A DNA stretch of 29,376 bases. Origin: a virus. Where the stretch lies: positions 1 through 29,376 of the IMG/VR virus record IMGVR_UViG_3300009161_000166; one strand, written 5' to 3'. Both the position numbers and the translations under genes were made by a program. The notes under the pieces were generated by a model that saw nothing but the letters and a program-made list of their open reading frames with translations, was not told the DNA's origin and ran no database searches. The first letter of the stretch is position 1; each line of letters starts with the position of its first letter. Positions 1 through 29,376 of this stretch are shown here, one piece after another.

Positions 1-621
1 GACGAGGCGATGAAACGCGAGCGGGCCAAGGACCTGTCGGCACCCATCGTGATCGGCGTGGACCCGGCGCGGTTTGGGTCCGACAGCACGGTCATCGCCG
101 TGCGGCAGGGTCGCGACATCATCGCAATCAAGCGGCACAAGGGCGACGACACCATGGAGACCGTGGGACGGGTCATAGAGGCCATCGAGGAGTACAAGCC
201 AGCCATGGTCGTCGTGGACGAGGGAGGGCTGGGGGCGGGCGTCGTAGACCGCCTGAAGGAGCAACGGTACAAGATCAGGGGCGTGAACTTCGGGTCCAAG
301 TCGAAGAACCCGCTCATGTGGGGAAACAAGCGCGCCGAGATGTGGGGCGAGATGCGCGAGTGGCTCAAGACGGCCAGCATCCCGAACGACCGCTACCTGA
401 AGAGCGACCTCATCGGGCCTATGATGAAGCCCGACAGCCGGGGTACGATCTTCTTGGAGAGCAAGAAGGATATGAAGTCGAGGGGGCTGGCGTCACCCGA
501 CGCGGCGGACGCCATCGCGGTGACGTTTGCGTTTCCGGTGGCCCGGCGCGAGGCCATTGACCGCAACCCGCGCAGAGGGTACTCTGCCGCTGGAATTTCA
601 ACTTCTTGGCTTGGAGCCTGA
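1..621 (+). CDS. terL: Terminase large subunit, C-terminal nuclease part (5' partial)
   Basis: The reading frame is open from base 1, so the ATPase part lies upstream of the window. What remains is an RNase H-like nuclease domain that cuts concatemeric phage DNA during packaging. It shows a GVDPARFGSDST strand with its Asp codon at 61-63, a second acidic strand MVVVDEGG (Asp codon 217-219), and a late SPDAADA motif (Asp codons 499-501 and 508-510). This spacing matches the three acidic positions of terminase nucleases. An aromatic stretch between them (NPLMWGNKRAEMWGEM) is also typical of the family. The gene ends one base before the next start. Terminase followed by portal is a usual packaging order, although here four small genes separate them. 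The assignment is confident from the motifs; the exact terminase subfamily cannot be told from this fragment. Confidence 0.9.
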   Translation, partial: DEAMKRERAKDLSAPIVIGVDPARFGSDSTVIAVRQGRDIIAIKRHKGDDTMETVGRVIEAIEEYKPAMVVVDEGGLGAGVVDRLKEQRYKIRGVNFGSKSKNPLMWGNKRAEMWGEMREWLKTASIPNDRYLKSDLIGPMMKPDSRGTIFLESKKDMKSRGLASPDAADAIAVTFAFPVARREAIDRNPRRGYSAAGISTSWLGA

Positions 622-622
622 C

Positions 623-1039
623 ATGGCTAACACAAAACCAATCGGCGTTGCGTTCGAAGACCAGAACATCATCGGCGCAGATTACGTCTACGCTGCTGGC
701 GAGATTGGCTACAGCGCAGCCGGGCAGGGCACGGTCACGCAGGCCACCGACAAGACCACGGGCGTGACGCTCAACAAGTCAATGGGCCGCATCACCATGA
801 ACGGCGCGGCGCTGGCCGGAGCCACTGCGGTGTCGTTTACGCTGACGAACTCGCTGCTGAGCACCAAGGACGTGATTGTCGTGTGCATCAGCGGCGGCGC
901 AACCGCCACGGCGTACTCCGTCTACGTGTCCAGCATGGCTGCTGGCTCGGCGGTCATCACGCTGCGCAACCTGACGGCGTCCACGTCATACTCGGAAGCG
1001 GTTGTGGTCAACTTTGCGATCATCCACGGCGCTCCGTAA
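623..1039 (+). CDS. Small beta-rich phage protein, probable virion component
   Basis: The protein has 138 residues. The ATG at 623 is preferred over the in-frame ATG at 527 because it lies just after the terminase stop, while the earlier start would overlap terminase by about 95 bases. The sequence is rich in Thr, Ser, Ala and Val, with alternating hydrophobic strands (GVTLNKSMGRITMNGAALAG, VSFTLTNSLL, AVITLRNLT, SEAVVVNFAIIHG). This reads as an all-beta sandwich. Similar short proteins occur near packaging and head genes of many phages and are thought to sit on the particle surface. There is no signal peptide or membrane segment. The structural role is an inference from composition and position. 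It could equally be a small head decoration or fibre-associated protein. Confidence 0.6.
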   Translation: MANTKPIGVAFEDQNIIGADYVYAAGEIGYSAAGQGTVTQATDKTTGVTLNKSMGRITMNGAALAGATAVSFTLTNSLLSTKDVIVVCISGGATATAYSVYVSSMAAGSAVITLRNLTASTSYSEAVVVNFAIIHGAP

Positions 1040-1040
1040 C

Positions 1041-1202
1041 ATGCCGCTGGTCAAGTCGTCCTCCAAAGGTGCCTTCCGCAGCAACGTCAAAGCGGAAGTG
1101 GCGGCGGGTAAGCCGTTGAAACAGGCCCTTGCCATCGCGTATTCGACCAAGCGCGCGGCGGAAACCCCGAAAGCAAAGCCTACGGCCAAAAAGGGCAGAT
1201 AA
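1041..1202 (+). CDS. Small basic phage protein of unknown function
   Basis: The product has 53 residues and begins MPLVKSSSKGAFRSNVKAEVAAG. The ATG at 1041 lies two bases after the preceding stop; an in-frame ATG at 1002 would run into that gene. It is lysine-rich and ends in AKPTAKKGR. The middle KPLKQALAIAYSTKRAA should form an amphipathic helix. Comparable small basic proteins are common between terminase and portal in phages, but their role is unknown to me. The stop overlaps the next start as TAATG, so translation is likely coupled. Its 3' end is almost the same in DNA as the end of the gene at 1455-1622, which suggests a shared C-terminal tail. Confidence 0.65.
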   Translation: MPLVKSSSKGAFRSNVKAEVAAGKPLKQALAIAYSTKRAAETPKAKPTAKKGR

Positions 1203-1207
1203 TGGCT
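1176..1207 (+). repeat. 32-bp gene-end repeat, copy 1 (copy 2 at 1596-1627)
   Basis: The last codons of the gene at 1041-1202, plus the next start codon, recur 420 bp downstream at 1596-1627, where they end the gene at 1455-1622 and begin the portal gene. By eye the two copies differ at 3 of 32 positions. Both encode a KP(T/M)AKKG(R/K) tail followed by an overlapping stop and start. This may reflect duplication of a small basic gene, or of just its tail. Confidence 0.7.
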
Positions 1208-1462
1208 AAGAAGTCCGTCTCACTGTCCGTTGGACGTGGCGAGAAGCTCGCCACCAAGGAAGGCGCGGGCCTGACGGCCAAGGGCCGCGCCAAGTACAAC
1301 GAAGCGACGGGCAGCAAACTGAAGCCGCCCGCGCCAAACCCCAAGACAGACGCGGACAAGGGCCGTAAAGCATCATTTTGCGCGCGAATGGGTGGGGTCG
1401 TAGCCAAGTCTGCCAACGCCGACCGCGCAAAAGCATCTATGAAGAGGTGGAACTGTGGCTAG
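1202..1462 (+). CDS. DUF6321-like small basic protein
   Basis: This 86-residue protein carries the pattern SLSVGRGEKLATKEGAGLTAKGR, then ATGSKLKPPAP, then ASFCARMGG, and ends SMKRWNCG. I recognise this layout as the phage family called DUF6321, whose function is not known. The Cys in SFCARM and the closing WNC are the most distinctive residues. The protein is highly basic and has no membrane segment, so contact with DNA or with the packaging machinery is possible but unproven. Its start overlaps the previous stop by one base, and its end overlaps the next gene by eight bases. It belongs to a run of three tiny lysine-rich genes between terminase and portal. Confidence 0.65.
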   Translation: MAKKSVSLSVGRGEKLATKEGAGLTAKGRAKYNEATGSKLKPPAPNPKTDADKGRKASFCARMGGVVAKSANADRAKASMKRWNCG

Positions 1463-1622
1463 CAAACCGGGACTGTACGCCAACATCAACGCCAAGAAAG
1501 ACCGCATTGCAGCCGGTTCAGGCGAGAAAATGCGCAAGCCGGGCGCGGCTGGCGCTCCGACTGCCAAGGCATTCAAGGAATCTGCCAAGACCGCTAAGCC
1601 TATGGCCAAAAAGGGCAAATGA
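1455..1622 (+). CDS. Small basic protein with GTG start
   Basis: This 55-codon gene starts at GTG 1455. An AAGAGGTGG element ending about five bases before it makes a good ribosome binding site. The product reads MASKPGLYANINAKKDRIAAGSG and ends in AKPMAKKGK. It is lysine- and alanine-rich, probably disordered, and resembles small proteins seen beside portal genes in other phages. The start sits inside the end of the preceding gene, and the stop overlaps the portal start, so it fits tightly in the operon. The 32 bases at its end match those at the end of the gene at 1041-1202 with three differences. The function is unknown. Confidence 0.65.
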   Translation: MASKPGLYANINAKKDRIAAGSGEKMRKPGAAGAPTAKAFKESAKTAKPMAKKGK

Positions 1623-3847
1623 TGGCTGCGAACGACGTAGAAGCTGCCGGTAAGGTCTCCGAAGCTGACGACCACGACCGTCTGGCGACTATGCGCTCGC
1701 GGTTTACGATGGCGTTGTCGGCCTATTCGGACAGTCGCGAGGACGAGCTGGACGACCTGCGCTTCATGGCGGGGTCGCCCGACAACCAGTGGCAGTGGCC
1801 CGCTGACGTGCTGGCGACCCGTGGCTCCGTGCAGGGCCAGACGATCAACGCGCGGCCGTGCCTGACGATCAACAAGCTGCCGCAGCACGTCCGTCAGGTG
1901 ACGAACGAGCAGCGCCAGAACCGGCCAACCGGCAAGGTTATCCCGGCGGACGACAAGGCCGACGTGGCCGTGGCGGAAATCTTCGACGGCATGGTGCGTC
2001 ACATCGAGTACATCTCGGACGCCGACGTGGCCTACGACACCGCCTGCGACAACCAGGTCACCTACGGCGAGGGCTACATCCGCCTGCTGACGGAATACTG
2101 CCGCGAGGACAGCTTCGATCAGGATCTAAAGATCGGGCGCGTCAGGAACTCGTTTTCGGTCTACATGGACCCAACAATCCAAGACCCGTGCGGCTCAGAC
2201 GCCAATTGGTGCTTCCTGACGGAAGACCTGACCAAAGAAGAATACGAGCGCATGTTCCCGAACGCCTCGCCGGTCAGCTCCATGATGTCGCAGGGCGTGG
2301 GCGACCAGTCGTTGAGCCAGTGGCTGAGCGAGGACACGGTCCGCATAGCGGAATACTTTTACATTGAACACAAGTCGGTCAAACTCAACCTGTACCCGGA
2401 CAATGTGACCGCCATCGACGGCACCCCGCAGGACAAGCAGCTCAAGCTGATGTTCCAGAAGCCGATACGCAGCCGGAATGTCGATAAAAAGCAGGTAAAA
2501 TGGCTTAAAACCAACGGTTTTGAGGTCTTGCAGGAGCAGGACTGGGCCGGAAAGTGGATACCTGTCATTCGCGTTGTCGGAAACGAGTGGGAAGTGGACG
2601 GGCAGCTCTACGTGTCCGGTCTGGTGCGCAACGCCAAGGACGCGCAGCGCATGTACAACTATTGGGTGAGCCAGGAAGCCGAAATGCTGGCTCTGGCCCC
2701 CAAAGCGCCGTTTATTGGCTACGGCGGCCAGTTTGAAGGCTACGAGAACCAGTGGAAGACGGCCAATACGACCAATTGGCCCTACCTTGAGGTCAATCCC
2801 GATGTCACAGACGGTGCAGGATCGGCTCTACCGCTGCCGCAGCGTGCTGCACCGCCGCTCGCTCAGACTGGCCTTATACAGGCTAAGATGGGTGCTTCGG
2901 ATGACATCAAGTCTACCACGGGTCAGTACGACAGTTCACTTGGCGCGGCCAGCAACGAACGGTCAGGCCGAGCCATTCTGGCTCGTGAAAAACAAGGCGA
3001 TACGGGTACGTATCACTACGTAGACAACCTCTCGCGGGCCATCCGCTACGTCACGCGGCAGCTCGTGGACATCATTCCTAAGATTTACGATACAGAGCGT
3101 GTCGCGCGCATCGTCGGCCTTGACGGCGAAGTCGGCATGGTCAAGGTCAACCCACAGCAGCCGGAGCCTGTCAAGTCCATCGTGGACCAGACGGGCATCG
3201 TGATGGAGAAGGTCTACAACCTGTCGGTTGGCGTGTACGACGTGTGCGTCACGACCGGGCCGGGCTACATGACCAAGCGTCAAGAGGCGCTTGACGCCAT
3301 GTCGATGCTGCTTCAGTCGAACCCGGACCTCTGGAAGGTCGCTGGCGACCTGTTTATCAAAAACATGGATTGGCCGGGCGCGCAGGAGATGGCCGCGCGG
3401 TTTGCCAAGATCATTGACCCGAAGGTCATGGAAGGTGAAGATCAGTCCCCTGAGATGCAGCAGGCCAAGCAGCAGATTGAGGCCATGACGCAGCACATGC
3501 AGCAGATGGAAGGCATGTTGAAGCGCGTTGAGCAGTCAATGGAAGCCCAACAGCTTGACATCAAGCGGTTCGACTCGGAAGTGAAGGCATATGATGCTGA
3601 AACTAAGAGAATTTCTGCGGTGCAGGCTTCAATGTCTGAAGAGCAGATACATGACATCGTCATGGGGACAATCCACGCAGCGATTGATACAGGCGACTTG
3701 GTCAGCGGGATGCCGTCTCGTAGCCAGTTGGAACAAAACGAAATGGGCGAAGCGCCTGAAGCTCCTCCGCAGATGGGTCAGCCGCCTATGGGTGAGCCGC
3801 CTGCTGGACCGCCTCCGCAGCCTGAAATGATGGGACAAGGCCAATGA
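1619..3847 (+). CDS. Portal protein, P22-like
   Basis: This 742-residue protein matches the P22-type portal family in length (P22 gp1 is 725 residues) and layout. The dodecameric ring sits at one head vertex and is the channel for DNA packaging and ejection. Characteristic stretches include RPCLTINKLPQHVRQVTNEQRQNRP, a GEGYIRLLTEY segment, a VYMDPTIQDPCGSDANW turn, and ERSGRAILAREKQGD. A C-terminal helical region (about residues 600-700) is rich in Gln and Met and reads as a coiled coil, like the P22 portal barrel. The last 35 residues are Pro/Gln/Met-rich and probably disordered. The start could be ATG 1619 or the adjacent ATG 1622; both overlap the upstream stop. The stop overlaps the next start as ATGA. 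Confidence 0.93.
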   Translation: MMAANDVEAAGKVSEADDHDRLATMRSRFTMALSAYSDSREDELDDLRFMAGSPDNQWQWPADVLATRGSVQGQTINARPCLTINKLPQHVRQVTNEQRQNRPTGKVIPADDKADVAVAEIFDGMVRHIEYISDADVAYDTACDNQVTYGEGYIRLLTEYCREDSFDQDLKIGRVRNSFSVYMDPTIQDPCGSDANWCFLTEDLTKEEYERMFPNASPVSSMMSQGVGDQSLSQWLSEDTVRIAEYFYIEHKSVKLNLYPDNVTAIDGTPQDKQLKLMFQKPIRSRNVDKKQVKWLKTNGFEVLQEQDWAGKWIPVIRVVGNEWEVDGQLYVSGLVRNAKDAQRMYNYWVSQEAEMLALAPKAPFIGYGGQFEGYENQWKTANTTNWPYLEVNPDVTDGAGSALPLPQRAAPPLAQTGLIQAKMGASDDIKSTTGQYDSSLGAASNERSGRAILAREKQGDTGTYHYVDNLSRAIRYVTRQLVDIIPKIYDTERVARIVGLDGEVGMVKVNPQQPEPVKSIVDQTGIVMEKVYNLSVGVYDVCVTTGPGYMTKRQEALDAMSMLLQSNPDLWKVAGDLFIKNMDWPGAQEMAARFAKIIDPKVMEGEDQSPEMQQAKQQIEAMTQHMQQMEGMLKRVEQSMEAQQLDIKRFDSEVKAYDAETKRISAVQASMSEEQIHDIVMGTIHAAIDTGDLVSGMPSRSQLEQNEMGEAPEAPPQMGQPPMGEPPAGPPPQPEMMGQGQ

Positions 3848-4206
3848 AACCCGCTGAATTCATCGGTTGCATGTTCTTGGCGCGGGATGTGGCCCATTCC
3901 GTCCACCTGAACACGCGCAGCTTTGCCAAACACATGGCCTTGAACACTTTCTACGACGAGATTGTCGGTCTGGCCGACTCTTTTGCTGAGGCGTACCAAG
4001 GCCGACACGGGCTGGTCGGCCCCATCACGTTGCATTCGGCCAAAAAGACATCTAATATCGTGGAGTTCCTGACCGACAGCCTGGCTGAGCTTGAAGACGC
4101 CCGGTATAAGGTCTGTAACAAGGACGAGACGGCCATCCAGAACATCATCGACGAGATCGTCGGTCTGTACCTGACGACCCTTTACAAACTTCGCTTCTTG
4201 GCGTGA
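3844..4206 (+). CDS. Helical phage protein, possibly DUF5856-like
   Basis: The protein has 120 residues and appears all-helical. It begins MKPAEFIGCMFLARDVAHSVHLNTRSFAKHMALNTFYDEIVGLADSF in sense, with a later helix DETAIQNIIDEIVGLYLTTLYKL. His and acidic residues spaced along helices (HSVHL, KHMAL, FYDEI) recall the ferritin/Dps-like four-helix layout. I recall related phage proteins grouped as DUF5856, but the label is from memory. No function is established. The gene overlaps the portal stop as ATGA, so it is expressed with the head genes. It may be a minor virion protein or an enzyme-like accessory. No transmembrane segment is visible. Confidence 0.6.
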   Translation: MKPAEFIGCMFLARDVAHSVHLNTRSFAKHMALNTFYDEIVGLADSFAEAYQGRHGLVGPITLHSAKKTSNIVEFLTDSLAELEDARYKVCNKDETAIQNIIDEIVGLYLTTLYKLRFLA

Positions 4207-4215
4207 GGCTCTGAT

Positions 4216-4521
4216 ATGGAACTTTTGAACCCGCTTATTGGCGACCAGTTTGTAGCGCGCACGGTGTCCTACACCGGCACTGCTGGCTCGACTAGTACTT
4301 GGCCCGCTGGCCCACAGGGCGTCGTCGTCTGGTCCGATCAGGCGTGCTACATCTTGGTTGGCGAGGGCGTGACCGCCACGACAGCCAACGGCACACCGCT
4401 CCCGGCCAACACGCCGGTCCCCTTCGTCGTACCTAGCGGCACGGGCGCGCCTTGGCGCGTCAGCGCCATACAGGTCAGCACGGGCGGCACGCTGTACGCG
4501 AAGCCGATCAACATCCGATGA
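4216..4521 (+). CDS. Small beta-rich virion-associated protein
   Basis: The product has 101 residues: MELLNPLIGDQFVARTVSYTG, then a TWPAGPQGVVVWSDQACYILVGEGV core, and an ending GTLYAKPINIR. The many short strands and Gly/Thr/Pro turns suggest a compact beta fold, and the family is common among phage structural gene clusters. I cannot name a specific function. The ATG at 4216 follows the previous stop by nine bases. The stop overlaps the next ATG at 4518 as ATGA. The large antisense frame that covers this area has no matching start context and is treated as a shadow. Confidence 0.6.
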   Translation: MELLNPLIGDQFVARTVSYTGTAGSTSTWPAGPQGVVVWSDQACYILVGEGVTATTANGTPLPANTPVPFVVPSGTGAPWRVSAIQVSTGGTLYAKPINIR

Positions 4522-4682
4522 GCTTTGGCATCCCCGTCCGAAACGGCCTTGGGCTTGGTTTGCTGGCGTCTACGTCGCTGGCAACCGGCAATGTTGGTTA
4601 CGGCCCAAGCGGCAACGGCCTCGTCTGGGGCGCGGGTAACTACCTTGTCTGGGACACCGGCAACTTCTTGACTTGGGGTTAA
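4518..4682 (+). CDS. 54-residue protein made of GNxLxW octapeptide repeats
   Basis: The start is ATG 4518, overlapping the previous stop as ATGA; an in-frame ATG at 4452 would lie inside the preceding gene. After an 18-residue lead (MSFGIPVRNGLGLGLLAS) the protein is built from units of eight residues: GNVGYGPS, GNGLVWGA, GNYLVWDT and a shorter final GNFLTWG. The repeat is also visible in the DNA with a 24-base period from 4587. Such Gly-Asn-aromatic repeats often form beta structures in fibre or adhesin proteins. The length and context suggest a small structural component next to the fibre-like gene that follows, but no function is demonstrated. Confidence 0.6.
   Translation: MSFGIPVRNGLGLGLLASTSLATGNVGYGPSGNGLVWGAGNYLVWDTGNFLTWG
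4587..4680 (+). repeat. Tandem 24-bp coding repeats (four units)
   Basis: Units start at 4587, 4611, 4635 and 4659, the last being shorter. Each begins with a Gly-Asn pair (GGCAAT, GGCAAC, GGTAAC, GGCAAC) and the last three place a Trp codon at the sixth position. The repeats differ at the DNA level, so they are old or under selection for protein pattern rather than recent slippage. Confidence 0.65.
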
Positions 4683-4685
4683 CAC

Positions 4686-5621
4686 ATGACGGACATCAAC
4701 CTTAAAACCCTCACGCCCGATACGTCGCTGCCGACGACGGGGTTCCTGTTTGGTGCGGACAGTCAGGCAACCGCCAGCCCGTCCGTCTACGGGGTTACAA
4801 CGGCAATTACAACCATACTGGGCAACGCCGCGTCTAGCGATGCGCTTGTCTTCAACTCCGACACTACCTTTTCTCGCGGGGCGATACGTAACTTTCGCTT
4901 TGGAGCCGCAGATGCAGCCACGGCCCTTGCCCAGACGCTCTCCGTTCAGTCTGTTGTGGCGGGGACGAGTAACACCGCTGGCGCTGCCTTCACGATCACC
5001 GGCTCGCAGGGCACTGGCACAGGGGCTGGCGGCTCGCTGATCTTCCAAGTGGCTCCGGCTGGTATTTCTGGCACGGCGCAGAATGCGTTGAGCACGGCGC
5101 TGACGATTGCACCAACTCAAATTTCGTCGGGCTTTCCATTTTCCATTACAACTTCAGTGGGTGCTGGCGCGGCCTCGTTTGTAGTTCAAAACAATACCTC
5201 AAGTGGTGGGTATAGTACTGGCATTGATATTCTTTCTCCAAGCATGGTGGCGGGGGACCTACAAACAACGCTTCGGTTTGGCCGCAACTTAAGCACTTAT
5301 AATATTGGGTACGTTTCATTTTTATATGTTGGAAATGGGAGCGCATCTAACGCGATACGTTTTGAATTTCAAGCTGGCCCGTCGTTGGCTTTTACGGCAG
5401 GCGGTCTGTTTCAATTTCTTGGCGCTACCTCGTCTTTCCCCGCCCTCAAACGTTCCAGTACCACGCTTCAGGCCCGCCTTGCTGACGACAGCGCCTTTGC
5501 GTCCGTGCAGGGCAAACTGACCACCGACACAGCCTACACAGCCGGTGCGCTTGTGCCAACAGGCTACATCACCATTTACGACAGCACGGGCACTGCATAC
5601 CGCGTCCCCTGCCTCGTCTAA
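4686..5621 (+). CDS. Fibre-like structural protein
   Basis: This 311-residue protein is rich in Ser, Thr, Ala and Gly with almost no charged clusters, typical of a phage fibre or appendage. The N-terminus reads MTDINLKTLTPDTSLPTTGFLFGADSQ and may anchor to the particle. The middle (about residues 140-240) holds strand-rich repeats. The C-terminus (FPALKRSSTTLQARLADDSAFASVQGKLTT, then TGYITIYDSTGTAYRVP) matches a short module often found at the ends of phage fibre-like proteins. The central part, roughly 5110-5400, is much more AT-rich than both ends, which suggests that a receptor-facing segment was exchanged. It is followed by two small genes, possibly chaperones or accessory proteins. The exact location on the virion is not known. 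Confidence 0.6.
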   Translation: MTDINLKTLTPDTSLPTTGFLFGADSQATASPSVYGVTTAITTILGNAASSDALVFNSDTTFSRGAIRNFRFGAADAATALAQTLSVQSVVAGTSNTAGAAFTITGSQGTGTGAGGSLIFQVAPAGISGTAQNALSTALTIAPTQISSGFPFSITTSVGAGAASFVVQNNTSSGGYSTGIDILSPSMVAGDLQTTLRFGRNLSTYNIGYVSFLYVGNGSASNAIRFEFQAGPSLAFTAGGLFQFLGATSSFPALKRSSTTLQARLADDSAFASVQGKLTTDTAYTAGALVPTGYITIYDSTGTAYRVPCLV

Positions 5622-5632
5622 CGGAACCTGAC

Positions 5633-5797
5633 ATGATCACGCTTAACCTCACCAACGAAGAAGCCAACGCGCTGGGCGCACTGCTGGACGCAGCCGTCAA
5701 GGCGACAGGCATTCAGGGGGCCAAAGCCGCCGTTGTGCTCTTTGAGAAACTGGAACAGGCCGCCAAAGCGTCCCAGACCGTGGAGCCGACAGAATGA
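5633..5797 (+). CDS. 54-residue helical protein of unknown function
   Basis: The start is ATG 5633, eleven bases after the preceding stop, and the stop at 5795-5797 overlaps the next ATG as ATGA. The product reads MITLNLTNEEANALGALLDA and continues with a predicted helix (GIQGAKAAVVLFEKLEQAAKA). It is small, mostly helical and mildly acidic. Short proteins of this style are frequent between fibre genes and scaffold genes in phages. I do not recognise a function. The coupling at both ends and the codon pattern (GC-rich third positions) support a real gene rather than chance. Confidence 0.6.
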   Translation: MITLNLTNEEANALGALLDAAVKATGIQGAKAAVVLFEKLEQAAKASQTVEPTE

Positions 5798-6171
5798 CAA
5801 ATTCCTACCAGTGGGCCGTGAACTCCATGACGGCGTACCCGGAAGCCGAGGGCGAAACCAACGTCGTCTTTCAGATTGCTTGGGTGCTGTCAGCCACGGA
5901 CGGCACGTACAACGCCGCCGCATACGGCTCGGTTGACACGACCTACGTCGCCGGGACACCGTTTACCCCGTACGATCAGTTATCGCTCGATCAGGTCAAC
6001 GGCTGGGGCTCCACCGCGCTCGGCCCGGACGGTATCGCCAAGGCTCAGGCCGACTGCGACGCGGCCATCGCCGCCCAGCAGGACACGTCCAAGCCTGTCA
6101 CGCCGCCCCTGCCGTGGAACATCCCGACGCCCGCGCCGGAGCCTGTGCCGCCGGTTGAAGAGCTGGTCTGA
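5794..6171 (+). CDS. Conserved phage protein, possibly DUF7936-like
   Basis: The product has 125 residues and begins MTNSYQWAVNSMTAYPEAEGETNVVFQIAWVLSATDG in sense, a pattern I associate with a widespread phage family of unknown function (possibly DUF7936, from memory). The middle has an FTPYDQLSLDQVNGW segment, and the C-terminus is a proline-rich tail (PPLPWNIPTPAPEPVPPVEELV region) likely to be disordered. The N-terminal half should form beta strands. It overlaps the upstream gene as ATGA and ends just before a promoter region, so it is probably the last gene of this transcription block. No enzymatic motif is visible. Confidence 0.6.
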   Translation: MTNSYQWAVNSMTAYPEAEGETNVVFQIAWVLSATDGTYNAAAYGSVDTTYVAGTPFTPYDQLSLDQVNGWGSTALGPDGIAKAQADCDAAIAAQQDTSKPVTPPLPWNIPTPAPEPVPPVEELV

Positions 6172-6174
6172 TTA

Positions 6175-6203
6175 TTGACGCCGACGACGCCTTGTCGTAA
6201 TGT
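6175..6203 (+). promoter_or_regulatory. Candidate sigma70-like promoter before scaffold and coat genes
   Basis: TTGACG at 6175-6180 and TAATGT at 6198-6203 are separated by 17 bases, the preferred spacing for a housekeeping promoter. They lie in an 87-base gap, the second-largest in the window, directly upstream of the highly expressed scaffold and coat genes. The match is by eye; no transcription start has been mapped. Confidence 0.5.
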
Positions 6204-6218
6204 CAAGCCCTAACCGTA

Positions 6219-6235
6219 CTGGTGAGGTTCACCAG
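6219..6235 (+). other. Leader hairpin upstream of scaffold gene
   Basis: CTGGTGA (6219-6225) pairs perfectly with TCACCAG (6229-6235) around a three-base loop. It lies about 16 bases after the candidate -10 box and is followed by a GAAAGGA ribosome binding site at 6242-6248. There is no T-run, so it is unlikely to be a terminator. It could stabilise the mRNA 5' end, or be an inverted-repeat operator. Confidence 0.5.
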
Positions 6236-6258
6236 GTATCCGAAAGGACACTCAGCAT

Positions 6259-7047
6259 ATGAGCGATGAAGCTCTAGACCTACCAGCGGATGACACCGCG
6301 CCGGTTGCAGAAGCCACGGCAGCTCCTGTTCCTGTTGATACCCAGCCGGATGAATCCACGACGGAAGCCTCAAAGTCTTTCACACAGGAAGAACTTGACG
6401 CCATTGTCGGAAAGCGTCTTGCACGCGAACAGCGTAAGTGGGAACGAGAGCAGGCCCAGCGCGTTGCGGACTTTGAGGCCCGAAAGGCCGTCTCAGTCAC
6501 ACCGCCCGACGTTAACGATTTTGACAATGCCCAAGCCTACGCGGAAGCGTTGGCGGAACGCAAAGCTCAAGAGATGTTGGCCCGGCGCGAGACAGCAAAG
6601 CAGCAAGCTCAGCTTCTGGATGTCTATCACGAAAAGGAAGAGGACGCGCGGGTCCGCTACGACGACTTCGAACAGGTCGCGTACAACCCAAACCTCCCCG
6701 TCACGGACGTGATGGCCCAGACGATCCAGTCTTCGGACAACGGCCCCGATGTCATCTATTGGCTTGGGTCCAACCCGAAGGAAGCTGGCCGTATCGCTGC
6801 CCTTCCGCCCATCCTGCAAGCGCGAGAGATCGGTCGAATTGAAGCCAAACTGGCTGCAAGCCCTCCGATTAAAAAGACCTCAAATGCTCCCGCGCCTATT
6901 AATCCGATTGCAAATGCCAGATCGTCTGGCAAGCAGGTTTACGATACCACCGACCCCCGCTCAGTGAAAAACATGAGCACGTCGGAGTGGATCGAAGCCG
7001 AGCGTATGCGTCAGATTAAGAAGCAGGAAGCGCAGCGCAACCGCTAG
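6259..7047 (+). CDS. Head scaffolding protein
   Basis: This 262-residue protein is charged and largely helical and lies directly upstream of the coat gene, the usual place of a scaffold. The acidic, Pro/Ala-rich N-terminus (about residues 1-40) is likely disordered. It is followed by a coiled-coil region with many Glu, Arg, Lys and Gln residues (QEELDAIVGKRLAREQRKW and AEALAERKAQEMLARRETAKQQ areas). The C-terminus is basic (EWIEAERMRQIKKQEAQRNR), as in P22 scaffold, where a basic helix-turn-helix binds coat protein. The role is to guide procapsid assembly and then leave the head. A GAAAGGA site ten bases before ATG 6259 supports the start. No protease domain is visible. Confidence 0.85.
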   Translation: MSDEALDLPADDTAPVAEATAAPVPVDTQPDESTTEASKSFTQEELDAIVGKRLAREQRKWEREQAQRVADFEARKAVSVTPPDVNDFDNAQAYAEALAERKAQEMLARRETAKQQAQLLDVYHEKEEDARVRYDDFEQVAYNPNLPVTDVMAQTIQSSDNGPDVIYWLGSNPKEAGRIAALPPILQAREIGRIEAKLAASPPIKKTSNAPAPINPIANARSSGKQVYDTTDPRSVKNMSTSEWIEAERMRQIKKQEAQRNR

Positions 7048-7066
7048 CTCTTGAAAGTGTAAAACA

Positions 7067-8281
7067 ATGGCTAACAGCCTTCTTACCATCGACATGATCA
7101 CCCGGAAGTCTCTCGAAATCCTTGAGAACAACCTGGTCATCACCCGCAACGTCAACCGCCAGTACGACGACTCGTTCGCCGTTGAAGGCGCTAAAATCGG
7201 CTCGACCCTCCGCATTCGCCTGCCCGACCGCGCTCTGGTCACGGACGGCGCTGCGCTTCAGGTTCAGGACGACAACGAGCAGTTCACGACCCTGACCGTC
7301 TCCTCGCAGAAGCACATCGGCGTGAACTTCACGTCCGCTGAGCTGACGATGCAGTTGGACGATTTTGCGGAACGTGTGCTCAAGCCGCGTATCTCGCAGC
7401 TCGCGTCCAGCATTGACGCCGATGTCGCCAACTCGTTCCAGTCGATCTACAATTCGGTTGGCACGCCCGGCACCGTCCCGTCCACTTCGCTTGTCCTGCT
7501 TCAGGCCCAGCAGAAGCTGAACGAGTTCGCCACTCCGATGTCCCCGCGCTACGCGACGGTCAACCCGGCTGCGAACGCTGGCCTTGTTGAAGGCATGAAG
7601 GGCCTCTTCAACCCGACCTCCACCATCAGCCGCCAGTTCAAGAACGGCATGATGGGCGAAGGCATCCTCGGCCTTGAAGAAGTCAACATGTCCCAGTCGA
7701 TCCGTCAGTTTCTGACCGGCTCGGCCGTGCGTACCGACTCCCTCACGGTCACGTCCACCCTGTCTACGCAGGGCATCAGCACGATCTCGTTCTCTGGCGC
7801 TACCAACGCAAAGACCCTCGTCCCCGGCGATGTCTTTACGATTGCCAACGTGTACGCGGTCAACCCGCAGGTTCGTGAGTCCACTGGTTCGCTCCAGCAG
7901 TTCGTCGTGACCAACACGGTCACTTCGGCCAGCACGGCGTTTACCAGCGTCACGTTCTCTCCTGCCATCTACACCTCAACGAACGCCCTCGCGACCGTTG
8001 ACTCGTTCCCCGCGTCCGGCGCTGCCGTCACCTTGCTTGGTTCGGCCAGCACCTACTACCCGCAGAACCTTGTGTACCACAAGGACGCGATCACCTTCGC
8101 CACCGCCGACCTTCTGCTTCCGCAGGGCGTCGATATGGCCTCGCGTCAGGTCCACAACGGCATCTCGCTCCGCATTGTGCGCCAGTACGACATCAACAAC
8201 GACCGTATGCCGTGTCGTATTGACGTGTTGTACGGTTTCAACACAATCCGCCCGCAGATGGCCACTCGCCTCTGGGGCTAA
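7067..8281 (+). CDS. Major capsid (coat) protein, P22 coat family
   Basis: This 404-residue protein begins MANSLLTIDMITRKSLEILENNLVI in sense, close to the N-terminus of the P22 coat family. It continues with NRQYDDSFAVEGAKIGSTLRIRLP, GVNFTSAELTMQLDDFAERVLKP, then a middle region and a C-terminal LVYHKDAITFATADLLLPQGVDMASRQVHNGISLRIVRQYDINND, all hallmarks of this family. P22 coat has 430 residues, so the size fits. It forms the icosahedral shell with an HK97-type core. An insertion domain is probable around residues 215-330, where Ser/Thr-rich strands occur. The codon use is strongly biased to GC-ending and frequent codons, in keeping with high expression. A strong hairpin follows the stop. 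Confidence 0.93.
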   Translation: MANSLLTIDMITRKSLEILENNLVITRNVNRQYDDSFAVEGAKIGSTLRIRLPDRALVTDGAALQVQDDNEQFTTLTVSSQKHIGVNFTSAELTMQLDDFAERVLKPRISQLASSIDADVANSFQSIYNSVGTPGTVPSTSLVLLQAQQKLNEFATPMSPRYATVNPAANAGLVEGMKGLFNPTSTISRQFKNGMMGEGILGLEEVNMSQSIRQFLTGSAVRTDSLTVTSTLSTQGISTISFSGATNAKTLVPGDVFTIANVYAVNPQVRESTGSLQQFVVTNTVTSASTAFTSVTFSPAIYTSTNALATVDSFPASGAAVTLLGSASTYYPQNLVYHKDAITFATADLLLPQGVDMASRQVHNGISLRIVRQYDINNDRMPCRIDVLYGFNTIRPQMATRLWG

Positions 8282-8289
8282 GCTAACCC

Positions 8290-8325
8290 GCCCCCGGCCA
8301 ACGCCGGGGGCACCTCCTTTTCTTG
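8290..8325 (+). terminator. Hairpin terminator after coat gene
   Basis: A nine-base stem (8290-8298 with 8303-8311) closes on a CAAC loop just after the coat stop. It is followed within a few bases by CCTTTTCTT. The stem is perfect and GC-rich. The T-run is short and offset, so it may act as a partial terminator or as a 3' mRNA stabiliser, limiting downstream transcription relative to coat. Confidence 0.65.
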
Positions 8326-8338
8326 AAAGGCTCTTAAC

Positions 8339-8755
8339 ATGGCTCTCCCTTCTGTTGGCGGTGGCTATCAGTTTAATGATGGCAACCTGAATGAAGTTAA
8401 ACTCACCGTTGCCCTTGTACCGACTACGGCAACCGACAGCGCCACGCTGACGGCTGCTCAGTTGCTCAACGGCATCATCATCGGCACGCCGACGACAACG
8501 GCCGCTTACACGCTGCCTTTGGCGACCGACCTCGACGCCGTGCTGACGAACTCCAAGCCCGGCTCGACGTTTGACTTCCGCGTCATCAACACGACGACGG
8601 CGGGCGTCATCACCGTGACCACCAACACTGGCTGGACCATCGGCAGCAGCGGCTCGCAGGGTCTTATGACCGTTGCGGCCACGGCTGGCACCGTGCGCGG
8701 CTTCCGTGCGCGTAAAACGTCTGACGGCGCTTGGGCGCTTTACGCTCTCTCGTAA
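8339..8755 (+). CDS. Beta-rich capsid-associated protein, possible decoration or fibre-head protein
   Basis: The product has 138 residues, directly after coat. Its pattern is ATLTAAQLLNGIIIGTPTTTAAYTLPLATDLD, then GSTFDFRVINTTT and a closing RGFRARKTSDGAWALYALS. This is a recurrent phage beta-sandwich protein, found next to capsid genes or as C-terminal parts of fibres. Its own GAAAGG ribosome binding site precedes ATG 8339, and perfect hairpins lie before and after it, so it may be translated from a discrete, stable message at a high level. A head decoration role fits the position and predicted abundance but is inferred. It is the same length as the protein at 623-1039, without clear sequence identity. 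Confidence 0.6.
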   Translation: MALPSVGGGYQFNDGNLNEVKLTVALVPTTATDSATLTAAQLLNGIIIGTPTTTAAYTLPLATDLDAVLTNSKPGSTFDFRVINTTTAGVITVTTNTGWTIGSSGSQGLMTVAATAGTVRGFRARKTSDGAWALYALS

Positions 8756-8762
8756 GCAAACC

Positions 8763-8790
8763 GGCCCCTGCTTCGGCAGGGGCCACCTTT
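8763..8790 (+). terminator. UUCG-loop hairpin after decoration-like gene
   Basis: A perfect nine-base stem (8763-8771 with 8776-8784) closes on TTCG, the exceptionally stable UUCG tetraloop in RNA. CACC-like bases and a short TTT follow. The hairpin sits between the gene stop and the next ribosome binding site (AGGAAA). It is a candidate weak terminator or an mRNA-protecting structure. Confidence 0.65.
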
Positions 8791-8802
8791 ACAGGAAATT
8801 TT

Positions 8803-9018
8803 ATGCACATCTATCTGCGCCACCCGGACCACGGCACCAAGGTTGCCACGATGGACCTTGAAGCGATTTATGATGAAGAGAACGGCTGGACGCGCTATAC
8901 TCCCGGCCAGCCTGCGGTAAGTGCGTCGGCTAACGAACTGGTCTCCAGACGGCGCGGGCGTCGTCCTTCGGTTGAGGAAGTAGCGGCAGATGACAACGAC
9001 AGCGGGCGATCAGATTAA
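8803..9018 (+). CDS. Small conserved phage protein of unknown function
   Basis: This 71-residue product starts at ATG 8803, which is preceded by AGGAAA. An in-frame ATG at 8731 would lie within the previous gene and the hairpin. It reads MHIYLRHPDHGTKVATMDLE, followed by AIYDEENGWTRYTPGQP, and has a charged C-terminus (SRRRGRRPSVEEVAADDNDSGRSD area). The N-terminal part has strand-helix character with conserved-looking Gly-Thr-Lys-Val and Trp. Similar proteins sit between capsid and gp4-like genes in related phages. The stop lies 29 bases inside the next gene, so translation is probably coupled. Function is unknown. Confidence 0.6.
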   Translation: MHIYLRHPDHGTKVATMDLEAIYDEENGWTRYTPGQPAVSASANELVSRRRGRRPSVEEVAADDNDSGRSD

Positions 9019-9703
9019 TGGCGCGCTTCGTCTTCTCGGCGTCCTAGCCGAAGGCGAAACCCCGTCTGCGGCCACGTCGCAGGATGCGTTGAACGCGCTC
9101 AACCAGATGATTGACTCGTGGAACACCGAGCGATTGGCCGTGTTCTCCACGCAGGACCAGGTGTTCAGTTGGCTGCCCGGCCTTATCTCGCGCACGCTGG
9201 GGCCAACCGGCGACTTTGTCGGCAACCGCCCGATCCTGCTGGACGACTCCACCTACTTCAAAGACCCGGCCAGCGGCATCTCCTACGGCATCAAGATCAT
9301 CAACCAGCAGCAGTACGATGGCATCGCCGTCAAGACTGTCACCAGCACCTACCCGCAGGTGATCTGGATCAACATGAGCTACCCCGACATTGAGATGTAC
9401 GTCTACCCGGTGCCGACCAAGGTGCTGGAATGGCATTTCGTCTCGGTTGAGGAGCTGACGCAGCCCGCGCTGCTGTCTACCGCGCTGTCTTTCCCGCCGG
9501 GCTACCTCCGTGCGTTCCGCTACAATCTGGCCTGCGAGTTTGCGCCGGAGTTCGGCATCGAGCCGCCGCCTACGGTGTCGCGCATTGCAATGGCGTCCAA
9601 GCGCAACCTGAAGCGCATCAACAACCCTGACGACATCATGGCGCTGCCCTACAGCATCGTCGGTACACGCCAAAGATTTAATATTTTTGCAGGAAACTAC
9701 TAA
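8990..9703 (+). CDS. P22 gp4-like head-to-tail connector (tail accessory factor)
   Basis: This 237-residue protein begins with helices typical of head-tail connectors (AGDQINGALRLLGVL, then DALNALNQMIDSWNTERL). The pattern TLGPTGDF, then RPILLDDSTYF, and later YPQVIWINMSYPDIEMYVYPVPTK resembles the P22 gp4/tail accessory family, which attaches below the portal and seals the channel. P22 gp4 has 166 residues; this type is longer. The gene starts inside the upstream coding sequence (29-base overlap) and its stop overlaps the gp10-like start as TAATG. The gp4-gp10 order matches P22. The assignment is from pattern and order. Confidence 0.82.
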   Translation: MTTTAGDQINGALRLLGVLAEGETPSAATSQDALNALNQMIDSWNTERLAVFSTQDQVFSWLPGLISRTLGPTGDFVGNRPILLDDSTYFKDPASGISYGIKIINQQQYDGIAVKTVTSTYPQVIWINMSYPDIEMYVYPVPTKVLEWHFVSVEELTQPALLSTALSFPPGYLRAFRYNLACEFAPEFGIEPPPTVSRIAMASKRNLKRINNPDDIMALPYSIVGTRQRFNIFAGNY

Positions 9704-11133
9704 TGCAGACGCCCATCCTTGGCTCTGCGTACGTAGCCCGCAGCGTCAACGCTGCGGACAACCGTATGGTCAATCTCTTTCCAGAGATCGTACCCGAAGG
9801 CGGCAAGCAGCCTGCGTTCCTCCAACGCGCCCCCGGCCTGCGTCGACTGGCGACGGTGGGCCTTGGTCCTATCAGAGGACTGCATGCCTACGGCAGCTAC
9901 GCCTACGTCGTGTCGGGCAACGAACTGTACCGCATGGACCCAGCGTACAACACCGTGCTGCTTGGTACGGTCGCCAACGACGGCCCGGTGTCGATGGCCG
10001 ACAACGGCATCCAGCTCTTTATCGCGTGCGGTGGCCCCAGCTACATCTACAACAACAGCACGCTGGCGTTTGGAGCCATCACCGACCCGGACTTTCCCGG
10101 CGCGCTAACCGTCTCGTATCTGGACGGATACTTCGTCTTCATTGAACCCAACAGCCAAAAGGTGTGGGTCACGCAGCTTCTGGACGGCACGTCAATTGAT
10201 CCGCTGGACTTTGCCAGCGCCGAAGGCGACCCGGATGGCCTGATCTCGTCGATTGTGGATCATTCCGAAGTGTGGCTTTTTGGCACCAACTCGGTCGAGG
10301 TATGGTACAATTCCGGTGCGGCCGCGTTCCCGCTCCAACGCATCCAAGGCGCGTTCAACGAGATCGGTTGCGCTGCGACGTTCTCGGTCGCCAAGCTCGA
10401 CAACGCCCTGTTCTGGCTGGGCGCTGACGCGCGCGGCAAAGGTATCGTCTACCGCGCCAACGGCTACACGGGCGTGCGCGTCAGCACGCACGCGGTCGAG
10501 TGGCAAATCCAGCAATACCCCAACATCGCCGACGCTACGGCCTACACCTACCAGCAGGACGGCCACGCCTTCTACGTGCTGTCGTTCCCGTCCGCCAACG
10601 CGACGTGGGTCTACGATGTAGCTACACAGGCGTGGCATGAGCGGGCGGGCTTTAACGATGGGGCCTTCACCCGCCAGCGGGCGTCCATGCAGATGTTCTT
10701 CAGCGACGAGACCATCGTAGGCGACTACCAGAACGGCAAGCTCTACGCTTACGATCTGACGCTCTACGCCGACGACGACCAGACGCAGCGGTGGCTGCGC
10801 TCGTGGCGGGCGCTGCCGACCGGCCAGAACAACCTCAAGCGTGTGGCTAACCACACGTTGCAGCTCGACTGCGAGTCGGGCGTGGGCCTCAACAGCGGGC
10901 AGGGCAGCGACCCGCAGGTCATGATGCGCTTCTCGGACGACGGCGGGCATACCTGGAGCCGCGAGCGTTGGTCCTCGATGGGGGCCATCGGCGAGTACGG
11001 CAAGCGCGTGTTCTGGCGCAGGCTGGGCATGACGCTGAAGATCCGCGACCGCGTGTACGAGATATCCGGTACGGACCCGGTGCCGATCTACATCATGGGC
11101 GCGGAGCTGATCGCGAGCGGCACCAATGCTTAA
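9703..11133 (+). CDS. P22 gp10-like packaged DNA stabilisation protein
   Basis: The product has 476 residues, near the size of P22 gp10 (472). It begins MQTPILGSAYVARSVNAADNRMVNLFPEIVP, a recognisable gp10-type N-terminus in which the phrase SVNAADNRMVNLFPE is typical. It then carries repeated beta blades (GLHAYGSYAYVVSGNELY, GYFVFIEPNSQKVWVTQLLDG, HSEVWLFGTNSVEVWYNSG), suggesting a propeller-like fold. The protein forms the tail hub ring below the gp4-like adaptor and helps keep packaged DNA inside. The FSDDGGHTWS turn near the C-terminus is a beta-propeller-like motif. The start overlaps the upstream stop by one base, and its end overlaps the next gene by eight. Confidence 0.88.
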   Translation: MQTPILGSAYVARSVNAADNRMVNLFPEIVPEGGKQPAFLQRAPGLRRLATVGLGPIRGLHAYGSYAYVVSGNELYRMDPAYNTVLLGTVANDGPVSMADNGIQLFIACGGPSYIYNNSTLAFGAITDPDFPGALTVSYLDGYFVFIEPNSQKVWVTQLLDGTSIDPLDFASAEGDPDGLISSIVDHSEVWLFGTNSVEVWYNSGAAAFPLQRIQGAFNEIGCAATFSVAKLDNALFWLGADARGKGIVYRANGYTGVRVSTHAVEWQIQQYPNIADATAYTYQQDGHAFYVLSFPSANATWVYDVATQAWHERAGFNDGAFTRQRASMQMFFSDETIVGDYQNGKLYAYDLTLYADDDQTQRWLRSWRALPTGQNNLKRVANHTLQLDCESGVGLNSGQGSDPQVMMRFSDDGGHTWSRERWSSMGAIGEYGKRVFWRRLGMTLKIRDRVYEISGTDPVPIYIMGAELIASGTNA

Positions 11134-11710
11134 CGACAGCCAGATCCCGGCACCGCGCGTCCCGATAACCGAGAAGGAAGGCGGGCTAATCACCCGCGAG
11201 TGGTTCCGGTTCTTCAACTTCGTCTACGAGCAGATCGTGCGGCTAACCTCGTTTGCCTACGGGACGTTCAGCGGGTTTGAGACGACGACGTGGGTGTCGA
11301 ACACCACCACGCAGGTGTCCATCACGGACACCGCGCTGAGCAGCGGTGTGTCGGTGGCATCGTCGCAGGTGACGGTCGCCAACGCCGGGCTGTATTCCAT
11401 CAACGCCTCGTTCCAGCTCTACAACCTCAACACTACGACGGCGTACACCATCGCCCTGTGGGCGCGCGTCAGCGGCGTGGACGTGCCAGGCTCCCTGCGC
11501 TACGTCACCGTGTTCGGACCGGGCAGCAGCGCGCAGGCGTACAGCACCCACACCCTTGACCTTACGTTGCAACTTCCGGCCGCAGCGTATATAGAATTTT
11601 ACGGTAATTCCTTCGGCGGGGTAGCGCAGCTTCGTACGATTGCTGCTAACACGACCATAACCGCGCCGTCTGCCGCCAGCATCCTTCTGAACGTGACCCA
11701 GATAGCATAG
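11126..11710 (+). CDS. Tail-associated beta-sandwich protein
   Basis: This 194-residue protein has an N-terminal segment (PAPRVPITEKEGGLITREWFRFFNFVYEQ) that recurs at the start of phage tail or fibre proteins and probably binds the tail. The rest consists of strands (TTTQVSITDTALSSGVSVASS, AGLYSINASFQLYNLNTT, STHTLDLTLQLPAAAYIEFYGNS) with the layout of a C1q/TNF-like jelly roll. Such domains usually trimerise. The gene lies between the gp10-like protein and the main tail fibre, so a tail-tip, needle-like or short fibre role is plausible. P22 has its gp26 needle in this position, but the sequence here lacks the long coiled coil of gp26. Confidence 0.6.
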   Translation: MLNDSQIPAPRVPITEKEGGLITREWFRFFNFVYEQIVRLTSFAYGTFSGFETTTWVSNTTTQVSITDTALSSGVSVASSQVTVANAGLYSINASFQLYNLNTTTAYTIALWARVSGVDVPGSLRYVTVFGPGSSAQAYSTHTLDLTLQLPAAAYIEFYGNSFGGVAQLRTIAANTTITAPSAASILLNVTQIA

Positions 11711-11719
11711 GACGGACAC

Positions 11720-13039
11720 ATGACCTCTTACAATTTGTCATCCTTCGCTGGCGCTGGAGCGCAGTTCTTCGACGACAACGGCAACCCGCTGACCGGCGGC
11801 AAGGTCTACACCTACGCGGCGGGCACGACCACGCCAGCGGCCACCTACACAACCTCAACCGGTGCGGTCGCCAACACGAACCCGATCATCTTGGACGCCG
11901 CAGGGCGCACGGCCAACGAGACTTGGCTGGTGGCCGGGTCGCTCTACAAGTTCATTGTTAAGACTTCAACGGACGTGCTGGTCGGCACCTACGACGGCCT
12001 TCCAGCCATCAACGACCCCTACAGCATCAACTCGCTGCTGGGCAGCGTCACAGGCACGAACGCCATCGCAGCGGTGGCGACGCCGTCCCTCACCGCCTAC
12101 GCAGCGGGCGCGACGTACGCCTTTATCGCGGCCAACAGCAACACGGCGGCCGCAACGCTCAGCATTGATGGGCTTGCGGCCAAGTCGATCACCAAGAACG
12201 GCAGCGCGACGCTGACGGCTGGCGACATCCAGATCGGCAAGCTGACATGGGTGCAGTACGACGGCACGACGTTTCAGCTCATCAACAATATCATCTACGG
12301 TGGCTCCATCACCAACGGCAACATCGTCAGCCTGTCCACGCCGCTCGGCGCGGCCAGTGGCGGCACGGGGCGGTCTACGCTCACGGCCAATTCGGTCCTT
12401 GTGGGAAACGGTATCTCAACCGTGCAATTGATCGCGCCCGGTACAGCCAAGAACGTTTTGACCAGCGATGGCACGACGTGGGCAAGCACGGCTCCGGTTA
12501 TTGCAGCCCCGACCGTAATCGGGCAGGTGCCGTTTAGCACGGACGGGTCCACCTACACGGCGACAGCCAAAATTGTGGCCGCAACAGCCATCACGGTGTC
12601 GGGCACAACCGTTGATTTTACGGCCATCCCGACGTGGGTTAAGCGCGTCACGGTCATATTGTCCGGCGTGTCTACAAACGGTTCTAGCGAAGTTCTGTTG
12701 CAGATCGGCGCGGGTTCAGTCGTTACCAGCGGGTACGCCAGTGGCACTGGCAGCGTTGACTCCGGGGGCACAGCAGCTAACGTAAGCACAGCGGGGTTTA
12801 CTTTAGGGTCCCGCAATGCGGATCTTAACTCAACACGGCAAGGGTCGGTAATTTTGCACAATGTGACTGGGACCACATGGGTGGCAACTGTTGCGTTTGG
12901 CTCGTCCAATGGTACCGGCGCGGGGTGCGTTGGCGGCGGCACACTGGCGCTTAGCGGCGCGCTTGACCGCGTACGCCTTACGACGGCGGGCGGCGTTAAT
13001 ACGTTTGACGCCGGTATCGTCAACATCTTTTACGAGTGA
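11720..13039 (+). CDS. Tail fibre protein
   Basis: This 439-residue protein starts with a common fibre N-terminus: AGAGAQFFDDNGNPLTGGKVYTYAAGTTTPA, followed by NPIILDAAGRTANETWL and VLVGTYDGLPAINDPY. It links the fibre to the tail. The centre has an AASGGTGRSTLTANSVLVGNG repeat-like segment and a GTAKNVLTSDGTTW turn, both widespread in phage fibres. The C-terminal third (IPTWVKRVTVILSGVSTNGSSEVLLQIG, ending FDAGIVNIFYE) is a beta domain likely to contact the receptor. No endosialidase, lyase or peptidase motif was recognised. The stop overlaps a downstream GTG. The last 450 bases use more AT-ending codons than the front half. Confidence 0.8.
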   Translation: MTSYNLSSFAGAGAQFFDDNGNPLTGGKVYTYAAGTTTPAATYTTSTGAVANTNPIILDAAGRTANETWLVAGSLYKFIVKTSTDVLVGTYDGLPAINDPYSINSLLGSVTGTNAIAAVATPSLTAYAAGATYAFIAANSNTAAATLSIDGLAAKSITKNGSATLTAGDIQIGKLTWVQYDGTTFQLINNIIYGGSITNGNIVSLSTPLGAASGGTGRSTLTANSVLVGNGISTVQLIAPGTAKNVLTSDGTTWASTAPVIAAPTVIGQVPFSTDGSTYTATAKIVAATAITVSGTTVDFTAIPTWVKRVTVILSGVSTNGSSEVLLQIGAGSVVTSGYASGTGSVDSGGTAANVSTAGFTLGSRNADLNSTRQGSVILHNVTGTTWVATVAFGSSNGTGAGCVGGGTLALSGALDRVRLTTAGGVNTFDAGIVNIFYE

Positions 13040-13578
13040 GCCCTGTGAAAAACTTCCTCAAGATCGCAGATGGTGTGGACGTTACCCCGGTCTTGCACGC
13101 GCTCATGGTCAATCCAGACCTGTGGGACGAGAACACGCTCCGCACGACGCACGCCGAGACGGCGCACGCAGCCGCCAGCGACATTTGGCTCATGTTCAAC
13201 GACGCGTCTGGCGAGATCGTCAACGACATCCAGGTGCAGCCGTACCGCGCGTGGGACGTTCTCAAGCCGCTGCGGGCACTCATTCTGGACCTGATCCACC
13301 GCGTCAACGGTGTGCAGCTTGGCCGCTGCATTGTCACGCGCCTGCCGCCGGGGGCGGTTATCACGCCGCACGTGGACTCCGGCGCGCCCGCGACGTTCTA
13401 CACCCGCTACCAGATCGCGCTCCAGAGTCTGCCCGGCGCGCTGTTCAATATTGAAGACGAGACGGTGAACTTCCGCTCCGGCGACATTTGGCTCATTAAC
13501 AACAAGGCCGAACACTCCGTGGTGAACAACAGCGCCGACGACCGGATCGTCTGCATCGTGGACATTCGGAGCGCATGA
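13036..13578 (+). CDS. 2-oxoglutarate/Fe(II)-dependent oxygenase, Asp/Asn hydroxylase-like
   Basis: This 180-residue protein shows the facial triad of a 2OG-Fe(II) oxygenase. PHVDSG supplies His112 and Asp114, and AEHSVVNNSADDR supplies His160 and the 2OG-binding Arg170 (numbered from GTG 13036). FYTRYQIAL lies between them. This HxD...H...R layout resembles aspartyl/asparaginyl beta-hydroxylases and prolyl hydroxylase-like proteins. It would oxidise a side chain using Fe(II), O2 and 2-oxoglutarate. The substrate is unknown; a tail fibre residue or a host protein are options. GTG 13036 overlaps the fibre stop; GTG 13045 is an in-frame alternative and neither has a strong ribosome site. It forms a tight pair with the acetyltransferase gene (ATGA overlap). 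Confidence 0.8.
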   Translation: MSPVKNFLKIADGVDVTPVLHALMVNPDLWDENTLRTTHAETAHAAASDIWLMFNDASGEIVNDIQVQPYRAWDVLKPLRALILDLIHRVNGVQLGRCIVTRLPPGAVITPHVDSGAPATFYTRYQIALQSLPGALFNIEDETVNFRSGDIWLINNKAEHSVVNNSADDRIVCIVDIRSA

Positions 13579-14033
13579 TGCTGACCACCCAAGTTGAGCC
13601 GTGGTCTGAGTTCGTCGTGGAGGTCCAGCCGCTCTTCCCGCAGCACTGGGAGGAGCTGGCGCTCAACAAGGACAAAGTTCCGCTCGCGCCGCAGTATCAC
13701 GTGTACGCCGCCCGCGAGGCCGCTGGCGAACTGATGGTCATAACCCTGCGTGACAAAGGGCGGCTAGTAGGCTATTTTGTCGGGATCGTCGCGCCCGGCT
13801 TGCATTACAGCACCTGTCTGACGCTGACGATGGACATCTTCTGGACCCACCCAGACATTCGGGGCGGGTTTGCGGGCGTAAAATTGTTCCGGGCGGTTGA
13901 AAAAGAAGCGAAAAGGCGAGGCGTGCAACGCATGTTCTACGGCTCCAAGCTTCACAAAGACTGCGGCAGTCTGTTCCGGTATCTGGGCTTGGAGCCTATC
14001 GAGACGTACTATTCCAAATGGATAGGGGCTTAA
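13575..14033 (+). CDS. GNAT-family acetyltransferase
   Basis: The protein has 152 residues with a GNAT fold pattern. The central strand-turn-helix DIFWTHPDIRGGFAGVKLFRAVEKEAKRRGV contains the acetyl-CoA pyrophosphate loop (Arg96-Gly-Gly-Phe-Ala-Gly101) and the following helix. KGRLVGYFVGIV is the preceding strand pair, and RMFYGSKLHKDCGSLFRYLGLEPIETYYSKWIG is the C-terminal region. Phage GNAT proteins near tail and ejection genes are known and may modify virion or host proteins; some have been found in particles. The substrate is unknown. The start may be ATG 13575 or the adjacent ATG 13578, and the first overlaps the oxygenase stop. Placement between tail fibre and ejection genes, together with a hydroxylase, suggests modification of a structural partner. 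Confidence 0.8.
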   Translation: MMLTTQVEPWSEFVVEVQPLFPQHWEELALNKDKVPLAPQYHVYAAREAAGELMVITLRDKGRLVGYFVGIVAPGLHYSTCLTLTMDIFWTHPDIRGGFAGVKLFRAVEKEAKRRGVQRMFYGSKLHKDCGSLFRYLGLEPIETYYSKWIGA

Positions 14034-14034
14034 A

Positions 14035-14763
14035 ATGGTCGCAGTCGCAATTGCCGGAGCAGGACTAGTCGGCGCTGGCGCGTCCATCTACAGCTCAAGC
14101 AAAGCCGCTGACGCGCAGAAGGCGGGCATTGACGCCTCCGCTGCTGTGCAGCGGGAGATGTTTGACAAGCAAACGGCGCTTCAGGAACCGTTCCGTCAGG
14201 GCGGCATGACGGCGCAGAACCAGCTTATGACCCTGCTGGGCCTCAACCCCGGCGGGGGCTCTGGCGTTACGGTCAACCCAAACGATCCCAATTTTGGCAA
14301 GTATGCCAAAGACTTTAGCATGGCCGACTATCAGGCAGACCCCGGCTACGCCTTTCGTCTGTCGGAAGGCATGAAGGGTTTGCAAAACTCGGCAGCCGCA
14401 AAAGGTCTGCTGTCGTCCGGTTCGACGTTGAAAGGCATCACGGACTACGGTCAGAACATGGCAAGCCAAGAGTACGGCAACGCCTACAACCGCTACCAGA
14501 CCAACCGCGCCAACCAGCTCAACCCGCTCCAGAGCCTCATGGGGTCTGGACAAACTGCCGCTAACACGCTGACGAACGCAGCGGGCAACTTGGGGCAGGG
14601 GCTGGGGCAAGCTGCGGCCGCGACGGGCGCAGCAAACGCCTCGGCGTACATGAATACCGGGAACGCGCTGTCGAACGCGTTGAGCGGCGGTTTGAACGCG
14701 TACATGGGCTATAACAATATGCAGGCTTACAAAGACCGAACTGCGGCAATGGCTAGGCAATGA
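14035..14763 (+). CDS. Probable DNA ejection / internal virion protein (small)
   Basis: This 242-residue protein has a hydrophobic, Gly/Ala-rich N-terminus (VAVAIAGAGLVGAGASIYSSSKAADAQ), then a helix (KAGIDASAAVQREMFDKQTALQEPF), a DPGYAFRLSEGMKGLQNSAAAKG segment, and an Ala/Asn/Gly-rich C-terminus. This layout, including the GYAFRLSEG phrase, is typical of phage proteins annotated as DNA transfer or injection proteins that sit inside the head and enter the cell envelope with the DNA. It fits the slot of P22 gp7 in the gp7-gp20-gp16 set. Gln, Asn and Ala dominate, as is usual for ejected proteins. The gene begins one base after the preceding stop. Confidence 0.7.
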   Translation: MVAVAIAGAGLVGAGASIYSSSKAADAQKAGIDASAAVQREMFDKQTALQEPFRQGGMTAQNQLMTLLGLNPGGGSGVTVNPNDPNFGKYAKDFSMADYQADPGYAFRLSEGMKGLQNSAAAKGLLSSGSTLKGITDYGQNMASQEYGNAYNRYQTNRANQLNPLQSLMGSGQTAANTLTNAAGNLGQGLGQAAAATGAANASAYMNTGNALSNALSGGLNAYMGYNNMQAYKDRTAAMARQ

Positions 14764-14774
14764 GGGTCTGACCA

Positions 14775-16334
14775 ATGGTTGATTACAATATCGCGATCCC
14801 GCAGCAGCAGCTTTTTCAGGCTCCTGACTTTACGCAGAATGCCATGCGTATGCAGCAAGCGCAGTTGCAGGAAATGCAAATGCAGGCGCTTGCGCGCAAA
14901 AACGCCGCCGCCAGAAACACACAGCAGCTATTTGCGGACCCTAATTTTAGGCTTGATGACCCCGCGTCCATCAATAGATTAGGTCAAGCCGGTGGGGTTA
15001 AAGACGCCACCGCCGCGTTAGTTGCCGTTCGGCAAGCGCAAAAGTTAGAGCGGGACACGGCCAGTACTAACGCTAGTCTTGCGCAAACCTATCAAGCAAT
15101 GGGCGAGGCGGCATATACAAACGCACAAAATCGTTTGGCGGCTATTCCTCCGGGTGACGCGCGGTCTTACGCAAGCTGGCTTGAGGTGCATGGCCCAGCC
15201 TATAAAGCCAATGGTGTAAATCTTCCCACGCCGGAACAATGGGCGCAAGACCCAACAGGTAAACTTCAAGGCCATATGGTTGCTACGTCCCAGTCTGTTC
15301 GGGAAAGTATGAAGCCTCAACTTACCACAATTGGCGGCGTGCCCGCCGAATACACGCCCGGCAAGGGCGCAAAAGAACTTGGCATAACCCCGTTTGCACC
15401 GCAAGGTGCGGATACCGGCGCTGGAGCGGGTACTGGCCCGGCTACGGCGGCTATGAACCCTGACCGGCTTGCAGCCATGCAAGCTACGCAAGCGCGTCTT
15501 GGTCTTCCTCCTATGCAGCCCAGCGCAGCCGGGGCTAATGCTGCGGTCAACAACATGCCCGGCGCGGCTGCGCCAGCGGTGGGCAATGCTATGGTTGCGC
15601 CGCCAACAACAGAAGCGGGAGCAAAAAACACTTTACGCGCTGCCCCGATAGGCGCAGGCGAGTTTATCCAACAGCAAGAAGCGCAAAAGGAACAACGTAA
15701 AGCGCAGATTGCGCAAGAAGCCGCGCAGATACTTACCCCCGTTCAAGAGCAGAAAATGCGCACGGATGTAGGCGAAGCCCGCGCCAACGCCGGGGAGTCT
15801 ATGGCGACGCTTCAGGAAACGCTTCGCGCGGCCAAAGATGTTTTGGCGTTGCCTGAAGAGGCTAAAAACGCAATTTCTGGCTACACGGGAAAATATACGC
15901 CTAACCTCAGCGCGTCAGCAAAAGACGCGCAAACAAAATTTAACGACGTTGTTGGTCAGATAACCGCGATGTCCAAAGCCAGCGCAGGGTCTATCGGCAG
16001 CATGGCGGTTCAAGAATGGAAAATCTTGGCCGACCAAGTCGCGTCCTTGGATCTTACGAATATGGACGCAAAAACGCTTGATAGGCAGATGAAGATCATC
16101 GTCAATCGAGCCGAAGGTCTTATGAACCGTACGCGGTCCAATTACACAAACACGTACGGGCCTTTGATGGAAAAATATAAAGGCCAGTTTGACCTCCCCG
16201 CACCTACTCCGTCTATCGCCATAGGTATTGATCCCCGCGCGATTGAGAAGTTGCGCAACGATCCGTCTATGGCTAAGGCTTTTGATGAGCATTTTGGCCG
16301 TCCTGGCGCTGCCGCAGCAATTCTGGGGAAATAA
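14775..16334 (+). CDS. Probable DNA ejection / internal virion protein (medium)
   Basis: This 519-residue protein is rich in Ala and Gln. The N-terminus (PQQQLFQAPDFTQNAMRMQQAQLQEMQMQALARKNAAARNTQQLF area) is a long Gln/Met helix. The C-terminal third (about residues 300-470) is helical and acidic/basic mixed, including NTLRAAPIGAGEFIQQQEAQKEQRKAQIAQEAAQIL. The middle (about 200-300) is Pro/Ala/Gly-rich and likely flexible. This composition and the position between two other ejection-like genes suggest it is carried in the head and released with the DNA, as P22 gp20 or gp16. No transglycosylase or peptidase motif is seen. Its DNA uses more CAA and AT-ending codons than the tail genes upstream. 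Confidence 0.65.
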   Translation: MVDYNIAIPQQQLFQAPDFTQNAMRMQQAQLQEMQMQALARKNAAARNTQQLFADPNFRLDDPASINRLGQAGGVKDATAALVAVRQAQKLERDTASTNASLAQTYQAMGEAAYTNAQNRLAAIPPGDARSYASWLEVHGPAYKANGVNLPTPEQWAQDPTGKLQGHMVATSQSVRESMKPQLTTIGGVPAEYTPGKGAKELGITPFAPQGADTGAGAGTGPATAAMNPDRLAAMQATQARLGLPPMQPSAAGANAAVNNMPGAAAPAVGNAMVAPPTTEAGAKNTLRAAPIGAGEFIQQQEAQKEQRKAQIAQEAAQILTPVQEQKMRTDVGEARANAGESMATLQETLRAAKDVLALPEEAKNAISGYTGKYTPNLSASAKDAQTKFNDVVGQITAMSKASAGSIGSMAVQEWKILADQVASLDLTNMDAKTLDRQMKIIVNRAEGLMNRTRSNYTNTYGPLMEKYKGQFDLPAPTPSIAIGIDPRAIEKLRNDPSMAKAFDEHFGRPGAAAAILGK

Positions 16335-18404
16335 ATGGCAAACCCTTTTGCTGAATTTGAAGTTCCGGCTGGCCCGCGCAAAGCTGTGGGCGGGCGCGAA
16401 GCCGCGCCAAGTTCCGCAAACCCTTTTGCTGAATTTGAAGTTCCGAAAGCCCCGTCTAACGAACGCACTTTGACCGGTGCGGCGTTAGAAGGCGTGAAAG
16501 CGTTGCCGGGCGACATCGTGCATATGGCGGGGGGTCTTCTGGACGTGGCGGCTGGCGTGCCGCGCGCTGCGGCCAAGGCCGTGCTGCCCGCGCAAATGTT
16601 CTCCGCGATAGACACCTCAGTGGGTGCGCCGGGCGCGGGTGAGCGCGCCACTAACGCGTTCAACACCGTTGCCCGCGATCTTCCGCAGGGGCTGTTCACT
16701 AAAGCCGCTGAGGCTGTGCTTCCCGCCCATACGTTGGCGTTTAGCCGCGCAATAGCGCCTTTTGCAGAGCAAGCCAATCCCGAATTGCAAGCCCGTGCCA
16801 AAGCGACGGCGGATGCGTTCATTGACTCATACGCGGCGTATGGCGACAAGCAGAAATTCTTGGAGAAGCTGGCTACGCAGCCGACTTCGGTTCTGGCTGA
16901 CTTGTCCCTTGGGCTTGGCTTGGGCGCTAAGGTTGCGCCCGCTGGGCGCATAGCCGAGGCGCTCGAACGCGCGAGCGTGCTTACAGACCCCATCCGAGGC
17001 ACCGCAAACGCGCTGCAAGTTACCGGGAACGCCTTGGCGCGTCCGGTCACGGCTGTGTCTAACTTGTTTACGCCTAGCGCCAACATGCTTGTTCCGGCTT
17101 TGGAAGGTCGCGGCGCGGCGTACGTCAATGCGCTTCGCGGCGAAGGTAACGTCATTGTGCCCGGCAGCAAGCCTACAGCCGCCGAAGTGTTGGCGGGCGC
17201 AGGCGTCAGCGGCACGCAGTTCCCTGCGTTGCAGCAGCGGCTGCTTAAAGAAAATATGCCTACAGCCGCAGCGGAATTGGAAGCCGCGCAGACCGCCGCT
17301 CGTCAGCAGTCTATTGGTTCTATCGCTGAGACGCCCGCTAACCTTGAACAGGCCCGCACGACACGCGCGGCCAACGCCAAGGCTAATTACGAAGGGCCAA
17401 TGGCCGTTGAAGTTACGGCGGATGAAAAGCTCGCCCGTATGCTTCAGACGCCTGCTATGCAGGACGCCGTCAGAACGGCGCAAAAAAACGCCGCGAATGA
17501 GCAACGGCTGTTCAAAACAGGCGAAGACGTTCCGGCGCAGACTGTTACATCCACGGTTATGGGGCCGGATGGCAAGCCCCTTACCCGTGAAGCGCCAGCG
17601 GCATTTGCGACATATCCCGGCCAAAGCTTGCACGACATCAAGCTCGCGCTAGACGAAATGATAAAATCCTCGCCGGGTGTTACGGCGGCGGAAAGGGCCG
17701 AACAAAGGACTATTAAATCCGTCCGCGATCAATTTGTCGGGTGGATGGAGAACAAATTACCGGGCTACAAGACCGCGCGGGAAACTTTTGCCGCTGAAAG
17801 CAAGCCGATCAACGTCATGGAAGTCGGTAAGGTGCTTGAGCAGGCGCTCACTAGCCCGCTCAACGAAGGCGTCAGTCGTCCGGGTGTGTTCGCTACTGCG
17901 GTTCGCAACGCCCCCGCTACCATCAAGAAGGCCACAGGCGACACACGGTTCCAGACGTTATCCGACACGCTTGAGGCTGGGGACAGCCAAAAAGTGTCCA
18001 ACATCTTGCAAGACCTCGCGCGGACGGATGAGTATAAGCGTCTAGCCCAGCGCGGGGCGGAGCAAGCGAAAACCTTGGAGGCGGGCAACATCCCACGTAC
18101 GCCTGCTTTCTTTAGCTGGATCGCAACGGCGGCGAATAAGATCGCGGGCGCGCTGGAAGGGCGCATCCAGAGCGCAACGGCTATACGTTTGGCAGAAGCC
18201 ATGCTTGACCCGGCGACCGCCGCGACTGCTATTGAAAAAGCTATGGCTACAAAAGCAAATACGGCAGCACGCGGCGCTGCGGTACGTGCGCCGTTTAACG
18301 CGGCGGCGGAAGCCGCCCGTGCAGCAGCACCTTACGGCTCGCCCATATTGACGATTAACCGGCTCGCGCCGCCCCAAGATAACCGCAACTCAATGGCCCG
18401 GTGA
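16335..18404 (+). CDS. Large probable DNA ejection / internal virion protein with NPFAEFEVP duplication
   Basis: The product has 689 residues and is very Ala-rich. Its N-terminus holds the decapeptide ANPFAEFEVP twice, at about residues 2-11 and 28-37, encoded by identical 30-bp sequences. Next comes an Ala/Gly-rich hydrophobic zone (LTGAALEGVKALPGDIVHMAGGLLDVAAGVP and ADLSLGLGLGAKVAPAG), possibly membrane-interacting, and then a long helical region to the C-terminus. This resembles large phage internal proteins that form a channel through the host envelope. Position after two similar genes supports the role. I see no lytic transglycosylase or protease signature. The start follows the previous stop directly, with GGGGAA upstream. 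The peptide repeat may bind a partner inside the head. Confidence 0.65.
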   Translation: MANPFAEFEVPAGPRKAVGGREAAPSSANPFAEFEVPKAPSNERTLTGAALEGVKALPGDIVHMAGGLLDVAAGVPRAAAKAVLPAQMFSAIDTSVGAPGAGERATNAFNTVARDLPQGLFTKAAEAVLPAHTLAFSRAIAPFAEQANPELQARAKATADAFIDSYAAYGDKQKFLEKLATQPTSVLADLSLGLGLGAKVAPAGRIAEALERASVLTDPIRGTANALQVTGNALARPVTAVSNLFTPSANMLVPALEGRGAAYVNALRGEGNVIVPGSKPTAAEVLAGAGVSGTQFPALQQRLLKENMPTAAAELEAAQTAARQQSIGSIAETPANLEQARTTRAANAKANYEGPMAVEVTADEKLARMLQTPAMQDAVRTAQKNAANEQRLFKTGEDVPAQTVTSTVMGPDGKPLTREAPAAFATYPGQSLHDIKLALDEMIKSSPGVTAAERAEQRTIKSVRDQFVGWMENKLPGYKTARETFAAESKPINVMEVGKVLEQALTSPLNEGVSRPGVFATAVRNAPATIKKATGDTRFQTLSDTLEAGDSQKVSNILQDLARTDEYKRLAQRGAEQAKTLEAGNIPRTPAFFSWIATAANKIAGALEGRIQSATAIRLAEAMLDPATAATAIEKAMATKANTAARGAAVRAPFNAAAEAARAAAPYGSPILTINRLAPPQDNRNSMAR
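16338..16445 (+). repeat. 30-bp perfect direct repeat (16338-16367 and 16416-16445)
   Basis: Two identical 30-base copies are spaced by 78 bases, a multiple of three, so the frame is kept. Each encodes ANPFAEFEVP at the N-terminus of the large ejection protein. Full identity at synonymous sites suggests a recent duplication or gene conversion. Confidence 0.85.
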
Positions 18405-18405
18405 C

Positions 18406-18639
18406 ATGGAACCTCAGACGCTTATCAATATCGCCGGAGGCATCACCCTCTCGGTCGTGGGCTGGTTAGCCCGCGAGCTGTGGGGCGCGGTCAAGGACTT
18501 GCGCGAGGACATCCACCGGATCGAGGTCGATCTGCCCAAGACCTACGTCCCCCGCGCGGACCTCGACGCGCGGATGAAACGCATTGAAGACATGCTTCAA
18601 CGTATTGATGACAAGCTAGACGCAAAGGCGGACAAATAA
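18406..18639 (+). CDS. Membrane-anchored coiled-coil protein, probable lysis accessory
   Basis: The product has 77 residues: one N-terminal membrane segment (about residues 5-27, LINIAGGITLSVVGWLARELWG) followed by a charged helical region (VKDLREDIHRIEVDLPK and RMKRIEDMLQRIDDKLDAKADK) that reads as a coiled coil. Such proteins are common just upstream of phage holins and endolysins. It could be a small holin, an antiholin-like regulator, or an inner-membrane spanin-like protein, and the sequence alone does not choose. Its stop overlaps the holin ATG by one base (TAATG), which supports a shared lysis cassette. There is no lipobox and no outer-membrane partner was recognised. Confidence 0.65.
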   Translation: MEPQTLINIAGGITLSVVGWLARELWGAVKDLREDIHRIEVDLPKTYVPRADLDARMKRIEDMLQRIDDKLDAKADK

Positions 18640-19031
18640 TGGCATTCGGCATCGACGACGCCATCGCGGCAGCGCTCAAGGTCCTCGACAAGTTCGTCCC
18701 AGATCCGCAGGCCAAGGCCAAGGCGGAGGGCGAGCTGCGCTCCAGCCTTCAGGCGTGGGACAAGGGCCAGACCGATGTCAACGTCGTCGAGGCTGCCAAT
18801 TCGAACCTGTTCGTGTCGGGCTGGCGTCCGTTCATCGGCTGGGTGTGCGGCGCTGCGCTGGCTTACCAGTACGTTGCAGCGCCTCTGCTGATGTGGGTAG
18901 CCACCAGCCTGCATATCGCGCTGGCGGCCCCTCCCAAGCTCGATGGGATGCTGTGGGAGCTGGTCTTCGCCCTACTCGGAATGGGCGGGCTTCGCACGCT
19001 GGAGAAGGTCAAGGGAGTGGCGTCCAAATGA
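18639..19031 (+). CDS. Holin, GTA-type 3-TM family
   Basis: This 130-residue protein has a charged N-terminal helical part (DPQAKAKAEGELRSSLQ), then the motif SGWRPFIGWVCGAALAYQY, two further hydrophobic stretches (about residues 80-97 and 104-120), and a short basic tail (LEKVKGVASK). The NSNLFVSGWRPFIGW phrase is characteristic of the three-TM holin family first named from gene transfer agents. Holins open the inner membrane at a set time so the endolysin can reach peptidoglycan. The gene overlaps the muramidase start (ATGA), a normal holin-endolysin pairing. This family is common in phages of alphaproteobacteria but is not limited to them. Confidence 0.85.
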   Translation: MAFGIDDAIAAALKVLDKFVPDPQAKAKAEGELRSSLQAWDKGQTDVNVVEAANSNLFVSGWRPFIGWVCGAALAYQYVAAPLLMWVATSLHIALAAPPKLDGMLWELVFALLGMGGLRTLEKVKGVASK

Positions 19032-19540
19032 AGTCCAACTTCGACCGTTCCTTGAAGCTGATGCTCGCGCATGAGGGCGGCTACGTCTGCAATCCGAAAG
19101 ATCCTGGAGGCATGACAAACCTCGGCGTCACCAAGGCGACGTGGGAGTCCTACGTGGACCACGACGTGAGCGAGGCCGAGATGCGGGCGCTGACGCCCGC
19201 CAAGGTCGCGCCGCTGTACAAGGAACGGTACTGGGACGCCGTGCGTGGCGATGACCTGCCAGCAGGCGTGGATTTCGCCATGTTCGACTTCGCGGTGAAC
19301 TCCGGCCCCGTGCGCGCCATCAGGACGCTGCAATCGTCGCTGGCGGTCCCGACAGACGGCATGATCGGCCCGCGCACGTTGAAGGCCGTCAGCATGATCG
19401 AGCCGGGCGTCGTCATCGACAACCTGTGCCGCGAGCGTGTGCAGTTCTTGGCCCGGCTCTCGACCTACAAGACCTTCGGGCGCGGCTGGATACGCCGCGT
19501 CAACGAGGTGGAAGTGCAGGCTAGGGAGATGGCAAAATGA
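19028..19540 (+). CDS. Endolysin: GH108 muramidase with peptidoglycan-binding region
   Basis: This 170-residue protein starts at ATG 19028, overlapping the holin stop as ATGA. The N-terminal LMLAHEGGYVCNPKDPGGMTNLGVTKATW contains the EGGY motif of glycoside hydrolase family 108, with Glu16 as the probable catalytic residue. Further family features are YKERYWDAVRGDDLPAGVDFAMFDFAVNSG and a C-terminal region (LQSSLAVPTDGMIGPRTLKAV, then RRVNEVEVQA) like the peptidoglycan-binding module attached to GH108 enzymes. It cleaves the glycan backbone of murein after the holin opens the membrane. There is no signal peptide, so it depends on the holin. The longer in-frame ATG at 18755 lies inside the holin gene and was rejected. 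Confidence 0.92.
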   Translation: MKSNFDRSLKLMLAHEGGYVCNPKDPGGMTNLGVTKATWESYVDHDVSEAEMRALTPAKVAPLYKERYWDAVRGDDLPAGVDFAMFDFAVNSGPVRAIRTLQSSLAVPTDGMIGPRTLKAVSMIEPGVVIDNLCRERVQFLARLSTYKTFGRGWIRRVNEVEVQAREMAK

Positions 19541-20259
19541 ACTGGATGGAACAGTTATTCGGTTCATCAACGCCGCAGAACAAGATGCTGGACGTTCCAA
19601 AGCGTCCGGTAGGCTGGACCACGCCGGAAGAACTGGCGAACGCAAAACAATACGACTCGGCTTACGGCGACCGTTCAGCGGCGTTTTTTCAGCCCGGCAC
19701 GCGGATGCGTATGCCTAAAGATTTTATGGAAATGCGGTCTGCGTTTAACAACGACGCGGTCGGAAAACTTGGGCTGCAAGCTATAGACCCTGCAATGGCA
19801 GACCGCCTTTATTCAGCTTGGCTCGCGGCGCAGTCCAGCCCCACGGCAGCGGTCGGGTACGACCCACGTCAGTTTGTAACCGCGCCGCCAGCGGTCACGC
19901 AAGGCAGGCAACTCAGTCTGGGCGGAACGTATACGCCCAGCACAGACCAGATCATGTCCACCGGCCAACACGATAGCACGCTTGTGCATGAGTCCATTCA
20001 CCGAGGCGTGCAGAAATTGCGCGACGCAGGCATGATGCCCGACAGCGCTAAGGCGTATTCGGAAGAAATCCTTACGCGCGCGTTAATGCAGAAATATTTC
20101 GGAGGCGTAGAACAAGGCCGTGGCGACGCGGGCGACCAACAAGTCGCGGAAGGTAAACGCTTCACCGAGAACCCCATCGGTAAATCGGTCCTCAACGACA
20201 TTGAAAACGCGTCTTCCAAATTGTACGCTAGCGCCCGCCCGCGTGGCGGCCCCCGCTAA
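19537..20259 (+). CDS. Protein with HExxH zinc-protease-like motif, function unknown
   Basis: This 240-residue protein overlaps the muramidase stop (ATGA). In the second half, STLVHESIHRGVQKL carries an HExxH motif at residues 151-155, on a predicted helix preceded by hydrophobic residues, as in zincin metallopeptidases. About 20 residues on, AYSEEILTRALMQKYFGG offers Glu176/Glu177 as a possible third zinc ligand. The N-terminal half (ASTPQNKMLDVPKRPVGWTT-type start, then a Pro/Gln region) shows no known domain. I do not recognise the family. It could be a peptidase acting in lysis, in virion maturation, or after ejection. Its codon use (many CAA, AT-ending codons) resembles the ejection genes more than the adjacent lysis genes. 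The stop overlaps the convergent gene by four bases. Confidence 0.65.
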   Translation: MNWMEQLFGSSTPQNKMLDVPKRPVGWTTPEELANAKQYDSAYGDRSAAFFQPGTRMRMPKDFMEMRSAFNNDAVGKLGLQAIDPAMADRLYSAWLAAQSSPTAAVGYDPRQFVTAPPAVTQGRQLSLGGTYTPSTDQIMSTGQHDSTLVHESIHRGVQKLRDAGMMPDSAKAYSEEILTRALMQKYFGGVEQGRGDAGDQQVAEGKRFTENPIGKSVLNDIENASSKLYASARPRGGPR

Positions 20260-20459
20260 GGAGATGGCTGCGCGGCCCGGAGCGTAGCGAGCAGCTCGTC
20301 ACGCTCGCGCGTGGCCCGCAGGGCCGTGAACCGCTGATGCAGGCGGACCACGACAGTGCCCCGGCGCATCCCGACCAGTTCGTCATGCAGCAACTGCTGG
20401 ACCGCCGCCTCCGACAGCGACGGCAGCTTCTTATTGAGGGTTCGCCAATTCATTGTCAT
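20256..20459 (-). CDS. Small helical phage protein of unknown function
   Basis: The product has 67 residues. Starts at 20459 (MTMNW) or 20453 (MNW) are both possible; the first overlaps the HNH stop as ATGA and has GAGGA four bases upstream. It reads MNWRTLNKKLPSLSEAAVQQLLHDE and continues VGMRRGTVVVRLHQRFTALRATRERDELL. It is charged and helical, with an N-terminal WRTLNK segment I have seen in small proteins near helicase or primase genes of other phages. Function is unknown. It ends by overlapping the convergent HExxH gene over 20256-20259, with no visible terminator between the two transcripts. Confidence 0.6.
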   Translation of the reverse strand: MTMNWRTLNKKLPSLSEAAVQQLLHDELVGMRRGTVVVRLHQRFTALRATRERDELLATLRAAQPSP

Positions 20460-20935
20460 TTGTTCCTCGCAAAATCGCCATGCAGTTGAAGTCTAGCGCG
20501 CGCAGCCATAGCTTCTGCGTCGGCTAAAGAGCTAAACGCGCCGTAATAGTATGATACCCCATCGCAAAGCAGCGATACTTTCCATTTTCCTATCGCTTTA
20601 CACAGCGAAACGTTTTTTACGCCGGACGAATTATTCACGCTTATCTTTCTGTTAAAACCATTCGTGCTGTTGTTTGCTGCTCTCAAATTTTCGATGTCGT
20701 TGTTTAACGGATTACCGTCTATATGGTCTACTCGTTTTGGGATGTATCCGTGAAACATTAAAAACACAATCCGATGTACTCCGTAAACTTTTTTTCGGAT
20801 GCCAACTTCGCGGTATCCGTTGCCGTGTACGCAGCCCGCTTCAGCGCCTATTTTTGTGCGGGGGTTAGGCGATATCAACCAATACAATTTGCCTTGGTCG
20901 TACCGCCAAAGTTGGCGCGCTTCGTCTTGGGTCAT
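20456..20935 (-). CDS. HNH endonuclease with AP2-like DNA-binding domain (probable homing endonuclease)
   Basis: This 159-residue protein has an HNH_3-type core: VHRIVFLMFHGYIPKRVDHIDGNPLNNDIENLRAANNSTNGFN, with His54, Asp70-His71 and Asn79/80 in the expected order. The C-terminal half (about 103-155: SGVKNVSLCKAIGKWKVSLLCDG, then YYYGAFSSLADAEAMAARARLQLHGDFAR) matches the AP2-like DNA-binding module. Such free-standing enzymes cut at specific sites and spread with flanking DNA. The gene is clearly AT-rich compared with its neighbours (22 G+C in 60 bases at 20641-20700). It overlaps both neighbours by four bases (ATGA), so it did not interrupt the operon. It may be a recent arrival inserted between the helicase and the small gene. 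Confidence 0.85.
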   Translation of the reverse strand: MTQDEARQLWRYDQGKLYWLISPNPRTKIGAEAGCVHGNGYREVGIRKKVYGVHRIVFLMFHGYIPKRVDHIDGNPLNNDIENLRAANNSTNGFNRKISVNNSSGVKNVSLCKAIGKWKVSLLCDGVSYYYGAFSSLADAEAMAARARLQLHGDFARNK

Positions 20936-22275
20936 GCTTTCAGTTCCTCTAGGGCTATGTCCGAGATCGCGCGCTTGTCGCGCAGGGCGGACCAGATCCG
21001 TTCGTCGATAGTCTTATTACAAAGCAGCAGATAACACCAGACCGGTTGCGTCTGCCCGCCCCGGTGCAGGCGTCCGACCGTCTGCTCGTACAGCTCCAAC
21101 GACCACGGCAGCGACACGAAGACGATCTTGTTGCCGCCGTGTTGCAGATTGAGACCGTGGCCCGCCGACTTGGGGTGGATCAGCAGCAGCTCAATCTGGC
21201 CCGCGTTCCAGCGTTCAATGGCGCGGGCGTCGTCAATCGTCTGGGCGTGCGGGAACCGGCGGCGCAGCTCGGCCAGCTCCTCCTTGTAGTTGTAGACGAC
21301 GATGGTGTTGGCCCGCTGGTTCTCGTCCAGCAGCTCAACCAGCCGGTCGAACTTGTGGCCGCTGATCCAGATCGCGCGCTTGTCCACGTCAAATTTGCCC
21401 GGCCTGTCGCTGGCGGTTGAGGTGCTGTGGTAGACGAACCCGGAGGCCATCTGCTGGAGCTTGCTGGTCACGGCGGCCGCGTTGGCCGCGATGACCTGCG
21501 CCGATCCTAGCTCCAGCATCAGGTCGCGCTTCATGACGTTGTAAGGCCTGATGTCGGTCATGTCGCACGCCAGCTCGACCGTGTGGAGCGGCGGCAGCTT
21601 GTCGGCGTACACACCAGGCTCCAGCACGAACGTGGCGGGCTTGATCGTCGCCATGATCTGCTCCAACGATCCCTTGCGTGGCGACCACTCGCCGAAGTCG
21701 CGGTTGATGCAGACGAAGTAGCGTTGCAGGAACGCGCCCTTGGACCGGCCCAGCAGCGCCTGATCGACGATCTTGCACTGCCCGAACACGTCCTCCAGAC
21801 CGTTGGACGTGAACGACCCGGTCAAGCCCCAACGGTAGCGCACGCCCTTGAGGAGCTTCTCCAGCGCCTTGAACCGCTTTCCGCTGGGGTTCTTGACGCG
21901 CGTCAGCTCGTCGAACACCACGCCGTCGAAGCGGGCCATGTCGGCGTCGGTGAGCGTCTGGATGTTGTCGTAGTTCATCACAACCACATCGGCGTCGGAC
22001 GCTAACGCCGCCGCCCGCTGTGCCGGTGTGCCGACCGCCAGCGCCATCGTCAGCCCCGCCGCCCACTTGGGCCGCTCGACCGGCCACACGTCGGTGCAGA
22101 CCCGCTTGGGCGCGAGGATCAGCCAGCGCCGGGCGTAGCCGTCCGACACCGCCGCCGCCAGCGCGGTCAGCGTGATGGCGGTCTTGCCCGCGCCGACCGG
22201 CGCGAGGATCATGGCGGTGTCGTGCTCGAACAGGAAGTCTGCCGCGTCGTCTTGGTACGGTCTGAGCTTCAGCAT
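20932..22275 (-). CDS. SNF2-like DEAD-box-type helicase
   Basis: This 447-residue superfamily 2 ATPase starts at ATG 22275, overlapping the VRR-NUC stop. An in-frame start at 22317 would lie deep inside that gene. Motifs in order are Q-motif PYQ (Gln8), Walker A APVGAGKT (25-32), Walker B FDELT (121-125, a variant of DEAH), LTGSFTSNG (motif III, about 151), SAGHGLNLQ (motif V, about 370) and QTVGRLHRGGQ (motif VI, 398-408, with Arg402/Arg405). The Arg-His-Arg-Gly-Gly-Gln ending is typical of SNF2-type helicases in phages. It probably remodels DNA or replication intermediates using ATP. The linked VRR-NUC gene is a frequent partner. It is transcribed opposite to the surrounding phage genes. 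Confidence 0.88.
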   Translation of the reverse strand: MLKLRPYQDDAADFLFEHDTAMILAPVGAGKTAITLTALAAAVSDGYARRWLILAPKRVCTDVWPVERPKWAAGLTMALAVGTPAQRAAALASDADVVVMNYDNIQTLTDADMARFDGVVFDELTRVKNPSGKRFKALEKLLKGVRYRWGLTGSFTSNGLEDVFGQCKIVDQALLGRSKGAFLQRYFVCINRDFGEWSPRKGSLEQIMATIKPATFVLEPGVYADKLPPLHTVELACDMTDIRPYNVMKRDLMLELGSAQVIAANAAAVTSKLQQMASGFVYHSTSTASDRPGKFDVDKRAIWISGHKFDRLVELLDENQRANTIVVYNYKEELAELRRRFPHAQTIDDARAIERWNAGQIELLLIHPKSAGHGLNLQHGGNKIVFVSLPWSLELYEQTVGRLHRGGQTQPVWCYLLLCNKTIDERIWSALRDKRAISDIALEELKA

Positions 22276-22547
22276 CCCGTCTCCCGCGCCCACTCGTTGA
22301 TCTCTTCGCGCGACCACAGGCAGGCGTAGTCCTGCCCCAACGCCAGCATGTCAGCGGCAAACTTTGTCTGGAGCGGTGCCAGCCGCCCGCCCTTCTTCTT
22401 AAGCTCCACAAACCACGTCTGGCCGTTGGGCAGGCACGCCACCTGATCCGACACGCCGCGCAGCGTGGGCGACTTGAACTTGTACGTCCGCCCACCCATG
22501 CGGGCGACCGTCCAGATGAAATACGCCTCGATTTCTTTCTCAAGCAT
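22269..22547 (-). CDS. VRR-NUC domain nuclease
   Basis: This 92-residue protein starts at ATG 22547, preceded by a GGGAG element on the minus strand. A longer upstream frame extends into the divergent gene and was rejected. The pattern KFKSPTLRGVSDQVACLPNGQTWFVELKKKGGRLAPLQTKF is a VRR-NUC core: Glu5, Asp34, Glu48-x-Lys50 and Gln60 form the PD-(D/E)xK-type active site. Standalone VRR-NUC proteins in phages can cut structured DNA such as Holliday junctions or flaps. The adjacent SNF2-like helicase gene overlaps its stop, suggesting the two work together on branched DNA. It is the first gene of the minus-strand cluster. Confidence 0.87.
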   Translation of the reverse strand: MLEKEIEAYFIWTVARMGGRTYKFKSPTLRGVSDQVACLPNGQTWFVELKKKGGRLAPLQTKFAADMLALGQDYACLWSREEINEWARETGC

Positions 22548-22635
22548 TTTTCTGCTCCCGTTGCAAAAAAAGGTATTGCATGACTGCAAAAGATTGTCTA
22601 GTGTCCGGCTTGTTAAAAACACGAAAGGTTCACGA
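22548..22635. promoter_or_regulatory. Divergent promoter region with TTGCA repeats
   Basis: This 88-base gap separates the minus-strand nuclease-helicase cluster from the plus-strand replication genes, so it should hold promoters for both. On the plus strand TTGCAT (22576-22581) and TAGTGT (22599-22604) are 17 bases apart, a moderate sigma70-like match. TTGCA (22576-22580) and TGCAA (22585-22589) form an inverted repeat across the -35 box, and another TTGCAA lies at 22561-22566. This could be an operator. A clear minus-strand promoter was not found by eye. Confidence 0.5.
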
Positions 22636-23766
22636 ATGGCCCAACACTCCACTATCGTCGGCGGCTCCACAGCCAAGCGCGTCATGGCCTGCCCCGGCTC
22701 GGTCAAGCTTGTCCAGCAGATGCCAGAGAAGCCGTCTAGCAAATATGCGGACGAGGGCACGCTGCTCCACAACGTCATCGCGGAGATCCTGACGACCGAC
22801 CGCACGCCTGAGAGCTACCTCGGCACGGTCTACGAGGGTATCACGCTTGACCAAGACCTGATCGACGCCAAGCTGCGCCCGGCGCTGGACGCGCTGAACG
22901 AGATCGACCCCAACAAAGAGATGGAATACGCCGTTGAGCAGGTCGTCGGCTTCGACACCGCGCTGCCGGGCGTGTTCGGCTCCGCCGACCTGATCGGACG
23001 GCTGGGCAACCGCGCCATCGTCCTCGATTGGAAGTTTGGCTCCGGTGTCGCCGTGGACGTGGAAGAGAACGCGCAGGCGATGTTCTACGCCGCTGCCGCC
23101 ATGCGCACGCCCGCCACGATGTGGGCGTTCCAAGGCGTGACCGAGATCGAGTGCATCATCGTGCAGCCGCCCAGTGTCAAGCGGTGGGTGACGTACCCGT
23201 CACGCATCGCGTCGTTCGAACGCGAGCTGGTCCTCGCCGTGCGCGGCGCGATGCTCTCCGACGCCCCGCTCTCGTCTGGCGACCACTGCCGGTGGTGCGC
23301 GGCCAAGCCAATCTGCCCGGTCATGACCGGAGCTGTGGATAGAGCGCTAAAAAATAAGTTGCATGCCATAGACGCGGCGCAGATTGGTGTCTATCTTAAG
23401 CAGGCTGAACTGCTAGAGGCATGGATCAGCGGCGTGAACGAGCTCGCGTATCAGATGCTTGATGAAGGTCTGTCGGTGCCAGGCTACAAGCTGGTGCCGA
23501 AGCGCTCGGCGCGCAAGTGGATCGACGACGAGGTGGCGCTGTCGGCGCTGGAGCGTCTCGGTCTGACTACAGAGGAATTGGTGGAGACTTCGGTCGTCAG
23601 TCCGGCGAAGGCGGAGAAGCTGCTCAAGAAGCAGAAGCTCCCGCTGCCTGCTGACCTCGTCGTGTCTATCTCAACGGGCAACACTCTGGCAACCGAGGAT
23701 GATCCTCGCCCGGCAGTGTCGCAGATCGGTAAGCAGCTTGCTGCCGCTCTTGGTAAACTTATCTAA
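22636..23766 (+). CDS. DUF2800 / RecB-Cas4-like nuclease with predicted Fe-S cluster
   Basis: This 376-residue protein starts at ATG 22636; earlier in-frame starts lie in the divergent gene. Its core fits the PD-(D/E)xK nuclease superfamily of RecB and Cas4: ADEGTLLHNVIAE (His45), GSADLIG (Asp118), IVLDWKFG (Asp131, Lys133) and NAQAMFYA (Gln147). Cys19 plus Cys218, Cys221 and Cys227 (CRWCAAKPIC) match the four-cysteine iron-sulfur arrangement of AddB and Cas4 enzymes. The phage family is called DUF2800. It probably resects or processes DNA ends in replication or recombination. It is the first gene of the replication operon, followed by an unknown protein, DNA polymerase and primase-helicase. 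Confidence 0.85.
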   Translation: MAQHSTIVGGSTAKRVMACPGSVKLVQQMPEKPSSKYADEGTLLHNVIAEILTTDRTPESYLGTVYEGITLDQDLIDAKLRPALDALNEIDPNKEMEYAVEQVVGFDTALPGVFGSADLIGRLGNRAIVLDWKFGSGVAVDVEENAQAMFYAAAAMRTPATMWAFQGVTEIECIIVQPPSVKRWVTYPSRIASFERELVLAVRGAMLSDAPLSSGDHCRWCAAKPICPVMTGAVDRALKNKLHAIDAAQIGVYLKQAELLEAWISGVNELAYQMLDEGLSVPGYKLVPKRSARKWIDDEVALSALERLGLTTEELVETSVVSPAKAEKLLKKQKLPLPADLVVSISTGNTLATEDDPRPAVSQIGKQLAAALGKLI

Positions 23767-23778
23767 AGGAACACACGA

Positions 23779-24435
23779 ATGTCAAATCTCACTGTTTTCG
23801 GCAACGCTAACCTTCCCTCCGCCGCCTCGCTGGCGGACTCCCTGCGCGGCATCAAGACCGGCGTGTCTGATGCTGGTGGCAGCGTCATCCTCAAGATGGA
23901 CAAGACCGGACACTGGGTGTTCGGCGCTGACCAGACCGAAATTGAGGACGGCGCAACTTGGGCCATCAACCCGTTCTCGTTCGTCCACGGCTTTATTGCT
24001 TGGGGCGAGGGTGACGTGCTGGGCGAGAAGATGGTGCCGGTGTCGTCGCCGCTGCCAGAGCTTGACGCCGCCCCGGCGGGTGCCAAGCGTGGCTGGGAGA
24101 CGCAGGTCGGCATGTCGCTGAAGTGCGTGTCCGGTGATGACAAGGACATGGAAGCTCGCTACACGGTCACGTCCGTAGGCGGCAAGCGTGCTGTGCAGGC
24201 GCTGGCGCTCGCCATCGCCAGCCAGGTCGAGAAGGACCAGACGAAACCGGTCCCGGTTGTTCGTCTGAAGAAAGAGCACTATATGCACAAGTCCTATGGC
24301 CGCATCTACACCCCGGTGTTTGACATCGTGGAGTGGATGGGCATGGATGGTGGTTCGACCGAAGCAGACGCGCCTCCCGTCGCTGACGCTCCGGCTGAAG
24401 CTCCCGCTGATTCGCGTCGCCGTCGCCGCGCGTAA
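23779..24435 (+). CDS. Conserved replication-region protein, possible ssDNA-binding role
   Basis: The product has 218 residues and lies between the Fe-S nuclease and the polymerase. The body (about 10-190) mixes strands and helices: NLPSAASLADSLRGIKTG, then GHWVFGADQTEIEDGATWAINPFSFVHGFIAWGEGDVLGEK, then GAKRGWETQVGMSLKCVSGDDKD and a later KPVPVVRLKKEHYMHKSYGRIYTPVFDI. The tail is Ala/Pro/Asp-rich and ends in a run of arginines. I recall similar phage proteins at this spot without assigned function. Single-strand DNA binding is suggested only by position (between nuclease and polymerase). It lacks the acidic tip typical of bacterial SSB. A strong hairpin follows its stop. Confidence 0.7.
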   Translation: MSNLTVFGNANLPSAASLADSLRGIKTGVSDAGGSVILKMDKTGHWVFGADQTEIEDGATWAINPFSFVHGFIAWGEGDVLGEKMVPVSSPLPELDAAPAGAKRGWETQVGMSLKCVSGDDKDMEARYTVTSVGGKRAVQALALAIASQVEKDQTKPVPVVRLKKEHYMHKSYGRIYTPVFDIVEWMGMDGGSTEADAPPVADAPAEAPADSRRRRRA

Positions 24436-24447
24436 GGGAGAGTGAAA

Positions 24448-24482
24448 GCGGGCGCTGCTGCCCCTCCCCCAGCAGCGCCCGC
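24448..24482 (+). terminator. Perfect 13-bp hairpin before DNA polymerase gene
   Basis: A 13-base stem (24448-24460 with 24470-24482) closes on a nine-base C-rich loop, between the stop of the unknown replication gene and the ATG of the polymerase at 24501. There is no T-run, so classic intrinsic termination is uncertain. It may act as an attenuator, or as a barrier that lowers polymerase expression relative to the preceding gene. Confidence 0.55.
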
Positions 24483-24500
24483 GAGTAACTGAGAAAAATC

Positions 24501-26468
24501 ATGACAACACTCTGGCTTGACTTCGAGACGCGCAGCCGCTGCGACCTTCGCTCGCGCGGCGTCTACAATTACGCGCAGGACCGTTCCACGTCCGTGCTGT
24601 GCATGTCCTACGCCTTTGACGACGACGAAGTCGTCACATGGACGCCCGACCAGCCGTTTCCGCGACGCGTTGCGGAACACACAGGCCAGATCAGAGCACA
24701 CAACGCCGCCTTCGAGCGGCTTATCTTTTGGTTCGTCCTCTGCCCCGACCAAGGCATCCGCGAGCCGTCGCTGTCGCAGTTCTACTGCACCGCGACGCAA
24801 GCCCGCGCCAACTGCGCGCCCGGCTCGCTGGAGGACGTGGGCCGGTTCAGCGGCGCGACCATGAAGAAGGACCATCGCGGGTCGCAACTGATCCGCCTGC
24901 TGTCGGTTCCCCGCGCTGACGGGACGTTCAACGACGATCCGGCGCTGATGGCCGAGATGGTGGCCTATTGCGAGCAGGACGTGCGCGCCATGCGCGCCAT
25001 CAGCCGCAGCCTGCGCGACCTGTCGCCCGAAGAGCTGGCTGACTACCACGTCAACGAGCGCATCAACGACCGGGGCGTGCGCGTCGATCTGGCGCTGTGC
25101 AACGCGGCGGTCAAGTACGCCAGCGACGAGTTGGTGGAGATCCAGCAGATCGTGGCCGAGGTGACGCAGGGTGCCATCACCAGCGTGCGCAGCCCGAAGA
25201 TGCGTCAGTGGGTGCAAGACCGTGTCGGTCCTGAGGCGCTGAAGCTGATGAGCGTCCACAAGGACGGCGTCGAGAAGATGTCCATCGACAAGAACGTCCG
25301 CGCCAACCTGCTGACGTTTGCCAGCGAAAACCCCGACGAGGTGCCGCCCGACGTGGCCGAGGTGATCCAGTGCGCTGACGACCTGTGGGCGTCCAGCGTG
25401 GCGAAGTTCAGCCGCTTGGCTGCGCTGGCCGACGACGAGGACCACCGCGTCCGTGGCGCGTTCGTGTTCGCTGGCGGTGCTGCCACCGGGCGCGCGTCGT
25501 CCTACGGCGCGCAGGTCCACAATTTTGCGCGCAAGTGCGCCAAGGAGCCGACCGAGACGCGCGAGGCGATGGTGCGCGGTCACAAGATCGTGCCGCAGTA
25601 CGGCCGCCGCGTGACCGACGTGCTGAAGGGTATGCTACGCCCCGCGCTGCTGGCGAGCGATGGCAACTGGCTCGCCGTGGCCGACTGGTCGTCCATCGAG
25701 GCGCGCGTCAATCCGTGGTTGTCGGGCCGTGGCGACGCCAAGCTGGAGCTGTTCCGCAGCGGCCGCGATGTCTACAAAGTCAACGCGATGGCGACGTTTC
25801 GTGTCGAGTTCGACGACGTGACGCCTGACCAACGTCAGGTTGGAAAAGTCCAAGAACTCGCCTGTGGCTTCGCTGGCGGTGTCGGCGCGTTCGCCGCGAT
25901 GGGCCGCGTCTACGGTCTGGCGTTGCCAGAACCGGAGGCCAAGCGCATGGTGGACGGCTGGCGCAAGGCGAACACCTGGGCCTTGCCGTTCTGGCAGGAT
26001 TTGGAGCAGGCGTATACGCGCGCCATGCGCCACAAGGGTCACGAGTTCACGGCTGGCCGGATTACCTACTTGTTCGACGGATCGCACCTCTGGTACGCTC
26101 TGCCTTCTGGCCGCGTGCTTTGCTATCCCTTCGCGCGGCTGGAGACCGAGGGCGTCACTTACGCCAAGGCGTCATGGAAACCCGCAGCAGATGCGAAGGA
26201 ATGGCCCCGCGCCCGGCTCTGGAAGGGGCTGGCGTGCGAGAATGTGACGCAAGCGACGGCCAACGACCTGTTGCGCTATTCGCTGCGGATGCTGGACGCG
26301 GAGGGGTTCGAACCCGTGCTGCATGTCCACGACGAGATCGTCCTGGAGACGGACGACCCCGACCGTACGGTCGAGGCGATGAAGCGGATCATGTGCTCCA
26401 CACCGACGTGGGCCGAGGGAATACCACTCGGCATAGAGGTGCACACGATGAGACGTTACGGGAAATAA
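24501..26468 (+). CDS. Family A DNA polymerase with 3'-5' exonuclease
   Basis: This 655-residue enzyme replicates the phage genome. The N-terminal exonuclease has Exo I LDFET (Asp7, Glu9), Exo II RAHNAAFE (about 65-72) and Exo III YCEQD (156-160). The polymerase part has motif A VADWSSIEARV (Asp395, Glu400), the motif B/O-helix DQRQVGKVQELACGFAGGVGAF (Arg445, Lys449) and motif C LHVHDEIVLE (His610-Asp611-Glu612). The O-helix has Leu453 where E. coli Pol I has Phe762, and Phe457 at the Tyr766 position. Leu at that site is known from many environmental phage polymerases and is thought to link to slower, accurate synthesis. There is no 5'-3' exonuclease domain. The gene is followed closely by the primase-helicase. 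Confidence 0.95.
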   Translation: MTTLWLDFETRSRCDLRSRGVYNYAQDRSTSVLCMSYAFDDDEVVTWTPDQPFPRRVAEHTGQIRAHNAAFERLIFWFVLCPDQGIREPSLSQFYCTATQARANCAPGSLEDVGRFSGATMKKDHRGSQLIRLLSVPRADGTFNDDPALMAEMVAYCEQDVRAMRAISRSLRDLSPEELADYHVNERINDRGVRVDLALCNAAVKYASDELVEIQQIVAEVTQGAITSVRSPKMRQWVQDRVGPEALKLMSVHKDGVEKMSIDKNVRANLLTFASENPDEVPPDVAEVIQCADDLWASSVAKFSRLAALADDEDHRVRGAFVFAGGAATGRASSYGAQVHNFARKCAKEPTETREAMVRGHKIVPQYGRRVTDVLKGMLRPALLASDGNWLAVADWSSIEARVNPWLSGRGDAKLELFRSGRDVYKVNAMATFRVEFDDVTPDQRQVGKVQELACGFAGGVGAFAAMGRVYGLALPEPEAKRMVDGWRKANTWALPFWQDLEQAYTRAMRHKGHEFTAGRITYLFDGSHLWYALPSGRVLCYPFARLETEGVTYAKASWKPAADAKEWPRARLWKGLACENVTQATANDLLRYSLRMLDAEGFEPVLHVHDEIVLETDDPDRTVEAMKRIMCSTPTWAEGIPLGIEVHTMRRYGK

Positions 26469-26486
26469 ACGGGGAGAACGGGTCAC

Positions 26487-28790
26487 ATGAGAGACTTTAT
26501 CGAATTCATCCAAGGCTTGGCCGAACACGGCGAGACGCCGCTGCTGGTCAAGCAGAAGCCGGTCATGCACAACGGCAAGCAGGTGACGCACGGCGATGGG
26601 ACGCTGAAATATACGTGGCCCGCATACCTGCCGACGCGCACGCCAAAGGCGGGCGAAGCTTGGTACATGAACACCGGATCGTTCATTGTTGACCGTTTCA
26701 GCGAAGGTCAGCCAAGCGCCAGCGCGTCCAATTGCGAGTACGTGCTGTGCCTGATGCTGGACGATGTCGGCACGAAGGCGAAGGCACCGCCGTTGCCGCC
26801 GACGTGGGTCATCGAGACCTCGCCGGGGTCGTTCCAGTGGGGCTACGCCTTCAGCGACCAGCCGACCAAGGGCGAATTTACCGCAGCAATCAAGGCGATT
26901 GCGGCCGCAGGTTACACCGACCCCGGCGCGACCAACGCCGTGCGGAACTTCCGCATTCCGGGTTCAACTAACCTTAAACCCGGACGCGATGGGTTCAAGG
27001 CTAGGCTCGTTTCCTTTAATCCCGAACGCGAGTTTACCTTGCCGGGAATCTGCGCCGCGCTTGGCGTGACGCCAGCCGAGGCCGACACGGCGCAGGGCGT
27101 GAGCTTCCGCCTGCGCGACACCGGCAAGGACAGCGTCTTGGAGTGGCTGAACGATCAAGGGCTGGTGCTGTCCAATGTCAACGCGGAGGGCTGGATGGGC
27201 GTCGTCTGCCCGAACAGCGCCCAGCATACGGACGGCCAGATCGAAGCGCGCTACAAGCCCCTTGACCGCTCGTTCTGCTGCTACCACGGCCATTGCGAGG
27301 ACTTCAACAGCCGTGCGTTCTTGGGCTGGGTCTGCGATAATGGTGGGCCGCGCGTCAATCCTGGCCTGCGCGACGAGCTGCTGGCCGAACACATGAGCAA
27401 CACGCTGTCCAAGCTGACGCCGACCGAGATGTTTTCCGACGATGCCGCGAAAGTGATCGCGGACGTGGAGCGCAAGGAGCTGGGCCGCGTCGAGAAGACC
27501 GACTGGTACGAACGCTTCGCCTACATCTTGGACGACGACTCGTTCTTCGACATCCGCGACTGTCGCGAGCTGGGCCGCACCACCTTTAACGCGATTTATC
27601 GCCACGTTCCCTGCCAGTCAATCCACAATGGGCGCAAAGTTGAGGCGTCAATCTGCTTCGACGAGAACCGCCAAGCCATGAACGCCCGGCTGCTGCGCGG
27701 TGTTACCTACGCCGCTGGCGAGGCCGTGCTGGTCGCGCGTGACGGCGAGGTGTACGGCAACCGCTGGCGCAACGCGCGGCCGGACGTATCGGGCGTGACG
27801 CCCGGTGACGTGACGCCGTGGCTGGACCACTGCCGACTGCTGGTGCCGGAGCCGGAGGAGCTGGAGCACACCCTCAACATGATGGCGTTCAAGATCCAGA
27901 ACCCCGGCATCAAGATCAACCACGCCGCGCTGCACGGCGGTGACGAAGGCTGCGGCAAGGACAGCATGTGGGCACCGTTCATCTGGGCGGTGTGCGGCCC
28001 CAACTTGCGCAACCGTGGCTTGATCGACAACGACGCGCTGTCGTCGCAGTGGGGCTACCAGTTGGAGAGCGAGATCCTGATCCTTAACGAGCTGAAGGAG
28101 CCGGAGGCGGCGCAGCGCCGCGCGCTGGCGAACAAGCTGAAGCCCGTCATCGCCGCCCCGCCCGACATGATCGTCGTCAACCGCAAGGGCTTGCACCCCT
28201 ACAACATGCTGAACCGCATGTTCGTCTTGGCGTTCACGAACGACCCGGTGCCGATCAGCATTCCCTCGCAGGACCGCCGCTGGTTCTGCCTCTGGTCTAA
28301 CGCGCCCCGGATGGAACCGGCGGATGCTGACCGTTTGTGGACTTGGTACAAGGCCGGAGGGTTCGAAAAGGTCGCGGCGTGGATGCACGCCCGCGACGTG
28401 TCGAAGTTCAATCCGGCGGCCGCGCCGCCGTTCACCGAGTTCAAGGCGAACCTGGTTGAGCATGGCATGAGCATCGCGGAGAGCTTCCTTGTAGACCTGA
28501 TCCGCGTCAAGGCTGGCGAGTTCTCGCGCGGCGTGATCGGCTCGCCGTTCTTCGCGCTCTGCGACCGTCTGGTCGCGTCCGCTCCGGCGGGCGTCAAGAT
28601 CCCGCAGGCGGCGCTGCTGCACGCGCTCAAGGAGGCCGGGTGGGTGGACATGGGGCGGCTGGCGTCTGGCGCGCACATGACCAAGAAGCACGTCTTCGCC
28701 ACGCCAGACATGGCGCGCAACCACAGCAAGTCGGAGCTGCGCAACATGCTGGAAGCGCCGCCCACGACGGGATTGAAGATCGTAAAATGA
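26487..28790 (+). CDS. Primase-helicase (AEP-like primase plus SF3-like helicase)
   Basis: This 767-residue protein joins a primase-like N-terminus to a helicase C-terminus. LCLMLDDVGTK (Asp92, Asp93), SFQWGYAFSDQ and AVRNFRIPGSTNLKP resemble the active-site motifs of archaeo-eukaryotic primase/RepB-type domains. A Cys/His cluster (Cys241, His247, Cys264, Cys265, His267, His269, Cys270) suggests zinc binding. The C-terminal part has Walker A GGDEGCGKDS (about 484-493), an acidic LILNELKEPE strand (about 531-540), LAFTND (about 581-586) and an arginine DRRW (about 596-599), fitting the DUF5906/SF3-like helicase group. It should unwind DNA and make primers at the fork. An SD-like GGGGAG is 10 bases before the ATG. 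Confidence 0.85.
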   Translation: MRDFIEFIQGLAEHGETPLLVKQKPVMHNGKQVTHGDGTLKYTWPAYLPTRTPKAGEAWYMNTGSFIVDRFSEGQPSASASNCEYVLCLMLDDVGTKAKAPPLPPTWVIETSPGSFQWGYAFSDQPTKGEFTAAIKAIAAAGYTDPGATNAVRNFRIPGSTNLKPGRDGFKARLVSFNPEREFTLPGICAALGVTPAEADTAQGVSFRLRDTGKDSVLEWLNDQGLVLSNVNAEGWMGVVCPNSAQHTDGQIEARYKPLDRSFCCYHGHCEDFNSRAFLGWVCDNGGPRVNPGLRDELLAEHMSNTLSKLTPTEMFSDDAAKVIADVERKELGRVEKTDWYERFAYILDDDSFFDIRDCRELGRTTFNAIYRHVPCQSIHNGRKVEASICFDENRQAMNARLLRGVTYAAGEAVLVARDGEVYGNRWRNARPDVSGVTPGDVTPWLDHCRLLVPEPEELEHTLNMMAFKIQNPGIKINHAALHGGDEGCGKDSMWAPFIWAVCGPNLRNRGLIDNDALSSQWGYQLESEILILNELKEPEAAQRRALANKLKPVIAAPPDMIVVNRKGLHPYNMLNRMFVLAFTNDPVPISIPSQDRRWFCLWSNAPRMEPADADRLWTWYKAGGFEKVAAWMHARDVSKFNPAAAPPFTEFKANLVEHGMSIAESFLVDLIRVKAGEFSRGVIGSPFFALCDRLVASAPAGVKIPQAALLHALKEAGWVDMGRLASGAHMTKKHVFATPDMARNHSKSELRNMLEAPPTTGLKIVK

Positions 28791-28795
28791 GAGCG

Positions 28796-28820
28796 CCGCC
28801 CCGGTTGATAGCCGGGGCGG
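28796..28820 (+). terminator. Hairpin terminator at end of replication operon
   Basis: A perfect nine-base stem (28796-28804 with 28812-28820) follows the primase-helicase stop within six bases and is closed by a seven-base loop. It is located between convergent genes: a minus-strand gene ends at 28825. TTT runs downstream (near 28830-28838) are a little distant. It probably ends the replication transcript and may serve both strands. Confidence 0.65.
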
Positions 28821-28824
28821 TCGC

Positions 28825-29046
28825 CTAGTTTATCGTTTTGAGTTCCGCCGTCGATGGCGTTTTGATGGACGTGATGAGTTTCTGCATCATCAAGAGCGTC
28901 AACTCTTTTGTTTTTTTGTCCACTGATGTTTCGGAAAAATGCGCCAGCGTTACGAATGCAATGGCTCGTTGCGACACAATGTCGTTGAAGAACATTGGTT
29001 CGGAGTCGTCGATGTGGACCACGTTGTCGTTGTTGTCTTCATCCAT
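28825..29046 (-). CDS. Small protein of unknown function
   Basis: From ATG 29046 the protein has 73 residues. A GTG at 29073 would add nine residues (NPQERTRP area), but overlaps the upstream gene by 35 bases. The ATG overlaps its stop by eight bases (ATGGATGA), which is more usual. The N-terminus is acidic (MDEDNNDNVVHIDDSEPMFFND) and the rest is helical (VSQRAIAFVTLAHFSETSVDKKTKELTLLMMQKLI). No known domain is recognised. It is the last gene of a minus-strand cluster that enters the window from the right, and it meets the replication operon tail-to-tail. Early or regulatory genes are often placed like this in phages. Confidence 0.55.
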   Translation of the reverse strand: MDEDNNDNVVHIDDSEPMFFNDIVSQRAIAFVTLAHFSETSVDKKTKELTLLMMQKLITSIKTPSTAELKTIN

Positions 29047-29257
29047 TGGGCGCGTCCGTTCTTGGGGGTTCACGATAGAATGCCAAATGTCGATCCTTCA
29101 ACAGATCCTGTATCGTTTGCTCCTGCGCCAAGATCACAAGATTTAGCGCGATCAACTCCTCTGCCATGCGAAATTCGGTCTGTGATCCGCTCCATTTATA
29201 CCGGAACTCGTTCACAAGATCGTGAATAAGGCGTTCGTGCGGGTGTAGCCCCGGCAT
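29039..29257 (-). CDS. Small helical protein of unknown function
   Basis: This 72-residue protein starts at ATG 29257, whose first base overlaps the upstream stop (TGATG on the minus strand). It reads MPGLHPHERLIHDLVNEFRYKW and continues with a long helix (FRMAEELIALNLVILAQEQTIQDLLKDRHLAFYRE). The sequence is charged and probably all-helical, with no membrane segment or known motif. Coupling to both neighbours supports a real gene. The function is unknown. Confidence 0.6.
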   Translation of the reverse strand: MPGLHPHERLIHDLVNEFRYKWSGSQTEFRMAEELIALNLVILAQEQTIQDLLKDRHLAFYREPPRTDAPNG

Positions 29258-29376
29258 CAGGCATACAGCTCCTCAAGCTGCGCCATTGACGTGAACGTGT
29301 GGGACACGACGTGGCCGCCGCGCAGCTCCAGCTCGTACACGCCGTAGCTCCAGCCGGTCGTCGCCGTGCCAGCGTA
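29257..29376 (-). CDS. Small protein of unknown function (5' partial)
   Basis: Reading the minus strand from the window edge, an open frame of 39 codons ends at TGA 29259-29257. The visible part reads YAGTATTGWSYGVYELELRG and ends HTFTSMAQLEELYA. It has a strand-rich start and a helical end. Its stop overlaps the next gene as TGATG. The start lies outside the window. The GC-rich third codon positions and the coupling suggest a true gene; no family is recognised. Confidence 0.5.
   Translation of the reverse strand, partial: YAGTATTGWSYGVYELELRGGHVVSHTFTSMAQLEELYA

Follow-up and report, generated by a model that had tools for sequence, protein, structure and literature searches.

A hydroxylase–acetyltransferase gene pair located before the ejection genes of many short-tailed water phages suggests a role in preparing the machinery of ejection and not the tail fiber

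Introduction

In many short-tailed water phages, a gene for a PF05118-type hydroxylase and a gene for a GNAT-fold protein travel together before the DNA-ejection genes, which suggests that the pair prepares the ejection machinery and not the tail fiber. The pair was studied in a viral record of 29,376 bases (the window, i.e., the whole stretch of DNA analyzed), which carries a P22-like head and connector module. We read the two genes as one inherited maturation module for the DNA-ejection proteins and infer that its most likely substrate is the small ejection protein ej1; the probability of this reading is put at about 0.45. It is built on the families of the two proteins, the catalytic-type residues of the hydroxylase, the GNAT fold, the co-inheritance of the genes, their overlapping or abutting arrangement, and their linkage to ejection genes. 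No published description of a hydroxylase–GNAT pair was found in our literature search.

In short-tailed phages, the pore proteins are insoluble; they are packed inside the head and then released to form a channel across the cell envelope. According to passages of PMC8954989, the gp14/gp7-type protein is ejected first, is insoluble when outside the virion and, in T7, forms an outer-membrane pore. Two small enzymes conserved at the position of the pore gene bear on how pore proteins are kept competent, and give a clue to what the products of P22 gene 14 and T7 gene 13 do.

Gene Layout and Junctions

The portal, scaffold, major head protein, Hc3, and ejection protein of the P22-like module were recognized in the window (Table 1). 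Its ejection cassette has the P22-like layout of a gp7-type gene followed by two larger genes, ej2 and ej3, neither of which had a match in the PHROG search. The gene at the tail-needle position had no family match of its own in Pfam or PHROG.

Table 1. Features of the window around the hydroxylase–GNAT pair
Feature	Coordinates	Strand	Remarks
Hc3 head closure protein, P22 gp10-like	9703..11133	+	phrog_578, E 6.4e-135; marks the P22-like connector module
Tail-needle-position gene	11126..11710	+	Between Hc3 and fiber, where P22 has gene 26
Putative tail fiber or appendage	11720..13039	+	Weak N-terminal match to phrog_26190 (unknown function), 5.9e-10, and nothing else
PF05118-type 2OG-Fe(II) hydroxylase	13045..13578	+	Likely start GTG 13045, 177 aa; ORF from 13036
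GNAT-fold acetyltransferase-like protein	13578..14033	+	Likely start ATG 13578, 151 aa; ORF from 13575
ej1, small DNA-ejection protein, P22 gp7-type	14035..14763	+	phrog_598, E 6.1e-34; proposed partner of the pair
ej2, second ejection-cassette gene, P22 gp20 position	14775..16334	+	Assigned by position alone
ej3, third ejection-cassette gene, P22 gp16 position	16335..18404	+	Assigned by position alone

The original prediction placed overlaps at both ends of the hydroxylase gene, with the fiber gene and with the acetyltransferase gene; the second of these most likely stands, corrected to 1 nt, and the first probably does not. The reading frames as called run from 13036 to 13578 (180 aa) and from 13575 to 14033 (152 aa), both on the + strand. 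The 4-nt overlap with the fiber gene arises only if GTG 13036 is taken as the start. Relatives of the hydroxylase begin with M-[KRQ]-[NHY]-F-L, which is equivalent to a start at GTG 13045, 5 nt past the fiber stop, and the overlap is therefore probably not real. The most likely GNAT start is 13578, giving a 1-nt overlap (TGATG) with the hydroxylase gene. This −1 junction is the commonest state among the relatives (55 of 94 pairs), and an overlap of any length occurs in 80 of the 94. The junction between GNAT and ej1 is equally tight: a single nucleotide separates the two genes in the window, as it does in 61 of 88 pairs. Among the 88 distinct pairs having ej1, the ej1 start lies −1 to +18 nt from the GNAT stop in 85, the remaining three being two at 58 and 67 nt and the rearranged locus L207.

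The Two Proteins

The expectation of a 2OG-Fe(II) oxygenase with complete HxD...H...R residues was borne out. The protein matched PF05118 (Asp_Arg_Hydrox) with an E-value of 3.4e-14 and 53.4 bits, exceeding the cut-off of 22.6, and residues H112, D114, H160, and R170 are conserved in 94 of 94 distinct relatives. In this family, the two histidines and the aspartate are the Fe(II) ligands, and the arginine binds 2-oxoglutarate. The above-cut-off score, the HxD...H residues, and the distal arginine are shared with the aspartyl/asparaginyl beta-hydroxylases of PF05118; compared to the known members, however, the window protein is a stand-alone phage protein of ~177 aa inside a structural operon. 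Its closest PDB sequences are of the proline 4-hydroxylase type (2e-7), with L-proline cis-4-hydroxylase (4p7w, 1e5r) as the relative within the family, followed by AspH (1e-4; 5apa, 5jqy). Proline hydroxylases resembling this profile use free amino acids as substrate. A weak match to Cupin_2 (1.3e-4) was also obtained. A search of genome contigs with the hydroxylase pattern returned 53 matches, none of which was a relative. Hydroxylases of cyanophages are mentioned in passages of PMC3037559.

The second protein is predicted by modeling to have the GNAT fold, in agreement with the family originally assigned to it. It matched PF00583 (Acetyltransf_1; E 1.1e-4, 22.9 bits against a cut-off of 20.7) and the acetyltransferase family phrog_1249 (2.5e-11), and its AlphaFold (AF2) model reached a pLDDT of 88.8. 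Compared to solved GNATs, the model gave TM scores of about 0.7, with a Z score of 15.4 over 142 residues (rmsd 2.4) for 1vkc and of 15.0 over 144 residues (rmsd 2.9) for ribosomal-protein-alanine acetyltransferase; aminoglycoside acetyltransferases and RimI are among the closest solved folds. Podoviral GNATs fit the model better than the solved ones, with TM scores of 0.83–0.89 among the Foldseek matches listed, including 0.87 for the GNAT of VpV262 among the listed matches to viral models. Two enzyme-like proteins sit inside the structural operon, as had been proposed.

The textbook acetyl-CoA loop of GNATs reads R/Q-x-x-G-x-G/A. The loop of the window protein is RGGFAG, which departs from this motif: R96 is conserved in 94 of 94 relatives and G101 in 91, and a glycine at the fourth position is found in 9 of 94. 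D87, R96, H77, and Y78 are invariant (94/94). The phrog_1249 GNATs of podoviruses (VpV262 ORFS, Vibrio phages) share with the window protein the fold, the family, and the slot directly before the ejection cassette. They differ from the window group, whose acetyl-CoA loop is imperfect, in lacking a hydroxylase partner.

Co-Occurrence of the Pair

Rare co-occurrence of the two genes would have spoken against the original prediction; instead, they occur together in 87 of 88 viral loci with different GNAT ends, a set that includes two named phages, and in all 8 of the loci found in cellular genomes. In the cellular loci, which are recorded as Sphingobium (two), Achromobacter (two), Massilia, Sphingopyxis, and two metagenome bins, the hydroxylase gene is directly followed by the GNAT gene. 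In loci selected by GNAT, the hydroxylase gene likewise lies directly upstream, with one exception, L082. Since relatives of both genes occur in the same order in phages and prophages, the pairing is not due to chance. Most loci were selected by GNAT (70, plus later additions), and ten loci and L205 were selected by the hydroxylase, whose presence there is by construction. The 88-locus count left out 21 loci with a repeated GNAT end and L019, which has a hydroxylase-like gene and no GNAT. Most of the pair loci belong to one P22-like group.

A homolog of ej1 is present in 82 of the 88 loci. In four of the other six, the sequence ends 1 nt after GNAT; the remaining two are L198 and the Limnohabitans phage DC33. 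In DC33, ORF8 is a relative of the hydroxylase and is directly followed by a GNAT gene, as in the window. The DC33 pair differs in lying between the terminase gene and, past a short ORF, a phrog_332 (portal-type) gene, with no recognized ej1 beside it. Passages of PMC12195039, the DC33 paper, group this hydroxylase with metabolic genes, and the term "acetyltransferase" in the passages found refers to another phage. The hydroxylase-like genes of Itty13 and L019 are located elsewhere or without GNAT. A survey of prophages covered 369 genomes from the class to which G003 belongs; the GNAT profile matched 2 of them, G003 itself being one, and the DUF2824 profile matched none.

Linkage to Ejection Genes

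The gene directly before the hydroxylase could be identified for 91 of the 94 loci. BLAST sorted these genes into 30 groups, a number that is an upper bound, as small proteins may split. The largest group comprises 48 loci and mostly encodes a protein of about 112 aa. The fiber type of the window directly precedes the pair in 4 of the 91 loci, i.e., in the window and three near relatives; in most relatives, the fiber is swapped for unrelated genes. Furthermore, several loci carry the pair without a recognizable fiber or needle adjoining, and no match to Hc3, needle, or window-type fiber was found upstream of the pair in L206, L207, and L209. In L206, where 8 kb of left flank was examined, the pair is followed by ej1, ej2, and ej3. 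The order in L207 is ej1, ej2, ej3, two short ORFs, hydroxylase, and GNAT. Collectively, the pair is linked to ejection genes and is not a fiber module. The fiber, which the original prediction named as a possible modified protein, was rejected as the main target: the gene preceding the pair varies, and the relocated pair of L207 stays with the ejection genes.

More distant lineages extend this pattern. In Zobellviridae, including VpV262, distant GNATs (the distant GNATs being 30–43% identical to that of the window) directly precede a small gene whose product begins with a hydrophobic segment, which is followed by a giant internal-virion gene, and in L224 and L225 a distant GNAT precedes a phrog_598 gene. 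The podovirus MW202665 carries a hydroxylase without GNAT, whose gene overlaps a phrog_21132 "DNA ejection" gene (9.5e-49), and its near copy L223 has a lone hydroxylase at the corresponding position. As independent cases, the GNATs of Zobellviridae and the hydroxylase of MW202665/L223 favor the ejection-module reading.

A separate set of loci breaks the rule that GNAT precedes an ejection gene. In L226–L237, the gene before GNAT encodes about 400 to 1,320 aa, and a different gene comes after GNAT where the sequence extends.

Related ej1 genes occur without the pair, which is thus not required by every such ej1. The slot before ej1 is filled by a phrog_12032/24280 protein of 157–164 aa in DSL-LC05, VvAW1, and MW202867 and of 291 aa in P26218; no slot protein was found before ej1 in VSN-002. 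These families are named short tail fiber or tail fiber adhesin. Like the pair, such cupin-like "short tail fiber" proteins lie directly before ej1, and one of them weakly matches Cupin_2 (0.0012), as does the hydroxylase; unlike the pair, they have no PF05118 match and no adjoining GNAT.

Comparison with P22 gp14 and T7 gp13

The gene order is 26-14-7-20-16 in P22 and 12-13-14-15-16 in T7. P22 gp14 (DUF2824, PF11039; 151 aa) and T7 gp13 (PF11090) are near GNAT in size and occupy the same slot, before gp7 and T7 gp14, respectively; unlike the window GNAT, they have no hydroxylase partner. GNAT may be related to them through a Pfam clan. Records label P22 gp14 "virion stability factor" or "head morphogenesis." A PF11039 search of the window gave no match, and the window GNAT had no Pfam match to PF11090. 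In hhalign comparisons, which also covered T7 gp13 against P22 gp14, GNAT matched neither protein. Searched against the PDB, the P22 gp14 family profile had a sole match at E up to 5, the GNAT 3fbu (E 0.12), and the T7 gp13 profile had no GNAT match. The AlphaFold model of a gp14 copy (pLDDT 37.5) was unusable, and the names gp14 and gp13 were absent among the best 50 Foldseek matches of the GNAT model to viral models, several of which are nameless. Homology of GNAT to P22 gp14 or T7 gp13 was therefore not established by hhalign, PDB profiles, Pfam, AlphaFold, or Foldseek. A mention of gp14 was sought in PMC3741392 and PMC4992974, and none was found.

Co-Divergence and Loss of the Hydroxylase

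Co-divergence was analyzed in 94 pairs, the set being restricted to loci with both genes, so that L082 is absent from it. Distances of the hydroxylase and GNAT correlated with a rho of 0.78, and the partial rank correlation after Hc3 was 0.54. Compared to ej1, the hydroxylase and GNAT showed no correlation after Hc3 in the same pairs (partial 0.00 and −0.12, respectively). Among the six proteins compared, GNAT was the slowest (mean distance 0.32), and ej1 was among the fastest (0.65). Co-divergence is weak evidence, since neighboring genes share history and the ej1 distances are large. The ej1 part of the result speaks against tight co-evolution.

Relative to L078, the hydroxylase gene of L082 has been cleanly lost between two stop-start junctions with GNAT kept, which suggests that the hydroxylase is dispensable there. 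This loss is one event. The first 20 residues of the L082 ej1 differ at 13–19 positions from four hydroxylase-carrying relatives, the remainder of the protein differing by 9–14%. For comparison, the maximum was 12 differences in this segment among 212 pairs that are <30% different outside it, L082 excluded. In L078–L081, the first 20 residues contain no Asn, Pro, Lys, His, or Tyr; the segment in these hydroxylase-carrying relatives is made up of Ala, Gly, Val, Ile, Ser, and Leu, and Asp appears no earlier than the final one or two residues of a stretch of 22. Given this composition, ordinary Asp/Asn hydroxylation inside the hydrophobic segment is unlikely, and a link between hydroxylase and ej1 in L082, if causal, is probably indirect.

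Proposed Role and Alternatives

In the proposed mechanism, the hydroxylase and GNAT would be made late and translated in one run with ej1. Both enzymes, if active, would modify some residue of an ejection protein during or soon after its synthesis, before it is packed into the head; ej1 is the most likely protein, and ej2 and ej3 are alternatives. As its benefit, the modification could keep the hydrophobic ej1 soluble or tune its insertion into the membrane. Since the pair would be made with ej1 and is rarely far from it, it is best read as serving ej1 maturation. The reading is favored by the 30 groups of preceding genes together with the tight ej1 junction, by the L207 pair located after ej1-ej2-ej3, and by the divergence of the two genes together beyond the Hc3 background and the altered ej1 start of L082. 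Counting against it are the lack of ej1 co-divergence, the composition of the ej1 start in L078–L081, the imperfect GNAT loop, the related ej1 genes that do without the pair, the suggested dispensability of the hydroxylase in L082, and the contexts of DC33, Itty13/L019, and L226–L237. A wider version, in which a two-step hydroxylase and acetyltransferase system matures the trans-envelope ejection pore of podoviruses and the slot before the pore gene is a general one for maturation factors (GNAT, hydroxylase, cupin-like protein, P22 gp14, T7 gp13), some being active enzymes and some reduced to chaperones, is doubtful.

In the leading alternative, the role of GNAT is chiefly non-catalytic: occupying the slot of P22 gp14 and T7 gp13, it would be an assembly factor for ej1, as P22 gp14 is thought to be, with the hydroxylase as a separate add-on. 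The shared slot in P22 and T7, the 3fbu match of the gp14 profile, the imperfect acetyl-CoA loop, and the retention of GNAT in L082 fit this explanation, but the profile–profile comparisons with gp14 and gp13 gave no match, the T7 gp13 profile found no GNAT, and the four invariant residues resemble an active site more than a scaffold; we consider it unlikely. It is quite unlikely that the enzymes target a host factor or small molecule (anti-defense, takeover, or metabolite modification) from what is simply a convenient late-gene slot, because the linkage to ejection genes is constant across unrelated phages and persists when the pair has moved. The co-divergence result would nevertheless fit a conserved target that lies outside the virion, and the aminoglycoside acetyltransferases that stand beside RimI among the nearest folds, the nearness of the hydroxylase profile to proline hydroxylases, and the distance of the DC33 pair from a recognized ej1 point the same way. 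Modification of the tail fiber agrees with the gene order of the window and its three near relatives, but the diversity of preceding genes, the absence of upstream Hc3, needle, or fiber matches in L206, L207, and L209, and the position of the L207 pair after the ejection genes make it improbable. Shared descent in one phage group with no joint function is the most improbable explanation: although most loci come from one P22-like group and the two genes are separated in L082, the pair recurs in DC33 beside terminase and phrog_332 and as a relocated copy in L207, and it is retained while flanking genes diverge or are exchanged.

With respect to the ej1 start, the second residue is valine in 84 of 88 sequences (82 MV and 2 VV, the VV cases being taken as GTG starts). 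A different beginning is seen in five ej1 relatives that lack the pair; in four of these, a similar VA motif is preceded by one to three additional residues. One guess is that ej1 is N-terminally acetylated after Val2; stop-start overlaps may explain part of the start differences.

Variation around the pair

The gene preceding the hydroxylase was located in 91 loci, and most of the 48 members of one BLAST group among these genes are a protein of about 112 amino acids, which is absent from between the fibre and the hydroxylase in the window. The hydroxylase itself is cleanly missing between two stop-start junctions in one relative, L082, in which the GNAT gene is retained and the N-terminus of ej1, the P22 gp7-type small DNA-ejection protein, is altered. 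In four phages without the pair, the position before ej1 is occupied by proteins named as short tail fibres or adhesins, at least one of which looks cupin-like and not fibrous.

Features in the window and in relatives
Feature	Locus	Position	Remark
phrog_858 'starvation-inducible transcriptional regulator'	window	3844-4206	match 8.8e-25
Protein of ~112 aa	L031, also many relatives	about 4112-4462	between fibre and hydroxylase
Hydroxylase absent	L082	3041-3920	
Short tail fibre/adhesin-named protein	L242	3030-3905	directly before ej1
Same	L243	3432-3905	directly before ej1
Same	L244	3447-3941	directly before ej1
Same	L245	3385-3870	directly before ej1
Pair with ej1-ej2-ej3	L206	7462-15010	Sphingobium contig

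On the Sphingobium contig, no matches to Hc3 (the P22 gp10-like head closure protein), needle or fibre were found in the 8 kb left of the pair; this locus may be a prophage in decay, or else some element that has retained an ejection cassette. The GNAT context differs in L226-L237: on these virus contigs, the largest of which reaches 67 kb, a GNAT relative comes after a long gene whose product has roughly 400 to 1,320 amino acids.

Additional observations

The record of Limnohabitans phage DC33 (L002, PQ492659.1) files it under Inoviridae, which is at odds with its 39-kb genome carrying terminase and portal-type genes. In the head module of the window, the phrog_858 gene lies directly 3' of the portal gene, an odd place for such a regulator.
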